A DNA stretch of 64,000 nucleotides from Candidatus Eiseniibacteriota bacterium. GTDB taxonomy: Bacteria; Eisenbacteria; RBG-16-71-46; CAIMUX01. How positions within the stretch are numbered: the stretch's first letter is position 1; each line of letters opens with the position of its first letter. Under the pieces are notes generated by a model, which had not been told where the DNA came from, made no database searches, and saw nothing but the letters and a program-made list of their open reading frames with translations. A program made the position numbers and the translations under genes. The stretch spans positions 1 to 64,000 of the forward strand of contig CAIMUX010000001.1 in the NCBI GenBank assembly GCA_903844735.1, in the 5' to 3' direction. Of this stretch, positions 1 through 64,000 are shown one piece after another.

Positions 1-263
1 ACCCCGAGCTGGAGTACCGCGAGGCGGTCAAGTTCTACCAGCACGACGTCGACTGGGCGAACCGGCTCATCCTCGGCGACAGCCTGGAGGTGATGTCGTC
101 CCTGGCCACCCGCGAGAACCTGGCGGGCAAGGTCCAGATGATCTACATGGACCCGCCGTACGGCATCAAGTTCGCGAGCAACTTCCAGCCGCTGGTCGGG
201 AAGCGGGATGTGAAGGACAAGGAGCAGGACCTCACGCGTGAGCCGGAGATGGTGAAGACCTAA
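1..263 (+). pseudogene. Type III DNA methyltransferase (mod) fragment, cut by the window edge
   Basis: This is an internal piece of an adenine-specific type III methyltransferase, read from base 3 and ending at a TAA. It carries the catalytic motif DPPYGIK. Bases 1-240 match 1523-1762 of the second mod copy with about seven differences, most at third codon positions. The copies diverge where this one reads EPEMVKT-stop and the other continues EPEMVKAYRDTW. The C-terminal half is absent. The start lies outside the window, so whether the upstream part is intact cannot be seen. Confidence 0.8.
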
Positions 264-339
264 CGCGACGGCAGGTCCGCTCGTTCTTGGCGCCTCGAAC
301 CGAGCGACGTTCCATCTAACTTGCTCGGTGGGCGTTTGG

Positions 340-900
340 TCACTCCGGGTCCGTTCGGAAGCCGATGCGCTTCCGTCGTGGTTCGGGCGGGGCCATGAGC
401 TTGTGGATGGCGTCGAAGACCACCCGAAATTGCTGGTCGCAGCGCTGGTCGAGTTCGTTCAGGTGCCTGGCGAGCTCGGCGTGGGATAGCAGAATCCGGC
501 GGAGTCTGGTGAAAGCTCGCATGATCTCGATGTTCACTTGGATGGCTCGGGGGCTGTGCAGCACACTCGAGAGCATCGCGACGCCCTGCTCGGTGAAGGC
601 AAATGGACGGTGTCGTCTTCCACCACGCGGTTTGGCTAACGGTTCTATGCCTGTTGAGATCGAGTTTGAGGTCACAAATTGTGACCTCAAACTGGCGAAT
701 TCCTCCACGGTCAACTGGACCATGAAGTCGGGAGGGAATCTCTCATGGTTTCTCTTGACGGCCTGGACCAGAGCCTTGGTCTCCACGCCGTAGAGATCTG
801 CCAAGTCGCTGTCTAGCATGACTGTCAGGCCTCGGAGCAGCAGGATTCGTCCTTCGATTCGTTCCCTGGAAATCTGGATCTGGGTCTCTTTACCGGGCAT
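340..900 (-). CDS. ORF6N domain protein
   Basis: This 186-residue protein belongs to the ORF6N family, a DNA-binding domain of phage and mobile-element proteins. The N-terminal half has the family pattern: RILLLRGLTVMLDSDLADLY, then KRNHERFPPDFMVQLT and PFAFTEQGVAMLSSVL. The C-terminal part is helical (LLSHAELARHLNELDQR) and ends in a basic tail. I chose the ATG at 898-900 because GGGAGGA lies just upstream on the minus strand; the frame stays open upstream, but that part is low-complexity Arg/Gly/Ala. It sits between two mod copies, so it was probably carried in with the defence island. Target and role are unknown. Confidence 0.85.
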   Translation of the reverse strand: MPGKETQIQISRERIEGRILLLRGLTVMLDSDLADLYGVETKALVQAVKRNHERFPPDFMVQLTVEEFASLRSQFVTSNSISTGIEPLAKPRGGRRHRPFAFTEQGVAMLSSVLHSPRAIQVNIEIMRAFTRLRRILLSHAELARHLNELDQRCDQQFRVVFDAIHKLMAPPEPRRKRIGFRTDPE

Positions 901-1086
901 GGCAACTGTCCTCCCTGGTTTGGATTCCCCATCCGCCGCTCTCACTTGAGCCGGCAGCGTCCCGCCGATCCACCGTCCCAGATCCGTCGCCGCAAGGCGC
1001 CTACAGCCAGTTCCGTGCCGCCCCGCCCCCCGTCCACTTGCGCAACCCCCAGCCACTGCCTACATTCCCCCCGGAGGATTCACCGC

Positions 1087-2291
1087 ATGCCCCGACCCAG
1101 AAAGCCCGCCGCCACCGGCCCCCGCACCGCCGACTACCGTCACCAAGGCAGCACCCGCAAGAACAACCCGCCCGCGAAAATCGCCTCGGAGGGCAAGATC
1201 CCGAAGGTCGAGCCGGTCCCCTACGCCTACAGCCCGCACCTGCCGCCGGTCTTGCGTTTCGACCCCGACGGCGACGCCGACAAGCTCCCGCGCCTCCTCG
1301 AAAAGGCCCGCACCGCGCCGCTATCCGAGGACGAGGTGCGCCTCCTCTCCCAGGCGCTGCGCACCCAGGAGCCCTGGTTGGAGTGGTCCGGCAAGGCAGA
1401 GGAGCACCGCCGCCGCTTCTTCGAAGTCGATCCGGTGGCGTTACACATTCACGAGCGGGTGAGCACCCAGGCGATCTTAGACTGCGCGCGACGCACCGAC
1501 GTGGCGCGGGACCTCTTCGCCGACCCCGAGCTGGAGTACCGCGAGGCGGTCAAGTTCTACCAGCACGACGTCGACTGGGCGAACCGGCTCATCCTCGGCG
1601 ATAGCCTGGAGGTGATGTCGTCCCTGGCCACCCGCGAGAACCTGGCGGGCAAGGTCCAGATGATCTACATGGACCCTCCGTACGGCATCAAGTTCGCGAG
1701 TAACTTCCAGCCGCTGGTCGGCGAGCGGGACGTGAAGGACAAGGAGCAGGACCTCACGCGCGAGCCGGAGATGGTCAAGGCGTATCGGGACACGTGGCAT
1801 CTGGGGGTGCATTCGTATCTTTCGTATCTGCGGGATCGGTTGATATCCGCCCCGACATCAACCCGGGGATGCGCGGGCTGCTCAAGACCACCCCGAACAG
1901 CCAGCTCTTCACCGTCTTCGGCCTGCCCCAGGTGGAGTTGCACCGGCGCGGCGACGAGTGGATCGCGGATCTTCATGGCGTCGACATCTACGACCCGGCC
2001 GAGAACGTCATCCGTTCCACCGGGGCCGAGAAGGTCGCGGCCTGGTTCCTCGACAGCGACTACGACGGGCGGACGTTCTGCATCACGCAGGCGTTCTTCC
2101 CGGACCAGGATGCGTGGGAGAAGCTGGCCCGAGCGCTGAAGGGGGCGGTGGACGAGGCGGCGTTCGCGGCGTTCGGGGGGACGGAGTCGTTGCCGTTCAA
2201 GCCGGGGAAGCACCGGCGGGTGGCGGTGAAGGTGGTGGATCCTCGGGGGAATGAGGTGATGGTGGTGAGGGGGGTGGATCAGGCAGGTTAA
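1087..2291 (+). pseudogene. Type III restriction-modification methyltransferase (mod), middle deleted and frameshifted
   Basis: The gene starts at an ATG preceded by GGAGG and reads as the N-terminal half of a site-specific DNA methyltransferase. It includes NRLILGDSLEVMSSL and the catalytic motif DPPYGIKFASN, and continues to HSYLSYLRDRLI near base 1845. The frame then changes. The remaining ~450 bases encode the C-terminal end of the same family in another frame (NPGMRGLLKTTPNSQLFTVF, then AAWFLDSDYDGRTFCITQAF) to a TAA. The central part of the enzyme, usually several hundred residues, is missing. The junction lies around 1838-1850. It is very unlikely to encode an active methylase. Confidence 0.85.
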
Positions 2292-2361
2292 CGGCAAGTA
2301 GATGAATGTGTTAGATGTGACATTGGCCGAGACAGCGTCGTGCGCTCGAAGAGATGGACAG

Positions 2362-2426
2362 AGAATGTTGTCCGAGAGTACAGTGTTGTGCGAGAGGAGC
2401 AACGTGGCAGTTTCAGACAACATTCT
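2362..2426 (+). promoter_or_regulatory. Inverted and direct repeats around the start of the AbiEi-like gene
   Basis: AGAATGTTGTC (2362-2372) and its exact reverse complement GACAACATTCT (2416-2426) flank the likely SD and start codon. Between them GTTGTCCGAGAG (2368-2379) is echoed by GTTGTGCGAGAG (2385-2396), 17 bases later. AbiEi-type antitoxins are known to autorepress through repeats near their own promoters, so these are candidate operators. The long inverted repeat could also fold in the mRNA and hide the SD. Binding is inferred. Confidence 0.5.
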
Positions 2427-3456
2427 GCTCCGGGAAGGACTCCGAGAGCTCCAAAGCCGGCTTCCCGGAGGCTGGAGCGTAGTGCTCGACCGAAGCTCCC
2501 AGAAGGGTCCGAAGCGGAAGGACGCGATCTTTCGGGTCACGGCTCCGGACCAGCGATCGGGGGTCTTCGCCGTCGAAGTTCAAAAGCGACTGGAACCACG
2601 AGGGGTAGGGGAACTGGCGGCCCGGCCACCCGCCACGCCTGTCGATGCGGTGCGCCTGGTCCTGGCCCCGCACCTCAGTCAGTCCGTGTGCCGGCGTTTG
2701 ACTGAAGCTGGTCTCTCTTTCCTGGACCTCACCGGAAACGGTCGCCTCGAGCTCCAGGAGCCGGGACTGCTCATCCAGACGCAGGGAGCGCTCACCAACC
2801 CGGACCGGGAGGCCCGATCGTCGCAGTCCCTGCGGGGTGTCAAGGCGGGGCGGATTGTGCGCCTCCTTGTCGACTCGAAGCTGCCTCCCGGGGTGCGCGA
2901 GCTGGCCGACCGGGCGGGAGTCGATCCTGGCTATGTCTCGCGAATCCTGGGTCTGCTGGATCGACAGGCTCTCGTCGAGCGGCGGGGCTACGGACGAATC
3001 GTGAAGGTCGACTGGAGCCAACTTCTGCGCCGGTGGGCCCAGGATGCATCCCTGGAGTCCCGCGGAACGCAGATCGCCTGCCTCGATCCCCGTGGGCTAC
3101 CGGCGCTGCTCGCCCGGCTCAAAGAATTCGCGGGGCGGTACGCGCTCACGGGGACGCTGGCGGCAGAGGTGTTCGCTCCGGTCACTCCGTCCCGATTGGC
3201 GACGCTGTACCTGGATGACGTTGCCGAGTCGATGCCAAGTCTGGGACTCCGGCCGGCCGAAGCCGGCGCCAACGTCCTGGTCATCGAGCCGAAAGACGAC
3301 GGCGTGTTTATCGGCGCGGCGCCGCGTGGCGGACTGACCTACGTGGCTCCCAGTCAGGCGGCGGCGGATCTTCTCACGAGCCCCGGGCGTGGGCCGGCGG
3401 AGGCCGAGTCTCTGATCGCGTGGTTGGTCGAGAACGAGGATGCCTGGCGTGGATGA
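2404..3456 (+). CDS. Winged-helix regulator, AbiEi-like antitoxin
   Basis: The 350-residue protein has a central winged helix: GRIVRLLVDSKLPPGVRELA, then RAGVDPGYVSRILGLLDRQ and LVERRGYGRIVKVDW. A C-terminal domain follows that fits the AbiEi-like regulators of type IV toxin-antitoxin pairs. The frame is open from an ATG at 2302, but I prefer the GTG at 2404: GAGGAG lies five bases upstream, and the repeats at 2362-2426 would otherwise fall inside the coding region. Its 3' end overlaps the next gene by 17 bases, the usual two-gene arrangement. It probably represses its own promoter. The family assignment rests on architecture and context, not on a search. Confidence 0.7.
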   Translation: MAVSDNILLREGLRELQSRLPGGWSVVLDRSSQKGPKRKDAIFRVTAPDQRSGVFAVEVQKRLEPRGVGELAARPPATPVDAVRLVLAPHLSQSVCRRLTEAGLSFLDLTGNGRLELQEPGLLIQTQGALTNPDREARSSQSLRGVKAGRIVRLLVDSKLPPGVRELADRAGVDPGYVSRILGLLDRQALVERRGYGRIVKVDWSQLLRRWAQDASLESRGTQIACLDPRGLPALLARLKEFAGRYALTGTLAAEVFAPVTPSRLATLYLDDVAESMPSLGLRPAEAGANVLVIEPKDDGVFIGAAPRGGLTYVAPSQAAADLLTSPGRGPAEAESLIAWLVENEDAWRG

Positions 3457-3994
3457 GTTGTACATTCTCGCTCGCGGCGTGTTGCTTGATGCGTTGGAGG
3501 CTCTGAGCGAGCACCGAGGAGCGGCCCGTCTCGTAGGCCATGACGCCCGCTCCGTTCGCATCGTGCGAGGACTGGAGGGCGTTCTCGTCGACCGGGACCG
3601 CATGGCCATCGGATCGTTGCAGGCCGAAGACAGTCGTTCGCTGGAGATCCAGGTCGCCGGTTCCGCCGCCTTGCTGATCGCGAAGATGCACAAGATTCAG
3701 GATCGGCAGGGAACGTCGCGCCATGGCGACAAGGACGCGCTCGGCGTTCTCCGCCTTCTCCGCGGCACCAGCACCGAAGAGATGGCGGGGCGATTCCGAC
3801 GGGTGCTTCTCGACCCTGATTCCCGCGCCGCTGCCGAGACGGCCGCGAAGTGGCTCTTCCAGCAGTTCGGGAGTCCCCGAGGCGACGGGGTCGCGATGAC
3901 CCGGCAAGCAATCGGTCCCCTCGGCGATCCAGAGGAAATCTCCGCGTCCTGTGTCGCACTGGTAAGCGATCTACGGCGCGCGATCGGAGATTAG
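3440..3994 (+). pseudogene. AbiEii-like nucleotidyltransferase toxin, probable internal in-frame deletion
   Basis: This 184-residue frame begins inside the end of the antitoxin-like gene. The N-terminus (MPGVDELYILARGVLLDALE) and the C-terminal two thirds (RSVRIVRGLEGVLVDRDRMA, AGSAALLIAKMHKIQDRQGT, DKDALGVLRLLRGTSTEEMA) fit the nucleotidyltransferase-like partner of AbiEi-type regulators. The nucleotide-binding core normally found after about residue 25 is missing. The sequence jumps from ALSEHRGA to ARLVGHDAR near 3515-3535. The reading frame survives but the catalytic aspartates do not, so a loss of toxin activity is expected. A very divergent intact protein cannot be fully excluded. Confidence 0.6.
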
Positions 3995-4018
3995 GAGCAC
4001 TTGTTGCCTGCATCCCCG

Positions 4019-4070
4019 GCACTCAAAGGGGCGGTGGACGAGGCCGCGTTTGCGGGGACGGAGTTGGTGC
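4019..4070 (+). pseudogene. Short relic of a mod C-terminus
   Basis: About 50 bases resemble 2134-2195 of the mod pseudogene (ALKGAVDEAAFA followed by GTE), with a small gap. This is a third trace of a type III methyltransferase in the first 4.1 kb. It lies directly after the toxin-like relic and upstream of the DUF6088 relic. Confidence 0.6.
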
Positions 4071-4113
4071 CTGTCGCCGACCGGCGGGATCTTCACGTTC
4101 TGGCGTTTGGTTC

Positions 4114-4542
4114 TTGTCCGAAGAACATGCTATCTTCCCGGACGAAAAGCCGTGGGAAAAACACGCACAATCAATTGATAGGCAGGTCGTTAGAAGGCTG
4201 TTGGCCCGAAAGCCTGGCTGGGTCTTCACGCAGAGCCAGTTCGGCGATCTGGGGAGCCCGGAGGCCGTGCGCAAGGCCTTGGCTCGCCAGGTGGCATTCG
4301 GGAAGATCTGCCGCGCACGTGGTCTGTACGGCCTGCCGCGCCGCGATCCCCAATTAGGACCGCTTGTGCCTTCGGTCGAGGCGACCGTAGAGGCGCTGAA
4401 AGGCCGCGATGCAATCCGACTCCAGCCCCAGGGTGCCTACGCCGCGCAACATGGCCACCCAGGGGTCGCTCCAGCGCCGCTGCCGGGGGGGCGCACGACG
4501 CCCCAACGGACATATACCGACCGGGATACAGAAGCGACGTAA
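4114..4542 (+). pseudogene. DUF6088 / AbiEi-type antitoxin relic, internally deleted
   Basis: The frame contains the typical DUF6088 N-terminus: SIDRQVVRRLLARKPGWVFT, then LGSPEAVRKALARQVAFGKI, LYGLPRRDPQLGPL and EALKGRDAIRLQPQGAYAA. Directly after GAYAA (about 4440) the family sequence stops. A different frame of the next bases reads TPRNMAT, a motif expected roughly 50 residues further on in this family, so the middle is probably lost. The junction bases (acgccgcgcaac) could encode both sides. The start is uncertain: a TTG at 4114 is in frame, and no good SD is visible. Confidence 0.65.
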
Positions 4543-4547
4543 CGTGC

Positions 4548-4603
4548 TTGACAATAATGAATTGACAGGCCCGTCGTCCTAAGGTAAGAACTTTTACCTT
4601 AGG
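4548..4603 (+). promoter_or_regulatory. Promoter with perfect palindrome before the truncated ATPase gene
   Basis: Two TTGACA hexamers occur at 4548-4553 and 4562-4567. The second is 17 bases from TAAGAA (4585-4590), an acceptable -10. The palindrome CCTAAGGTAA (4578-4587) / TTACCTTAGG (4594-4603) covers this -10, and its right arm runs into the SD-like AGGGGG before the ATG at 4612. It could be a repressor operator, or an mRNA hairpin hiding the SD. Confidence 0.5.
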
Positions 4604-4611
4604 GGGTAGCG

Positions 4612-4745
4612 ATGTCGGATGAGGATTGGGGCTTGTACGGTAGGCGCGACGAGCTGGACCAGCTTTCCGGTATCTTCGACCGTGGTCGCTGGTTCTTCGT
4701 GAAGATCTCCGGCCGCCGGCGGATCGGGAAGACCACCCTGTGCGA
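4612..4745 (+). pseudogene. AAA-family ATPase, N-terminal fragment only
   Basis: A good start (ATG after AGGGGGTAGCG) opens MSDEDWGLYGRRDELDQLSG, then FFVKISGRRRIGKTTL. This is the beginning of an archaeal-type/DUF234-like ATPase, broken off just after the Walker A lysine-threonine. The following bases are the leader of the res gene, so everything downstream of the P-loop has been deleted. The frame runs on as nonsense to about 4812. Confidence 0.7.
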
Positions 4746-4769
4746 TTGTCCCATGAACAGGAGTCACCG

Positions 4770-5975
4770 ATGCCCGAAAGGAAGAGCGCACCCCGGCCCG
4801 TTCAACCGGTAGAAGACCCTGTCCTCTGCAGTCCCTACGAGGAACCGAATCGTTACTGGTTGTATGACAACGAAGGTGTGCCTCGCCTGATGCCCGGCCG
4901 TCGACCGGCCGGCTACTGGTACAAGACCGTGCGAACCGGGAAGATCCAGGAGGATCTGTTCCGTGAGGAGCAACGCGACGATCTTCCCCTGGTCAACGCT
5001 CTGCGCGACGACGTGAAACGCTGGCGCGAATCCAACTATCGAGGCGCTTCCAAGGTGACGGTCAACCTGCTCCTCCACTGGCGTCGCGCCGATGCCCCGC
5101 GGCGCCTGTTCTTCTGCCAGGCCGAGGCAGTGGAAACCCTGATCTACCTGATGGAGATCCGTATCCCCGGGAGATCGGCGCGGTCCGGCTTCCAGAAGTT
5201 CGCCCTCTCGGATTCCGACCTGAAAGCCCTGCTGGAGGGAGAGGAGACTCGGGAGCTTCCACCCACGAGTATCTCTCCCTGCCTGGTCGACAGGTCCGAC
5301 GACGGCGACCTTCTTCCCCTGCTTCGCCTCGGCTGCAAGATGGCCACCGGCAGCGGCAAGACGCTCGTCATGGCCATGCTCATCTGCTGGGCGTTCTGCA
5401 ACCGGCGCTTCAACCCAGAGACCCGGGACTACCCGAGTGCCGTTTTGATCTGCTGCCCGTCCTGAATCCGTACCGGCCACATCTCAGCACCAAGGATGTC
5501 GAGTACCTGACCATGAGGCCGGTGGTGCCGGTCGAACGTAGCCACCTGAACGCGGTCGACTTCCAGGGGGAGTGGGAGAAGGAGTCGGCCCGAACCCTGG
5601 ATACCAGCGATCTGGTGGAGAGCTTCGTCCGCAACAATCGTTTCGTCGGTCTCTCCATTCCCTATGTGTACCTCGACGAATCCCACCGTTATGAGCCCGA
5701 CTTCATCGTGCCCTTGCACGGAGGGCTTCAGGTCATCCTGGAGATCAAGGGGTACGAGTTCCGCGAACCCCGACCGCGTCCACGCCAAGAACACCGCAGC
5801 GCGGAAATGGGTGAGCGCGGTCAACAATCTCGGCGACTACGGACGGTGGGGGTTTGTGATCTGCCGGGAGGTGGGAAACCTGGAAGGAATGCTGGCCAGG
5901 ATCGCCGAGTCCGTGCCGCCGGGGTCACCCGGGGGCGACGTACCGATGATCGAGGATGCGGGCGTCGATACCTAA
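4770..5975 (+). pseudogene. Type III restriction enzyme (res), middle deleted and frameshifted
   Basis: From an ATG with AGGAG upstream the sequence matches the N-terminus of type III restriction subunits (CSPYEEPNRYWLYDNEG) and reaches the helicase Walker A motif CKMATGSGKTLVMAMLICWA. It stops after AVLICCPS near 5464. The C-terminal end of the same family follows in another frame (LLPVLNPYRP, VERSHLNAVDF, YEPDFIVPL, VILEIKGYEF), with one more frameshift near 5770 before HAKNTAARKWVSAVNNLGDY. The helicase motor between them is lost. The bases atctgctgcccg at the junction can encode ICCP of the first part and LLP of the second. With mod also broken, the type III system is dead. Confidence 0.85.
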
Positions 5976-6238
5976 CCATCCCCGAACCGAGAAGCCGGAG
6001 CAGATCCCACAGATCACGCGGGTGGTCCTGGGCAAGCTCGCCGAGGAAACGGCGCCGGCCACGGCGCCAAGTGTTCCCTCGGAGGAAAAGCACCTTGTGT
6101 TCGCCCCGGGACAGTGCGGATAGTCACGCTCTGACGGCACTCCACTTTGTTGGGGGCAGGCGACTCCTGTTGACCACAGGGCAGAAGGGGTGAACACAGC
6201 CTGCCTGCGCAGGAACAAGGTTCGAGAGAAGGTGCAAC

Positions 6239-6847
6239 ATGAACTACCTTTTGGTCACGCTGTTGTGGATAGCGTATTGTGTCCTTCACAGTTACTTGAT
6301 TAGCATGACAGTCACGAGCGCTGCCTCACGACTCCTGAGACGCTACTACGCTTTCTACCGGCTCTTCTACGTGGCACTGTCGCTGGTATTGCTGATTCCA
6401 CTGCTCGATTACACAGCGCAGATGAAGAGCGAGGTCATCGTCACCTATGGGCACCCGCTGTCCGTCGTCCGGCATGGGTTGATGGGGGCGGCGCTGCTGT
6501 TGTTCTTCTGGGCGTTCTTCTTCGACTATGATTCTCTGTCATTCTTTGGAATCCGGCAAATGCTCGACTTCGGGAAGGCGGTCGAATCGAAGCCGCCGGG
6601 AGCGCTGAAGAGGAAAGGTCTGTTGGGTGTGACCAGGCACCCGATGTATCTGGCACTCATCGTCTACCTGTGGTGCCAAACGTTCAGGACGGTGGACGTG
6701 ATACTCAACACCGTCTTGACGATCTACGTCATCGTGGGGACCTGGCTCGAAGAGAAGAAGCTTGTCCTGGAGTTCGGTGATTCCTATCGCAAGTACCAGC
6801 GGGAAGTGCCCATGCTGATTCCCTTCACAAAGGCTAAGGCGAGGTAG
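6239..6847 (+). CDS. Isoprenylcysteine carboxyl methyltransferase/NnrU-like membrane protein
   Basis: This 202-residue integral membrane protein has about five hydrophobic segments (LLVTLLWIAYCVLHSYLI, FYVALSLVLLIPLL, GAALLLFFWAFFF, and others). Its C-terminal signature RHPMYLALIVYLW followed by EEKKLVLEFGDSYRKYQREV is that of the ICMT-like phospholipid/isoprenylcysteine methyltransferase superfamily. Members methylate lipidic or prenylated substrates with S-adenosylmethionine; the substrate here is unknown. GAGAAGG precedes the ATG. It is the first intact gene after the eroded island and looks monocistronic. Confidence 0.75.
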   Translation: MNYLLVTLLWIAYCVLHSYLISMTVTSAASRLLRRYYAFYRLFYVALSLVLLIPLLDYTAQMKSEVIVTYGHPLSVVRHGLMGAALLLFFWAFFFDYDSLSFFGIRQMLDFGKAVESKPPGALKRKGLLGVTRHPMYLALIVYLWCQTFRTVDVILNTVLTIYVIVGTWLEEKKLVLEFGDSYRKYQREVPMLIPFTKAKAR

Positions 6848-7048
6848 GCTGAACCGCGATCCGTTCTTCACGGAGGCGTTTTGTGGGCGACCTTGAAGGC
6901 CGGTGGCGTGCGGACGGTCCACCGAGGCAAGATACGAGAGCGCTCGATCAGCTCACATGGACGTGCTACAGTGCCGTGTGCCTTTCATAGTGCGGGCGCG
7001 CTCACAGTGGAACGCCCGAGCCGGGAGAGTGCCTTCCTCGGAGCACCC

Positions 7049-9487
7049 GTGGTTCGATCTATCATCTCCACGCACCTGCTGTTGGGCGTTTTCGCCCTCG
7101 GGATGATTTGCGCCACGTCTGGCGCCGCCGCCGCGGCTCCAGTGCGCTCGGATGGCCGAACCCGTCTCGATTTGCGTGCCCGGGAGCTCCTGGACCGGTT
7201 CGCCGCTGCTCGCACGGGCGCCGGCGGGGGCTACTCGGACGCTCTGGCCGATGACTTGATCGCGCTCGCGGACAGCCTCGAGCAGGCGCGGTCCGACTCC
7301 CTGGCCTGGAAATGTCACCGGGGCGCGGCGGCCCTGCTCGCCCGACGCGGGCGGGGCGAGGAGGCCGCGGCGCGCAACGAGCACGCCCTGCGCGTCGCCC
7401 TGGCAACCGGCAGCCCGGCAATGATTCTCAGATCGCGCATCGCCCTGGCCGACTCTTACCGCACTGCCGGCCGGGTGGAGGAGGCGATCGCGACCGCTCG
7501 CAGCGCCGTCTTAGACGCGGTCCGCGCCGGCGACTCCCTCAACGTCGCGGAAGCATCGAACTCCCTGGCCAGCTCCTGCCTCTCGATCGGTCGCCAGGGC
7601 GAGGCCGGCGAAGCCTACGACCGCGCCCTGGCGGCGGCGCGGGCGAACCGCGATGCGCCCAATACGATCGAAGCGCTGGGCGGTCTGGCCCAGTACCTGC
7701 ACTTCTGCGAACGCAACGGGGAGGCGCTGGTCCACGCCGATTCCGCGGTCGCGCTGGCGCAGCGGGCCGGCAATCCCCACAACCGGGCGGTGTGTTACAA
7801 CGTCCGTTCGATCATCCTGTCGGCGCTGGCCAACCAGCCGGCGGCGCTCGCCGACATCGACAGCGCCTGCGCGATCGACCGGCGATCCGGCAATCTCCGC
7901 CACCTGGTCCAGTCGCGGACGAGCCGGGCGCGGGTCTACCAGCGCATGGGACTGACCGACGCGTGCCTGGCCGAGACCGACAGCTTGTTGGCGATGGCGT
8001 CGGTTCGCGAGGAGGACTTTCGCACCCGCTTGCTCTCCCTGCGAGGCATCGCCCTCATCGAGGCTCGGCGCTTTGCGGAGGCCGAGTCGTTGCTGCTCTC
8101 GACGGTGGGACTTGCGGAACACCGGCGCCGGGAGCTGGCGGAAGAGAGCAGCCGGGCCGCGGCGTTCTATTACGGCGGCCAGGCCCACACGACCCTGGCG
8201 CGCTGCTATCTCGAGCAGGGGCGCATCGAGCCGGCCTGGCACGCATTGCAACGCGGGCGCGCCGCGGTGTTGCGCGAGCATATGGAGCCCTCCCCGGCCT
8301 GCGACCCCACGCTCGAGCTCACGCGCTTGCAGCGGGAACTCCTCCGGGCGAACGCGGCCATCGTGCAGTACAACGACGCATCCAGGAACCCCATGGTGGC
8401 CTTCGTCCTTACGGGGGATTCCCTGGAGGTCGTGTCCCTCGGCATCGCCCGTCACGGGGCGGACGCGGAGACGGCGATCCAGCTCTTGTCGAGCGGCGCG
8501 CCGGACAGCCTGTGCCGCGCCGTGCTGGGGCGCGTGGCGCGTGACATCGTGTCCGAGGTCGTCGCGCGGATCCCCGAGAACGTGACCCGCCTCTACATCG
8601 CCCCTCCGAGCGATCTGACGGGTTTCCCGTTCGAGGAGTTGCCTATCCGCCCTGGTCCGGATCCGGCCCGCCCGCCGGAGGGGGACGCTACCCCCACCAC
8701 GCTGGGCGACCGTTACGCGGTGACCTATCTGCCCAACGCGGATCTCCTGCTCGTGCTGCTCGATCGCGCCTGCGCTGCCGGGGGCATGATGCTGGTAGCG
8801 GACGCGACGCTTCCGGCGACGAAGCAGGAGGTCCGCCGACTGGCTGTCTCCGGCGCGCGCCGGTTTCAGGGTCAGGAAGCCTCGAAAGCCAGACTGATCG
8901 AGACCCTGTCGGCAGACCCGTGCGCTGTGCTCCATTTCGCAACCCACGCCACGATCGATGCCGTGCACCCGGAGCGATCGGCCCTGCGGCTGGGCACGAA
9001 AGACTTCGACCTGACGACGGCGCAGATCGAGAGTCTGGCGCTGGCCGCGGACCTCGTGACGCTGAGCGGCTGCCGTACCAGCGGCGGACACACCTACATC
9101 AGCGAAGGAACGCTCGGCCTTCCGCGCGCCTTCCTCATCGCCGGGGCCCGGAGTGTCGTCAGCAGCTTGTGGGATGTCGAGGACCGCGCCGCCATGCAGT
9201 TCATGACCTTCTTCTACGCCAAGCTGCGCGATGGCCTCCCGCGTGACGAATGCCTGCAGGCCGCCAGGGCCGACATGCGCCGGGCGGGCTATTCGACCCG
9301 GGACCGCGCAGCATTTGTCCTCACCGGCGTCGGACACCTTCCGGTGACGAGCCTCGCGGGCGCAACGGTCCCTCCGCGCCCGGGCCCCTATGCTTGGGGC
9401 ACGGGGGCAGTTATGCTCCTCGCGCTGATCGGGTGGCTCACTCGTCACTTCACCGCCGGATCCGGCCGCGGGAGATCGCGCGGCTGA
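7049..9487 (+). CDS. Exported TPR-CHAT protease-like protein
   Basis: The 812-residue protein begins with a signal-like segment (HLLLGVFALGMICATSGAAA), continues with several TPR-type helical repeats to about residue 420, and then has a CHAT domain (caspase-like clan CD). The catalytic pair is visible: His633 in HFATHA and Cys675 in LSGCRT, followed by the typical GLPRAFLIAGARSVVSSLWD. A hydrophobic segment near the C-terminus (TGAVMLLALIGWL) could anchor it in the membrane. I chose the GTG at 7049 because TCGGAG precedes it and it starts the signal peptide; the open frame reaches 6881. An ECF sigma factor and an anti-sigma-like protein follow within 13 and 22 bases, so they are probably one operon. 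CHAT proteases cleave specific partner proteins; the neighbouring anti-sigma is an attractive candidate substrate, which is inference. Confidence 0.85.
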   Translation: MVRSIISTHLLLGVFALGMICATSGAAAAAPVRSDGRTRLDLRARELLDRFAAARTGAGGGYSDALADDLIALADSLEQARSDSLAWKCHRGAAALLARRGRGEEAAARNEHALRVALATGSPAMILRSRIALADSYRTAGRVEEAIATARSAVLDAVRAGDSLNVAEASNSLASSCLSIGRQGEAGEAYDRALAAARANRDAPNTIEALGGLAQYLHFCERNGEALVHADSAVALAQRAGNPHNRAVCYNVRSIILSALANQPAALADIDSACAIDRRSGNLRHLVQSRTSRARVYQRMGLTDACLAETDSLLAMASVREEDFRTRLLSLRGIALIEARRFAEAESLLLSTVGLAEHRRRELAEESSRAAAFYYGGQAHTTLARCYLEQGRIEPAWHALQRGRAAVLREHMEPSPACDPTLELTRLQRELLRANAAIVQYNDASRNPMVAFVLTGDSLEVVSLGIARHGADAETAIQLLSSGAPDSLCRAVLGRVARDIVSEVVARIPENVTRLYIAPPSDLTGFPFEELPIRPGPDPARPPEGDATPTTLGDRYAVTYLPNADLLLVLLDRACAAGGMMLVADATLPATKQEVRRLAVSGARRFQGQEASKARLIETLSADPCAVLHFATHATIDAVHPERSALRLGTKDFDLTTAQIESLALAADLVTLSGCRTSGGHTYISEGTLGLPRAFLIAGARSVVSSLWDVEDRAAMQFMTFFYAKLRDGLPRDECLQAARADMRRAGYSTRDRAAFVLTGVGHLPVTSLAGATVPPRPGPYAWGTGAVMLLALIGWLTRHFTAGSGRGRSRG

Positions 9488-9500
9488 GGAAATTACCTTC

Positions 9501-10043
9501 GTGGGAATCGAGACCAGCGACACGATCCTGAAGACGGGCCTGGAATTGCTGCGCCGGCGATTCCTCGCGATTGCGGGCGGCCGCGTTCCCGCCGACGTCG
9601 TCGAGGACGTGGTGCAGGATGCGATGCTGGTCGTCGTTCGGAAGATCGACGGTGCACAGGTCGAGGAATTGACCGACGGGCTGCCCCGCCTGACCTGGTG
9701 CTTCCAGGTGCTGCGCAACACGATCGGCAACTACTACCTGCGCAGCGCCCGGCACGCGGGAGACCAATTGCTGGAGTGCCCGGATCGCCTCCCGGGACCC
9801 GGTCTGACGCCCGTCGAGGCACTGGAGGCGAAGGAACTACGCCAGGCCCTGACCGCGGCGCTGGCCGAGATGCGCGCCTCCGACCCGCAGTGCGGGCGGT
9901 ACATCGGGCGACTCCTCGACGGGCTGCCGCCGGCAGCGCTGGCCGCGGAGGAAGGCGTGGAACACGGCGCGCTCTACCGGAGGATGTATCGGTGCCGGAT
10001 GAAGCTGCGCGGCCTTTTGGCCGAGCGGGGGATTCGGGTCTGA
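9501..10043 (+). CDS. ECF-type RNA polymerase sigma factor
   Basis: The 180-residue protein has the two-part layout of sigma-70 family ECF factors. Region 2 includes VVEDVVQDAMLVVVRKIDG and PRLTWCFQVLRNTIGNYYLR. A linker follows, then region 4-like helices (GRYIGRLLDGLPPAALAAEE, HGALYRRMYRCRMKLRGLL). It starts at GTG with GAGGAAA upstream. It lies 13 bases after the TPR-CHAT gene and just before a membrane protein of anti-sigma type, so all three are likely co-transcribed. It may control its own operon and the secreted-protein genes downstream; no -35/-10 pair specific to it could be read. Confidence 0.85.
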   Translation: MGIETSDTILKTGLELLRRRFLAIAGGRVPADVVEDVVQDAMLVVVRKIDGAQVEELTDGLPRLTWCFQVLRNTIGNYYLRSARHAGDQLLECPDRLPGPGLTPVEALEAKELRQALTAALAEMRASDPQCGRYIGRLLDGLPPAALAAEEGVEHGALYRRMYRCRMKLRGLLAERGIRV

Positions 10044-10065
10044 CCGGGCGGAAAGGAGCATGCGC

Positions 10066-10716
10066 ATGACGGAGTCGAGGCCACCGGTGCCTCCGGAGAG
10101 GGTCCGGCCTCTTCTGGCGTACCTCGCGGGCGATCTGAGACCCGAGGAATCGCGCGAAATCGAGAAGGAAACCCTCGCCGACGACGCCCTCGCGGAACTC
10201 TGCTACAGCCTGCAGGGGATGGACGCGATACTCACCGCGAACGCCCCCAGCGAGACCCCGCAGCCGGCCTCCCGCCCGCCGGAGAGGGTTCCCTTATCCC
10301 AGCGCGTGCTGATGTGGCTCCGTCCCTCGCGGGTCTGGGCGCCCGCCGCGGCGGGCGTTCTGATCGCCCTGCTGCTGGTTCGATCACTCGGTTTCCTCGG
10401 AGATGATGACCGGAGCTTGCGGATGCGAGGGCCCGATACCGCGCCGGTAACCCTCGCCCCCGTGGGCGACGTGAAGGGGGCGCCCGATCGCTTCGTTTGG
10501 CGCAGCTCGCCGAACGCCGCCCACTACCGGTTTCGCCTCCTCGACGCCTCGGCCCGCCTGGTTTACGAAAGCGTCACGGACGACACCACGCTCGTGCTGC
10601 CCGCTGCGCTTCTGCGAGATCTGACCGCCGGCACCTGGATGGTCGTGACCCAGGATCGCAAGGGCGCTGAGACCCGGGTTTCGCCTCCCGCCGCCTTCCG
10701 CGTGATCCAGCCCTGA
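10066..10716 (+). CDS. Single-pass membrane anti-sigma-like protein
   Basis: The 216-residue protein has a short acidic N-terminal cytoplasmic domain (VRPLLAYLAGDLRPEESREI, as in anti-sigma N-termini, but without the HxxxCxxC zinc motif), one membrane helix (AAAGVLIALLLVRSLGFL) and a C-terminal beta-rich extracytoplasmic domain (FVWRSSPNAAHYRFRLLDA) resembling a fibronectin-like fold. The ATG at 10066 is preferred over the one at 10060 because AGGAG sits seven bases before it. Its position after the sigma gene suggests it holds that factor at the membrane. The outer domain could sense a signal or be cut by the exported CHAT protein; both are inference. Confidence 0.7.
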   Translation: MTESRPPVPPERVRPLLAYLAGDLRPEESREIEKETLADDALAELCYSLQGMDAILTANAPSETPQPASRPPERVPLSQRVLMWLRPSRVWAPAAAGVLIALLLVRSLGFLGDDDRSLRMRGPDTAPVTLAPVGDVKGAPDRFVWRSSPNAAHYRFRLLDASARLVYESVTDDTTLVLPAALLRDLTAGTWMVVTQDRKGAETRVSPPAAFRVIQP

Positions 10717-10962
10717 TCCCCCCTCTCCCCTGAGTGCCCGCGCGTGCGACGAGCGGGAGATTCTTCGGGTCGTGAAATGATCCAAGCGTCGACGCCCCGA
10801 CGCCCTGGGTGCTGAATCCCGCGCCGCGGCGGTCGGATATCGAATCCGCTGCCCCACCGGGTGGGGATCAACCATCGCCGGAGTTCGGCGGACGGAGGCG
10901 TTCGGTTCCAGACCCTCCAGACTGCGTTGCCGCCAGAAGGATCTCTTGAGAGGAGTATCCGT

Positions 10963-12660
10963 ATGAAGTCGTGCATCGGTTCGAAATCGAACGGCACCGG
11001 GCGCAGAAGCCGGTACTCGCTGCCAGAGGGCAAACGGGGGCAGGTCATGCGTCGGGGCTGCAGGGCGTTTCTCATCCGGTTGTCCTCCGTCCCTTTCCTG
11101 GTCGCGGTCACGGCGCTGGGCGCCACCCACGCCGACGCGGTACCGAAAGCAATCCGCCTGACGAACACCGACGCGCAACACACGGCTTGGCTGCGGGTCC
11201 CGGATTCCAGCACGCTCGAACCCCAGCAGTTCACGCTCGAAGGGTGGATTACGCCCATCGGGCCGGGGTATGGCAGCACCAACGATGCCTACGGTGCGGT
11301 ACTTCTGGCCAAACCTCGGGAAGGGGCGAGTGGATATTGGCTGGGAAGCTATTTCCTCGACTGGAGCCCAGTAACGAACAAGGTGAGTTTCAGCCTGACG
11401 CATACCTACCCCAGCCAGGGGGTTAACCTATTTTCGATCGCCGTTGTGTTGGTCGGTCAGACAGCCCACGTTGCCGTCGTGTTTGACGGGCAGGAAGTAC
11501 GTCTCTACATGGACGGCCAGTTGGACAACTCCTGCGCTTTCCCGTACCAGGGTGTCTACTACGGCGCTGAGGACATCCTCATGGGCGCGGGCAACTTCCT
11601 CTATCCGTGGCTTCGCCGCTTTGATGGTGTCCTCGATGATGTGCGACTGTGGAACTACCCGAGGACGGGGGAGGAGATAGGGCGGGACATGAACTGCTGC
11701 CTGTTGGGAAACGAAGCGGGGCTTCTGGCCTGGTGGTCGTTTGACCACGACCTCCTGATCGACAACAGCGGACATGGCCACGACGCCCAGATGAATGGCG
11801 TGGCGGGAATGGCAGGCTTCGTGCCCCCGAACGTGAACACTCCCTGCATCGCTCCCTACACCGTGTCCCTTGACCCCACGGGAACCTATCTGCGGACCAA
11901 CGAGGACCCATCTGCCGCCGGTTGCCGCATTGTTGACCTGTTGGGCTGCGGCATTGAGCCTGGCGACACTCTGCGGATAGATCGCGGGGGCGCGTTCGAA
12001 TACCACTGCACTCCCGAATATCCGGAGGGACACCCGGATGACCCGGATGGACTGGGGACACTCTGCGTCTTCTCCAGTTCGAACATCTTGTTGCCATCTG
12101 ACAACGCCGCCAGAGTTCCCGGAGCCCTTGATGCCGGCGACGACTGCGTGACGCCACCCACACTTTATGGAAGTATTCCGACGGATATCCCCGAGGACTT
12201 CGCGGTGATCGACAGCGTCTTCGTCGTGGTGCCGCTAGGGGCGCAGTATCTCTTCGTCGGCGCCAACGATGAGTTCTATGGTGACAACTGCGACCCAAAC
12301 GGAGACTACGCGGCGACCGTGAACCGGAAGTGGGAATGCCCAGACGTGACTTCCTCGGCGCCGGAGAGTGCCCAAGGAACGGATAGGACTGTCGGCTCCG
12401 TCCGGCCGAATCCATCATCGAGCGGCGTGACGGTGGAGCTTCTCGGCTCTGGGGCGCTGCGCGACGTGAAGGTATCAGTTCACGACGCCGCCGGTCGCGA
12501 GGTGCGAGCGTTCGCGGTTCGCGACGTCTCTTCCGGAGTGCACCAGGTCTTCTGGGACGGTGCGGATGCCGGAGGGGCGCGGGTGCCTGCCGGTGTCTAC
12601 TTCGTCCGGGTGGCGAACGAGCACGGAACGAACACCCGGAGACTGGTCATCGTCCGGTGA
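10963..12660 (+). CDS. Secreted LamG-type protein with FlgD-like C-terminal tail
   Basis: This 565-residue exported protein has a hydrophobic leader (SSVPFLVAVTALGATHADA). A concanavalin/LamG-like domain follows (QQFTLEGWITP, HVAVVFDGQEVRLYMDGQLD, FDGVLDDVRLWNYPRTGEEI), then a Cys-containing middle. It ends in a FlgD-Ig-like domain (PNPSSSGVTVELLG, VFWDGADAGGARVPAGVYFV) closing with RRLVIVR. LamG domains usually bind glycans; the tail is the sorting-type domain common in FCB bacteria. The ATG at 10963 has a strong GAGAGGAG upstream. A second ATG at 11047 gives a more ordinary signal peptide, so the start is open between the two. Confidence 0.75.
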   Translation: MKSCIGSKSNGTGRRSRYSLPEGKRGQVMRRGCRAFLIRLSSVPFLVAVTALGATHADAVPKAIRLTNTDAQHTAWLRVPDSSTLEPQQFTLEGWITPIGPGYGSTNDAYGAVLLAKPREGASGYWLGSYFLDWSPVTNKVSFSLTHTYPSQGVNLFSIAVVLVGQTAHVAVVFDGQEVRLYMDGQLDNSCAFPYQGVYYGAEDILMGAGNFLYPWLRRFDGVLDDVRLWNYPRTGEEIGRDMNCCLLGNEAGLLAWWSFDHDLLIDNSGHGHDAQMNGVAGMAGFVPPNVNTPCIAPYTVSLDPTGTYLRTNEDPSAAGCRIVDLLGCGIEPGDTLRIDRGGAFEYHCTPEYPEGHPDDPDGLGTLCVFSSSNILLPSDNAARVPGALDAGDDCVTPPTLYGSIPTDIPEDFAVIDSVFVVVPLGAQYLFVGANDEFYGDNCDPNGDYAATVNRKWECPDVTSSAPESAQGTDRTVGSVRPNPSSSGVTVELLGSGALRDVKVSVHDAAGREVRAFAVRDVSSGVHQVFWDGADAGGARVPAGVYFVRVANEHGTNTRRLVIVR

Positions 12661-12788
12661 GGTTGGCAGGATGATGCGCCGCGATCAGGCCACGTGCCCG
12701 TTCGTCCGTCCGTGTCGCGGCTGGCCCAGTGGTGAGCACCAGAGTTAACAGGCAAACGCCGTTGTCCGAGATGAAGGAGGTTCGAGCC

Positions 12789-14771
12789 ATGAAACGCATC
12801 GTCGCGCTCTGCGTTGTGATGATCTGGGCGTCCACCGGCCTCGCCACGGCCACCGTGCCGGCGTCCATGAGCTACCAGGGTCTGCTCAAGGACCCGAGCG
12901 GCACCAACATCCCCGACGGCACCTACGGCCTGACCTTCCGGCTCTACAGCCAGTCTTCCGGCGGCGCTCCGCTTTGGAGCGAGGCCCAGTCGCTGCCGGT
13001 GCAGGACGGCGTGTTCAGCGCCGTGCTCGGCTCGGTGACCCCGCTCACCCTGCCATTCGACGCCCAGTACTGGATCTCGCTGCAGGTGGCGGGTGATCCC
13101 GAGCTGCCACGGGTCGTGCTCACGTCGACCCCCTACGCCCTACGGGCGGCCGTCGCCGAGACCCTCGTGGGCGGCGGCGGTTCGGGCGACATCACGGCGG
13201 TCTACGCGGACAACGGCCTCACCGGCGGCGCCATGAGCGGCGATGCGCACGTGGGCATCGGCGCGGGCGCCGGCATCAGCGTCACGGCCGACGCGGTGGC
13301 GGTGGACGGGGCCGCCGTGGCCGGTGCGGGACTGGTGTCCGAGGGAGCCAGCGCGGTGGCGGTGAGCGCCGGCACCGGGCTCACGGTTGCCGGTGATCAA
13401 GTGCGCCTGACGGATCCTTACGCCGCGGGCACAGCCTACGACGCGCGGTTCGTGAACGAGAGCCAGGCGGGATCGGTGACGGCGGATATGGTCGTGCCGA
13501 ACGTGGTGTCGAGCGTTGACGGGGTGGTGAACGACGGCGGCAACATCGACCTGGTCGCGGGGGAGAACGTGATCATCACCCCGGACGACGCGAACAACCG
13601 GATCACGATCGCGGCGGCCGGGGGGGGCGGCGGGATCGGGGGGAGCGGGACGGCCGGGTATGTACCCAAGTTCACCGCCGGCACGACCGTCGGCAATTCC
13701 CTGGTCTACCAGGATGTGTTCGACAGAGTCGGGATCGGCACCACCACTCCCACGTCACAGCTCACCGTCGCCAGCGGGCCCGGTGACGGTATAGAGGTCG
13801 TCGCCTTTGGGAACCCCGAAATCAAATTGACGTCAGAGGATGCCGGCGGGTCGTCGTGGCTCACGTTCCGGCGTGGTGGTCTCACCAGGACGCACATCAG
13901 CGAGTCGAGCGGCGGCTTTCACATGATACGCAACGCGGAGTCCGGAGGGATCGCCCTGGTATCCGACGCGACCGACGCGATCCGGAGTTGCGCGGTCCTC
14001 GGCATGTACAACGGCAGCGCCGTGTCCGACTACGTGGGGATGCACGGCGAGAGCTGGCCGGCGGACTACTACGGGATCGGCGGGGTATTCATGGGCGGGT
14101 ACATCGGAGCGAGGGGCATGGTCTTGGCCTCGGGAGGGATGGGCTACTTCGGACTGGTCGGCGAGGCAACAGGAGGCACCGGGACGAACTGCGGGGTCTT
14201 CGGCGCGGCCTCTGGCGCGGGCCAGAACATTGCTGTGCACGGTGAGGCCACCTCCGGAACGGTCAGCTATGCCGGGTACTTCGAGGGCAACGTTCACGTC
14301 ACGGGCAACTTCAGCGTCAGTGGCACGAAAGCCTTTCGCATCGATCATCCCACGGATCCCTCGAACAAGTATCTGAACCACTTCTGCGTGGAGTCCGACG
14401 AAGTCCTGAACACCTACAGCGGCAACGCGGTGCTCGATGCGACGGGCGAGGCCTGGGTGGAGCTGGCGGACTGGTTCGATGCGATCAACCGCGATCCGCG
14501 CTACCAACTCACCTGCGTCGGCGGTCAGGCCCCGGTCTACGTGGCCGAGGAGATCTCCGGCAACCGCTTCAAGATCGCGGGTGGCAACCCGGGGCTCAAG
14601 GTCTCGTGGCAGGTGACGGCCGTACGCAGCGATCCGGCGATCGAGAAGCACCGCTTGCCCGTGGAACAGGAGAAGCCGGCTCCGGAGCGCGGCAAGTACT
14701 TTGAACCCGAGCTGTACGGTGCGCCCGACACCCGGCGTATCGGCCGGATCGAGGAGAAGGCGAAGAAATAG
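12789..14771 (+). CDS. Exported tail-fibre/adhesin-like repetitive protein
   Basis: AAGGAGG precedes this ATG. The 660-residue product has a signal peptide (KRIVALCVVMIWASTGLATA) and an N-terminal domain seen in many FCB exported proteins (MSYQGLLKDPSG, GTYGLTFRLYS). A long Gly/Ala/Val-rich stretch follows (AGTGLTVAGDQVRLTD, IDLVAGENVIITPDDANNRI) that resembles phage tail fibres and trimeric adhesins. Further parts include NRVGIG-type text (DRVGIGTTTPTSQLTV) and a late domain (GYFEGNVHVTGNFSVSGTKA). The end is charged. It is probably a surface fibre or adhesin. The following gene starts nine bases later with its own SD. Confidence 0.7.
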   Translation: MKRIVALCVVMIWASTGLATATVPASMSYQGLLKDPSGTNIPDGTYGLTFRLYSQSSGGAPLWSEAQSLPVQDGVFSAVLGSVTPLTLPFDAQYWISLQVAGDPELPRVVLTSTPYALRAAVAETLVGGGGSGDITAVYADNGLTGGAMSGDAHVGIGAGAGISVTADAVAVDGAAVAGAGLVSEGASAVAVSAGTGLTVAGDQVRLTDPYAAGTAYDARFVNESQAGSVTADMVVPNVVSSVDGVVNDGGNIDLVAGENVIITPDDANNRITIAAAGGGGGIGGSGTAGYVPKFTAGTTVGNSLVYQDVFDRVGIGTTTPTSQLTVASGPGDGIEVVAFGNPEIKLTSEDAGGSSWLTFRRGGLTRTHISESSGGFHMIRNAESGGIALVSDATDAIRSCAVLGMYNGSAVSDYVGMHGESWPADYYGIGGVFMGGYIGARGMVLASGGMGYFGLVGEATGGTGTNCGVFGAASGAGQNIAVHGEATSGTVSYAGYFEGNVHVTGNFSVSGTKAFRIDHPTDPSNKYLNHFCVESDEVLNTYSGNAVLDATGEAWVELADWFDAINRDPRYQLTCVGGQAPVYVAEEISGNRFKIAGGNPGLKVSWQVTAVRSDPAIEKHRLPVEQEKPAPERGKYFEPELYGAPDTRRIGRIEEKAKK

Positions 14772-14780
14772 GAGGTCGAG

Positions 14781-15332
14781 ATGAAAGCGTTGATCACCAT
14801 CAATCGGGCCGCCGGAATGGCCGCGGGCCTGATCGCCGGGGTCGCGCTGACCATGCCCGCACCGGCGACCGCCCAGATCGGGCTCGGCCGTAGCGTCAAC
14901 GGAGTCGCTGGGGCGACCGTCAGCAACGCCAGCTACCTCCACGGCTGTACGGTGGGCCAGGCCGTGGCGGGCAGCACGGCCAGCGTCCTCTTCACTCACG
15001 GCATCGGTTTCTGGTTCACGATGGACAGAGCTCTCTCGAGTGCGCCGGAACTGCCGCCCGCGGTCCCGATCGCGTTCGCTCTGAGTCTTGCCGGAGCGAA
15101 CCCATCCAGCTCAGGGACCAGGATTGCCTACGCTGTCCCGGTTTCCGCGCAGGTGACGATCCGGCTCTTCGACATCGCCGGCCGCGAGGTCCGCGCGCTC
15201 GTGGCCGGACGGGTGGAGCCCGGACGCCACGAGGAAGATCTGGGCGCGTCTGGCCTGGGCGGCGGCGTCTACTTCTGCCGGATGGACGCCCCGGGGTTCT
15301 CGGCGACCAGGAAGCTGGTGCTGCTTCGCTGA
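14781..15332 (+). CDS. Small secreted protein with FlgD-like C-terminal tail
   Basis: This 183-residue product starts after AGGAGGTCGAG. It has a signal peptide (GLIAGVALTMPAPATAQ), a short middle containing NGVAGATVSNASYLHGCTVG, and a FlgD-Ig-like end (VTIRLFDIAGREVRALVAGR, GGGVYFCRMDAPG) closing in RKLVLLR. The middle is too short to assign a function. It is likely co-transcribed with the adhesin-like gene just before it and could be a companion surface protein. Confidence 0.7.
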   Translation: MKALITINRAAGMAAGLIAGVALTMPAPATAQIGLGRSVNGVAGATVSNASYLHGCTVGQAVAGSTASVLFTHGIGFWFTMDRALSSAPELPPAVPIAFALSLAGANPSSSGTRIAYAVPVSAQVTIRLFDIAGREVRALVAGRVEPGRHEEDLGASGLGGGVYFCRMDAPGFSATRKLVLLR

Positions 15333-15435
15333 CCGCGACCTCTTCGGCGGGACGTGTGACGCGGACCGATGCGACATGGCGTGTGACGAAAGGAGCGTCC
15401 GGACTCACTGTCTGCTTCGCTCGGAGGGATTGACC

Positions 15436-17811
15436 ATGACGAACGTCGAGCCGGTTGCCATCTCCTGTCCTCGGAGCTTCCGCCGGGCGTGCCTCTGTGC
15501 CGGAACATGGACGGGACCCGTTCTGCTTCTGATCCTTTGCCTCATCGGCCCGGCGCGGGCAGGGGACTCGATGGTCCCTGACCCGGGGGCCGTGCGGGAT
15601 TGCGTGCCGATCCCGCTGACCGGTGGGTTCTGCGTCCCCCGGACGGGCCAGCCCACCGACTACTCGTTCAACGTCGCCATACCCTACTGGATGGTCTTCG
15701 CGGTTGCTCCCTCCGGCGCTGACGACAAGGACGCCTACGTCTACACCGGCCCCTGCGCCACCGGCACCATGCTCGGCTACTCGAACCGCTCCACCGGCAC
15801 CGATCTCGTCGTCGGGGACGGCAATCACCTCGCGGCGGGGACGTACTACGCGCAAGTCCGCTACGGCGACCAGACCTCGCCGTACGCCGTGAACTGGAAT
15901 GGCGGTGCGGACATCCTCCCTCCCGACGTGAACGTGGGCGGGGCGATGGACTGTGCGGACTACTCCCCGATCGGCCCGGCGCTTGTTTGGGATGTGCAGC
16001 TCCAGGCCGGACAGCGGTACTCCTTCGACCTCAGCCACAGCGGCGTGCCGATGGCCCTATTCCGGAGCCAAGGATCGGCCTACTGGGCCGGGCGCAATGC
16101 CGCCGAGATCGAGGTGGGGGCAGGTGACACCCAGGAGTACGTGGCCCCGGCGACCGACTGGTACGGCGCCGTGGTCTTCAACGACCTTCCGGGGTGCGAG
16201 GGGCGGATCTGGAACTTCAGCTACCAGCTCTGCGGCGAACTCCCGCTCCCCTCGGCCGGATGCACCCAAGGCATCGGCGTCCCGAAGCTCCTGAGCCTCG
16301 ATCAGACGACGCAACCCAGAACCTGGATCGGGCTGGCCGTGAACTCCATGGATCCGGGCGACTTTAAGTCGATCGCCGTTCACGAGAACGACTGCGGCAC
16401 CGGCCTTCCGGTGGAGGGGTCCGGGGCTTCCAACAACACCAACTTCGTCCTCGGCAATTTCAACGTTCTCACGCCGGAGCTTCTGCACGTGCGCGTCGGT
16501 GGGGGTTCACCGAGCATCGGCTGGGTCTTGGACTGGGAGACCCAGGATGACGACTTGGTTGTGGGGGTTCCCGTCTCCGTGACCGTGGGGGGCGGCACAG
16601 GATCGTGCAACCTGATCCGCGTGTGGGACGTGGAGCTCACCGAGGGCCAGCCCTACCAGTTCACCCTGACGAAGCAGGGGGACGACATGCGCATGGCCAT
16701 CTTCTATCCGCGCGCGAACGGCTGGTGGTATCGCGGCGGGCAGGAGGAGGAATGGCCAGGAGACGGTCTCTCCCATGTCTTCGTTCCGGTTACCAGCGGC
16801 ACCTGGGCCCTGGCCGTCTACGATGACAGCCCGGCCTTCTCCGGCGCATCCTACACGGTCGGCTTCGACCAGTGCGACGCGATCCCGCTCGGTCCGGCCT
16901 CGTGTCGGCAAGAGACGGAAGCCAATCGGCTCTACGTCACCCAGGGCGGAGGTTCCTGCTGGCGCGGGATCGCCGTCAACACGGCGGAGGACGAGGCGCG
17001 CGACCTCGGTGTCATGACCTCCTGCTGGGGCGGGCAGGTGCTGGCCGCCTGCACGGCGGTCGAAGGCACCGATTTCGTCGTCGGCGACGGTTACGGGACA
17101 TACGATCCCGTGGTTACGCTGGTCAGGGGTGCTGCCGATGTCCCCTGGACCGTCGAGTACAACGAGTGCGTTTGGCTGTGGCCGGGAACCGCGATCGTGG
17201 GGTCGGTCGGCGGCGCCTCCGGAGCCTGCGGCCTGATCAACGTCTTCGATGCTCCGCTCGACTCCGGTCTGGTCTACCAGTTCACGCTCTCCACGCAGGG
17301 TGCGGCCGACATCCGAATGGCCCTCTTCGACAGCGCCGAACAGGACCCCTATTGGGTCAGTCGGAGCCAGGCGGTTTTCGAAATGGCGGCGAACCAGACA
17401 CCCGGTTACTTCCAGGCTCCGCGGCAGGACGCTTATGGCGTCGTGCTGTTCAACGCCTCGGCCGGTTCCCCCAGCGGGTCATTCACGTTCGAACTCCGGG
17501 AGTTTTCGGCCGCATCCGCTCCGCAGGATGTTGCCACGTCGCTGTCGGATCATCCCCGGCCGAATCCGGCCCGCTCCTCGGTGGAGATCGCCTATCGGCT
17601 GGATTCTCCCCGGGAGATCATACTCGAGATCTTCGACGCGGGAGGAAGACAGGTGCGCTCCATGCGCGCAGGCCCCGGAACATCGCCCGAAGGACTCTTC
17701 ACTTGGAACACCCAGAATGATCTGGGCCGCCCGGTGTCCAGCGGCGTCTACCTCTACCGTCTGCTCGGCGGGCGATCGGTTCAGCGAGGCGTGATCACGG
17801 TGCTGCGATGA
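15436..17811 (+). CDS. Large secreted multi-repeat protein with FlgD-like C-terminal tail
   Basis: The 791-residue protein starts at an ATG preceded by GGAGGG. After a signal segment (TGPVLLLILCLIGPARAG) it contains about five beta-rich repeats of roughly 120 residues. Each carries a core such as YSFDLSHSGVPMALFRSQGS, YQFTLTKQGDDMRMAIFYPR or YQFTLSTQGAADIRMALFDS, with paired cysteines, and resembles PPC-type beta sandwiches. It ends with a FlgD-Ig-like domain (HPRPNPARSSVEIAYRL, SSGVYLYRLLGG) closing in ITVLR. No catalytic domain is visible. It is the last of four exported genes following the sigma factor operon. Confidence 0.75.
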   Translation: MTNVEPVAISCPRSFRRACLCAGTWTGPVLLLILCLIGPARAGDSMVPDPGAVRDCVPIPLTGGFCVPRTGQPTDYSFNVAIPYWMVFAVAPSGADDKDAYVYTGPCATGTMLGYSNRSTGTDLVVGDGNHLAAGTYYAQVRYGDQTSPYAVNWNGGADILPPDVNVGGAMDCADYSPIGPALVWDVQLQAGQRYSFDLSHSGVPMALFRSQGSAYWAGRNAAEIEVGAGDTQEYVAPATDWYGAVVFNDLPGCEGRIWNFSYQLCGELPLPSAGCTQGIGVPKLLSLDQTTQPRTWIGLAVNSMDPGDFKSIAVHENDCGTGLPVEGSGASNNTNFVLGNFNVLTPELLHVRVGGGSPSIGWVLDWETQDDDLVVGVPVSVTVGGGTGSCNLIRVWDVELTEGQPYQFTLTKQGDDMRMAIFYPRANGWWYRGGQEEEWPGDGLSHVFVPVTSGTWALAVYDDSPAFSGASYTVGFDQCDAIPLGPASCRQETEANRLYVTQGGGSCWRGIAVNTAEDEARDLGVMTSCWGGQVLAACTAVEGTDFVVGDGYGTYDPVVTLVRGAADVPWTVEYNECVWLWPGTAIVGSVGGASGACGLINVFDAPLDSGLVYQFTLSTQGAADIRMALFDSAEQDPYWVSRSQAVFEMAANQTPGYFQAPRQDAYGVVLFNASAGSPSGSFTFELREFSAASAPQDVATSLSDHPRPNPARSSVEIAYRLDSPREIILEIFDAGGRQVRSMRAGPGTSPEGLFTWNTQNDLGRPVSSGVYLYRLLGGRSVQRGVITVLR

Positions 17812-17859
17812 CCGGCGTCGGCGCGTCCGGCCTGCGCGGGGGCACCTACTTCCTTCAGC

Positions 17860-18650
17860 CGGATGGACGCCCTAGGTTGCTCATAGGGAGAACTACGTCT
17901 TGACGTCCTCCCCCATAGAAAGTCAGTCGATCGCCCCCCAGGCGCCCATCGGCGTCCGTCGCCCCGCTCCGAGCCGCGCACAGGACCATGACCGTCCGCC
18001 CCGGGGGCGTTTCCTCGGGGGCAGGGCGAACGCCGTGGCGATCCCGGGTGCGTCTTCCGAAGTGCGCATGCGGCCAGGCGCGACGCAGCTTGTACACGAC
18101 TCTGCCCTCGGGCCGGCGCGAGAGACGTTCCTGCGAGAACGGAGCCCGCAGGCCGTAGCGGCACAGGCGCTCTTCTCGCCTCGCGGTCGTGCGCCGGCAC
18201 GCACTGGGCCGCGTGGAGAGAGAAGCCGGCTACCGAAGCGCAGAAAAGCTTGCCCGGCCCCCGCGGGGGGCACGGCAGACCGTCTTCTTCCCAGCCCTCG
18301 TCCGAGTAGCGCACGGCCCATATATCCTGATTCCCGCTCGCTTGCTTGCCCGTGAACGTCAGGGAGATACCGTTCGTCGCGAAGTGGGGCTCGTGCGCGA
18401 AGGCGCAATCGGCCGTGAAAGAAGGCTCTGCCAGGGGGGTCCAAACGGCGTTCACGCAACTCGAGTGTCGCAGAGACGCGCTCGAATGCGTGGGGTCGCC
18501 GACCGCCAACGCCTCTGATCCGGCCGCCTCCGAACGACGCAGCCCAGATCGCCGGCGTGTGCGCTCTGTGTCCCAAGGGCACGGCGGACGCTCCGCTTGA
18601 CCATGGCCAGCCAGGGATCCCCGACCAGGTCGGAGGGGCGAGGTCTGTCC
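17860..18650 (-). pseudogene. Decayed PD40/TolB-like beta-propeller gene
   Basis: This ~1 kb gap between genes is not empty. On the minus strand one frame reads EPSFTADCAFAHEPHFATNG, then ISLTFTGKQASGNQDIWAVR and PGKLFCASVAG, which is characteristic of WD40-like (PD40) propeller proteins. Upstream and downstream parts fall in other frames, including a piece reading VMVLCAARSGA, and no start can be chosen. Several frameshifts are needed to join them, so this is a dead gene. The remaining sequence to 18857 holds only the promoter-like site. Confidence 0.6.
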
Positions 18651-18755
18651 TGCTCGAGCCAAACGCCGGCGATTCCGGGGAAACGACGACCAGTCTTCCT
18701 CCGCCGGATCGGGGGTTCGCGCCCGTGACGGTCCACGAGTGACCAGGAGGCGACC

Positions 18756-18786
18756 TTGCATTCGCCCCCCCGATGACGGCTATAGT
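18756..18786 (+). promoter_or_regulatory. Possible promoter of the second TPR-CHAT gene
   Basis: TTGCAT (18756-18761) and TATAGT (18781-18786) resemble -35 and -10 elements, separated by 19 bases, which is long. They lie about 70 bases before the start codon. Only a weak prediction. Confidence 0.35.
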
Positions 18787-18857
18787 CCTATCGGTGCCTC
18801 GGAGTCGGGCACAGGGCGCCAGGGGGCGATGATCCTTCTTTCGGCTGGAGGTTCCCG

Positions 18858-21836
18858 ATGCCGAACTGCTTCACGTTCTCTCCCGGTCGTGGACTCCTCT
18901 GCGCCCCCATCGTGATCGCGGTATTGGTTCTTGGCAGCCCGACGGCCACCAGGGCTGAGACGCCGGAGGATCCCGCCAAGGTGCTGCGAGCGGAGATCGA
19001 CTCGCTTCGCTCGCTGGGTCAGTATTCTGGAGCGTTGGATCGCACGCGGGAACTGCTCGCACTCCGGCAAGGCGAGCCGAAGACCAAGCCCTACGAGATG
19101 GCCGATGCCCAGTGGCTATTGAGGACGATGGAGCTGGCGGTGGCGCTTCCCGATAGTGTCCGGGCAGAACTGGCATGGGCGGACAGCGCGAAACTGCGAT
19201 TCGGCGACCTCTGGAATCGAGGACTCTATTCCGAAGGGCTCTCGCTTGCACAGCGCCAGATTGAGGTTTGTAGGCGCACCTTGGGTGAGGAACACCCGGA
19301 CCTGGCAACGAGCCTCAGCAACCTCGGTGCCATGCTCTATGCCAAGGGGGACTACTCGAGTGCGGAGGCGCCCCTGCGCGAGGCGCTGGTGATGTTCCGC
19401 AAGCTCCTGGGTGAGGAACACCCGGACGTGGCCGGGAGCCTCAACAACCTTGGCGTCCTGCTCCGGGACAAAGGGGACTACGCAGGGGCCGAGCCGCTCT
19501 ACCGGGAATCTCTCGCCATGCTTCGCAGGCTTCTGGGTGACGAACACCCAGATGTTGCGGGGAGCCTCAGCAACCTTGGCAGGCTGCTCCAGGCCAAAGG
19601 GGACTACGTAGGGGCCGAGCCGTTCTACCGCGAGGCGCTGGCGATGGACCGCAAGCTCCGGGGTGAGGAACACTCGGATGTTGCGACGGACCTCAACAAC
19701 CTAGGCTGCCTGCTCCTTGCCGAACGGGACTACGCGGGTGCGGAGGCGCTCCTACGCGAGGCTCTGGCGATGTCGCGCAAGCTCCTAGGTGAGGAACACC
19801 CGGATGTCGCGTTGCGCCTCAACAACCTTGGCGTCCTGCTCCGGAACAAGGGGGACTACGAGGGTGCCGAGCCGCTCTTCCGGGAATCTCTCGCCATGTG
19901 GCGCAAGCTCCTGGGTGAGGAACACCCGGATGTTGCGATGAGCCTCAATAACATCGGCACTCTTTTCCGCGCCAAGGAAGATTTCTCCGGGGCCGAGATG
20001 TTTCTGGTCCAGGCATCCGCAGTCCATGAGGCGGCCCGGCTGCGGGTCGGACCGGGCATCGAGCGGTCCACGTTCCAGATGTCCCCGTATCCAAGTCTTG
20101 CCGAAGTGCAGCTAGAGTCTGGACACATCTCAGACGCCTGGCCCGCGGCCGAGCGCGAACTGGGCCGGTCCCTCTTCGATCTGCTGACGACAGCGAAACA
20201 GCGCCGGCTCTCACCGACCGAAGCGGCCAGAGAAGACTCGCTTCGTCGGCAGCTGGGACGTCTGGGCGACCAGCTAAGAGTCCATCGTAACGCGGCGCGC
20301 CGGGACACCACCGGCCCGATGGCCACGGAGATCGGGATGACCCGCGCGCGCCTCCTCGAGACCGAGGCGGAATGGAGTACGTTCCGTCAGCAAATGGCAG
20401 CCAAGTACCCGGTGACGGAAGGACAGGCGTATCCCCTGGAACGCGTTCAGATGGCCTTGGATTCCACTACCGCCCTGGTCGGCTGGCTGGATGTGGAGAT
20501 CCGCAAGAACGACGTCTCTCGCTGGGGATATGTCATCCGCCGTGATGGCCCGGTGATCTGGGAACGCCTGTCCCACCCGGAGGCCAGAGGCGACAGGGAC
20601 AGCAGCCGCGCGAACCACGCGCTCCCCTCACTCGCGGCTCTCTTCCGGGACGCGCTGACCGACAGCTCGCGGCTGGCCCGCGGGAGTCGCGTGGACGACG
20701 TCGCCGGCGTTCCCCTGGCGGTCAAATCCGAGGCTCGGGGCCGCGCTCTTTTCGCCGAGCGCTTTGCTCCCCTCTTGTCCCATCTCAACGGCGCGCGCAA
20801 TCTGGTGGTCGTCCCCTCGGGCGAGATGTTGGGCGTTCCGGTGGAAGCCCTCCCCCTGGACGACGGCCGTCCTCTCGGTGCGCGGTTCGCGGTCAGCTAC
20901 ACCCCGTCGGCGACGATCTATACGTGGTTGCGGGAGAAGGACAGAGATCGGCGTCGTTGGGACGAGTCGACGGCGATCCTGCTGCTGGGAGATCCTCCGT
21001 TCAGTGATGCTCAGAACAGTGAGATGGAGAAGGACGAGGACAAGAACAAGGAAACGAGAAAGGAAGAACCGCGGCCATCACTATGGGCCCTGGCCTCGAT
21101 CCCGGATGCTCCTGACTCCCTGCTTCAACGCTCTGCCGTCTCCGGGAACTTCGAGGCGTTGGAGATGCTTCCCCGCCTGCCGGCGACCCGCCAGGAGGTC
21201 GAAAACTTATCGAAGCTGTCTCGGCTCTCAACCGTTCTCCTCGGACCGAACGCCTCCGAGCAGAGGTTGGTGGCCATGGCTCGATCCTGCGAGCTGGGAA
21301 AGTACCGTTTGATTCACCTTGCGACCCACGCCTGGGTGAATCCGGAGCGTCCCGAGGAGTCCAGCCTGTTCCTGTCGCGGGTGGGCCTGCCGGATCCGCT
21401 AGCGGCGGCGGAGAAGGGAGACCGAATCTACGATGGCCGGGTGACAGTGAAGGAGATCCTGCAGGAGTGGAAGCTGGACGCGGACCTGGTGACCCTAAGC
21501 GGCTGTCAGACCGCGCTGGGTCAGCGGGTCAAGGGCGAGGGTTACGTCGGGTTCGCGCATGCGTTTCTGCAGGCGGGAGCGCGGAGCCTGTTGGTGAGCT
21601 TGTGGCCGGTGGAGGACCAGGCGACCTCTCTGATCATGCAGCGGTTCTACGGGCACCTGTTCGGCAAAGCGCGAGGCGATCGAGGTGAGAAGAGCGACGA
21701 CCAGCCGATGACGAAACGGGACGCGCTCCAGGAAGCGAAGCGGTGGCTGCGGGAGTACCGAGACGTGGACGGGAATCGCCCTTATGCAGAACCGTACTGC
21801 TGGGCTTCGTTTGTGCTGGTCGGAGATCCGGAGTGA
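18858..21836 (+). CDS. Exported kinesin-light-chain-type TPR plus CHAT protein
   Basis: This 992-residue protein has a signal peptide (GLLCAPIVIAVLVLGSPTAT), six tandem 42-residue TPR units of the kinesin-light-chain type (GEEHPDVAGSLNNLGVLL, KGDYAGAEPLYRESLAM), a helical linker, and a CHAT domain. The catalytic pair is His824 in HLATHAW and Cys883 in LSGCQTALG, followed by GFAHAFLQAGARSLLVSLWP. A charged Glu/Lys insert (EMEKDEDKNKETRKEE) sits inside the CHAT region. CHAT proteins are caspase-like proteases whose TPR part binds partners. Unlike the first TPR-CHAT gene it has no sigma factor next to it. It is probably periplasmic or surface-exposed; the substrate is unknown. Confidence 0.85.
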   Translation: MPNCFTFSPGRGLLCAPIVIAVLVLGSPTATRAETPEDPAKVLRAEIDSLRSLGQYSGALDRTRELLALRQGEPKTKPYEMADAQWLLRTMELAVALPDSVRAELAWADSAKLRFGDLWNRGLYSEGLSLAQRQIEVCRRTLGEEHPDLATSLSNLGAMLYAKGDYSSAEAPLREALVMFRKLLGEEHPDVAGSLNNLGVLLRDKGDYAGAEPLYRESLAMLRRLLGDEHPDVAGSLSNLGRLLQAKGDYVGAEPFYREALAMDRKLRGEEHSDVATDLNNLGCLLLAERDYAGAEALLREALAMSRKLLGEEHPDVALRLNNLGVLLRNKGDYEGAEPLFRESLAMWRKLLGEEHPDVAMSLNNIGTLFRAKEDFSGAEMFLVQASAVHEAARLRVGPGIERSTFQMSPYPSLAEVQLESGHISDAWPAAERELGRSLFDLLTTAKQRRLSPTEAAREDSLRRQLGRLGDQLRVHRNAARRDTTGPMATEIGMTRARLLETEAEWSTFRQQMAAKYPVTEGQAYPLERVQMALDSTTALVGWLDVEIRKNDVSRWGYVIRRDGPVIWERLSHPEARGDRDSSRANHALPSLAALFRDALTDSSRLARGSRVDDVAGVPLAVKSEARGRALFAERFAPLLSHLNGARNLVVVPSGEMLGVPVEALPLDDGRPLGARFAVSYTPSATIYTWLREKDRDRRRWDESTAILLLGDPPFSDAQNSEMEKDEDKNKETRKEEPRPSLWALASIPDAPDSLLQRSAVSGNFEALEMLPRLPATRQEVENLSKLSRLSTVLLGPNASEQRLVAMARSCELGKYRLIHLATHAWVNPERPEESSLFLSRVGLPDPLAAAEKGDRIYDGRVTVKEILQEWKLDADLVTLSGCQTALGQRVKGEGYVGFAHAFLQAGARSLLVSLWPVEDQATSLIMQRFYGHLFGKARGDRGEKSDDQPMTKRDALQEAKRWLREYRDVDGNRPYAEPYCWASFVLVGDPE
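19281..20036 (+). repeat. Six tandem 126-bp repeats (TPR units)
   Basis: Six in-frame units of exactly 126 bases, each opening with a variant of ctgggtgaggaacacccgga, encode the TPR array of the surrounding gene. The high identity between units suggests recent duplication or gene conversion and makes the array prone to unit gain or loss. Confidence 0.85.
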
Positions 21837-21980
21837 CCACCCCGCTGGAGGTTGCGACGCGAGAGCGTCGCTCATCTTCTCTCGGCCGCGCACTCCGAAG
21901 CGCCCCCATCGTGTTCGTTGTGCTGGCTCTTTTCGGCCCGACGGCTGAATCTGCCGCCTGGCGAGACAGTAGCCGCAGCC
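21837..21980 (+). pseudogene. Relic of a third CHAT-type gene leader (signal peptide only)
   Basis: The bases after the TPR-CHAT stop resemble the leader of that same gene (18838-18960): ctggaggtt, then gcgcccccatcgtg, then cccgacggc occur in the same order and spacing. In one frame they read SAPIVFVVLALFGPTAESAA, a signal peptide, and stop making sense at once. It looks like the start of a paralogous gene whose body has been deleted. Confidence 0.5.
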
Positions 21981-21981
21981 G

Positions 21982-22944
21982 ATGGCTGCCCTGACCATTC
22001 GTGCTCGTGTACATGCTGGCAATCTCGATCCGCTCGACGTCCTCCCGCTCCCCGAAGGGAGCGAGACGGCCGTCGTCATCGAAGTGCCGGAAGACACCGT
22101 CACCACGATCGAACAGCCGATGGCGCTCGGGCTCGGCGGCTACCCGCCGGTTTCGCACGCTCTCGCTGCGCGGAGTGTGGGTACGAAAGACTCCTGGCGC
22201 GCCTTCCTCAAGAACCATGTGAAGGAAACCGTCGCGATCGATTTCTTCGTCGTCCCGACCGTTCGGAACCAAGTCCTCTCCGTCTTCCTTCTGCTCGCCC
22301 ACGATCGGCGGCGCGTGATCCACTTCAACGTCACCACCAATCCGACGGCGGAATGGACCGCCCAGCAGATCGTAGAGGCGTTCCCGTGGCAGGATCCAGT
22401 CAGGTATCTACTGTGCGACCGGGACAAGATCTACGGCCAGGCGTTCCGGAAGCGGGTTACGGGGATCGGCCTTGAAGAGGTGCTCACCGCGGCACGATCC
22501 CTCTGGCAGAATCCCTACGTCGAGAGGCCGATCGGGACGATCCGCCGCGACTGCCTCGATCACGTGATCGTGGTCAACGAGCGGCATCTCAAGCGGATCG
22601 TCGTTGATTCCTTCACCTACTACCGCTCTTGGAGAAAGCATCTCTCATTGGAGATGGACTGCACGGAGCCCCGGGAGATCCACTCCACCGACCGAGGCCG
22701 GGTGGTTGAGTCTTCAGAGATCGGTGGGCTACATCATCACTACCAGCGCATCGCGGCCTGGCCCGCCTCCCGCCTTCGCACCTTGGGAACCACGAGGACT
22801 TGGCCTGCCCGCGCGCCAGTTGGTGCCCCGTCAGCCATGCCACACCCGGCTGCCATCTCTGTAACCGACCGGAATGGTCGCTCCGGGGACGGCCCAACCT
22901 TCGGAGAGTTCGCCGATCGGATATTCGGGAAGGACAAGAACTGA
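21982..22944 (+). CDS. Fusion frame: AF2212-like antitoxin N-terminus joined to integrase-core transposase
   Basis: The first 35 residues (MAALTIRARVHAGNLDPLDV, then LPLPEGSETAVVIEVPE) look like the start of a DUF104/AF2212-type antitoxin. From about residue 70 the frame is an rve-type DDE transposase: WRAFLKNHVKETVAIDFF (first Asp), YLLCDRDKIYG (second Asp) and QNPYVERPIGTIRRDCLDH (Glu), with 34 residues between the last two acidic residues. The transposase N-terminal helix-turn-helix is missing. The family normally ends at GGLHHHYQRIAA; here the stop is a TGG, so about 60 residues translated from the IS end are added. Transposition activity is doubtful. Confidence 0.7.
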   Translation: MAALTIRARVHAGNLDPLDVLPLPEGSETAVVIEVPEDTVTTIEQPMALGLGGYPPVSHALAARSVGTKDSWRAFLKNHVKETVAIDFFVVPTVRNQVLSVFLLLAHDRRRVIHFNVTTNPTAEWTAQQIVEAFPWQDPVRYLLCDRDKIYGQAFRKRVTGIGLEEVLTAARSLWQNPYVERPIGTIRRDCLDHVIVVNERHLKRIVVDSFTYYRSWRKHLSLEMDCTEPREIHSTDRGRVVESSEIGGLHHHYQRIAAWPASRLRTLGTTRTWPARAPVGAPSAMPHPAAISVTDRNGRSGDGPTFGEFADRIFGKDKN

Positions 22945-22945
22945 G
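22186..22945 (+). mobile_element. IS remnant with DDE transposase (copy 1)
   Basis: This piece of an insertion sequence covers the catalytic core and right end. The segment from about 22600 is matched in inverted orientation at 55350-55720, including shared text in the non-coding end (ccccgtcagcc, ctccggg, atattc). The left end and the transposase N-terminus are absent, so no terminal inverted repeats or target duplication could be defined. Confidence 0.6.
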
Positions 22946-23072
22946 CGGGCCCTGGACAGGTCGTACGCCGCCGTGGCATGACGCCAACGGGCCTGTCTGC
23001 CCTCTCCGGGGCGAATCCCGGGTCGTCTTTGGGTCACCGATCGCCGGCCGGCGGAACCTGCGCCCCGCGATC

Positions 23073-23845
23073 TTAACTCACCTGCCTCGCCCCCGCCGTC
23101 GCCACCGCCACCAAGAAATCCCGGTTCATCAGCGCGATGTTCGTCATCTTGATCTCTTTGGGGCAGACAGCCTCGCACTCTCCCTGATTGGTGCAGTTGC
23201 CGAACCCCTCGTGGTCCATGGTCGCGATCATCTTCTGCACGCGGTCATAGCGCTCGGGCTGCCCCTGAGGAAGGTAGGCGAACTGGGCGACCTTGGCCGA
23301 GACGAAGAGCATGGCGCTGGCGTTCTTGCAGCTCGCCACGCAAGCACCACAGCCGATGCAGGCGGCGGCGTCCATCGATAACTCGGCTTTCTCCTTGGAG
23401 ACCGGGAGGCAGTTGGCGTCGGGCGTGCCGCCGGTGTTCACGCTGATGAACCCACCGGCCTGCATGATCCGGTCGAAGGCGCTCCGGTCGATGATCAGGT
23501 CCTTGAGCACCGGGAACGCCCGCGCGCGCCACGGCTCGATGTAAATCGTGTCGCCGTCGGAGAAGCGCCGCATGTGGAGCTGGCAGGCGGTGGTACCGGC
23601 GTCGGGGCCGTGGGCGATCCCGTTGATCATGAGCGAGCAGGTTCCGCAGATCCCCTCGCGACAGTCGTGGTCGAAGGCGATCGGCTCTTCGCCGGCGAGC
23701 TCCAGCTTCGCATTGACGATGTCGAGCATTTCGAGGAACGACATGTCCGGCGAAATTCCCGGGGCATCGTAGGTGACCATCCGCCCTTTATCCTTGGGGC
23801 CGGTGCCCTGGGGACCCTTCTGCCTCCAGACCTTGAGCGTGAGGT

Positions 23846-23849
<4 letters not shown>
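23073..23849 (-). CDS. sdhB: Succinate dehydrogenase/fumarate reductase iron-sulfur subunit
   Basis: This 258-residue subunit passes electrons from the flavoprotein to the membrane anchor. The N-terminal plant-ferredoxin part binds [2Fe-2S] ([19 protein letters not shown] and a following Cys). The C-terminal part has [13 protein letters not shown] and [15 protein letters not shown] for the [4Fe-4S] and [3Fe-4S] clusters. The GTG start follows GGAGTTACAA and overlaps the sdhA stop by four bases, indicating translational coupling. It is the last gene of sdhCAB. Whether the enzyme runs as dehydrogenase or fumarate reductase cannot be told from sequence. Confidence 0.93.
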
Positions 23850-25759
<1,910 letters not shown>

Positions 25760-25772
25760 CGTAGGACCCTCC

Positions 25773-26447
25773 TCAGCCCAGTTTCACCCAGCCCAGGAGC
25801 ACGCTCACCGGGAAGAGGATGTTGATCCCGCAAATGACGAGGGCGAGCCCGAGGCCCGCGCGTTCCACCGTGGCCTTGTATTTCGGGTGGTTGAACCCGA
25901 GTGTCTGAAACAAGCTCGGAATGCCGTGCGTGAGGTGGAAGAAGAGGAGCACTTGCCCGACGATGTACAGTGCGGAGATCACCGAGACCTGGAAGCCCCG
26001 CACGACGTTGTCGAAGACTCGGCCCTCCGTGAACGGTCCGGTCTTGCCGAGAGTCAGGTGGAGGATGTGGTAGACGATGAACGTCATGACGATGACGCCG
26101 GTGTAGATCATCGTCCGGCTGGCGAGGCTCGCCTTGACCGTGCTCATGTGGGCGTAGCCGATGGGACGGGCGCGCCGGTTCTCCAGCCACAACCGCACGC
26201 CGGTGATGACATGGAGGAGTGCCGTAACCAGCATGACGCTGCGAAATGCCCAGAGCACGCCAGGAAAGGTCCTCAAGAATCGGCCGTAGAAATCCATCGC
26301 CTTGAGGCCGTTCTCTTTGTCCCCTTCCCAGAGGTGGGTGTTTCCCAGCATGTGCACCGTGATGAAAAGGACCAAGACGGTGCCGGTGACCGCCATGATC
26401 CCTTTCTTCCCGACGGAGGTTTCCGATGCCTTCGTGAACCAGCTCAT
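25773..26447 (-). CDS. sdhC: Succinate dehydrogenase/fumarate reductase cytochrome b subunit
   Basis: The 224-residue membrane anchor has five hydrophobic helices with conserved histidines ([67 protein letters not shown]). This is the single-subunit type B form carrying two haems b, and it reduces or oxidises quinone. It is the first gene of sdhCAB. The SD-like AGGAGAGGACAG is next to the ATG. Confidence 0.92.
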
Positions 26448-26596
26448 CTGTCCTCTCCTGCCCTCCGGTGAGCGCGCTCCATTAGCGGAACGCGCCTGAA
26501 TCGCCCCACGACGCGCGGAGATGCTACTGCATTCGCGATAGGCTAAAGCCCCGGCGGCCGGAAGGCAAGCTCTTCCGGGGCTTCTGAGATTCGTAG

Positions 26597-26660
26597 CAGG
26601 CTTCGGGCTTCGGGCTTCGGGCTTCAGGCTTCAGACTTCGGGCCTCGGGCTTCAGGCCGT
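26597..26660 (+). repeat. Dispersed CTTCGGG-type short repeat, copy 1
   Basis: Nearly perfect iterations of gcttcgggcttcgggcttc followed by variants (caggcttcagacttcggg) fill this stretch. The same text recurs at 39831-39872 and 44286-44338, and in inverse orientation at 28813-28850, always between genes. The rest of the 450-base gap between sdhC and the methylase gene shows nothing recognisable. Confidence 0.7.
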
Positions 26661-26900
26661 GAAGCGCTCTCCGCGGCCGGATGAGGCCCTCGCGCGGGAG
26701 CACCCCGGACCACCTTGGATCCTTGAATCGACTGGATCGGGGGGACGGTGCGGGCGACCGGGGGCTGACCGGAGCGCGAGGCCTGGGCCGGCCCTTGCGG
26801 AAAGGTCATCCCCGTGAGAATGTTGCCTTCGGAAGACTGCGCGCGGCCCGATTCCTGCTTGCTGGTGTTGTTGACGAGTCCAAGACGGAGGTTCGCCCTC

Positions 26901-27944
26901 ATGCCAGCCAGGAAGAAGCCCCCCGCCAAGATCCAACCCATGGTGGCCGATGCTCCGTTGGCGAGTGCCCCGGAGGCCTTGGCAAGCTTCCTCCCGGACA
27001 CGCTGCCTCTCCTCGACAATCCGCAAACCGCACTTCCGAGCATCGCCAAGGACCGGCCCGTTGTCGCGAGCATCGAGGAGGCCGTCCGGCGGGTTCCGAC
27101 CTCCCACACCCTTTGCCTGATGGATTCCCGAGAGCCGTGGGGCATAGCTGACGAAAGCGCTCATTTGATCCTGACCTCACCGCCCTACTGGACACTCAAG
27201 GAATACCGCGACACGGACGGCCAGCTTGGCCATGTTCAAGGCTACGAGGAGTTTCTGGAGCAACTCGATCGGATCTGGCAGCAGGCTTTCGCCGCCCTCA
27301 TTCCGGGCGGCCGACTCGTCTGCGTCGTGGGGGACGTCTGCCTGTCCCGCCGCCGCAACGGCGGCCGCCACACCGTCGTGCCGCTCCACTCCTCCATTCA
27401 GGAACGCTGCCGCGCCATCGGCTATGACAACTTAGCACCCATCATCTGGTACAAGATCGCCAACGCCAACTACGAGGTCGAGGGTGGTTCCGGCTTCCTG
27501 GGCAAGCCCTACGAACCCAACGCGGTCATCAAGAACGACATCGAGTTCATCCTCATGCTGCGCAAGCCCGGCGGCTATCGCACGCCTTCACTCACGGAGA
27601 GAATCCTCAGCGTCATCTCCAGCGACAACTATCAGCAGTGGTTTCAGCAGATCTGGTCGGGTCTAACGGGGGCGTCCACTCGCAACCACCCGGCTCCTTT
27701 CCCCTTGGAGTTGGCGGTGCGCTTGGTGCGCATGTTCAGCTTTGTCGGTGATACGGTCGTGGACCCGTTTATGGGCACCGGAACAACGAACCTGGCGGCG
27801 GCCACGTGGGGAAGGAACAGCATCGGCCTGGAAATCGACGCTCATTACTTCGCTCTCGCCCGGACTCGGCTGGAAACCGCGAGCGCCGACCTGTTCGGAG
27901 CGACCTCCATTCGGGCGGTGGATCGAAGTCAGGATGCCTCGTGA
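26901..27944 (+). CDS. Type II DNA methyltransferase of an XhoI/PaeR7I-type system
   Basis: The 347-residue protein is an amino-methyltransferase (N6-adenine or N4-cytosine) with beta-class order. The catalytic motif TSPPYW is at residues 92-97, and the SAM-binding motif DPFMGTGTTNLAA lies near residue 288. A region between them (GKPYEPNAVIKNDIEFILML) is shared with phage-like DNA methylases. The ATG at 26901 has GGAGG upstream. The stop overlaps the endonuclease GTG by four bases. It should protect the site cut by its partner, expected to be CTCGAG if the family assignment of the nuclease holds. Confidence 0.87.
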   Translation: MPARKKPPAKIQPMVADAPLASAPEALASFLPDTLPLLDNPQTALPSIAKDRPVVASIEEAVRRVPTSHTLCLMDSREPWGIADESAHLILTSPPYWTLKEYRDTDGQLGHVQGYEEFLEQLDRIWQQAFAALIPGGRLVCVVGDVCLSRRRNGGRHTVVPLHSSIQERCRAIGYDNLAPIIWYKIANANYEVEGGSGFLGKPYEPNAVIKNDIEFILMLRKPGGYRTPSLTERILSVISSDNYQQWFQQIWSGLTGASTRNHPAPFPLELAVRLVRMFSFVGDTVVDPFMGTGTTNLAAATWGRNSIGLEIDAHYFALARTRLETASADLFGATSIRAVDRSQDAS

Positions 27945-28657
27945 AAGACCTCGATCGACACCTCCGGGCGGCAGTCGGAGAGTTCTGGAGCACGCGTAAC
28001 TCCCAGGCACAGCGCGGCGCCGCCTCCGACCGGGGATCTCGGAGCGCCGTCACCGGCGGTGCCCAAATGGATGGCTTCGTCCGTCTCGTGCGCGCCCTGC
28101 TGATCGAAGATGCCCGGGTTCCCGATCCGGAAATACACACGAAGGGGCAGGTCAAGCTGCCTGGCTACTTTCGCCCTGAAAAGGAGTGGGATCTCCTGGT
28201 CGTTTGCAGAAAACGCCTGATCGCAACTATCGAGTTCGAGTCCCATATCGGCCCATCATTCGGCAACAACTTCAACAATCGCACGGAGGAGGCGCTGGGC
28301 AGCGCTTGCGACATCCGTACTGCCTACCGCGAGGGCGCCTTTGTCCCGGGTCCCGACCCGTGGCTCGGATACCTCATGCTGCTCGAAGACGCTCCCGGAT
28401 CACGGCACGCCGTCAAAGTCTCTGAGCCGCACTTCAAGGTGTTCGAGGAGTTCCGTGAGTCCTCGTACGCCCGCCGCTACGAGATTCTCCTCACAAAGCT
28501 GGTCCGCGAGCGCCTATACAATAGCGCCTGTTTGCTGCTCTCGGGTCCGGAGGCGGGACGCCGCGGCGCCTACACGGAACCATCGGAAGAGCTCGGGTTC
28601 GCCAACTTCGCCCGATCCCTGGTCGGGCATGCCCTTTCGTTCATGCAGGAGATGTAA
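27941..28657 (+). CDS. XhoI/PaeR7I family restriction endonuclease
   Basis: The 238-residue protein matches the PaeR7I/XhoI family along its length: FWSTRNSQAQRGAAS, VTGGAQMDGFVRLVRALLIE, LPGYFRPEKEWDLLVVCR, then the catalytic region IATIEFESHIGPSFGNNFNN (PD-ExK type; here the ExE form, where family members usually have an ExK lysine), TEEALGSACDIRTAYREGAF and RYEILLTKLVRERLYNSACL. XhoI and PaeR7I cut CTCGAG. The GTG start overlaps the methylase stop, keeping expression in the safe order. The change from Lys to Glu in the FESHIG segment may affect activity and should be checked against the family. Confidence 0.85.
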   Translation: MKDLDRHLRAAVGEFWSTRNSQAQRGAASDRGSRSAVTGGAQMDGFVRLVRALLIEDARVPDPEIHTKGQVKLPGYFRPEKEWDLLVVCRKRLIATIEFESHIGPSFGNNFNNRTEEALGSACDIRTAYREGAFVPGPDPWLGYLMLLEDAPGSRHAVKVSEPHFKVFEEFRESSYARRYEILLTKLVRERLYNSACLLLSGPEAGRRGAYTEPSEELGFANFARSLVGHALSFMQEM

Positions 28658-28676
28658 GGGCGAGTAGCCACATTGG

Positions 28677-28702
28677 GGTGCGCGTGGAGCAAAGCGCGCA
28701 CC
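28677..28702 (+). terminator. Hairpin after the restriction-modification operon
   Basis: GGTGCGCG (28677-28684) and CGCGCACC (28695-28702) form a perfect 8-bp stem with a 10-base loop, 20 bases after the endonuclease stop. There is no U-tract, so intrinsic termination is uncertain. Confidence 0.4.
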
Positions 28703-28812
28703 GCGGTTGAAATCAAAGACGTTACGCCGCCGAAGACCCTGAAATTTGCCGGAAGCGGCCACTATTTCGGGAAGTCGGGCTAGAAAGTATGGGGGGGCTG
28801 CCGTGGCCCCTT

Positions 28813-28850
28813 CCGACCCGAAGCCCGAAGCCCGAGACCCGAAGCCTGCG
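28813..28850 (-). repeat. Dispersed CTTCGGG-type short repeat, inverse copy
   Basis: Read on the minus strand, gcttcgggtctcgggcttcg and neighbouring text repeat the CTTCGGG motif seen at 26597, 39831 and 44286. No other feature was recognised in the 388-base gap between the hairpin at 28702 and the response regulator. Confidence 0.6.
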
Positions 28851-29090
28851 CCCAACAACCTCGGTCGCCAGTCAGGCCCCCCCCCGCCATCGAGACCCAG
28901 TCGAGATAGTCAGGCTCAATCTGTCCTTGCGCGATATCGCCGGAACGTATTAGATTCAGCAATTGTGCGGTTCGCGCACGATTAGCCAGCCAGATCATCC
29001 GGTGCCCGCCGGGCTGGATCGGCGAATTTGCCTGCCTCTTGCGGGCCGGCGGCGGTAGGCGGGGTAGGGTGCAGGGGAGGAAGGTACTTC

Positions 29091-29459
29091 ATGTCCAAGA
29101 TTCTCGTGGTGGACGATGATCCTGATGTGGTCGAGGCGGTGACAGCGTTCCTCGAGCGCGCGGGCCATGTCGTCAAGAGTGCGGGGAACCGCCGCGAAGG
29201 CATGACCAAAGTCGGTGTCGAGAAGCCCGACCTGATCATCCTCGATGTCATGATGGAGGAGCCGGATGACGGCTTCGCCATGGCCCAGGAGCTCCGGCGT
29301 GATGGCTTCACCAAGCCGATCCTCATGCTGACCAGCATTGCTCGGGTCACGGGACTGAGCTACGGAGTCGATGTCTCCACCGTCCCGGTGGATGATTTCG
29401 TTGAGAAGCCGGTGACGCCCGCCACCCTCTTGGAAAAGGTGGCGGCGCTGCTCAAGTAG
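29091..29459 (+). CDS. Single-domain response regulator
   Basis: This 122-residue CheY-like receiver has no output domain. It has the acidic pocket DDD (residues 8-10), the phospho-acceptor Asp in LIILDVMME, the conserved Thr/Ser in ILMLTS, and Lys in DFVEKPVTP. GGGGAGGAAGG precedes the ATG. It lies 15 bases before hydC, so it is probably in the hydrogenase operon; a role in redox or hydrogen signalling is possible. No histidine kinase is present in the window. Confidence 0.88.
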   Translation: MSKILVVDDDPDVVEAVTAFLERAGHVVKSAGNRREGMTKVGVEKPDLIILDVMMEEPDDGFAMAQELRRDGFTKPILMLTSIARVTGLSYGVDVSTVPVDDFVEKPVTPATLLEKVAALLK

Positions 29460-29474
29460 ACGGAGGGATGATCG

Positions 29475-29996
29475 ATGCTGGTAACAGAACAAGACAGGCT
29501 GCGTCAGGATATCGACGCCCTCGTGGAGCGGCACGGCCATGCGCGCAGCGCGCTCATGCCGATCCTGCAGGAGGTCCAGCGGAACTACTCCCTGGTTTCT
29601 CCCTATGCCATGCAGGTGATCGCCGACCGGTTGGGGATCCACCCGGTGGAAGTCCATGGCGTCGTCTCCTTCTACTCGTATCTCAGCGAGAAACCGAAGG
29701 GTCGGTACATCGTCCGCCTCTGCCGCACGATTAGCTGCGACATGGCGGGCAAGACCAGGATTGCGCGGCAGTTGGAGAACGACCTGGGCATCGAGTTCGG
29801 GGAAACCAGCCGCGACGGCGCGTTTACCCTGGAGTGGGCCAACTGCATCGGCATGTGCGACCAGGGTCCGGCTCTTCTCGTCAATGAGAAGGTGTTCACC
29901 CGGGTCACGCCCGCGCAAGTCCACGAGATCATCGCCGAGTGCCGGGCCATCTTCGGCAACCAGGCCCACCAGCTCAGGGAGGGACTCCACTCATGA
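29475..29996 (+). CDS. hydC: NAD-linked [FeFe] hydrogenase, NuoE-like [2Fe-2S] subunit
   Basis: The 173-residue thioredoxin-fold protein is of the NuoE/HydC type. The helical N-terminal region is followed by HPVEVHGVVSFYSYLSEKPK and four cluster-binding cysteines in CRTISCDMAG and CIGMCDQGP. It sits first in a hydCBA set and passes electrons between the NAD-binding subunit and the hydrogenase. GGAGGG precedes the ATG. The stop overlaps the next start (ATGA). Confidence 0.9.
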   Translation: MLVTEQDRLRQDIDALVERHGHARSALMPILQEVQRNYSLVSPYAMQVIADRLGIHPVEVHGVVSFYSYLSEKPKGRYIVRLCRTISCDMAGKTRIARQLENDLGIEFGETSRDGAFTLEWANCIGMCDQGPALLVNEKVFTRVTPAQVHEIIAECRAIFGNQAHQLREGLHS

Positions 29997-31216
29997 CGGC
30001 GGCACACGGCAATCCAAGTGGCGGACCAAGCGGCAAGCCAACCGGCGGGCTGACCTTCGCCACGGTCGACTCCGAGGCCGGGCTCAAAGTCGCCCTGTCC
30101 GGGCCCCGACCGGACATCGTGATGAAGCTGCGCGAGTCGGGCCTGCGCGGCCGCGGCGGTGCGGGCTTCCCTACGGCAGTGAAGTGGACCCTGGCGGCGG
30201 CGGCGCGCGGCGAGCAGAAGTTCGTCGTGTGCAACGCCGATGAGGGCGAGCCCGGGACGTTCAAGGATCGTGTCATCCTCAACGAGTTCCCGGATCTTGT
30301 CTTCGCCGGGATGACCATCGGTGGTCGCGCCATCGGTGCCCGGGAGGGGATCCTCTATCTGCGGGCCGAGTACACGTACATGCGTGATGCGCTCGAGGCG
30401 GTCTTAGAGCGGCGGCGGAAGGCCGGACTCCTCGGCGCCAACGCCGGCGGCCTGGCCGGCTTCGAATTCGACATCCGCATCCAGATGGGCGCGGGCGCCT
30501 ATGTCTGTGGTGAAGAGACCGCCCTCATCGAGTCTCTGGAAGGACAGCGCGGCGAACCGCGTAACCGGCCCCCGTTCCCGGTCGACACCGGGTTCATGGG
30601 ACTCCCGTCCATCGTCAACAACGTGGAGACGTTGGCTTGGGTGGCCTGCATCATGGCCAAGGGACCGGAGTGGTTCAAGGCGGTGGGGACGGACAAGTCG
30701 ACCGGGCTGAAGCTCTTCAGCGTCTCCGGCGACTGCGCTCGTCCCGGGGTCTATGAGTTCCCCCTGGGGATCACGGTGGCGAAGCTGCTGGAGGCCGTGG
30801 GCGGATCGGATGCCAAGGCGGTGCAGGTTGGCGGCGCTTCGGGACACTGTCTGCCTCGAAGCGAGTTCACCCGTGCCCTCGCCTTCGAGGACATTTCCAC
30901 CGGCGGTTCCATCATCGTCTTCGGGCAGAGTCGCGACATGCTTGAGGTGGCCCGGAACTTTCTCGAGTTCTTCGTGGAGGAGTCCTGCGGGCAATGCACG
31001 CCGTGCCGCGACGGCTCGGTGAAGCTGCTCGAAGGGGTGGAACTGCTGGAAGAAGGCGAGTGCTCCACGGCCTATCTGCGGGAGCTGAAGGGACTGAGCA
31101 AGACGATGCAGCTCGCCTCCAAGTGCGGGCTCGGGCAGTCGGCCCCCAACGCCTTCCTCTCGATCGTCGAGCACTTCCAGGGCGAAATTCTCGGGCGCTC
31201 GGCGGCCGGGATCTGA
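29993..31216 (+). CDS. hydB: NAD-linked [FeFe] hydrogenase, NuoF-like NADH/FMN-binding subunit
   Basis: The 407-residue flavoprotein has the FMN/NADH site (LRGRGGAGFPTAVKW, CNADEGEPGTFKDR, GAGAYVCGEETALIESLEG) and the C-terminal cluster motif ESCGQCTPCRDG. It is shorter than many HydB proteins: there is no N-terminal thioredoxin-like domain and no C-terminal two-[4Fe-4S] ferredoxin domain, so it is closer in size to complex I NuoF. AGGGAGGG precedes the ATG at 29993. It exchanges electrons with NAD and, in bifurcating enzymes of this type, couples this to ferredoxin. Whether this short form bifurcates is unclear. Confidence 0.9.
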   Translation: MTAAHGNPSGGPSGKPTGGLTFATVDSEAGLKVALSGPRPDIVMKLRESGLRGRGGAGFPTAVKWTLAAAARGEQKFVVCNADEGEPGTFKDRVILNEFPDLVFAGMTIGGRAIGAREGILYLRAEYTYMRDALEAVLERRRKAGLLGANAGGLAGFEFDIRIQMGAGAYVCGEETALIESLEGQRGEPRNRPPFPVDTGFMGLPSIVNNVETLAWVACIMAKGPEWFKAVGTDKSTGLKLFSVSGDCARPGVYEFPLGITVAKLLEAVGGSDAKAVQVGGASGHCLPRSEFTRALAFEDISTGGSIIVFGQSRDMLEVARNFLEFFVEESCGQCTPCRDGSVKLLEGVELLEEGECSTAYLRELKGLSKTMQLASKCGLGQSAPNAFLSIVEHFQGEILGRSAAGI

Positions 31217-31234
31217 TGGAACAAGGAGTCTTCC

Positions 31235-33169
31235 ATGGTAGATAAGAACGAAGATCCGCTCACCGTCCGTACACCACGGAGCATGCAGGCGCCGGCTGGC
31301 CAAGCCGCAACCGCCATGCCCGACGCCATCGGCGGTACCATTCGTGCGGTCATCGACGGGCAGACGATCAAAGTGCCCGTGGGGACGACCATCCTGGAGG
31401 CGGCCAAGGAGCTCGGCATCCGCATCCCCACGCTCTGCCACCACCCCGACCTCTGCATCGCCGGCGTCTGCCGGATCTGCACGGTCGAAGTCGAGGGGCA
31501 GCGTACCCTTCAGGCTGCCTGCACCTACCCGATCACCGCGCCGATCAAGGTCTCGACCTCGACTAGGACCGTGCGGCAGGCGCGCCGCCACGTCATCGAT
31601 CTCCTGCTCTCCCGCCACTACGGCGAGTGTTACTCCTGCGCCCGCAGCAACAACTGCGAGCTGCAGGCGCTGGCCAAGGAGTACGGGGTGGAGTTCTTCC
31701 GCTTCGGGCAGAAGGAGCACCGGGATCACGAGATCGAGGATTCGAGCTACTCCGTCGTCCGCGACATGGACAAGTGCGTGCTCTGCCGCCGCTGTGTTCG
31801 CACCTGCATCGACCTGCAAGAGGTCGGGGTGTTGGAGGCGATCGGCCGGGGTGACCAGACCGCGATCGGGACGTTCATGAACAAGCCGCTGGCGGATGTC
31901 GTCTGCATCAACTGCGGGCAGTGCATCAACCGCTGTCCCACCGGAGCCCTGCGCGAGAAGGACCACATCGAGGAGATCTGGGAGGCGATCGACGACCCGG
32001 CCAAGCACGTGGTCATCCAGACGGCGCCGAGCCCGCGGGCCGGCATCGGGGAGACCTATGGCTTGGCACCCGGCCGCGCCCTCACCTTCGAGATGAACAC
32101 CGCCCTGCGGCGTGCGGGCTTCGACAAGGTCTTCGACACCAACTTCACCGCCGACCTCACGATCATCGAGGAAGGGACCGAGCTCATCCTCCGTCTGTAC
32201 AACGCCCTGGTGAAGAAGGATCCGAAGGTGGCCCTGCCGCAGCTTACCAGTTGCTCGCCGGGATGGGTGAAGTTCATCGAGCACTTCTACCCCGAGTACC
32301 TGCCCAACGTTTCTTCGGCCAAGAGCCCGCAACAAATGTTCGGCGCGCTCATCAAGACCTTCTACGCCGAGAAGAACGGGATCGACCCGAAAGACATCGT
32401 CAGCGTCTCGCTCATGCCCTGCACGGCCAAGAAGTTCGAGTGCAACCGGCCGGAGATGGCGGACAGCGGGTACAAGGACGTGGACTTCGGGGTCACCACT
32501 CGCGAGCTGGGAAAGATGCTCCAGCAGGCGGGGATCGACCTGCCCAACGTGCCCAAGTCCGAGTTTGACGATCCGTTCGGAGGCGCCACCGGCTCGGGCG
32601 TGATCTTCGGCGCCACCGGCGGTGTCATGGAGGCGGCCCTGCGTTCCGTGGTCGAGTTCATCACCGGCCTCAAGGTCGAGGATCTCTACGAGCACGCCGA
32701 CATCGTTCCGGTCCGCGGCTTCGACGGGGTCAAGTACCTCGAAATCAAGATTCCGGATGCTGTCGGCCCCGTGCCCGACATCATCAAGCACCTGGTGCCG
32801 GACTGGAACTGGGCCAAGGGCGCGACGCTGAAGTTTGCCGTGGCCCATGGGACGGCCAACGCGAAGAAGATCATGGAAGACATCAAGGCCGGCGGGAAGT
32901 TCTCGGAGTGTCACTTCATTGAGGTCATGGGTTGTCCGGGCGGATGCATCGGCGGCGGCGGGCAGCCGATCCCGACGAGTCCGGAGATCCGGGCAGCGCG
33001 GGCTCGGGCGATCTACAGCGAGGATGCGGCCTATGCCATCCGTAAGTCGCACGAGAACCCGGCGGTACTCAAGATCTACGAGGAGTTCCTCACCGACGGG
33101 CCGTGCGGGCACAAGAGCCATCATCTGCTGCACACGCATTACACGGCGCGGGGGAAGTATATCGCGTAG
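31235..33169 (+). CDS. hydA: [FeFe] hydrogenase catalytic subunit
   Basis: The 644-residue protein makes or uses H2 at the H-cluster. In order it has: an N-terminal [2Fe-2S] domain (HHPDLCIAGVCRICTVEVEG); a His-Cys3 [4Fe-4S] site (HYGECYSCARSNNCELQ); two [4Fe-4S] clusters (CVLCRRCVRTC, CINCGQCINRCPTG); and the three H-cluster motifs TSCSPGW, MPCTAKKFE and MGCPGGCIGGGGQP. All cluster cysteines are present. This fits the group A NAD-linked (HydABC) type. AAGGAG precedes the ATG. The maturases HydE, HydF and HydG are not in the window. It is the last gene of the operon. Confidence 0.95.
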   Translation: MVDKNEDPLTVRTPRSMQAPAGQAATAMPDAIGGTIRAVIDGQTIKVPVGTTILEAAKELGIRIPTLCHHPDLCIAGVCRICTVEVEGQRTLQAACTYPITAPIKVSTSTRTVRQARRHVIDLLLSRHYGECYSCARSNNCELQALAKEYGVEFFRFGQKEHRDHEIEDSSYSVVRDMDKCVLCRRCVRTCIDLQEVGVLEAIGRGDQTAIGTFMNKPLADVVCINCGQCINRCPTGALREKDHIEEIWEAIDDPAKHVVIQTAPSPRAGIGETYGLAPGRALTFEMNTALRRAGFDKVFDTNFTADLTIIEEGTELILRLYNALVKKDPKVALPQLTSCSPGWVKFIEHFYPEYLPNVSSAKSPQQMFGALIKTFYAEKNGIDPKDIVSVSLMPCTAKKFECNRPEMADSGYKDVDFGVTTRELGKMLQQAGIDLPNVPKSEFDDPFGGATGSGVIFGATGGVMEAALRSVVEFITGLKVEDLYEHADIVPVRGFDGVKYLEIKIPDAVGPVPDIIKHLVPDWNWAKGATLKFAVAHGTANAKKIMEDIKAGGKFSECHFIEVMGCPGGCIGGGGQPIPTSPEIRAARARAIYSEDAAYAIRKSHENPAVLKIYEEFLTDGPCGHKSHHLLHTHYTARGKYIA

Positions 33170-33292
33170 GTTCTGCAGACCGGCTCGCGGGAGGCGGCTC
33201 TTGCGGGCGTGAGTGAAAAAGGCCCCTCGTGGGGCTGCGCCGGGTGGCTGGGTAGTCGGGTGGACGGGTGGCGCGACCGACGCAGGGGACCT

Positions 33293-33332
33293 GATCGCGG
33301 GCCCCGGGGAGACATCCTCGGGGCCCGCGTTA
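33293..33332 (+). terminator. Strong hairpin after the hydrogenase operon
   Basis: GCGGGCCCCG (33297-33306) pairs exactly with CGGGGCCCGC (33319-33328). Four more inner pairs, including one G-U, leave the loop GACA. It lies ~125 bases after hydA. Only a weak T-rich stretch follows. The ~440 bases from here to the radical SAM gene hold no gene I can support. Confidence 0.55.
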
Positions 33333-33768
33333 TGTCATTCACGTCAAACGCGAAGGTTGGAAGAAGTCAGCAGATGGCAAGGTAGGCCTGAGGCCGACGG
33401 TCTTCGGGCGAGCGACATGGGCGTCGGTTTCCTCGATAGCGACTGCGGCCACGAAGATGCACCATGGGGCACCCGGGAGCGCCAGCAGGGCGGTCCGGCA
33501 TCCCTGGTCGTGAGAGTCTCCACTTCGGATCCCGTTCCCCAAGTCAACCCGTCCATTCCCGGACAACTTCCGATTGATCCCGCCGGGTCGGGGCGTCAGA
33601 CTTCCCATCCCATTGCGCGCATGGTCCGTTAAGAGGTTCTGTCGCGCTGAAGGGGTCACCGGGATGTTCTGCCGTGGTGGAAAGGCACCGCCGGCCGGAC
33701 GGCTCCGGAGCGAGGCGAGGCGGACGAATCGAAAGCCTGCCCCCGCAGGGAAACCCGAACGGAGGACT

Positions 33769-35346
33769 ATGCCGGAGCGCGCGAATCTCTTGGGCCGACT
33801 GCAGGGCCGGATTCTGGCCGCCTTCACCGAGGGCGAGGACGTCGGAGAGTTCCTCGCGGATCTTATGGCCAGCCCCCTGAAGCGCGGCCTCGCCCTGCGA
33901 GCGCTCAAGGCCGCCACCCGCGTTTACGTCACGCGCACCGCGCGTCAGAAGGGGATGCCCAAGGCAGTGATCGCCGAGCGGCTGGACCTGTCTGACGTCC
34001 TTTTCGAGATGATCGCGGGTTTCTACGCGAACGGATTGGCGGACAGCTACCGGGCCATGATACCCAGGCTGTTCCTGGGCAAGGTCGTTCTCCCGGGCTC
34101 ACGCCGGCAGGATCTGATCTTGGAGAGCCACGGCTTCCGACCACCGCGGACGATCATCATCAGCCCCAACATGAATTGCAACCTCCGGTGCTACCAGTGC
34201 TACGCCCCCGCCATCGCAGCCAACCGCAAGCCCGACGACCTGACCACGGATTCGTGGGATCGGCTGACCCAGGTGCTCGAGCCGGAGTTTTTTGACAAAG
34301 TGATCCGCGAGTTTCGTGATCTCGGGGGCTCCCTCATCACGGTGACCGGGGGAGAACCATTGGCCTATCGGGACAAGGCCAGTGGCACTGCTTTCATCGA
34401 CGGCAGTGGGCGGGGCAACGACATCATCGGTCGCCACCCGGAAACGGTTTTTCTCTTCTTCACCAACGGCAAGGGGCTGACCGAGGGCGTGGTGCGACGA
34501 ATGGCCGAGGTCGGCAATGCGATCCCCTGTGTCTCTCTGGAGGGCTTCGAGGCGGCAACGGATGCGCGCCGCGGAGCCGGAACCTTTGGACGGGTCATGG
34601 AGGGACTAGACCTCCTGCAGGCGGCCGGGATTCCCCATGGCGCCTCCGTCACGATCTTCGGTGGCAAGCACCGCAACGTGGAGGAAGTCGTCAGCGACGA
34701 GTTCGTCGGGCTTCTCAAGAGCAAAGGGGTCTCAGTCATCTGGTACTTCCCCTGGTTTCCCATGATGGCGAGCACGCGGGAGGATCTCGACCTGTTTCCC
34801 AGCCCCGAAGACAGGTTCTACAAGCTACGCGACGGCATCACCCGCATCCGCCGCAAGCATCGGCTCCTGGCCATCGACTTTTCGGATGGCCTCCAGGTTA
34901 ACGACTGGGAGGACGGGCGGCCGAAGACCCGGGGTTGCATCGCCGCGGGCACGGGCCTTCTGGCCATCAACCAGGACGGCAGCGTCGATCCGTGTGTCTT
35001 CTACAAGTTCGGGGTGCCCGGGGCGAACATCAAGACGTCCTCGCTGGCAGAGCTCTTGACCTCGCCGTACCTGGCCCGGATCCGTGAGTACCAGAACACC
35101 GCCGCCAATCCTCTCGTGCCGTGTTTTCCACGGGACCATTTGCGCGAGATGCGGGAGGCAAAGGAGGAGTTCGGCGCCGTTTCCTCTAGCCCCAAGTGCC
35201 GGATCTGCGAGCACGGTGACGTCGATGAGGGGATTCTGGAGTACAACGAGCGTTGCCGGGAGGTCGCTGATGAGCTGGTGCGGACGAAGTACGGATTCGA
35301 GGCGGGCACAGTGAAAGCAGGTCTTGATCCGGCGGTGGCTCTGTAG
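33769..35346 (+). CDS. Radical SAM protein with SPASM-like C-terminus
   Basis: The 525-residue protein has an N-terminal helical region of about 120 residues (LLGRLQGRILAAFTEGEDVG), then the radical SAM cluster motif NMNCNLRCYQCYAP, with CxxxCxxC near residue 140. The SAM-binding GGE appears in LITVTGGEPLAYRD. Additional cysteines follow later: GCIAAGTG, DPCVFYKFG and CRICEHG. The later cysteines suggest an auxiliary cluster as in SPASM enzymes, which modify peptides or proteins; no precursor peptide gene was recognised nearby. GGAGG lies directly before the ATG. It lacks the hallmarks of HydE or HydG, so its closeness to hydA is not evidence for maturation. Substrate unknown. Confidence 0.85.
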   Translation: MPERANLLGRLQGRILAAFTEGEDVGEFLADLMASPLKRGLALRALKAATRVYVTRTARQKGMPKAVIAERLDLSDVLFEMIAGFYANGLADSYRAMIPRLFLGKVVLPGSRRQDLILESHGFRPPRTIIISPNMNCNLRCYQCYAPAIAANRKPDDLTTDSWDRLTQVLEPEFFDKVIREFRDLGGSLITVTGGEPLAYRDKASGTAFIDGSGRGNDIIGRHPETVFLFFTNGKGLTEGVVRRMAEVGNAIPCVSLEGFEAATDARRGAGTFGRVMEGLDLLQAAGIPHGASVTIFGGKHRNVEEVVSDEFVGLLKSKGVSVIWYFPWFPMMASTREDLDLFPSPEDRFYKLRDGITRIRRKHRLLAIDFSDGLQVNDWEDGRPKTRGCIAAGTGLLAINQDGSVDPCVFYKFGVPGANIKTSSLAELLTSPYLARIREYQNTAANPLVPCFPRDHLREMREAKEEFGAVSSSPKCRICEHGDVDEGILEYNERCREVADELVRTKYGFEAGTVKAGLDPAVAL

Positions 35347-35396
35347 GTTTCGGCCCGAGGTCCGGCGTCGGTTCAGTTCAGAAGAAGGAGAAACGA

Positions 35397-35833
35397 CCAA
35401 GCGCAAGAGTGTTCTCGCCCTCTCGGCGTCGGTGGCGCTGGCGGCGTTCGCCCTCGGGGCGACCTACGTTGTCAACCCTGACGGCACCGGGGACTTCCCG
35501 ACCATCCAGGCCGCTATCGTAGCCACGACGAGTGGAGACGAAGTCCTGTTGGCCAACGGCACTCCCACGATCCGTTGCTGCGACGTCTGGGGAAACACCG
35601 GGGGGGGCGGCGACACCCTTGCGCCCGAGATGATCGACGGCGGAAGCAACATCTATCTCGATCCTCTCTTCTGTGAACCACCGAACGATTTCTACACATT
35701 GAATGCGGACTCCCCGTGTGCTCCGGAGCAGAACCCGGACTGTGGCCGGGTCGGGGCGAGATCGGTGGCCTGCGGTCCCAGTCCCGTCGAGATCACCGCC
35801 TGGGGGCGGATCAAGACGCGGTTTCGCGGATAG
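35397..35833 (+). pseudogene. Beta-helix surface protein relic: N-terminus joined to C-terminus, start codon lost
   Basis: A clear SD (AGAAGGAG) at 35383-35390 is followed by aaacgaccaagcgcaag, where ATG would be expected but acc stands. The frame reads a signal peptide (SVLALSASVALAAFALGAT) and the usual opening of right-handed beta-helix proteins (YVVNPDGTGDFPTIQAAI). It then jumps near 35562 to the typical end of such proteins (IRCCDVWGNTGGGGDTLAPE, DFYTLNADSPCAPEQNPDCG, TAWGRIKTRFRG). The several hundred residues of beta-helix in between are missing. A TTG start upstream at 35324 is open but lies inside the radical SAM gene. Confidence 0.7.
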
Positions 35834-35874
35834 TGGTTGCCAGGTGGGGGACGACCGGGTCCGGAGGCCGCGCG

Positions 35875-37671
35875 CTATCGTTGGCCGGTGGCCCTTGCTC
35901 CCGCCTCCCCCAGCGCCGCCACGAGCCTCAGGTTCTCCTGCGGCAGTCGCACCGCAAACCGCAGGTAGGTCCTGCCGTCGGCAAACTTGCCTGAAGTGTC
36001 CTTGATGAGAATGCTCTCTCGGCGTAGCAACTCCTCGCAGAGCGCCCCGCCCGACACGCCCGGCCTCATACGCACGAGCAGGAAGTTAGCCTGGCTCGGG
36101 AACACCCGCTCCACCTCGGGCAGACGCGCTAGCTCCATCGCGAACGCTTCCCGGTCACGAATGGTGTCCCTAAACGACCGCGCCAGGGCATTCCGGTGCT
36201 TCAGGACGATTTCCAGCGTGAACTCAGCCAGAGAGTTCATGTTCCAGATGGGGATACTGTCGCCGATAAAGGTCATGAACTCGCGGTTTCGACTGTAGAC
36301 GTAGCCGAGTCGCAGACCCGGCATGCCCATGGACTTGCTCAGGCTCTTGATCACCACTACGTTGTCCAGGCCCGCCCGGTCGCACAGAGGCATGATCGAA
36401 CCGACAGCGGAAAACTCGATGAACGACTCGTCGACGATGACCAGCACCCGGCGATGGCGACCCGCGAAGTCGGCGATCCAGGCGGACTCCAGGGTGGTAC
36501 CGGTCGGATTGTTGGGATTGACAAAAACGACAACGCCGCGGTCCGCGGCCTCGGCTTCGATCTCTCTGGTGTCTATGCCCACGCTGTCAGAGTAGGTGAG
36601 GGCATCCGGGAAGATGCGGGTGTACTCCCCGAAGGTCGGCTTGGGGATGAGCACGGTCTCCCCGGCGAGTCTCTCCCGCAGCATCGGATAGACCTGCGAT
36701 GCCCCGCCGAGAGCGTGTACGTGTGCCGGCTCGCACAGGAGAAACCAGGCCATCTTGGTGTCCAGAACGCTTTGGCGCGAGCCGTAATTGTGCAGCAGGT
36801 CCGGCAGACTGTTGCGCATTTCGGAAAGGATGGAAGGGGTGGGGAAGTACATGTTGCGGATGAAAGCGAAGTCCAGAATGTCGTAGTTCCAGTATCCGCC
36901 GAAGCCGTCGCCCAGAATCGCCGGGCGTGCCTGCTCGTTGAACATGAACTCCGCGACACGCAGGTCGTTGGGGTCATCCACCTCGGCCCACTTCTCGCCG
37001 GACAGAACCTCCGCATGCACGGTCTCTTGTTGCATGTAGATGAGAATGCCGAGTATGAGTTCGTAATAGCAGTTGTCGTTGATCACCTTGGCGTAGTAGG
37101 TCAGGAGCTTCTTGAATGTGGAGTTGCAGAACTCCCGGGAGAACTTGTAGATGTTGAGTGTCTTGTACTTGTCGGAGAAATCAAAGTCCTCATCCTGGAG
37201 ATGCGGAGGGATGACATTGGTGATGAGACCGTTGTCGACGGTCACGACCGTGCCATCCATCCCGCGGGCATACCGATCGACCAGCGCGACATTCTTCTCT
37301 CTGGAGGAGAGCAGTCGCGCGATGACACCGGGCTGGTAGATCAGATCGGATTCGATGAGCACGAGGTCATCATCGATGATCGTGTGCTCAAAAGCCAGCG
37401 CCATGGAGTAGATGTTGTTAGTCTCCCGGTAGCGCTCGTTATGCACATACTGGATGGACAAGTGCGGGTACGTGGCGGAAAGATAGGCGGTCAATTCTTC
37501 GGCGCGATAGCCCGTCACGACCACCAGATCGCGGATGCCGTTGTCGACCAGTCCGTCCACGATCCGGCCGATGATGGTGTGGCCGGCGACGGTGAGCAGC
37601 GTCTTGTGGATATGGTCGGTCAAGGGACGCATCCGGTTGCCGTAACCGGCGGTCAGAATGATTGCCTTCAT
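35875..37671 (-). CDS. Bifunctional cytidylyltransferase-like / PLP aminotransferase
   Basis: The 598-residue fusion has an N-terminal nucleotidyltransferase of the LicC/PntC kind (MKAIILTAGYGNRMRPLTDH, YRETNNIYSMALAFEH, VLIESDLIY) over about 240 residues. A HisC-like fold-I aminotransferase follows (VVVFVNPNNPTGTTLESAW, VIVDESFIEF, VVIKSLSKSMGMPGLRLGY with the PLP lysine). Such fusions are known around phosphonate and phosphocholine-type head-group activation, where the N-terminal part makes a CDP-activated head group. A CDP-alcohol phosphotransferase lies 2.5 kb away. No phosphoenolpyruvate mutase is in the window, so a phosphonate product is not established. Confidence 0.8.
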   Translation of the reverse strand: MKAIILTAGYGNRMRPLTDHIHKTLLTVAGHTIIGRIVDGLVDNGIRDLVVVTGYRAEELTAYLSATYPHLSIQYVHNERYRETNNIYSMALAFEHTIIDDDLVLIESDLIYQPGVIARLLSSREKNVALVDRYARGMDGTVVTVDNGLITNVIPPHLQDEDFDFSDKYKTLNIYKFSREFCNSTFKKLLTYYAKVINDNCYYELILGILIYMQQETVHAEVLSGEKWAEVDDPNDLRVAEFMFNEQARPAILGDGFGGYWNYDILDFAFIRNMYFPTPSILSEMRNSLPDLLHNYGSRQSVLDTKMAWFLLCEPAHVHALGGASQVYPMLRERLAGETVLIPKPTFGEYTRIFPDALTYSDSVGIDTREIEAEAADRGVVVFVNPNNPTGTTLESAWIADFAGRHRRVLVIVDESFIEFSAVGSIMPLCDRAGLDNVVVIKSLSKSMGMPGLRLGYVYSRNREFMTFIGDSIPIWNMNSLAEFTLEIVLKHRNALARSFRDTIRDREAFAMELARLPEVERVFPSQANFLLVRMRPGVSGGALCEELLRRESILIKDTSGKFADGRTYLRFAVRLPQENLRLVAALGEAGARATGQR

Positions 37672-37717
37672 CCCCGGGAAATCCTCCCCTGCCGTGTGTG
37701 AGACATCTACCCTACGA

Positions 37718-39148
37718 CTACCCCTTGATCACCCCGATCGGCCGCAGGCGCGCGACCCGGAGCGTGATGCCCGCCCCTTCCATGATGCCGACGACCTGCG
37801 AAACATCCTTGTATGCGCCGCGCATCTCCTCGGCCATGGTGCCGCGGCCCTCCGCCATCACCGTGATCCCCTCGGCCTTCAATTCCCCGATCAGATCCCG
37901 GCCGCCGAACTTCTTCTTGGCCGCGGTGCGCGAGAGCACCCGGCCGGCCCCGTGACAGGAGCTCCCCCATGTCTCGGCGAGAGACTTGTCGGTGCCGACG
38001 CAGAGGTAGCTGCGGGATCCCATGTCGCCGGGGACGATGACCGGCTGTCCGTAACGCCAGGCCGACCGGCTCCCGCGGGGGACATGCGCGCGCGTGGCTC
38101 CCTTGCGGTGTACGCAGAGTCTTCGCGCCTTTCCGCCGACAAGGTGTTCCTCGATCTTGGCGATGTTGTGACTGACATCGTAGATGAGCCGCAGGCCGGC
38201 CTCGCGCGGGCTGATGCGGAGTGCTTCCATGATTGCCTGCTCGGCGAGACCGGTGATCGCCTGCCGGTTGGCGAAGGCGAAGTTGGCTGCGCAGGCCATC
38301 GCGGCGAGGTAGGCCTTCCCTTCCGACGACGCGACCGGTGCGCAGGCGAGCTGGCGGTCCGGGAGATCAATCCCGTGCTGCCGGACGGCGCGCGCCATGA
38401 CCTTCAAGTAGTCGTCACAGACCTGATAGCCGAAGCCGCGAGAGCCGGTGTGGATCATGAGCGTGACACCGCCGGGAATCAGGCCGAACTCCTCGGCCGC
38501 CGCGGGGTGGAAGATCTCCTCCACCACGCCCAGCTCGGCAAAGTGGTTCCCTGAACCGAGCGTGCCGATCTGCTCGAGGCCGCGCTCCTTGGCGCGATCA
38601 CCCACCATCATGGGGTCGGCGCCGGGCAGCCGGCCTCCATCCTCGATGGCGTCCAGGTGGGCCGTGCTGCCGAAGCCGCGCTCGGTCGCCCACACGGCTC
38701 CTTTGGTCGCGACGGCGTCAAGCTCGCGGGGCGAGATCTTGCCGATGCCGCCATGCGACCCGACGCCACAGGGGATCCGCTGGAAGAGGGCGGCCACGAC
38801 CCGGTCGATGCGTGGCCGGACCTGTTCCTCCATGAGTCGCGTGGAGCAGAGTCGCACCCCGCAGTTGATGTCGTAGCCGACGCCGCCGGGGGAGACCACG
38901 CCACCCTGGTCGGGATCTGTGGCGGCCACCCCGCCGATGGGAAAGCCATAGCCCCAGTGGATGTCCGGCATGGCCAGGGAATAGCCGACAATCCCCGGCA
39001 GGTGGGCGACGTTGACCACCTGTTGCAGCCCGCCTTCGTCCCGGACCGCCTCCAGCATCGAGGCATCCGCGTAGACGCGGCCGGGCACGCGCATGCCGCC
39101 GGTTCGGGGGATCTCCCACAGGTAGTCGTGGATTCTCTTCAGCTCCAT
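37718..39148 (-). CDS. rtcB: RNA-splicing ligase RtcB
   Basis: The 476-residue RtcB joins RNA 3'-phosphate or 2',3'-cyclic phosphate ends to 5'-OH ends using GTP and Mn2+. Family segments are present in order: GVAATDPDQGGVVSPGGVGY with DINCGVRLCS; GSGNHFAELGVV; HTGSRGFGYQVCDDYL; YDVSHNIAKIEEH; and HRKGATRAHVPRG, GDMGSRSYLCVG and SSCHGAGRVLSRTAAKK. The ATG was chosen by family length. The usual partners RtcA and Archease are not nearby. The next gene downstream, the cytidylyltransferase fusion, is 46 bases away on the same strand. Confidence 0.95.
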   Translation of the reverse strand: MELKRIHDYLWEIPRTGGMRVPGRVYADASMLEAVRDEGGLQQVVNVAHLPGIVGYSLAMPDIHWGYGFPIGGVAATDPDQGGVVSPGGVGYDINCGVRLCSTRLMEEQVRPRIDRVVAALFQRIPCGVGSHGGIGKISPRELDAVATKGAVWATERGFGSTAHLDAIEDGGRLPGADPMMVGDRAKERGLEQIGTLGSGNHFAELGVVEEIFHPAAAEEFGLIPGGVTLMIHTGSRGFGYQVCDDYLKVMARAVRQHGIDLPDRQLACAPVASSEGKAYLAAMACAANFAFANRQAITGLAEQAIMEALRISPREAGLRLIYDVSHNIAKIEEHLVGGKARRLCVHRKGATRAHVPRGSRSAWRYGQPVIVPGDMGSRSYLCVGTDKSLAETWGSSCHGAGRVLSRTAAKKKFGGRDLIGELKAEGITVMAEGRGTMAEEMRGAYKDVSQVVGIMEGAGITLRVARLRPIGVIKG

Positions 39149-39290
39149 GCGGCGGAGTATGACAGGAAGCCCGGGAGGGGGCCAAGGGATCCCGTGGTGT
39201 CCTCCCCTTGACAGCGGGCGCAACCGGCGGAGACAGTCGCCGGGATGTCGCGGGACCGGCCGGTATCACCCGCGGGAAAGGCCTTGGGTC

Positions 39291-39812
39291 GTGGACATGC
39301 CGCTGATCATGAAGATCGTCTCGATGGCGGCGCTCTACCTGCTTCTGCTGGTGGGCTTGGCGGCAATTCCACTCGGACTGGGCGGCAACTTCATCATTCT
39401 CGTCGCGGCGCTGGCCCTCGCTCTGGCAACCAAGTTTCAAGTGGTGTCGATACCGTCCCTGCTGGTCATGGCGGGAATGGTGGTGGCCGGCGAGATCCTC
39501 GAAGCGATCCTCGGAAGTCTGTTTGCCCGGCGCTACGGTGCGTCGAAGTGGGGCATGGCGGGGGCGTTTGTCGGCGGGATCCTCGGCGTGATTCCGGGGA
39601 CGGCGGTCGTGCCGGTCCTTGGCTCGCTGGTCGGTTCGTTCCTGGGCGCGGCCGTCGGAGCGATCCTCCTCGAGTGGTGGCACCGCCGCCGGCTCGATCC
39701 TTCGTTGCGGGCCGGCTGGGGCGCTACCCTTGGACGCCTTGTTTCGATCTTCGTCAAGATGGCGATCGGACTGGCGATGGTCGTTTACCTGGTTGCCCGG
39801 ACGACCCGGTAG
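39291..39812 (+). CDS. DUF456 family membrane protein
   Basis: This small membrane protein of about 173 residues has four to five hydrophobic helices (IVSMAALYLLLLVGLAAIPL, NFIILVAALALALATKF, GGILGVIPGTAVVPVLGSLV, FVKMAIGLAMVVYLVA). It has the glycine-rich SKWGMAGAFVGG pattern of DUF456. The start is a GTG at 39291 after GGAAAGG, or the ATG at 39297. Function is unknown for the family. Confidence 0.75.
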   Translation: MDMPLIMKIVSMAALYLLLLVGLAAIPLGLGGNFIILVAALALALATKFQVVSIPSLLVMAGMVVAGEILEAILGSLFARRYGASKWGMAGAFVGGILGVIPGTAVVPVLGSLVGSFLGAAVGAILLEWWHRRRLDPSLRAGWGATLGRLVSIFVKMAIGLAMVVYLVARTTR

Positions 39813-39830
39813 AGCTGGATTCGGAGTGCG

Positions 39831-39872
39831 CTTCGGGCTTCGGGATTCAGACTTCGGGAGGGCAGACCATGA
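39831..39872 (+). repeat. Dispersed CTTCGGG-type short repeat, copy 2
   Basis: gcttcgggcttcgggattca and the following acttcgggagggcagacc match the copy at 44286-44338 closely, including the shared tail gggagggcagacc and gagctg. The rest of the ~350-base gap to the next gene holds no further feature I can support. Confidence 0.65.
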
Positions 39873-40165
39873 GCTGTCGTCTTCGTTCCCTCCGAATCGC
39901 AGTTCTGTAAGAATGGATTGACGCATGTCGGGAGCGACAGCATCCTAACCTGGTGTGAGCTCCTCTGTGGAGCCCGGCTGAAGTTCTGACTAGGGGAGGT
40001 ACGGGACTGATCACCTCAACGCAGGATGGACGAAGCGATGACTGAGGACGATCCTAACCGCTTCGCCCGCAACGAGATCGGGTTTAGATGGGCCACCGCC
40101 TCCGCCGGGGACTCCGATGGAGTTCCCGCCGGGTTCGAGTGGGCTGCTTGCGTAACGGCGGCAGT

Positions 40166-41074
40166 GTGACCAAGTTGCGCGCTTTCCACGAGGCGTACCT
40201 CCGTGTCCTGAAGGGACCGGAGCTGGAAGAGATGCCGGACCTCCTGTTTTACCGCCCCCTGGCCTACCTGGGCGTCCGTCTGCTGGAGCCGACCGGGGTG
40301 ACTGCGAACCAGGTGACCATGGCGAGCATGTTTTTCGGCTTGCTCGCGGGTTGGCTCATCGCCCATGGAGACAAGGGGCCGTCCGTGCTGGCATGGGGAG
40401 CGGGGGCTGTGTTGCTGTCCAACGTGCTCGACTGCATGGACGGGATGTTGGCACGGCTGCACGGAACCTCGTCGCCCTTTGGCTATGTCCTGGACGGCTT
40501 CGGGGACCACGTCGGCGTTTTCGCCATCATGGTCGGCATCGGCCATCTGCTCTCGTCGCGGCATGGGCAACCGCTCGAATGGTGGATCCTTACCGCGGCT
40601 GCCATCATCTCGTTGGCTTGGTGGTCTGCCTTGGTCGATGGGATGCGGGTAGAGTGGATGCGCATCGTCCATGGTCACCGACGCGACCGGGCCGCCGAAC
40701 TGGCGGCCCTAGTGGAAGAGGCGCGGACCTGGCAGCGCGAGGGGAAACATCGAGGGTATCGCTTGGTGATAGCCTTCTATGTTGCCTATGCCCGTCTCTG
40801 GGGATTGGATTCGGCGGCCTCGGGGGACTCGATGGTGGACCGAGATCCGCCGGCCGGGCGATGGGCCGCGATGAACAAGCCGATTCTCCGTCTGGCGTTG
40901 CTGGGCGGACCCACCATGCAACTGACCGCTATCATCCTCGCCGCTGCCTTCAACCGTCTGGAGTGGTTCCTCTGGGGGATGCTCCTGTTTGGCAATGTTT
41001 GGGCGGTGGGCGTGCTGCTTCTCCGGTCCGGTGCGCGTCGGCGGTTGGCCGCCATGGCGCTCGAAGAGGCGTGA
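40166..41074 (+). CDS. CDP-alcohol phosphotransferase family membrane protein
   Basis: The 302-residue integral membrane enzyme has the signature D-x2-D-G-x2-A-R-x8-G-x3-D-x3-D: NVLDCMDGMLARLHGTSSPF then GYVLDGFGDHVGVF. The family transfers a phospho-alcohol from or to a CDP-activated partner in phospholipid synthesis. A soluble stretch (RRDRAAELAALVEEARTWQR) interrupts the helices. I chose the GTG at 40166 because it precedes the conserved part; upstream codons look non-coding. It may use the product of the cytidylyltransferase fusion encoded 2.5 kb away, which is inference. Confidence 0.85.
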   Translation: MTKLRAFHEAYLRVLKGPELEEMPDLLFYRPLAYLGVRLLEPTGVTANQVTMASMFFGLLAGWLIAHGDKGPSVLAWGAGAVLLSNVLDCMDGMLARLHGTSSPFGYVLDGFGDHVGVFAIMVGIGHLLSSRHGQPLEWWILTAAAIISLAWWSALVDGMRVEWMRIVHGHRRDRAAELAALVEEARTWQREGKHRGYRLVIAFYVAYARLWGLDSAASGDSMVDRDPPAGRWAAMNKPILRLALLGGPTMQLTAIILAAAFNRLEWFLWGMLLFGNVWAVGVLLLRSGARRRLAAMALEEA

Positions 41075-41167
41075 CATCCGGGTGGTACGGCCAGCCTCGG
41101 GGCGTGGTGCCCGCCTGCGCCCGCTGACCGACGACACCATCGAGGAGCGACAGCGCGCCCGCGCGCG

Positions 41168-41845
41168 GTGTGGACACGGGCTGTGAATCCCACGCTACTT
41201 GGCTTCGCCCTCGGGTGGATCGGCTCCATGCCTCTTGCCGGGCCGGTGTCGATCCTCGTGGTCAAGCGCGGCCTCGCCGGTCGTGCCCGTTGTGGTATCG
41301 CCCTGGCGATCGGTGCCGCGCTGGCAGAGACCGGCTGGTGCGCCGCGGCGCTCTTCGGGTACGGAGCGCTACTGGATCGCTGGACTTGGATGCGGTCGGC
41401 GGCTGGAGCGGTCGGCGGGGCGCTGATTTTCGGGTTGGGGCTGCGGATGCTCCTGGGACGGACGCTGGTGCGGGATGACCCCGCCGGACCCGAGGCGCCG
41501 CGGCGGAATTGGCCGCGCGAGTTCGCGCTCGGTTTCTCTATCGTCATCGTCAACGTGTCGGTGCTGCTGAGTTGGCTGGGGATCCTCGCCGCGCTCCACG
41601 CTCTGGGGCTCAACGCGCAGCTCGACGCGACAGCCGGTGCCGATCCCGCCTACCGCCTCTCCTTCGTGGCCGGGGTGCCGCTCGGCATCGTAGCTTGGTT
41701 TGCCATCCTGCTCTGGCTGATGGGGCATACCGGGGCTCGGCTCCGCGGGGAGTTGATCGGCCGCGCGGTGCGCGTACTGGGAGGTTTGCTCTGCATCGCC
41801 GGCGCGTGGGCGCTGGTCGTGATGGGGCGGCGGTTGTTGGGGTAG
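41168..41845 (+). CDS. LysE family amino-acid exporter-like protein
   Basis: The 225-residue membrane protein has six hydrophobic helices and the N-terminal pattern of LysE/RhtB exporters (GFALGWIGSMPLAGPVSILV, VKRGLAGRARCGIALAIGAA). An internal basic/proline loop (DPAGPEAPRRNWPREFALG) follows helix 3. It starts at a GTG. A hairpin 50 bases after the stop may end transcription. Substrate unknown. Confidence 0.72.
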   Translation: MWTRAVNPTLLGFALGWIGSMPLAGPVSILVVKRGLAGRARCGIALAIGAALAETGWCAAALFGYGALLDRWTWMRSAAGAVGGALIFGLGLRMLLGRTLVRDDPAGPEAPRRNWPREFALGFSIVIVNVSVLLSWLGILAALHALGLNAQLDATAGADPAYRLSFVAGVPLGIVAWFAILLWLMGHTGARLRGELIGRAVRVLGGLLCIAGAWALVVMGRRLLG

Positions 41846-41897
41846 GCAGACAGGTTGGGGCATGCGGCCAGACTGGGGCAGGCAGCCAAGCAACGAC

Positions 41898-41925
41898 GGG
41901 CGGCCCCTTGGGGGAAGGGCCGCCC
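41898..41925 (+). terminator. Hairpin after the LysE-like gene
   Basis: GGGCGGCCC (41898-41906) pairs perfectly with GGGCCGCCC (41917-41925) around a 10-base loop. No U-tract follows. It sits between convergent genes and could serve both. Confidence 0.5.
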
Positions 41926-42012
41926 TGTCAGCGGACACGATGATCGTCGTCCGACGGGTGAGCCGCGAACCTCACGCGCTGTGGGTCAGCCGCAAGCCAC
42001 ACCCCTAATGGA

Positions 42013-42123
42013 TCAACCCTTCCGCTTCGGCTGCTGGTCCGCCTTCTTCTTCGCTTCCGTGGTCTTTTGGCCCGTCTTCTGCTTCAGGCCTTTGTCCTTG
42101 TCCTTCTTTCCTTTGTCTCCCAC
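42013..42123 (-). CDS. Tiny lysine-rich protein
   Basis: This 36-codon gene encodes a very basic peptide beginning VGDKGKKDKDKGLKQKTG and ending QQPKRKG. It starts at GTG with GGGAG eight bases upstream. Similar short Lys-rich proteins of the MGDK type occur in many bacteria without known function. The size, clean SD and strong lysine bias in a GC-rich genome (AAG-rich codons) argue that it is real. Confidence 0.6.
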   Translation of the reverse strand: MGDKGKKDKDKGLKQKTGQKTTEAKKKADQQPKRKG

Positions 42124-42293
42124 CGTGCGTCTCCCTTTCCAGTTGCTCCTGGGATCGTGGCCGCGTAGCGCCGTGGGCGGCGCGGCTAGGCAAGTGCAGG
42201 CGGTATCCTCCCCGACGTTTCGAGGGGAGTCAAGATCGACTTGGCATTTTCCGGACCGCGGTCAACGAATTCGTCATCTCGCATACCTGCCAT

Positions 42294-44156
42294 TCACTCG
42301 CTGAACAGCAAGAATCCGAATCGGTCGGGCTCGTAGCCGATCGGGTACTGCCAGTCGGCGTAGCTCCCCCGAGACATCTCCTTGCGGCGGAAGTTCACTC
42401 GCCAGCGCTCGCCGGGGGCGGGGGCGTGCAGACTCAGCGAGGCGAACGGGATGGCGGCCTCGACGATCCATTCGCCGGCCGCCCGCTGCGTGGCCACGGT
42501 GTACGCGCCGTTCCACTTTGCCATTTCACCCCCGTACCGCCCGGGCGCTTCGACGGTGATCTTCTGATCGAACACGGTGCCGGCGGCGTTGAAGTAGACC
42601 TGATAGACAGTCTTTCCCTCGGAATCGGCGCACAGGAAGAACCCCACGCAGTCGTCGCGGTGGACGGCGGCATCGCGCTCGATGGCGCGCGCGAGCGGGG
42701 GGCCGTCGAGCTGGGTGCAACGCGCGGCGAAGTACAGGTTGGATGCGTCCTGCGCGAAGAGCACGGTGGTCGGCTCGATGACGCAGGCGTTGCCTTCGGG
42801 ATCGCCGAACTCTGTGGCCGCGATGGCACGAGTCCAGCAAGGATCATCGAGGCTTCCATCGATCGTCGGCGCCGCTGCGCCGGGAATGACGTGGTACGCC
42901 GGTTGGGTGCGCCGTACCGCCAGCGGCTGGTCGTACTTGTAGACATGACCTTCACGGTACGGATAGTCGAACCGGAGCCGCGGCAGCGGGTAGAACGACC
43001 CGGTGCGCTTGGCCTCGAACGGGATGTTGACACCCAGGCCGGGTCGGAGTGCAAGGCCGGCGATTTCGGGAGTGATGATCCAGCCCGGCGCCGGTTCCCA
43101 GCGCAGTTCGGCGGTCCACGGGGTCGGCATGACGCTGCGGATGGTGACCGCGCACGACGCCGGGCCCATCTGTGCCGGGTCGGAAAGGCTGAACGGCTCG
43201 GCTTGGATGTCCCGGGTGGCCACGTCGTCGAGGAACTTCAGGTCGCTGATCGGCACGCAGCGCTCGGGCAGCACCCCCTCCGGACGGACGACCTGCCAGT
43301 CCAGCGAATCGCCGCGTACGGCGCACCAGGCAAACTGGAAGAACACTCCGCGGTTCTCATCCACGCTGCCGATGCCGCCGCCGCTGCTCCCGAGGATGGT
43401 GTATCGGATGCCGTCGTAGGTTCCCGAGCCATAGTTGTGATAGTGGCCGTTGAAGACATAGTCGACACCGTTTTCCCGGAAGAGATTGTGCAGTGGATCC
43501 TGACGCCCGTCGGCGATGGTGTCATACCAGTACGGCTTGTGGAAGATGGCCACGGTGAGCCGCGCCTTCCGGTTCTTCTCGATGTCGGTGCGCAACCAGT
43601 CGGCGTAGCCGCTCTCTCGCATCCACTCTTCGCTCGTCTGCCAGCGGCCGGTGTCCAGGATGATGAAGTGGACGCCCTCGTGATCGAACGAGTAGCAGGG
43701 CTCGCGATGTGTGCGGGTCTTCCAGGCCGTCACCATCCCGTCGGTGGTGATGTCGTGATTGCCCGGACAGAAGTAGTACGGCACCGAGAGCCGGGCCAGG
43801 ATCCCTTCGATGCCGGTCCACTGCCGGTCCAGCTCCGCCGGGTCTTCGGTGTACCCCTCGATCTGGTCGCCGACGCTGACCACGAAAGCCGGCCGGAACA
43901 TCTCGATCTGGTCGACGACCGACTCCCAGACACCGGGGGTGGCGCTGCCTGTTCGATCGCCGATAAGGGCGAAGCGGAACTCCGGACCGGGGCCCGCCGC
44001 CTCGGCAGCGGACGCAGGTGCGACGTCGAGCGGTGCGATCGCGACGAGGGTCGCTATGGCGACGATGGCGAGGAGGAGGGCGAGGGTGGCCGCGGGGACC
44101 ACGGGACTCCAGCAGGTCCTTGCGTGCGGGCGAGCGGGAGTGGTCGGAATGGACAT
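42294..44156 (-). CDS. Exported metallophosphoesterase with carbohydrate-binding-like C-terminal domain
   Basis: The 620-residue protein has a signal/anchor segment (VPAATLALLLAIVAIATLVA). A calcineurin-like phosphoesterase domain follows with the metal motifs in order: IGDRTG, SVGDQIEGY, PGNHDITTD, IFHKPYW and NGHYHNYG. After a beta-rich linker, the last 200 residues resemble a family 9 carbohydrate-binding module (PTIDGSLDDPCWTRAIAATE, SNLYFAARCTQLDG, EWIVEAAIPFASL). AAGGAG lies before the ATG at 44154-44156. It probably acts outside the cytoplasm on phosphoesters near a glycan surface; the substrate is unknown. Confidence 0.88.
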   Translation of the reverse strand: MSIPTTPARPHARTCWSPVVPAATLALLLAIVAIATLVAIAPLDVAPASAAEAAGPGPEFRFALIGDRTGSATPGVWESVVDQIEMFRPAFVVSVGDQIEGYTEDPAELDRQWTGIEGILARLSVPYYFCPGNHDITTDGMVTAWKTRTHREPCYSFDHEGVHFIILDTGRWQTSEEWMRESGYADWLRTDIEKNRKARLTVAIFHKPYWYDTIADGRQDPLHNLFRENGVDYVFNGHYHNYGSGTYDGIRYTILGSSGGGIGSVDENRGVFFQFAWCAVRGDSLDWQVVRPEGVLPERCVPISDLKFLDDVATRDIQAEPFSLSDPAQMGPASCAVTIRSVMPTPWTAELRWEPAPGWIITPEIAGLALRPGLGVNIPFEAKRTGSFYPLPRLRFDYPYREGHVYKYDQPLAVRRTQPAYHVIPGAAAPTIDGSLDDPCWTRAIAATEFGDPEGNACVIEPTTVLFAQDASNLYFAARCTQLDGPPLARAIERDAAVHRDDCVGFFLCADSEGKTVYQVYFNAAGTVFDQKITVEAPGRYGGEMAKWNGAYTVATQRAAGEWIVEAAIPFASLSLHAPAPGERWRVNFRRKEMSRGSYADWQYPIGYEPDRFGFLLFSE

Positions 44157-44285
44157 GATTCGGCTCCTTGTTGGGTACCCCGCGATGCGGCATTCCCGGA
44201 CCAGGCCAGGCGGGCGCTCGGTACACCGCCCGGGGAGGGTAAAGGGCGAAGGGATCTCGGTCAACGGGTCCGAGGCAATCCTCAG

Positions 44286-44338
44286 GTTCGGCTTCGGGCT
44301 TCGGGCTTCAGACGTCGGGAGGGCAGACCGTGAGCTGG
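44286..44338 (+). repeat. Dispersed CTTCGGG-type short repeat, copy 3
   Basis: gcttcgggcttcgggcttca and the tail cgggagggcagaccgtgagc repeat the text at 39831-39872. The copy lies between the divergent phosphoesterase and exonuclease genes. Confidence 0.65.
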
Positions 44339-44494
44339 GGATCGGCCTGGGGCCGGCGCACCGGCTTGGCATGCTACGGGGTCGGAGTGCGGGTTTTCCT
44401 TGGATTCCGGTCGGCCAGCGAGCACCCTGAGCGCAGTACGGCACAAACGGGAGATGTTGTGGGCGTTCCACGCCCGGGAAGCCAGGAGGCAGGC

Positions 44495-45463
44495 ATGCAC
44501 GGCGACGAGGGTGAAGAGCAGGGGATCCGCCACGAAATGGGGAGGCTCCGTCTGGACCGCCCCATTCTCTTCCTCGACACGGAGACCACCGGAACCGATC
44601 CGGGGAACGACCGGGTGGTGCAGGTCGGCTTCATCAAGCTGCATCCCGATGGCCGTGAGGAGCTGTTCCGGGGCACGGGTGAGGCGCTGGTACATCCGGA
44701 GCGGCCGATTCCCAACGAATCGACACAGATTCACGGGATCACCGACGAGATGGTGAAAGACGCGCCCACGTTCGAGAGGCTGGCGGATTCCATCCTGGAG
44801 TTCATGGCCGGGGCTGACTTGGCGGGATACAACCTATTGCGGTTCGACGTGCCCCTTCTGCAGGCGGAATTCGCACGGGTCCAGGAGCGGCGCAACCGCA
44901 CCGGCCAGCCCGCCACCAAACCGCTCTGGGATCCGCTCGGAGAGGTCGCCGACCCGGATGGCGCGCCACCGGTGCGGATTCTCGACTCGCAGGTCATCTT
45001 TCATCGCCGCGAGCCGCGGGACCTCTCCGCCGCCGTCCGGTTCTATTGCGGGCACGAGCTGGCCGGGGCGCATGGTGCCCTGGCGGACGCCCGGGCCTCG
45101 CTCGATGTCCTACTCGGCCAGGTGCGCCGCTACGAGGACCTGCCGGCCGAGGTCGAGGGACTTCATCGCGAGAGCAATCCGCCGGACTCCCGTTTCGTCG
45201 ATCGCTCACGAAAGTTCGCCTGGCGTGGCGGCGAGCCGGCGCTGGCGTTCGGCCGACAGCATCGCGATCGGACGCTTCGGGAGCTGGCCCAGGATTTCGA
45301 TGGGCGCGGGTACCTCCTGTGGATCCAGGGGGCGGATTTCTCGCCGGAGGTGAAGAAGCTCGTGGGTGACGCGCTGGAGGGCAAGGTTCCGCGGCGCAAT
45401 CCGGAGACGGGCGAGATCACGTCTATCACATTTGAGGTTTCTCGGAATCGGCCTGGGCGGTGA
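44495..45463 (+). CDS. DEDDh 3'-5' exonuclease (DNA polymerase III epsilon-like)
   Basis: The 322-residue protein has the DnaQ-type exonuclease motifs: ExoI FLDTETTGTDP, ExoII in GYNLLRFDVPLL, and ExoIII HGALADARASLDVLL (His and Asp). The C-terminal 100 residues (AWRGGEPALAFGRQHRDRTL, YLLWIQGADFSPEVKKLVGD) are found in stand-alone exonucleases of this group rather than in polymerase subunits. CCAGGAGG precedes the ATG at 44495. It probably takes part in DNA repair or RNA trimming. Confidence 0.87.
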   Translation: MHGDEGEEQGIRHEMGRLRLDRPILFLDTETTGTDPGNDRVVQVGFIKLHPDGREELFRGTGEALVHPERPIPNESTQIHGITDEMVKDAPTFERLADSILEFMAGADLAGYNLLRFDVPLLQAEFARVQERRNRTGQPATKPLWDPLGEVADPDGAPPVRILDSQVIFHRREPRDLSAAVRFYCGHELAGAHGALADARASLDVLLGQVRRYEDLPAEVEGLHRESNPPDSRFVDRSRKFAWRGGEPALAFGRQHRDRTLRELAQDFDGRGYLLWIQGADFSPEVKKLVGDALEGKVPRRNPETGEITSITFEVSRNRPGR

Positions 45464-45632
45464 AGGCTTTCGGAATTCCTAGCTCATTGAAACGTGGTCC
45501 CGGTGACCCGTAGTCCGCGAATACTCCATGGGTGGCGACTTCCGCCAAACGCCAACACGGGGCGGCCCCGACGGTCTGTTGGAACGGAGGTTCTTTCCAC
45601 GTCCAGCGCACTTCCGGACCCATTACTTTCGA

Positions 45633-45922
45633 TTACGGAATTCGCGGAGCAGAGTGACTGCATGAGGCCCCGGTGCTGCGAACTGCCGGGGTCGCCCCAT
45701 ATGTGCAAGTTGTCGCGTGGTTTGCGGGTGCGGGATGGCGAAGTTGGGCTCGGCGTTTCGCCGGGGCGTTCACCTGAGAACGTGGTGGACCGTCCGTATT
45801 CGCGCGAAACCGCCTCTGACTCTCTCCCTCTCGGTTCTCCCCGGCGAAGTGGTGAAGTGCGTTCGACTCGGATCCCGTGCAAGACGGTTATCGAACTCAC
45901 GGGCGGAGCGGTGAATGCATGC
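45633..45922 (+). repeat. ~290-nt intergenic repeat with conserved hairpins, copy R1
   Basis: This non-coding block aligns by eye with 48152-48443 and 54025-54313: same orientation, nearly the same length (290, 292, 289), with ends near ttacggaa and cggtga. Hairpin A is GGCCCCGG (45666-45673) with CCGGGGTC (45686-45693). Hairpin B is CCA/GTG (45697-45699, 45703-45705) with CGC/TGG (45714-45716, 45718-45720). The bases before it, from 45464, hold nothing recognisable. No open frame is shared by all copies, so a structured RNA or a non-autonomous element is more likely than a gene. Confidence 0.55.
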
Positions 45923-46148
45923 CGCCTCTGTCGGCCGGTGGTCCATCCTAAGCCCTAGTCGGAACGAGGGCGGAAATGCCGGATACAGTCAGGAGTCTTG
46001 TCCACAGACGCTCGGCCAGCCACTATCCCGACCGAAGTCGGCATCTACAGTGACCGACGCCACCGTTCGGCCGGCCACCCCTGGAGTCTTGAGACGGGCA
46101 GCTCTCAGGGCTTCCTTCGCCCGAGCGATCAGGCTGCTGCAAAGTGGG

Positions 46149-46177
46149 TTGACAGCCCCGCCTCTAAGGAGTATAAT
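46149..46177 (+). promoter_or_regulatory. Perfect consensus sigma-70 promoter
   Basis: TTGACA (46149-46154), 17 bases, then TATAAT (46172-46177): an exact match to the housekeeping consensus, rare in such GC-rich DNA. Transcription would start near 46184, about 435 bases before the next gene. Confidence 0.75.
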
Positions 46178-46183
46178 CTTGCT

Positions 46184-46618
46184 CGTCGGTCGACGGGCGC
46201 CGCCTGTCGATGGGACATCTGGCGCTGGTTCGTGTGATCCTTCCGCTCGACGCGGTATGTGCGGAAGGCGTGAGGTGTTGGTGTACCTGAACACCGGGCA
46301 TGCCATCCTGTTTGCCGGACAGACTGATGCCTGTGACCGGATCCGCATGCCTGTCGTGCCAGCGCTCGGCTGGACTCATCACTCACAGTTACTTGGAGTG
46401 GGGCGAAGGGCGCCCGGGGGCGATGGTTTGACTTATCGGCTCGCCTTGCGTTCGGGTTTTCAGGAGGGGGCAGCATTCTACCGGCGTTCGCGGAGGCATC
46501 AAGAGGAGGATTCAGCGCGACGGGCTTCACCTGGCGGAGACCACCGGGAAGCTGCAGCCAAGTCGGTATGACCCGAAAGGAAGAGCCAGGAAAACGCAAC
46601 CAGAAGGAGGAGGGAGCA
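46184..46618 (+). other. Long structured leader or non-coding RNA
   Basis: No convincing gene lies between the consensus promoter and the lipoprotein start. A strong hairpin, CCTTCCGC (46239-46246) with GCGGAAGG (46261-46268), is visible. I found no match to tmRNA, RNase P, SRP or 6S RNA signatures. It is either a long 5' leader of the next gene or an independent small RNA. Confidence 0.4.
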
Positions 46619-47482
46619 GTGCACGCAATCAACAAGCGGTGGGTGATTCTGGGGCTCTTGGCCGTGACGTTGGCCACCGGCTGCATCGAGGTGGACCGGT
46701 CGCCCACCTACCGGGTAGTCGGGTGGAAGTATCAGATCTATACAGTAGAGAGGGAATCCCGCACAGCGGAGCGCCTGATTGCCGGGGTCATCATCGATCA
46801 GGACATGAGGGCGGAGAGCTTCATGCTGGAGGCCGACTATGGCATCGCCGGCTACGAGGTCATTCCAGTCGATACGCTTGTCGCTCAAGCCTACCGAGAT
46901 TCGATCCTGGAGGTTATGCTCGCCAATGGGAACTACAATCCGGCGCAGCACGCTCCCCCCATCTTCTATCAGAGCACTGATATCGTGGCAGACGGCGCGG
47001 TGGGGATGCGGGTCACCTTTGACGTGCGGGATGTCAGTGCCGACCTCCACGGCATCGATCCCGGTGACTCAGTGGGCTTTGGCGGAACCACCCAGACTGA
47101 CCTGGACGACGGCGGCGGCCTGACCGGGTACGGCGCAGACATTCATCCCGTCGTGCCGCTTCCCGCATCGGCCGGCTTGAACGAGCTTCTGCCCGACCTC
47201 AGGCCGGGGCTTCGGATCGGCGGGATCTTCCCCAACCCCCTGCGGGGTCAGGCAACTGTCTCGTACACGTTGCCGCGGACGTCCCCGGTGAACCTCGATG
47301 TCTTTGACATTGGAGGGCGGCTGGTGACGCGATTAGTGACTGAGAATCAATCGGCCGGGGACCACCAGGTGACCTGGGATGGCCGGGATGAGGCCGGCAA
47401 CGTGCTACCTTCTGGAGTGTACGTGTCCAGACTCACGACGTCCCGAGGCGTGGCGACAAAGAAGATCGTGGTGACAAGATGA
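46619..47482 (+). CDS. Lipoprotein with FlgD-like C-terminal tail
   Basis: The 287-residue protein begins at GTG after AAGGAGGAGGG and has a lipoprotein signal (WVILGLLAVTLATGC), cutting before Cys23. The middle contains no recognised domain (FEVTFDVRDVSADLHGID-like text, read here as GMRVTFDVRDVSADLHGIDP). The last 85 residues form the FlgD-Ig-like domain (GIFPNPLRGQATVSYTLP, SGVYVSRLTTSRG) ending in KKIVVTR. It probably sits at the outer membrane or cell surface. Expression may depend on the consensus promoter 435 bases upstream. Confidence 0.75.
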   Translation: MHAINKRWVILGLLAVTLATGCIEVDRSPTYRVVGWKYQIYTVERESRTAERLIAGVIIDQDMRAESFMLEADYGIAGYEVIPVDTLVAQAYRDSILEVMLANGNYNPAQHAPPIFYQSTDIVADGAVGMRVTFDVRDVSADLHGIDPGDSVGFGGTTQTDLDDGGGLTGYGADIHPVVPLPASAGLNELLPDLRPGLRIGGIFPNPLRGQATVSYTLPRTSPVNLDVFDIGGRLVTRLVTENQSAGDHQVTWDGRDEAGNVLPSGVYVSRLTTSRGVATKKIVVTR

Positions 47483-47559
47483 GGTCGGGCACCACATAGC
47501 GTACTGTGCCGAAACAGTGCGCCGTGCATTGGCGCTGGCTCCCGGTGGGTGCAAGTCCA

Positions 47560-47975
47560 GCCAGGCGACGGGCATCACCATGGGCAGTCCCGTGGACGAA
47601 CCCGGCCGGGGTCTTGACGAGATCCAACACGAAGTGACCCTGACGAGGGCACTGCTCGTTGCGGACCACGAGGTGACGCAGTCCGAGTGCCAGGCTGTGA
47701 TGTTTTGGAACGAGTCCTACTTCCAAGGCGCGAATCGTCCGGTGGAGATGGTGACCTGGTACGACGCCGTGAGCTACTGCAACTTGCGGTCCACCGGCGA
47801 TGGGCTCACGGCCGCGTACACGCTCACGGGTGTTACTTACAGCGGGAATCACATCATCAGCGCCACCGTTACGTGGAAGCAGGCCGCCAACGGGTGTCGC
47901 CTGTTGACCGAGGCGGAATGGGAGTATGCCTGCCGGGCGACAAGTGCCACGGCCTTCTGCAACGAGGAGGGGCGC
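47560..47975 (+). pseudogene. Formylglycine-generating-enzyme-like (FGE-sulfatase) domain fragment
   Basis: The frame contains the family's recognisable text: TMGSPVDEPGRGLDEIQHEV, ADHEVTQSECQAVMFWN, NRPVEMVTWYDAVSYCN, NGCRLLTEAEWEYACRATSA. It starts abruptly at the MGSP motif without the normal N-terminus or a signal peptide, and stops making sense after FCNEE. The C-terminal half with the remaining active-site region is gone. It is a broken piece of an exported FGE-like protein. Confidence 0.7.
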
Positions 47976-48151
47976 AGCCCCGAGTCGGCCAGAGCGCGAC
48001 CACCCGGCAGGGCCTGACCGGGCTCCGGTTTTCGCGGCCGGTGGGCCATCTGCCATTAATCGCTATGTTGCGAAACAGGTTGGCCGGTTGGGAGCATTCA
48101 CCCCGAAGATGGAGAGTGATTAGTAAACCGTCCTAAACGGGGATCCGTATC

Positions 48152-48443
48152 TTGTAATCACGAACTCAGGTGGCCCGAGTGGTGAACACAGGCCCCGGTG
48201 GTGAGTGCTGCCGGGATCTCGCTCTATCCGCATTTGACGCAGAGAGTTGCGATGGGAGCGCGAGCCGGCGGACTCTCTGGTCCGGGGCGGCAGAGAACGG
48301 CGATCGGGGCTGTTTGCCCGATTCGGCCTTCCGGACGGCGAGACTCTCTCTTTCTCGATTCTCTGTTTCGAAGTGGTGGAGGCACCCGTCGGCATTGGGG
48401 GCCAGTGCCCGACGGCTTCCGAGCTCGGGTCCGCGGTGACCGA
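48152..48443 (+). repeat. ~290-nt intergenic repeat with conserved hairpins, copy R2
   Basis: Second copy of the block at 45633-45922. Hairpin A is GGCCCCGG (48191-48198) with CCGGGATC (48211-48218), with one mismatch. Hairpin B is CTCT and CG (48222-48225, 48229-48230) with CG and AGAG (48238-48239, 48241-48244). The later block gactctctctttctcgattc is shared with the other two copies. It lies just after the FGE-like fragment. Confidence 0.55.
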
Positions 48444-48689
48444 CCTTGCTGTTGCCGTACCGCTGGATATGGACGGAGGCTTCTTGCGACATCCGGCTGC
48501 CGCCCTTCCCGCGCAGACCCGGCCGCGCCGACCCGCCCCGGCGAGTCCCCGCCGGGGATGGCTCCGTTCGGCACCGATCCTGCGGCTCTCAGCGGTCATG
48601 GACGCCATCCCGACATCTCGGGGCGTGGACGCGAGAGCGCGGCAGACCCAGGGACGGAAGCGACGCACACTCCGCGCGCGCGTCGTTCC

Positions 48690-48915
48690 ACCGACACCCC
48701 CCACGGTCGCGTACGAGCGTACCCCCGGCGCCGGTCCGGCGCCTCTACCCGGGGCCTACCGCCGACACGAGCCGGAGAAAATGGTCCTGCACGGCGTGGT
48801 GCGGGACCACCTCGATACGTTTCTCGACCGAGCGCGTGGTCCGGAGAGCGACGGCTACCCGCGTTTCGTCGAACACGAGTTCCTCCATCTCGACTGTGGG
48901 CTGCTCTGTCACCCG
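48690..48915 (+). pseudogene. IS91-type transposase zinc-binding domain fragment
   Basis: The frame reads AYRRHEPEKMVLHGVVRDHL, DTFLDRARGPESDGYPRFVE and HEFLHLDCGLL, the N-terminal part of transposases with the zinc-binding domain of the IS91/IS801 group. It ends before the zinc cysteines and the catalytic tyrosines. It is a dead fragment of a rolling-circle IS. Confidence 0.55.
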
Positions 48916-48916
48916 G

Positions 48917-49102
48917 AAGCTGTACCTGTTCGTACCGACCCTGCTCTTGTTCGGATGCAGAGGCGACAACGGCACGAAGCTGCCCGGCACGACGACCGGT
49001 ACTCCATCACCCGCGTCGAGGGCGATGCCTGGGCGAACGCGACTTCCGTTGGCAGCTCTCCGCCACCGCACGTCGTCGGGACGGGAGTATCCTTCACGGT
49101 GA
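48917..49102 (+). pseudogene. Lipoprotein leader fragment
   Basis: One frame reads RKLYLFVPTLLLFGCRGDNG, a convincing lipoprotein signal with lipobox LLFGC, directly after the transposase fragment and without a start codon. What follows is Ser/Thr/Pro/Arg-rich and not recognised. Probably the 5' end of a deleted gene. Confidence 0.4.
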
Positions 49103-49169
49103 CCGCGTAGGGGGCGGTGCCTCCGTCGTGGGGCCGGCAATGAACTGTCGGTAAACGCACGAGGTATGT

Positions 49170-49553
49170 ATGCACGACCCCGAATTGTTGTCTCAGGTTG
49201 CTGCCCTCCGCGTCCGCGGGCTTACGACCCAGGCGATTGCGCGGGAGCTGGGCATTCGTCCCGCCGAGGCGGCCGCCACCGTCCGTGCGAGTGCACAAGG
49301 TCGCTCCGCGCCCGGGTTCGCAAGGGTCGATCTGATTATCGGACGCCGCAAGATCTACTCGCAGGCTCTCGACCCGCCCCGGTTCCTCGATCACTCCGTC
49401 GAAAGAGACCGCATCCGGAAGGACTACCACAGGGTCCACTTCGGGGAGTTCGTGGCGATCACGGGGAGTGAGAGCTATCGCGCGGGGAAACTGAAGCGGA
49501 CACCGGGATGCTCAGTCTTCTTCGAGCAACGATCCTGCCGCGGACGACCCTAA
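49170..49553 (+). CDS. Small protein with N-terminal helix-turn-helix, possibly chimeric
   Basis: The 127-residue frame starts with a helix-turn-helix-like segment (LSQVAALRVRGLTTQAIARE, LGIRPAEAAATVRASA). The following 80 residues (VDLIIGRRKIYSQALDPPRF, HSVERDRIRKDYHRVHFGEF) do not belong to any family I recognise. The abrupt change near residue 45 and the many broken genes around it suggest the gene may be a fusion of two fragments. It is convergent with, and overlaps by four bases, the membrane protein gene on the other strand. Confidence 0.45.
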   Translation: MHDPELLSQVAALRVRGLTTQAIARELGIRPAEAAATVRASAQGRSAPGFARVDLIIGRRKIYSQALDPPRFLDHSVERDRIRKDYHRVHFGEFVAITGSESYRAGKLKRTPGCSVFFEQRSCRGRP

Positions 49554-51466
49554 CGAGGCAAGACGCTGCCCGGTTCTTGTTTCTGTAAGAGGAGGATCCC
49601 GAAGCGGTCGTCCTGGAGAGGTGGCGCACCGAAGCCGCCGACGGGGCTGTAGTTGCGAGTCAGCCAGCCGAAGAGCTCCTGGCCATAATCACGGCCGAAG
49701 AACTGATAGCCATACTCAGAAGTGTCCTTGTGGACCAGCACCACGAAATCCGGAGGCCGCGCCTGAAAATCGGAGAGAATGCGCCCTTCGCCGAACAGGG
49801 TCATCTCGAGCGGCATGAAGTTGATGTACGCGGTGGGATTCGGTGTCCGGCAGAGGTAGTTGAGCATGACCCCCTCGGGCAGAACCGCCAGCGTCTCACC
49901 TGGCTTGAGCGTGCGGCGGAGTTGGTCGAGAACCGCGTTGACATAAACCCCGTATCCATCTGCCCGAATGACGCCATGGCCGTCGTCGGCTACCCGCACG
50001 GTCCGGCGCTGCAGGAACTGGTTCTGGCCATACAGATAGGCCATGACCGTGACGGTCAGAAGCACCAGCATGGATGCGCGAAAGACGCGACGTGCTCCGC
50101 CGAACCGGGAAATCAGATCCGGTATCCAGTCCCAGAGAATCACCACCAGTACGAGCGCCGCCGGCATGGCCAGCGCGAATCCGTAATGATAGATGTGTGT
50201 ATTTAGGGCCATCTTCGACAGAAGCACCAGAGCCAGAATGACAAACGAAATCCGACGGATGAGGGCATCGGCGCAAAAGGGGTCGCGACGGAACTGGATA
50301 AAGCGGACCAGCAGCAGGATGGCCGCCACGACGAGAAACAGAGGCCAGGGCCGGGCCGTGTCGCCCCAGCCTATCCCGCGCCATAAAAGTGACATGATGC
50401 TGCCGGCCGTAAGGAAGGTACCGGCCGCGATCAGGTTGCGATGTCCGCCCAGACGACGGCAGGCGAGGGAGACGAACACGCTCGGAACGATCCACATGGC
50501 GTAGTAGCCCGTCCATCGCAGGAGGACCGCCAGGCTACCGGCAACATCATCACTGCCCATCCCGGTGCGGTAGAAGGCCAAGGATGTGGCACCGATACTC
50601 GCCCCGGTGTGGAAAGGTGCGAGCACACCCGCCCAGGCTTGCGCGAGCGGCATCACTCGGTATAGCAAGCCAACGGCCAGCAATGGAGGCAGGAGAAAGG
50701 AACCGACGAACGTTGCCACCACAGAGATCCCGCGCGCCGGACCGGGTCGCAGGGTGAGCAAGGTGAGACCGACCGCAGCCAGGCAGGCGGTCGAGGCCGC
50801 GAAGAAGATCTCTATCTTCGTCAGTGTTACCAGACCGAGAGCGAAGCCACCCAGGGCAACCGCGGGCAGTCCCAGGCGTCGGACCTGCCACAGGCACACC
50901 AGGGCTGCGAGGGACAGAAGGAGACCGTGCGTGATCTCGTGGGAGTACGGACAGACATAGTTGTAATTGCCGTTGGGAACAAACTGGCCGAAAGCGAACA
51001 GGAGCACGAACACCATGCCGGCCCCGAAGGCGGCTCCCCGGCCGGCGATCTGGCGCAGAGCGTAGTACAACAGCAGAAGCAGCCCCGTGAGCAGGAGTAG
51101 ATTGAAAGTGACGAGAACGAGGAACCCGGTGCCGAACATTCTGAAGACGAAAGCGTTGAGGTACTGAGAGAGCGGCCCGCTGAAGAACTCGATATCGGCA
51201 TACAGCCTTCGCCCCTCTGTCAACTGCCAGGGGACGTAAAGCTCTCGCCCGAAATCGACCAGGATGTCCGGCCATGTGCACCAGGTCCAATGCGCCATCC
51301 AAGCCGCTGTCGAGATGAGAGCCAGGGTTGCCAGGCCGTCCCAAAGGAGAGGGGAAAAGGCGGTGGCGATCGGCGGGCCCTTGCCGACAAGGCGACCGAA
51401 AGCCACAGACAAAGGGTCTGTTCGGGCCTCCGGTGTTTCCGGACGTGTTGGTTTGGGCCGACCCAT
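49550..51466 (-). CDS. GT39/ArnT-like multi-spanning glycosyltransferase-type membrane protein
   Basis: The 638-residue protein has about 12 hydrophobic helices and the first-loop acidic motif ILVDFGRELYVPWQLTEGRR typical of GT-C glycosyltransferases (protein mannosyl- and aminoarabinose-transferase type), which use lipid-linked sugars on the outer face of the membrane. The soluble C-terminal part (LAVLPEGVMLNYLCRTPNPT) is also seen in such proteins. Three in-frame ATGs lie close together (51505, 51487, 51466); none has a clear SD, and I took the one just before the conserved part. Acceptor and donor are unknown. Confidence 0.72.
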   Translation of the reverse strand: MGRPKPTRPETPEARTDPLSVAFGRLVGKGPPIATAFSPLLWDGLATLALISTAAWMAHWTWCTWPDILVDFGRELYVPWQLTEGRRLYADIEFFSGPLSQYLNAFVFRMFGTGFLVLVTFNLLLLTGLLLLLYYALRQIAGRGAAFGAGMVFVLLFAFGQFVPNGNYNYVCPYSHEITHGLLLSLAALVCLWQVRRLGLPAVALGGFALGLVTLTKIEIFFAASTACLAAVGLTLLTLRPGPARGISVVATFVGSFLLPPLLAVGLLYRVMPLAQAWAGVLAPFHTGASIGATSLAFYRTGMGSDDVAGSLAVLLRWTGYYAMWIVPSVFVSLACRRLGGHRNLIAAGTFLTAGSIMSLLWRGIGWGDTARPWPLFLVVAAILLLVRFIQFRRDPFCADALIRRISFVILALVLLSKMALNTHIYHYGFALAMPAALVLVVILWDWIPDLISRFGGARRVFRASMLVLLTVTVMAYLYGQNQFLQRRTVRVADDGHGVIRADGYGVYVNAVLDQLRRTLKPGETLAVLPEGVMLNYLCRTPNPTAYINFMPLEMTLFGEGRILSDFQARPPDFVVLVHKDTSEYGYQFFGRDYGQELFGWLTRNYSPVGGFGAPPLQDDRFGILLLQKQEPGSVLPR

Positions 51467-51926
51467 GATCCGGCCTTTCGTCCCCATGTTCCACGACCCA
51501 ATCATCCGATCGCAGAGCCGATACGACAATCTGTCGCCCTGGACACCGCTCGCGCCAGCCCAAACGACGTTAGCCGAGGTCTGTGACAGCGTCAAGGTTG
51601 CTTCCGGCCACTCCGCGGTCCGGTCAATGTATCGTCGACAAGGACATCGGGGTTTCCTCTGGGGGCACCACCTGGGGATCCTGTGGCCATTGCCATCGTT
51701 TCATGCCGCGGGACCCGCGGATGCATTCCTGTGATCAGGCACGGGTGACTCGCCGCGGGGTTGGAGTCGCGCGCAGAGATCGGATATGCTCGGTGGCGGT
51801 CGCGCATGGCAGGCCGGAAGGGGGACCGGAGTTTGAAGACCTCGCTCGTCGAGAACCGGGAGACGGACCTGAGCCGTCTCTTGCCCCGTCTGCGTGGGTT
51901 CGACTGCGGACGGCCGAGGTAGCGTC

Positions 51927-53939
51927 GTGTCGAGTGGTGTCGGGTACGGCTCCCATGGGACCGAGGAGATCGGCGCCGGCGGGTGGATTCGATTCGCGGC
52001 CGCCGCGGCGCTGATCCTCTGCACGCTGGTTGCTTACTACCCGGCCTTGCATGCCGGCTTCATCTGGGACGACGACGACTACCTGACCGGCAACCCAACC
52101 CTGAGCGACCTGCAGGGTCTGCGACGGATCTGGCTGGAACCCGGGGCCGTGCCCCAGTACTACCCGCTCGTTCACACCACATTCTGGATCGAGAGGCACC
52201 TCTGGGGCCTGCGCCCGGCCGGCTTCCATCTCACGAACATCCTGCTGCATGTCCTCAGCGCGCTTCTCGTCTGGCGTCTGCTGTCCCGGTTGAAGATGCC
52301 GGGGGCATGGCTGGCGGCCGCTCTCTTCGCCACCCACCCCGTCCAGGTCGAATCGGTGGCCTGGATCACTGAACGCAAGAACGTGCTCATGGGGTTGTTC
52401 TACGTGGCGGCCCTCTACGCCTACCTGCGGACTCTGGACCGGCTCGAGAGGGAAGGCGGATCGAGGCGGCGCTGGTACATCATCAGCCTTGCGCTCTTCC
52501 TCGGCTCTCTGGCCAGCAAGACGGTGGCCGCATCGTTTCCCGTGACCGTGCTGTTGCTCGTCTGGTGGAAGCGGGGAAGGCTCTCGTTCCGAGACGTGTG
52601 TCCCCTCTTGCCGTTCTTCCTCGCCGGCGCCGGGATGGGACTCGTCACGCTTTGGATGGAGAAACGTCACGTCGGAGCCCACGGGGCCGAATGGGACTTC
52701 TCTCTGCTCGAACGTATCCTCGTGGCGGGACGGGCCTTCTGGTTTTACCTGAGAAAGCTGATCCTTCCGTGGCCACTGTCCTTCGTCTATCCGCGATGGT
52801 CGGTCAGCCCGACGGCCCTGTGGCAGTATGCGTTTCCGCTGACGGCGCTGGGGCTCTATGCGGCCCTCTGGCGGTTCCGGCAACGGTGGGGGCGCGGCCC
52901 GCTGGCCGCCGCGCTCTTCTACGGCGCGACCCTTTTTCCCGCGCTGGGCTTCTTCAATATCTATCCGATGCGCTACACCTTCGTCGCCGACCACTATCAG
53001 TATCTGGCGGCGTTGGGACCGATGGTTCTCCTTGCCTCGGCCGCGGCGGGCTCAGCCAGACGACTACGGCGCCCCGCGAGTTTCGGGAAAGGGAGGGCCG
53101 AACACGGGCGGCCTCCGGGCTTGCGAGAGGCAGGCCTTGCTCTCCTCCTCCTGCTGGGCCTAAGCGGGGCTACATGGCACCGGGCTCGTGTCTATCGCGA
53201 TATCGAGACCCTCTGGCTGGATACCATCAGGACGTCGCCGACCGCCTGGCTGGCCCACCACAACATCGCCTGCGTCTACCTCGAACAGCGGCGCTACGAC
53301 CTCGCCGTCCGGTACTTCGAACAAGCGCAGCGGCTGCACCCGAGCGACGAGGTCACCTTGGTGTCGCTGGGGCGGGCCTGCGTCATGGCCGGGCGCCTGG
53401 AGGAGGCTGTCCGGTGGTTCGAGGAGTCTCTCCGGGTCCGGCCGGACCGGACGGAGACGCACAACAACCTTGGACTCGCACTCTTCAGCCTCGGCAGAAA
53501 GAAAGAGGCGATGGTCCACTTCCGAAAAGCGGAGGAGCTCGACCCCAAGTACCCCTCGGCCCAACGGAATCTCGCCAATGCTCTGGTCGACGAAGGGAAC
53601 GTGAAAGAGGCGGCCATGCATTTGCGCAAGGCGCTCGAACTAGAACCCACCGACGCGCAATCGATGTACAGGCTGGCGCTCCTCATGATCATTTCCGAGG
53701 ACCCTGCCTTCCGGGATCCTCCCGCAGCCGTGACGCTGGCCGAGGGCGCGGTCCGGCATTCCCAAGCGGGGAACCCGATGTACCTGCGTTTGCTGGCCGA
53801 GGCCTACTCCCAGGCGGGATTGACGGAGAAGGCGGCTCTGACCTTGAAGCAGGCGGAACGCCTCTCGTCCGCCACCGGCCGGACGGATCAAGCCCCGGAG
53901 ATACCGGAAGAGCTCCGGGCACTGAAGTCAGGGCGCTGA
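51927..53939 (+). CDS. TMTC-like membrane protein with C-terminal TPR repeats
   Basis: The 670-residue protein has about ten hydrophobic helices with the loop motif HAGFIWDDDDYLTGNP and FATHPVQVESVAWITERKNV, typical of TMTC-type GT-C proteins. Four or five TPR units follow (AWLAHHNIACVYLEQRRYDL, TETHNNLGLALFSLGRKKEA, PSAQRNLANALVDEGNVKEA). TMTC relatives O-mannosylate proteins in animals; bacterial members are uncharacterised. I chose the GTG at 51927 after GAGG; a GTG at 51894 is also open. It diverges from the GT39-like gene 460 bases upstream, and the two may serve surface glycosylation together. Confidence 0.8.
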   Translation: MSSGVGYGSHGTEEIGAGGWIRFAAAAALILCTLVAYYPALHAGFIWDDDDYLTGNPTLSDLQGLRRIWLEPGAVPQYYPLVHTTFWIERHLWGLRPAGFHLTNILLHVLSALLVWRLLSRLKMPGAWLAAALFATHPVQVESVAWITERKNVLMGLFYVAALYAYLRTLDRLEREGGSRRRWYIISLALFLGSLASKTVAASFPVTVLLLVWWKRGRLSFRDVCPLLPFFLAGAGMGLVTLWMEKRHVGAHGAEWDFSLLERILVAGRAFWFYLRKLILPWPLSFVYPRWSVSPTALWQYAFPLTALGLYAALWRFRQRWGRGPLAAALFYGATLFPALGFFNIYPMRYTFVADHYQYLAALGPMVLLASAAAGSARRLRRPASFGKGRAEHGRPPGLREAGLALLLLLGLSGATWHRARVYRDIETLWLDTIRTSPTAWLAHHNIACVYLEQRRYDLAVRYFEQAQRLHPSDEVTLVSLGRACVMAGRLEEAVRWFEESLRVRPDRTETHNNLGLALFSLGRKKEAMVHFRKAEELDPKYPSAQRNLANALVDEGNVKEAAMHLRKALELEPTDAQSMYRLALLMIISEDPAFRDPPAAVTLAEGAVRHSQAGNPMYLRLLAEAYSQAGLTEKAALTLKQAERLSSATGRTDQAPEIPEELRALKSGR

Positions 53940-54024
53940 CCCATTCGATACGGACAATGCGTCGTGTGAGCGTTCACCGCAATCGCGCAGGTTCGTGTTC
54001 GGTGCGGCGAGGCTGTTCTCTCCA

Positions 54025-54313
54025 TTACGGAACTCAGTGGCTGGAGTGGTTGACGGAGGCCCCGATGATGAAAGGTACCGGGGTCTCTCTATGCGTGTTG
54101 TCGCAGAGGTCTGCGGCGGTATTGGTGCGGGCGGATTCTCCGTTCCGTGTGGGTTCGGAACGTGCCCGTCGCGAACCGTCCGTTTTTCGCGATTTGGCCT
54201 CGGGATTCTCTGACTCTCCGTTCTCTCGGGCGAAGCGGTTGACACTCCCGTTCGGCTCGGACCCCGCGGCGAACGGTCTACGAACTCGATACGGCTCCAC
54301 GGTGACTGACGCC
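54025..54313 (+). repeat. ~290-nt intergenic repeat with conserved hairpins, copy R3
   Basis: Third copy of the block at 45633 and 48152. Hairpin A is GGCCCCG (54058-54064) with CGGGGTC (54079-54085). Hairpin B is CTCT and GCG (54087-54090, 54093-54095) with CGC and AGAG (54102-54104, 54105-54108). About 95 bases downstream, TTGACG (54407-54412) recalls the promoter found after R1, but no good -10 is present. The ~560-base gap between genes holds nothing else I recognise. Confidence 0.55.
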
Positions 54314-54500
54314 GCTGCCATCCCACGTGCCTGCGTGCGTCGTCGAGGCACACGTCTCGCCGGGATCACTTCTCCGCATGCAGGACTGGGCCGTCGGGAA
54401 TTCCAGTTGACGGGTGCATTCTTGAGGAACAGGTTTCACTCGATAGCGGAAAAGCCTCGCCTGCTCCAGGTCTCAATTTCCGCTCTGGGGGGAACGTGAC

Positions 54501-54650
54501 GTGACAAACCGATCCCGATCCCTGCCTTGTCTGTTGTTCGTCGGCCTCCTCCTTTTGGGTCCCGGGCTTGCCTTGGCCAGCCCCAACGAGGGCGGCACCA
54601 TCATCCTTCACGCGAATCCAAGAGGAGTGGATGGTAGGAGGAACGGATGA
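54501..54650 (+). pseudogene. Exported protein, N-terminal fragment only
   Basis: From a GTG the 49-codon frame reads a signal peptide (LLFVGLLLLGPGLALA) and then SPNEGGTIILHANPRG, a beginning I associate with longer exported proteins in this type of genome. The frame then runs into AGGAGG and the start of the next gene, which overlaps the stop (ATGA). The body of the protein is missing. Confidence 0.5.
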
Positions 54651-55129
54651 TCTGTCGACATCGGACAATTCGCGTAGTGCTACTGGCCCTGGCCGGCTGG
54701 TCGCTGGTTTCGAGCTGCGGAGACGACAAGAAGAACCCGGCGACCCCGACGAACGATCCGCCTACGGCCTGCTTTCTGTCGGACCCTTCCACCGGGACCA
54801 CGGAGACCGTGTTTTCCTTCGACCCTTCGTGCTCCGTCGATAGGGAGGACAGCACCGGGGCTCTCATGGTGCGCTGGGACTGGGAGGGCGACACCAACTG
54901 GGACACGGACTGGCGCGCGGCTCAGGTGACGACCCACCAGTACGACAGCGAGGGCCGGAAGACGGTGCGCATCGAGGTCCGTGACACCGGAGGACTCGTC
55001 GCCGGTATGTGGGACACCCTGGACGTGGGGCACGCGAATGTGGCTCCGGGAGCCTGTGTCTCCGTCGCCCCCGATCACGGGACCATGGCAACGGTCTTCG
55101 AGGTCGATGCTCGGATTCTGGCCGACTAG
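54647..55129 (+). CDS. PKD-domain lipoprotein, probably truncated
   Basis: The 160-residue protein starts after AGGAGGAAC and has a lipoprotein signal (VVLLALAGWSLVSSCGDDKK). One PKD-like beta domain follows (PPTACFLSDPSTGTTETVFS, MVRWDWEGDTNWDTDWRAAQ, YDSEGRKTVRIEVRDTGG). A second PKD domain begins (GACVSVAPDHGTMATVFEVD) but ends after DARILAD at a stop, in the middle of the fold. Following bases in other frames do not continue it. It may still make a short surface lipoprotein, but the full gene was longer. Confidence 0.6.
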   Translation: MICRHRTIRVVLLALAGWSLVSSCGDDKKNPATPTNDPPTACFLSDPSTGTTETVFSFDPSCSVDREDSTGALMVRWDWEGDTNWDTDWRAAQVTTHQYDSEGRKTVRIEVRDTGGLVAGMWDTLDVGHANVAPGACVSVAPDHGTMATVFEVDARILAD

Positions 55130-55349
55130 AGGCGAACCGGACGAGGGGCGACGCTGCTTCCTCCAGGATCCGGTCGAGTGGCGGCACGTGGAAGCGCTAC
55201 GGGATTTCCGATCGCTTCGTGAGCAGAAAGATAACGTTCGGCGACTTGGTCCTGGTCTTTCTGCAGACGGCCTAGCTGTTTGCGTCCGACGAACCCGTGG
55301 TGTGCCAATCGTCAGCCGAGCTGCACTTGTGGATCCTGGGAACGTCCTT

Positions 55350-55720
55350 CCCGCCGTGTCCCCCGCGGGGGAATATGCGAACGGCGCACTTCCCAGCGAG
55401 TGAACGGTTCCCGGAGTGACCAAATCGATCGGTTGCAGACGCGGGAGCCGGGCCGGGGCGGCTGGGAAGGTGGTCGGGTTCGGCTGACGGGGCGCCGACT
55501 TGCGCGTCGGACAGACCGATTCCTCGGGATTTCAGCAGCGTAAAGGCGGGAGGCGGGTCAGGCCGCGACGTGCTGGTAGTGATGATGCCGCCCACCGATC
55601 TCTGGAAATTCACCCACGCGGCCCGGTTGATGGCTTGGATTTCCCGGGGCTGTGGGCAATTTATCTCCAGGGACAGGTGCGTTCTCCAGGCGTGGTAGCA
55701 GGTGAAGCAGTCAGCTAGGC
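55350..55720 (-). mobile_element. IS remnant, right end only (copy 2)
   Basis: Read on the minus strand, this matches the end of the transposase at 22600-22945: FTCYHAWRTHLSLEINC, PQPREIQ, a GGRHHHYQHVAA-type ending, and the non-coding tail. Here the transposase ends with gcggcctga, whereas copy 1 has gcggcctgg, which shows the ancestral stop codon. Only the last ~60 residues and the IS end remain. It lies just upstream of the six-gene operon. Confidence 0.6.
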
Positions 55721-55927
55721 ATGGTTCCGCGTGACAATCCTCCGCGGTGCGAAAATGGCTTTACGTTCGCCCCCGGCGCTCTGGTAAACTCTCGGGTGGT
55801 CGTTCGGATGGGGGTGGGAGCACCCACCGGCACGTGGCATGGATGCCCGACGGAGCCCGCGCTTGACTGGATGCCGAGTGGGGCTCCACTGTCCGCCGGC
55901 AACCGGAAGCCGAAAGGGGGAGATCGC

Positions 55928-57151
55928 ATGCCCCGCAGACCGCAGCGATCGGGAAAGGCCGGGGGGACGGCGAAACCATCCGGGCCGCCGCTTTGGGTGC
56001 TGCTCGCGCTGGTGGTGATCGTCCTCGGATCCGCCATCGCTCTTCTCATCACGGCACATACGCGCCAGCAGGTGGTGGCATCCTATGTTCTCTTCTCTCT
56101 CGTGGTCGCCGTCATCACCTTCGGCATTCTCCAGTCCACCGGCACGGTCCGGCGCAAGGATCTGCAGCTCGGCGGGGCGATCGTGGGCTTCGTCGTGGTC
56201 CTTTGGATCCTCCTTCGTGTTCCGAACGGCGAGATGCTGGAGGTTGCCGGCGATCTCTACATTGACGGCATTCCGCCCCAGACGGCCAGGATCTGCCTTC
56301 TCGAGACCGACCTGGCGGACAACTGTCGGTCGCTGGAGGCGGGCAACAAGGGCCACTTCGTGATCCGCGGCGTCCGCGCGGGACAGGACTCGGTTCGCCT
56401 CGAAGTGACGCTTCCCGGTCCACTGGTTCCCAAGGTCGTGGTGCGGCGGTTCACGGCGGGCCAGGCGATTCGGTTGGACCTTCGCGCGGCGGATTTCCCG
56501 GTCCGGGATGCTTCCGCCATCATCGACACGACGTCCGCCGCGCTGCGCGCCTGCCGGAGCGACCTGGCGGCGGAGAGCGAGCTGTTCTACGTCTTCGACC
56601 TCGCCAGCTCGAATCTCGACGCGGAAAGGTGCAACGCCTTCCTGAACGTGCTCACCTACAAACTCGAGCGCGGCATACGCGAACATCTGGCGAGCTACCA
56701 ACTGCTCGCCGACATTCCGGTGCAGGTCAAGCGATGCACACAGGTTCGGGTGCGGCAGAAAGCCGAGGCCGAGGCGGCCGGTCGAGCTCTCGGGGCCCCG
56801 GGCGTGCTCTGGGGCTACGCCGAGGAGAACTCCGGGCAGGTCGAGTCGGTTCTCTCGTTCACCGCACTGGCCGGCAGGGCGCAGACGGTGTTCAGCGGGG
56901 TGAGCTCCACGAGCAGCCTGGCCGAGCTGGCGCGCGTCGAGCAGCCCGTGGACGGACTCTTCCTGGCCCTGGTTTCGTATCTTCTCGGCGAACGCTATCG
57001 GTCCGAGGGGAAGATCGATCTGGCGCGCCGGTGCCTGCTCCACGCCAAGGAACTCGACGTGCTGAGCGGCGACATCGAGGAAGATCTCGATCGGGCCCTG
57101 GAAGGGCTCGGCGGGGCGAGCCCGGCTCGCTCGCTGGAACCGATCGGCTAG
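55928..57151 (+). CDS. Three-helix membrane protein with CsgG/FlgO-like domain, first gene of the operon
   Basis: The 407-residue protein has three membrane helices at the N-terminus (LWVLLALVVIVLGSAIALLI, VASYVLFSLVVAVITFGIL, GAIVGFVVVLWILL). A small beta domain follows (LYIDGIPPQTARICLLET), then a region with FNVL-type helices and LGAPGVLWGYAEENSGQVES, resembling the FlgO/CsgG-like fold. TPR-like helices close it (EGKIDLARRCLLHAKELDVL). I chose the ATG at 55928 for its AAAGGGGGAGA. The next gene follows after 9 bases. Probably an envelope sensor or scaffold; no specific function can be assigned. Confidence 0.7.
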   Translation: MPRRPQRSGKAGGTAKPSGPPLWVLLALVVIVLGSAIALLITAHTRQQVVASYVLFSLVVAVITFGILQSTGTVRRKDLQLGGAIVGFVVVLWILLRVPNGEMLEVAGDLYIDGIPPQTARICLLETDLADNCRSLEAGNKGHFVIRGVRAGQDSVRLEVTLPGPLVPKVVVRRFTAGQAIRLDLRAADFPVRDASAIIDTTSAALRACRSDLAAESELFYVFDLASSNLDAERCNAFLNVLTYKLERGIREHLASYQLLADIPVQVKRCTQVRVRQKAEAEAAGRALGAPGVLWGYAEENSGQVESVLSFTALAGRAQTVFSGVSSTSSLAELARVEQPVDGLFLALVSYLLGERYRSEGKIDLARRCLLHAKELDVLSGDIEEDLDRALEGLGGASPARSLEPIG

Positions 57152-57160
57152 GGAGACGCC

Positions 57161-58417
57161 ATGCGACGCGCCCGTGCCACAGCGTTCACGGTCCTGGCCC
57201 TCCTGGCCCTCCTGATCCCGTCCGCGGCGGTCCCGGCCGTTCGGGGGCGGATCGGCGATCCGAGGCTGCTGGATGCGCTGTATCAGATCCTCGTCTTTGA
57301 ATACGACTCTCCGGGCGATGCCCCCTGGGGCTGGGAGCTCGCCCAGCTCATGGACCAGGAGGCGCTGAGCACCATCAGCGGGCTCACGAGCGTCGGCGCC
57401 GTATGCCTGGGCCAGCCGGCGGAGCGAGTCCTCTTGAGCCGCGAGACGATCGCCGGGAATGCCGCTATCCAGGGGGCGGCCGTGGTGATCTGGGGCGAGT
57501 TCTACGAAGCGGGCGATGTCGTCTACGTTCACTCGCACCTTCGCCTGCTTCCCTCGGCGGCCGGTATCCCGGAGAGCGCGGGGCTTCGAGAGACGGTGAC
57601 CGTGGCCGAGCAGGAGATCCGCGCGGAACCCCCCACGGACCAGGTCAACTTCTCGCCTGTCGAGATCCCCCGGGCGACTCTGGCGGCACTCCACCAGGCC
57701 TACGAACAGAGCGTGACGCTCCGCGCCGAGCCTTCGCCGTCGGCTCGACCCGTCGGTGAACTATCGCTCCGGCGTCCCTACGGCATCGCCGAGGTGCGCG
57801 GTGAGTGGATGAAGGTCTACATGGCCGAGGGTCCGCCGGGGTGGGTCCCGTACCGCCCGCTCGAGTCGGCAGCCGGGCTCAAGTCCACGCGCGCAATCGT
57901 CCTCTACGCCCAGGGCGCTCTTCAGTTCTATAGCGGGGCGTACCGTGCGGCCCAGCGGAGCTTCGAGGACTACCTTGCCCACTACGGCGCCGGACAGGAT
58001 CCGATGAACCTCGCGCTCGCCCGCATCTTCCTGGGGACCGCGATGCTGCGATCCGGAGATCCGACCGCGTCCGCGCCGGACTCCTCTGCCGAGCGGGAGT
58101 ACGCGCAGGCGGGCGACCTTCTCCCGTCCTCGCCGGCACCCGCCAACTACCTCGCGGTCGCCAGCCTCAGGCGGATCGAGGCCCGGGCGCCTTCCCCGGC
58201 GGACACCGTTCGCGGCGCCGGCATGGAAATCCAGGCCGTTGAGCAGCGCCTCCTCCACGCCGTGAAGGAGACATCGGACCCGCTGGCCGCGCGAAATCTC
58301 TCCGCGCTCTACCGGATCTCACTGTCCCGGCCGCTTCTTTGGGGGCCCGGACCACCATCGGCCCAGCAGCGATCGGCGGCCGAGCGGCAGATCGGCGTCC
58401 TCCGTTCGATGCGCTAG
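57161..58417 (+). CDS. Exported SH3-domain protein
   Basis: The 418-residue protein has a signal peptide (AFTVLALLALLIPSAAVPAV), then a domain with IQGAAVVIWGEFYEAGDVVY that parallels the LWGYAEE domain of the gene before it. A bacterial SH3 domain follows (SVTLRAEPSPSARPVGELSL, VRGEWMKVYMAEGPPGWVPY). The C-terminal helices are TPR-like (LYAQGALQFYSGAYRAAQRS). Bacterial SH3 domains usually bind peptidoglycan or peptides. GGGAG precedes the ATG. The following gene starts 11 bases after the stop. Confidence 0.75.
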   Translation: MRRARATAFTVLALLALLIPSAAVPAVRGRIGDPRLLDALYQILVFEYDSPGDAPWGWELAQLMDQEALSTISGLTSVGAVCLGQPAERVLLSRETIAGNAAIQGAAVVIWGEFYEAGDVVYVHSHLRLLPSAAGIPESAGLRETVTVAEQEIRAEPPTDQVNFSPVEIPRATLAALHQAYEQSVTLRAEPSPSARPVGELSLRRPYGIAEVRGEWMKVYMAEGPPGWVPYRPLESAAGLKSTRAIVLYAQGALQFYSGAYRAAQRSFEDYLAHYGAGQDPMNLALARIFLGTAMLRSGDPTASAPDSSAEREYAQAGDLLPSSPAPANYLAVASLRRIEARAPSPADTVRGAGMEIQAVEQRLLHAVKETSDPLAARNLSALYRISLSRPLLWGPGPPSAQQRSAAERQIGVLRSMR

Positions 58418-58428
58418 TGGAGTGCCCC

Positions 58429-60294
58429 ATGTCCAGGAATCGAAGTCGCATTCGCAACGTCCGCCCGGACACCATCGACTTCCGGGATCTGCCCTTCCGG
58501 CCGAGCATCGCCATCACGCCCCGGCCGACGGTGTTCCCGGAGATTCCCCTGAAGGTCAAGTCGCAGGGGGAGACCAATGCGTGCACCGGGTTCTCTCTCT
58601 CCCTCGTGGTCGAGTACCTCCTGAGAAAATCAGGGCGAGAGGGGAAAGCCGAGATCTCGCCGTACATGCTCTACTCCATGGCCCGACGGTACGACGAGTT
58701 CAGCGGCGCCGCCGACGACGGGTCCAGCCTGCGCGGCGCCCTGAAGGGCTGGCACAAACACGGCGCGTGCCTCGATCGCCTCTGGAAGACCGGTCTCGAT
58801 GTTCCTCCCGCGGCGCGGAGCGCGGAAGAGGACTGGTGGCTGGATGCCGTGCGGCGTCCGATGGGCGCCTACTACCGGATCGACATCCGGCAGATCTCCG
58901 ACATTCACGCGGCCCTGAACGAGGCAGGGATTGTCTACGCCAGTGTGGACACCCACGTCGGATGGGACGCCGGCGACAAGGCGCCGCCGGCGAAGCGGCG
59001 TCCGGCCTCCTTCGACGGCATGTTCGTGATCCCGCATCGGCGCGGATCGGCGGGCGGACACGCCATCGCCCTGGTCGGCTACGACGAGAGGGGATTCCTG
59101 ATCCAGAACTCCTGGGGGACCGACTGGGGTTCCCACGGCCTCGGCCTGCTGACCTACGATGACTGGTTGAGCAACGCCATGGACTGCTGGGTTGCCCAGC
59201 TCGGCGTCGCCACCCAGGATCACGAGGCCATCGCGTGCAGCAGCACGCTCCGCGTCGATCGCGCCAAGCAGGTGACCCTCGCGGCGGGGGACGTGTTGCG
59301 CAACCGCGAGATCTCGCCCTTCGTGATCGACATGGGGAACAACGGCGCGCTCTCCGACCGGGGAGTCTTTCGCACCACGCCCGACGACCTGCGCGCGCTG
59401 ATCGACATTCACCTCGCGCAAGCACGGACCAGGTGGGGCCTCGCCGGAAAGCCGATCGATATCTGCGTCTATGCCCACGGCGGACTCGTCGACGAGAAGG
59501 CCGCGGCGACGTGTGCCGCCGAATGGATTCCGCTGCTCTACGGGAAGCGGATCTTTCCGATCTTCCTCATGTGGGAGACGGGCCTCCTCGACACCGTGAC
59601 GAACCGCCTGGAGGACGCCGTGCGCGGAGTCCCGCGCGCCGCAGGCGCCGGCGAAGGGTTCTGGGCCCGGGCCGAGAAGTGGTGGAACCGACGCCTGGAG
59701 AGGATCTTCTGGCGACCCGGCTCGGCGATCTGGGGCGAGATGAAGCAGAACGCGGCCGCACTCTCGGCCAACCCCGACTCCGGTCTGGTGCGGCTGTTCG
59801 CGCACTTTCAGGCGTCGCAGGCGGCGAAGCAGCCGATCCGGATTCACCTGGTGGGACACTCGGCGGGGAGCATCGTGCACGGCCACGTGATCGCCGTCGG
59901 GGTGAGGCAGGGACTGGCCTTCGAATCGGTCAGCTTCCTGGCGCCGGCCATCACGGTGGACGACTTCCGCAAACTCGCGTGGCCCCACATCCAGTCGGGT
60001 GCGGTGAAGCGCTACCAACAGTTTCACCTGAGCGACAAGGCCGAGGAGGACGATCCGACCTGCTCCCCATACCGGCGCTCTCTTCTCTATTTGGTATCGG
60101 AGTCGTTCGAGCACGGGGTGCAAACACCGATCCTCGGTATGCAGAGATACTTCGACAAGGCGTTCGGTGCCAAGGCGAAGCTCCCATGCTGCGTGGCGCC
60201 GGGGAGTGTCAGCGGTGCGACCACGCACGGCGGGTTCGACGATGATCCGGGCACCCGAGACCAGGTGATCCGGTTCATGAAGGGGACGAAGTGA
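58429..60294 (+). CDS. Papain-like (C1) peptidase fused to an alpha/beta hydrolase
   Basis: The 621-residue protein has no signal peptide. The N-terminal ~270 residues are a C1 peptidase: Gln46 and Cys52 (SQGETNACTGFSLSLVVEY), His211 (GGHAIALVGYDERG) and Asn227 (IQNSWGTDWGSHGLGLLTYD). The C-terminal ~300 residues look like an alpha/beta hydrolase with an oxyanion-type start (ICVYAHGGLVDEKAA) and nucleophile elbow GHSAG (Ser478). One chain would carry a protease and an esterase/lipase-type activity. The stop overlaps the next start by four bases (GTGA), coupling it to a lipoprotein. Its cytoplasmic location, or export by a non-Sec route, is open. Confidence 0.8.
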   Translation: MSRNRSRIRNVRPDTIDFRDLPFRPSIAITPRPTVFPEIPLKVKSQGETNACTGFSLSLVVEYLLRKSGREGKAEISPYMLYSMARRYDEFSGAADDGSSLRGALKGWHKHGACLDRLWKTGLDVPPAARSAEEDWWLDAVRRPMGAYYRIDIRQISDIHAALNEAGIVYASVDTHVGWDAGDKAPPAKRRPASFDGMFVIPHRRGSAGGHAIALVGYDERGFLIQNSWGTDWGSHGLGLLTYDDWLSNAMDCWVAQLGVATQDHEAIACSSTLRVDRAKQVTLAAGDVLRNREISPFVIDMGNNGALSDRGVFRTTPDDLRALIDIHLAQARTRWGLAGKPIDICVYAHGGLVDEKAAATCAAEWIPLLYGKRIFPIFLMWETGLLDTVTNRLEDAVRGVPRAAGAGEGFWARAEKWWNRRLERIFWRPGSAIWGEMKQNAAALSANPDSGLVRLFAHFQASQAAKQPIRIHLVGHSAGSIVHGHVIAVGVRQGLAFESVSFLAPAITVDDFRKLAWPHIQSGAVKRYQQFHLSDKAEEDDPTCSPYRRSLLYLVSESFEHGVQTPILGMQRYFDKAFGAKAKLPCCVAPGSVSGATTHGGFDDDPGTRDQVIRFMKGTK

Positions 60295-60743
60295 CACGCC
60301 GCCTCCGCGCGGCAGGCGCGCTGCTGAGTCTGGTCATCCTGCTCCAGGGTTGTGCCGTCCACCTGGTCGCCGACTACGACCAGCAATCCGAAGATCGCCT
60401 GATCACGAGCTACGAGAAGATCTGCAGGTTCTACGACGATCTCTCGTCCGCGACACCCGAGGCACGGGCGTACGAGGGGTTCAGGGAACGGTATCCGGAG
60501 ATCGATACCGACCTCCGCGTGCTTCTCCTGAGACAGAAGGTGCGGGCCAAGAACGACGAGTCGGTGCAGATCACCGCGAAGATCCTCGAAGCCTGGGAGG
60601 TCACCCGGGACCGGCACGCGCGGTACAGTATCGACCCGGACCGGGCCAACGACCCGTATCCGGAATCTTTGATCCGCTTTGACCGGGCACAGTTCGACGC
60701 GCATTTTCAGGCCGCCGTGGCAGCGGAACGGGCCAAGAAGTAA
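60291..60743 (+). CDS. Small lipoprotein coupled to the peptidase-hydrolase gene
   Basis: The 150-residue protein begins at a GTG overlapping the previous stop. It has a lipoprotein signal (AGALLSLVILLQGCAVHLVA, cut before Cys). The rest is a charged helical domain (YDQQSEDRLITSYEKICRFY, FRERYPEIDTDLRVLLLRQK, VQITAKILEAWEVTRDRHAR) with no family I recognise. Tight coupling to the peptidase-hydrolase suggests it is its envelope partner or immunity-like protein; that is inference. Confidence 0.65.
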   Translation: MTRRLRAAGALLSLVILLQGCAVHLVADYDQQSEDRLITSYEKICRFYDDLSSATPEARAYEGFRERYPEIDTDLRVLLLRQKVRAKNDESVQITAKILEAWEVTRDRHARYSIDPDRANDPYPESLIRFDRAQFDAHFQAAVAAERAKK

Positions 60744-60761
60744 GACCGGGAGGGACCGTCG

Positions 60762-61082
60762 ATGGAATGGAAGGAAGTCTGGGCCGAAGCGATCGGGGCG
60801 GCCGAGCGGGACGTCAGCGCCCACGTTCCCGATGCCGTGCGGTTCGTCAAGGGAATCGCCGCGGCGAGAGAGAGCCGCCTCCTTCTGTTGCTGGAGGCGA
60901 TGGCCGACGGTGCGCTCGACCAGGAAGCGATCGAGGAGGAGCTGAACGAGGAGCGCGCGATCCTGGAGTCGGAGTTTCTCGCCGTGCGGGTCATGGCGAA
61001 GAAGGCCGCCCAGGATGCGGCCAACGCCTTGATCGGAACAATCCAGAAGGCTCTGGTCGCGGGCATCTCGCTTCCCGTGTGA
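60762..61082 (+). CDS. Small helical protein of the operon
   Basis: This 106-residue protein is almost entirely helical and charged (MEWKEVWAEAIGAAERDVSA, AMADGALDQEAIEEELNEER, VMAKKAAQDAANALIGTIQK), with no signal or membrane helix. GGGAGGG precedes the ATG. It lies 18 bases after the lipoprotein and 9 before the NlpC/P60 gene. Function unknown; phage-type helper proteins and coiled-coil adaptors have similar composition. Confidence 0.65.
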   Translation: MEWKEVWAEAIGAAERDVSAHVPDAVRFVKGIAAARESRLLLLLEAMADGALDQEAIEEELNEERAILESEFLAVRVMAKKAAQDAANALIGTIQKALVAGISLPV

Positions 61083-61091
61083 GGAGGACCC

Positions 61092-61793
61092 ATGGCGACG
61101 GCATTGCAGCTTCTCACTCTTGCGCGGAAGCACCTCGGCGAGGCCTATGTGCTGGGGGCGCTGGCTCCGAAGGCGAACTCCCAGTGGCGCGGTCCTTGGG
61201 ACTGCGCGGAGTTCGCCTCGTGGTGCGTGTACCAGGCGAGCGGGCAGATCTTCGGGTGCCGCCCGCTTGGCGGTAACCCGGACACGGTGGACGCCTACAC
61301 CGGTTTCTGGGCCGAAGACGCCACGACTTCCGGCCGAGAGATTGCCGTGGGCCTGGCCGCCGCCACGCCCGGCGCCTTTCTCCTGCGCCGTCCCGGGGGC
61401 GCGATCGGCCACGTGGCCATCTCGGCCGGATACGGAAAGACGGTCGAGGCGCACTCCACGAAGCGCGGCGTGATCGAAGGCGCCGCTGCGGGGCGGCGCT
61501 GGGACACCGGCGTGCTGGTCCCCGGGATCGAGGTCAGACTGCCCGAAGCTCCGGTGCCGGTCCCCGCGGGCGGGATCGTGCTCCGCCTGAAGGAGCCGCA
61601 CATGACAGGGCGCCTGGTGCGCGACGTGCAGAGGGCTCTCGCGGCCGAGGGGTTCAGCGCCGGCGGCGTGGACGGCGACTTCGGGCCGCAGACGGCTGCG
61701 GCGGTGCGCGCGTTCCAACTGCGGAAGGGTCTGGCCGTGGACGGCGAGGTCGGGGCTCTCACGGCCAGGGCCCTCGGGATCGCCTGGTACTGA
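61092..61793 (+). CDS. NlpC/P60-type peptidase with peptidoglycan-binding domain
   Basis: The 233-residue protein has an NlpC/P60- or CHAP-like N-terminal domain with catalytic Cys in GPWDCAEFASWCVYQ and His in GGAIGHVAISAGYG. After a proline-rich linker it has a PG_binding_1 domain (RLVRDVQRALAAEGFSAGGV, DGDFGPQTAAAVRAFQLRKG). It should bind and cut peptide links of the cell wall, yet it has no signal peptide, as for phage endolysins or effectors delivered by special machines. GAGGAGG precedes the ATG. Last gene of the six-gene operon. Confidence 0.82.
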   Translation: MATALQLLTLARKHLGEAYVLGALAPKANSQWRGPWDCAEFASWCVYQASGQIFGCRPLGGNPDTVDAYTGFWAEDATTSGREIAVGLAAATPGAFLLRRPGGAIGHVAISAGYGKTVEAHSTKRGVIEGAAAGRRWDTGVLVPGIEVRLPEAPVPVPAGGIVLRLKEPHMTGRLVRDVQRALAAEGFSAGGVDGDFGPQTAAAVRAFQLRKGLAVDGEVGALTARALGIAWY

Positions 61794-62034
61794 GGGGGCA
61801 ACGCACGCTCCGTGGGTTACGTGAAGGCGGGTCCAGGGGAGTCGTCCTCGGGATCCGCTTAGTCTTACGACCCCACCTTCCGGATGGCGGTCGCTGGAGA
61901 TTCGCGGCGACCGGAGTACGTATCGGAATCGGACCCACCGGAGCCGCCGTCGCCACCGTGGATTCGCCTGGCACCTCATGAATCTGGCCAGCCAGGCTGT
62001 CAGGAGCGGCCCTCAGACGTCTCACGTTTTGGAC

Positions 62035-63367
62035 CTCGCTCCGGCCGGGACCGGCGGCGTCCCAGATCGCCATCAAGCAGCTCGGCACCAACGGCGGCGG
62101 CTTCTTCAACGCCAACTCCGCCCATCCGTTTGAGAACCCCACTCCGTTGAGCAACCTGCTTGAGATGCTGGCGATCCTCCTGATTCCGGCCGGCCTCTGC
62201 TACACCTTCGGCCGCATGATCGGCGACACCCGCCAGGGATGGGCGATCCTCGCGGCGATGACGCTGATCCTGGCGGCCTTTCTGCTGGTCGGGATCCCGG
62301 TCGAGAGCGCGTCCACGCCAACCCTCACGCAGGCGGGTCTGGACACGGTCGCGAGCCCGTTCCAGGCCGGCGGCAACATGGAAGGCAAGGAGACCCGCTG
62401 CGGGATCGTCAACTCGGGGCTTTGGGCGGCAGCCACAACGGCCGCGTCGAGCGGGTCGGTCAACGCGATGCACGATTCGCTGACGCCCCTCGGCGGGCTG
62501 GCGCCGATGGTCCTGATGCGACTGGGCGAGGTGGTCTTTGGCGGAGCGGGTTCTGGTCTCTACGGGATGCTCATCTTCGCTCTCGTCGCCGTCTTCGTGT
62601 CGGGCCTGATGGTCGGACGGACCCCCGAATACCTCGGCAAGAAGATCGAGGCCTATGACATGAAGATGGCCTCCCTGGTGATCCTCATCTGCCCGATCCT
62701 CGTTTTCGGCGGCACGGCGATCGCGGTCTCGTGCGCCCCGGGCCGCGGTGCGGTCTTCAATCCCGGCCCGCACGGGTTCAGCGAGATCCTCTATGCGCTC
62801 TCCTCCGCCGGCAACAACAACGGGAGCGCCTTCGGCGGCTTGGGCGTCGGCGTCCCGCTCTACCACCTCCTGCTCGGCGTCGCGATGTTCGGCGCACGGT
62901 ACTGGGTGATCGTTCCCACGCTCGCCCTGGCGGGATCGCTCGCCGCGAAAAAGAAAGTCCCGGCCACAGAGGGCACGCTCCCGACGCACGGTCCGACCTT
63001 CGTTCTGCTGCTGGTCGGGATCGTGCTGATCGTGGGGGCGCTCACCACCTTCTCCATCGCGAACGATGTCGCGAAGTACTTCGCGATCCTCCCGGCGGCC
63101 TTCGCGGGGGTCTACCCGGCCCTGGGCGGGCTCGACGTGATGAAGCTCACCAGCCCGCAAAGCGCCATCGTCTCGGCATTGGTCTTCAACGCGCTCATCA
63201 TCATGGCCCTGATCCCGATGGCGCTGGAAGGGGTCAAGTACCGGCCGATGAGCGCCTCGAGCCTGCTGAGGCGGCACCTGCTGCCGTACGGACTCGGCGG
63301 GCTCGTCGTGCCGTTTGTCGGGATCAAGCTGATCGACATGGCGCTCCACGCGGCCGGGTTCTACTAG
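62035..63367 (+). pseudogene. kdpA-kdpB deletion fusion
   Basis: The frame starts inside KdpA ([20 protein letters not shown] then [10 protein letters not shown]) and keeps its later K+ filter regions ([35 protein letters not shown]) to GIVLIVG. At 63035-63046 it passes in frame (GALT) into the last ~105 residues of Kdp[55 protein letters not shown]. KdpA normally reads GALTFFP and KdpB GSLTTFS or GALTTFS here, so the join sits in a shared motif. The end of KdpA, most of KdpB including its phosphorylated DKTGT loop, and the KdpA N-terminus (about 200 residues) are missing. A TTG at 62147 is the first possible start inside the frame. No working K+ pump can result. Confidence 0.85.
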
Positions 63368-63375
63368 GAGGAGCT

Positions 63376-64000
63376 GTGCGTAACGCACTCAACATCTCGG
63401 TCCGGTTGCTCGCGGTCTTCACGGTGATCACCGGACTCGCCTACCCCCTCGGGGTCACGCTCCTCTCCCGCGTGATCTTCCCCTTTCAGGCGGAGGGAAG
63501 CCTCGTCTACGAGGGACTTCCTGATGGTTCGCGCGGGGCCGAGGGCGCGGGAGCGCCCGAGAGAAGGCACGGAGACGAACCTGCAGGCGAAGGCGCCGGC
63601 GGACGCCCGGACCGCCGCGTGATCGGCTCCGCGCTGATCGGACAGTCGTTCACGGAGCCCCGGTACTTCTGGGGACGGCCCTCGGCGACCTCGCCCCCGT
63701 ACAACGCGTCCGCATCGACCGGATCGAACCTCGGTCCGTCGAATCCGGCGCTGGCGGACTCGATCCGGGCGCGCATCGAGAGGCTCCGCCGTCGGGACCC
63801 GCCAAGCGTGCGTCCCGTGCCGGTCGATCTGGTCACGGCCTCGGGGAGCGGACTCGACCCCCAGATCAGCCCCGCCGCGGCCTACTACCAAGTGCCAAGG
63901 GTTGCGCGGTCGCGTGGTCTGGACCCCGCAGCGGTGCGAAACCTGGTGGACCGGTGCCTGGAGCCCAGGCAGTTCGGACTCCTCGGGGAGCCGCGCGTGA
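63376..64000 (+). CDS. kdpC: Potassium-transporting ATPase subunit C, cut by the window edge
   Basis: The frame starts at GTG after GGAGGAG, eight bases after the kdpA-kdpB fusion, and is still open at the window end. It has the KdpC N-terminal membrane helix ([20 protein letters not shown]) and the conserved text [58 protein letters not shown] and [15 protein letters not shown]. Between LVYEGLPDG and RVIGSALIG about 30 extra residues rich in Gly, Glu and Arg are inserted compared with the usual family layout. KdpC helps assemble and activate KdpB, which is deleted here. One or a few codons are missing at the edge. Confidence 0.87.

Follow-up and report, generated by a model that had tools for sequence, protein, structure and literature searches.

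The closest solved relative of the protein family described here acts in type III-E CRISPR systems, in which Csx29, a TPR-CHAT protein, cuts an inhibitor of an RpoE-like sigma factor (PMC10028731). A link between CHAT genes and sigma factors is also on record for ECF54: carboxypeptidase, subtilase and CHAT genes have been placed in the context of ECF54, and control without an anti-sigma factor has been proposed (PMC8999054, citing Casas-Pastor et al. 2021). Separase is a further relative of interest, its D2151 being the acidic residue that holds the P1 Arg (PMC10317155).

Here we report an analysis of a locus within a stretch of DNA of 64,000 nucleotides, the whole of which is referred to below as the window. 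The repeated occurrence, across a little-known bacterial phylum, of a predicted exported CHAT protein together with a sigma factor and a membrane inhibitor points to an envelope variant, so far undescribed, of the sigma switch that a protease controls in one CRISPR system. A literature search that covered few of the subscription journals turned up no earlier description of a CHAT that is exported and accompanied by a membrane anti-sigma factor. The host of the window belongs to Ca. Eisenbacteria.

Results

The three-gene locus

Three genes on the + strand (7049-10716) encode a predicted exported TPR-CHAT protein, an ECF sigma factor and a predicted single-pass membrane anti-sigma factor (Table 1), in the order and at the places that had been proposed in an earlier sequence-only reading of this DNA. 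The intergenic gaps are 13 and 16 nt, which is consistent with a single operon. The CHAT frame (7049-9487) begins with GTG, and the open frame extends back to 6881. The sigma factor scores above the curated TIGR02937 cut-off of 42.9 bits and qualifies as ECF by that model, and its Pfam Sigma70_r2 score, at 16 bits, lies under the cut-off of that family; when the sigma alignment was used as a query, relatives turned up in records named Ca. Eisenbacteria and Krumholzibacteriota. Among downstream genes considered as a shared regulon, solely the family of the protein at 12729-14771 recurs, at one locus (L009), and the sequences ahead of the operons showed no common ECF promoter motif above shuffled sequence.

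Table 1. Positions in the window of the genes, domains and residues discussed in the text.
Feature	Positions	Strand	Evidence
TPR-CHAT protein, predicted to be exported, 812 aa	7049..9487	+	PF12770 154.5 bits, E 5.5e-45, plus TPR_12 repeats
Predicted signal peptide (VVRSIISTHLLLGVFALGMICATSGAAAAA)	7049..7138	+	hydrophobic stretch 1.97; hydrophobic N-terminus in L151 and L152 too
Catalytic His633 codon	8945..8947	+	H in 78/78 CHATs of the set
Catalytic Cys675 codon	9071..9073	+	C in 78/78 CHATs; aligns with the Csx29 CHAT core
Predicted C-terminal membrane helix, about residues 782-801	9392..9451	+	helix in model; borderline in window, stronger in most orthologues
ECF sigma factor, 180 aa, GTG start	9501..10043	+	TIGR02937 48.9 bits
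Predicted membrane anti-sigma factor, 218 aa	10060..10716	+	three-helix domain, membrane helix, linker and beta-sandwich in model
N-terminal anti-sigma-like helical domain, residues 12-61	10093..10242	+	three helices, pLDDT >90 over most
Predicted single transmembrane helix, residues 94-109	10339..10386	+	model; hydrophobicity 2.06
Arg123, candidate cut site (LRMR/GPD, cut after R)	10426..10428	+	invariant column, disordered linker
Fn3-like domain, predicted periplasmic, residues 134-218	10459..10713	+	beta-sandwich, pLDDT near 90
Downstream secreted protein, possible switch output (speculative)	12729..14771	+	homologue 3' of paralogous operon L009, E 1.5e-26

In the first protein, a predicted peptidase, the TPRs are followed by a CHAT domain that contains the catalytic His and Cys. 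The His/Cys pair had been described as intact, and both residues prove invariant throughout the 78 CHATs compared. When a profile of 17 CHATs was matched to the PDB, Csx29/TPR-CHAT structures and separase emerged as the nearest solved relatives. The predicted model of the window CHAT contains about 17 TPR helices; its CHAT domain was poorly modelled (pLDDT <50, from a three-row alignment) and was left out of the fold comparison. The proposal that the protein is exported gains from a signal-peptide-like N-terminus, and a hydrophobic helix stands at the C-terminus, as judged from hydrophobicity and the model. The maximum Kyte-Doolittle hydrophobicity of this helix is 1.27 in the window protein and mostly 1.6-2.7 in relatives; the CHAT of L041 has no C-terminal helix. 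The sequence-only reading did not mention the helix in the window protein. No anti-phage defence system was matched among the PADLOC models; the CHAT domain drew just BovA, with 17.6 bits.

The third protein drew zero Pfam matches, a weak match to the NCBIfam model "putative anti-sigmaE" (E 0.0014) and nothing significant in the PDB by sequence; zf-HC2 matches in its orthologues fell below the cut-off. Its description as a single-pass anti-sigma-like protein agrees with the predicted model, in which an N-terminal three-helix domain and one transmembrane helix are followed by a putatively periplasmic Fn3-like domain; Foldseek aligned this domain with the CbhA Fn3 module 3pe9 (TM-score 0.62 by target length, E 9e-4). 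With this layout and a gene adjoining that of the ECF factor, the protein is a predicted sigma binder. The intervening linker (residues 108-128), predicted to be periplasmic, appears disordered in the model (pLDDT <50).

Recurrence of the gene set in relatives

Neighbourhoods were gathered by CHAT alone, for CHATs of >=400 aa. At least 30 of the 70 such CHATs in relatives have a same-strand ECF gene within 1.3 kb, a lower bound because some contigs are short, and 36/70 have one on either strand. Chance adjacency, or a general clustering of genes in gene-dense regions, might be invoked since ECF and CHAT genes are numerous in these genomes; the window's own genome, for instance, holds six CHATs and 22 ECF matches. 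The expectation at the ECF density of the window's own genome is, however, about 0.015 ECF neighbour per CHAT on either strand (1.5%), and a p-value for the recurrence can serve only as a guide, the CHAT rows being related by descent. ECF genes lie near at least three of the six CHATs of this genome, and the trio occurs again in it at L009. The window, L151 and L152 form one clade (support 100/99) in the trees of sigma and CHAT alike; the clades agree despite unlike gene order, and the linkage survives two gene orders. At the level of linkage chance adjacency is already refuted, and as an account of the whole module we regard it as very remote.

Complete sets with all three parts readable number 31. 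The order CHAT-sigma-anti is found in the window, L009, L041, L101, L110, L112, L135, L141, L143, L145 and L180, and the order sigma-anti-CHAT in L106, L118, L151 and L152. Both occur within the window's own subfamily (the former in the window and L041/L150, the latter in L151 and L152 with 4-bp overlaps). A profile of the membrane anti-sigma factor had matches in 25/385 genomes at E <=1e-8, seven of them outside the phylum, and in three of these seven both a CHAT and a sigma gene adjoin the anti-sigma gene (in the order CHAT-sigma-anti at L237 and sigma-anti-CHAT at L243 and L248); at L242 the calls for the same parts overlap, and L246 has anti-sigma and CHAT only. The sequence-only reading had stated that its proposal would fall if the three genes were not conserved together in relatives; they are found together in more than one genome outside the phylum and, within it, in several families.

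Most close sigma/anti-sigma pairs do have an adjacent CHAT. Around the same-family pairs L146, L148 and L149 no CHAT lies within 8 kb on each side, and none lies near the in-phylum pairs L229, L232, L233 and L234; in genome G059, that of L146, two window-family CHATs (L178 and L179) stand elsewhere and not beside an ECF gene. The CHAT-less pairs L146, L148 and L149 and the lone CHATs therefore show that CHAT is a frequent and not a fixed partner, and several same-family pairs without an adjacent CHAT speak against a strict coupling of CHAT and sigma.

Two compartment-matched forms

The 31 sets fall into two forms. In 18, the window included, a predicted exported CHAT is accompanied, in either gene order, by an anti-sigma factor with one membrane helix. 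In the other 13 a predicted cytosolic CHAT (no signal, no C-terminal helix) is accompanied by a soluble partner lacking a membrane helix; many such partners have a HxxxCxxC-like (zinc-finger-like) start and a C-terminal beta-rich part. Mixed pairs were not seen (0/31, N-termini having been checked where starts were doubtful), and the corresponding Fisher value of 4.8e-9 overstates the match since independent compartment switches on the trees are few, one on the sigma tree and two on the CHAT tree. The compartment changes on the trees are concerted, though the independent evidence is thin. At L090, for instance, CHAT and partner are both soluble, yet the CHAT groups with the exported L103 and L109, and at L099 the sigma factor comes from one clade and the CHAT from another lineage, the CHAT still being exported by prediction.

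These patterns bear on the main rival to a regulatory role for CHAT, namely that CHAT is an output. In that case a standard site-1 protease would act on an ordinary envelope-stress pair, and the freed sigma factor would drive expression of a CHAT whose targets are other proteins, secreted or of the envelope. Same-family pairs without a CHAT (L146, L148, L149, L229 and L232), the CHATs that stand alone in G059 and the variable gene order are all as such a scheme would have them. Against it stand the agreement in compartment between CHAT and partner in 31/31 sets, which include one switch and one partner swap, the presence of an adjacent CHAT for most close pairs, and the fact that the solved relative Csx29 targets a sigma inhibitor (PMC10028731). 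On this evidence we hold an output role to be rather unlikely.

An invariant Arg in the linker

The alignment of 19 membrane anti-sigma factors, drawn from two sigma subfamilies, has no more than three invariant columns. One is the linker Arg (R123 in the window); the others are a Trp and a Val within the Fn3-like part. The R123 column is invariant in alignment A3 too, and many soluble partners carry a similar Arg-Gly between their two domains. Because a conserved residue within a disordered, membrane-side linker looks like a cut site, we propose R123 as a candidate. A loose form of the Arg motif was seen in 23/23 sequences versus about 3/9 own-genome CHAT-less control anti-sigma factors, scored by eye (Fisher 9e-5). 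Whether the motif might signal that a CHAT is adjacent was also considered, and it was ruled out as a diagnostic, for the CHAT-less pairs L146, L148, L149, L229 and L232 keep the Arg.

The enzyme side is less obliging. Separase (Peptidase C50) resembles the CHAT family by a PDB match to the CHAT profile (E 2e-5) and by a weak Pfam C50 match. With D2151 placed at Trp+8, by the correspondence to K670 that is given in PMC9729208 and by PDB chain numbering, however, the equivalent position is Met716 in the window CHAT and the column is non-acidic in the other CHATs. D712 of the window protein was likewise weighed as the equivalent and ruled out, since the numbering of the Csb chain and PMC9729208 put the residue at Met716. 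With an acidic D2151 equivalent absent, the enzyme side gives no support to Arg at P1. E594 of the window CHAT is fully conserved and might, going by the alignment, be a stand-in for the acidic residue that holds the P1 Arg in separase.

Alternatively, CHAT might sense or shield the anti-sigma factor by binding its Fn3-like domain, while the cut would be made by another protease (DegS-like, followed by M50) and the peptidase of CHAT would serve something else. The pocket residue for a P1 Arg that is missing at the position matching separase (PMC9729208) and the persistence of the Arg without an adjacent CHAT would suit such an arrangement; an invariant His and Cys in 78/78 CHATs would not be expected of a pure scaffold, and we think this alternative improbable.

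Discussion

Starting from the computed gene set, its co-conservation, the intact dyad, the domain layout, the matched compartments and the invariant Arg, our best reading is that CHAT cuts or holds the anti-sigma factor near the membrane and so frees the sigma factor. In its specific form we propose that the trio is an envelope module, in which a periplasmic, membrane-tied CHAT cuts the anti-sigma factor near the membrane, most likely at Arg123, an M50 protease follows and sigma is freed; we put the probability of this proposal at roughly 0.55. Export and topology of the proteins are predicted from hydrophobicity and the model, and we further infer sigma binding, cutting, the cut site, the site-2 step and the targets as follows. 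The CHAT protein would be exported to face the periplasm, with its C-terminal helix tying it to the inner membrane. The N-terminal helical domain of the anti-sigma factor would hold the ECF factor at the membrane, leaving the linker and the Fn3-like domain exposed in the periplasm. Upon sensing a signal, TPR/CHAT would cut the membrane-side linker, most likely at Arg123, and a second, intramembrane cut by an M50 site-2 protease (the genome encodes two M50 proteases) could release sigma, whose targets are perhaps the downstream secreted proteins. The model thereby yields a prediction about one membrane-side Arg, invariant across two sigma subfamilies. If the proposal is true, caspase-like proteases control bacterial transcription well beyond CRISPR, in the envelope as well as the cytosol, and a cysteine peptidase joins the known kinds of site-1 protease.

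Comparison with known systems

The sequence-only reading had offered a protease-switched sigma pathway as a plausible new variant. The co-conservation of the trio upholds the pathway as a candidate; the novelty holds in part, for the module is not wholly new, an association of CHAT with ECF factors having already been noted for ECF54 (PMC8999054). ECF54 shares with the present sets the ECF-CHAT linkage and a proposed proteolytic control, and our soluble sets fit its context (PMC8999054). For instance, at the own-genome paralogue L010 the genes for sigma, partner, CHAT and subtilase follow in order, the subtilase scoring 133.7 bits with PF00082; at L113 a weak carboxypeptidase-regulatory-like match (E 4.9e-4) falls in the soluble partner. 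CHAT is the only ECF54 context gene at the window, as compared to CHAT and subtilase at L010. Judged by gene context, the window set differs from ECF54 in its predicted exported CHAT and in its membrane anti-sigma factor with an Fn3-like domain.

With RseA/DegS/RseP the locus has in common a predicted single-pass anti-sigma factor with a cytosolic sigma-binding domain and M50 proteases in the genome (PMC8103513, PMC10028731). It differs in that the site-1 role would here fall to a membrane-tied clan CD cysteine peptidase encoded in the operon.

In its parts the locus resembles Craspase (Csx29, Csx30, CASP-sigma), where a TPR-CHAT protease with the same His/Cys core is likewise joined by an RpoE-like sigma factor and an inhibitor of sigma (PMC10028731, PMC9729208). 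The window CHAT falls outside the Csx29 family (NF041237 22 bits versus a cut-off of 300), and no CRISPR-like repeat was found in positions 1-30000 of the window, which accords with the earlier view of the trio as occurring without CRISPR. Csx29 is cytosolic whereas the window CHAT is predicted to be exported, and the substrates are unlike, the window partner being a putative membrane protein with an Fn3-like domain. As a tentative extension, possible rather than probable, we speculate that CHAT-controlled sigma switches are widespread in two matched compartments, that the envelope CHAT is a site-1 protease acting at the linker Arg, and that the type III-E CRISPR switch is a captured, RNA-triggered relative of an older module; if true, this would suggest where the Craspase switch may have come from.

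Neighboring genes and related loci

Upstream of the operon we note a DUF6088/AbiEi-like fragment, followed by two further pieces; a PADLOC match to AbiEi (E 6.2e-21) falls on the fragment in this region, and the two pieces, which have weak matches to ResIII and RE_endonuc, appear to be parts of a disrupted type III restriction enzyme. Together the two stretches are perhaps a decayed defense island. FlgD_ig or Por_Secre_tail is matched by three of the four secreted-type proteins, one of the three below the cut-off.

The second TPR-CHAT protein has a signal-like N-terminus, and its TPRs correspond to in-frame 126-nt repeats; no ECF gene was found within 8 kb of it. At the locus L230, what looks to be a decayed CHAT remnant adjoins an intact sigma/anti-sigma pair.

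Features of the window and of locus L230
Feature	Position	Detail
AbiEi-like fragment and the two pieces after it	window 3850-4542; 4740-6193	
Secreted-type proteins	window 10861-17811	four, consecutive; downstream of operon
Second TPR-CHAT gene	window 18858-21836	992 aa
Repeats in this gene	window 19282-19911	five copies
CHAT-like remnant	L230 3244-4929	39.7 bits; comprises just the C-terminal part plus the membrane helix

At the related loci L045, L103 and L109 the membrane partner is of a third type: its periplasmic part is TPR-like in place of the Fn3-like domain, and there, too, it is adjoined by an exported CHAT.
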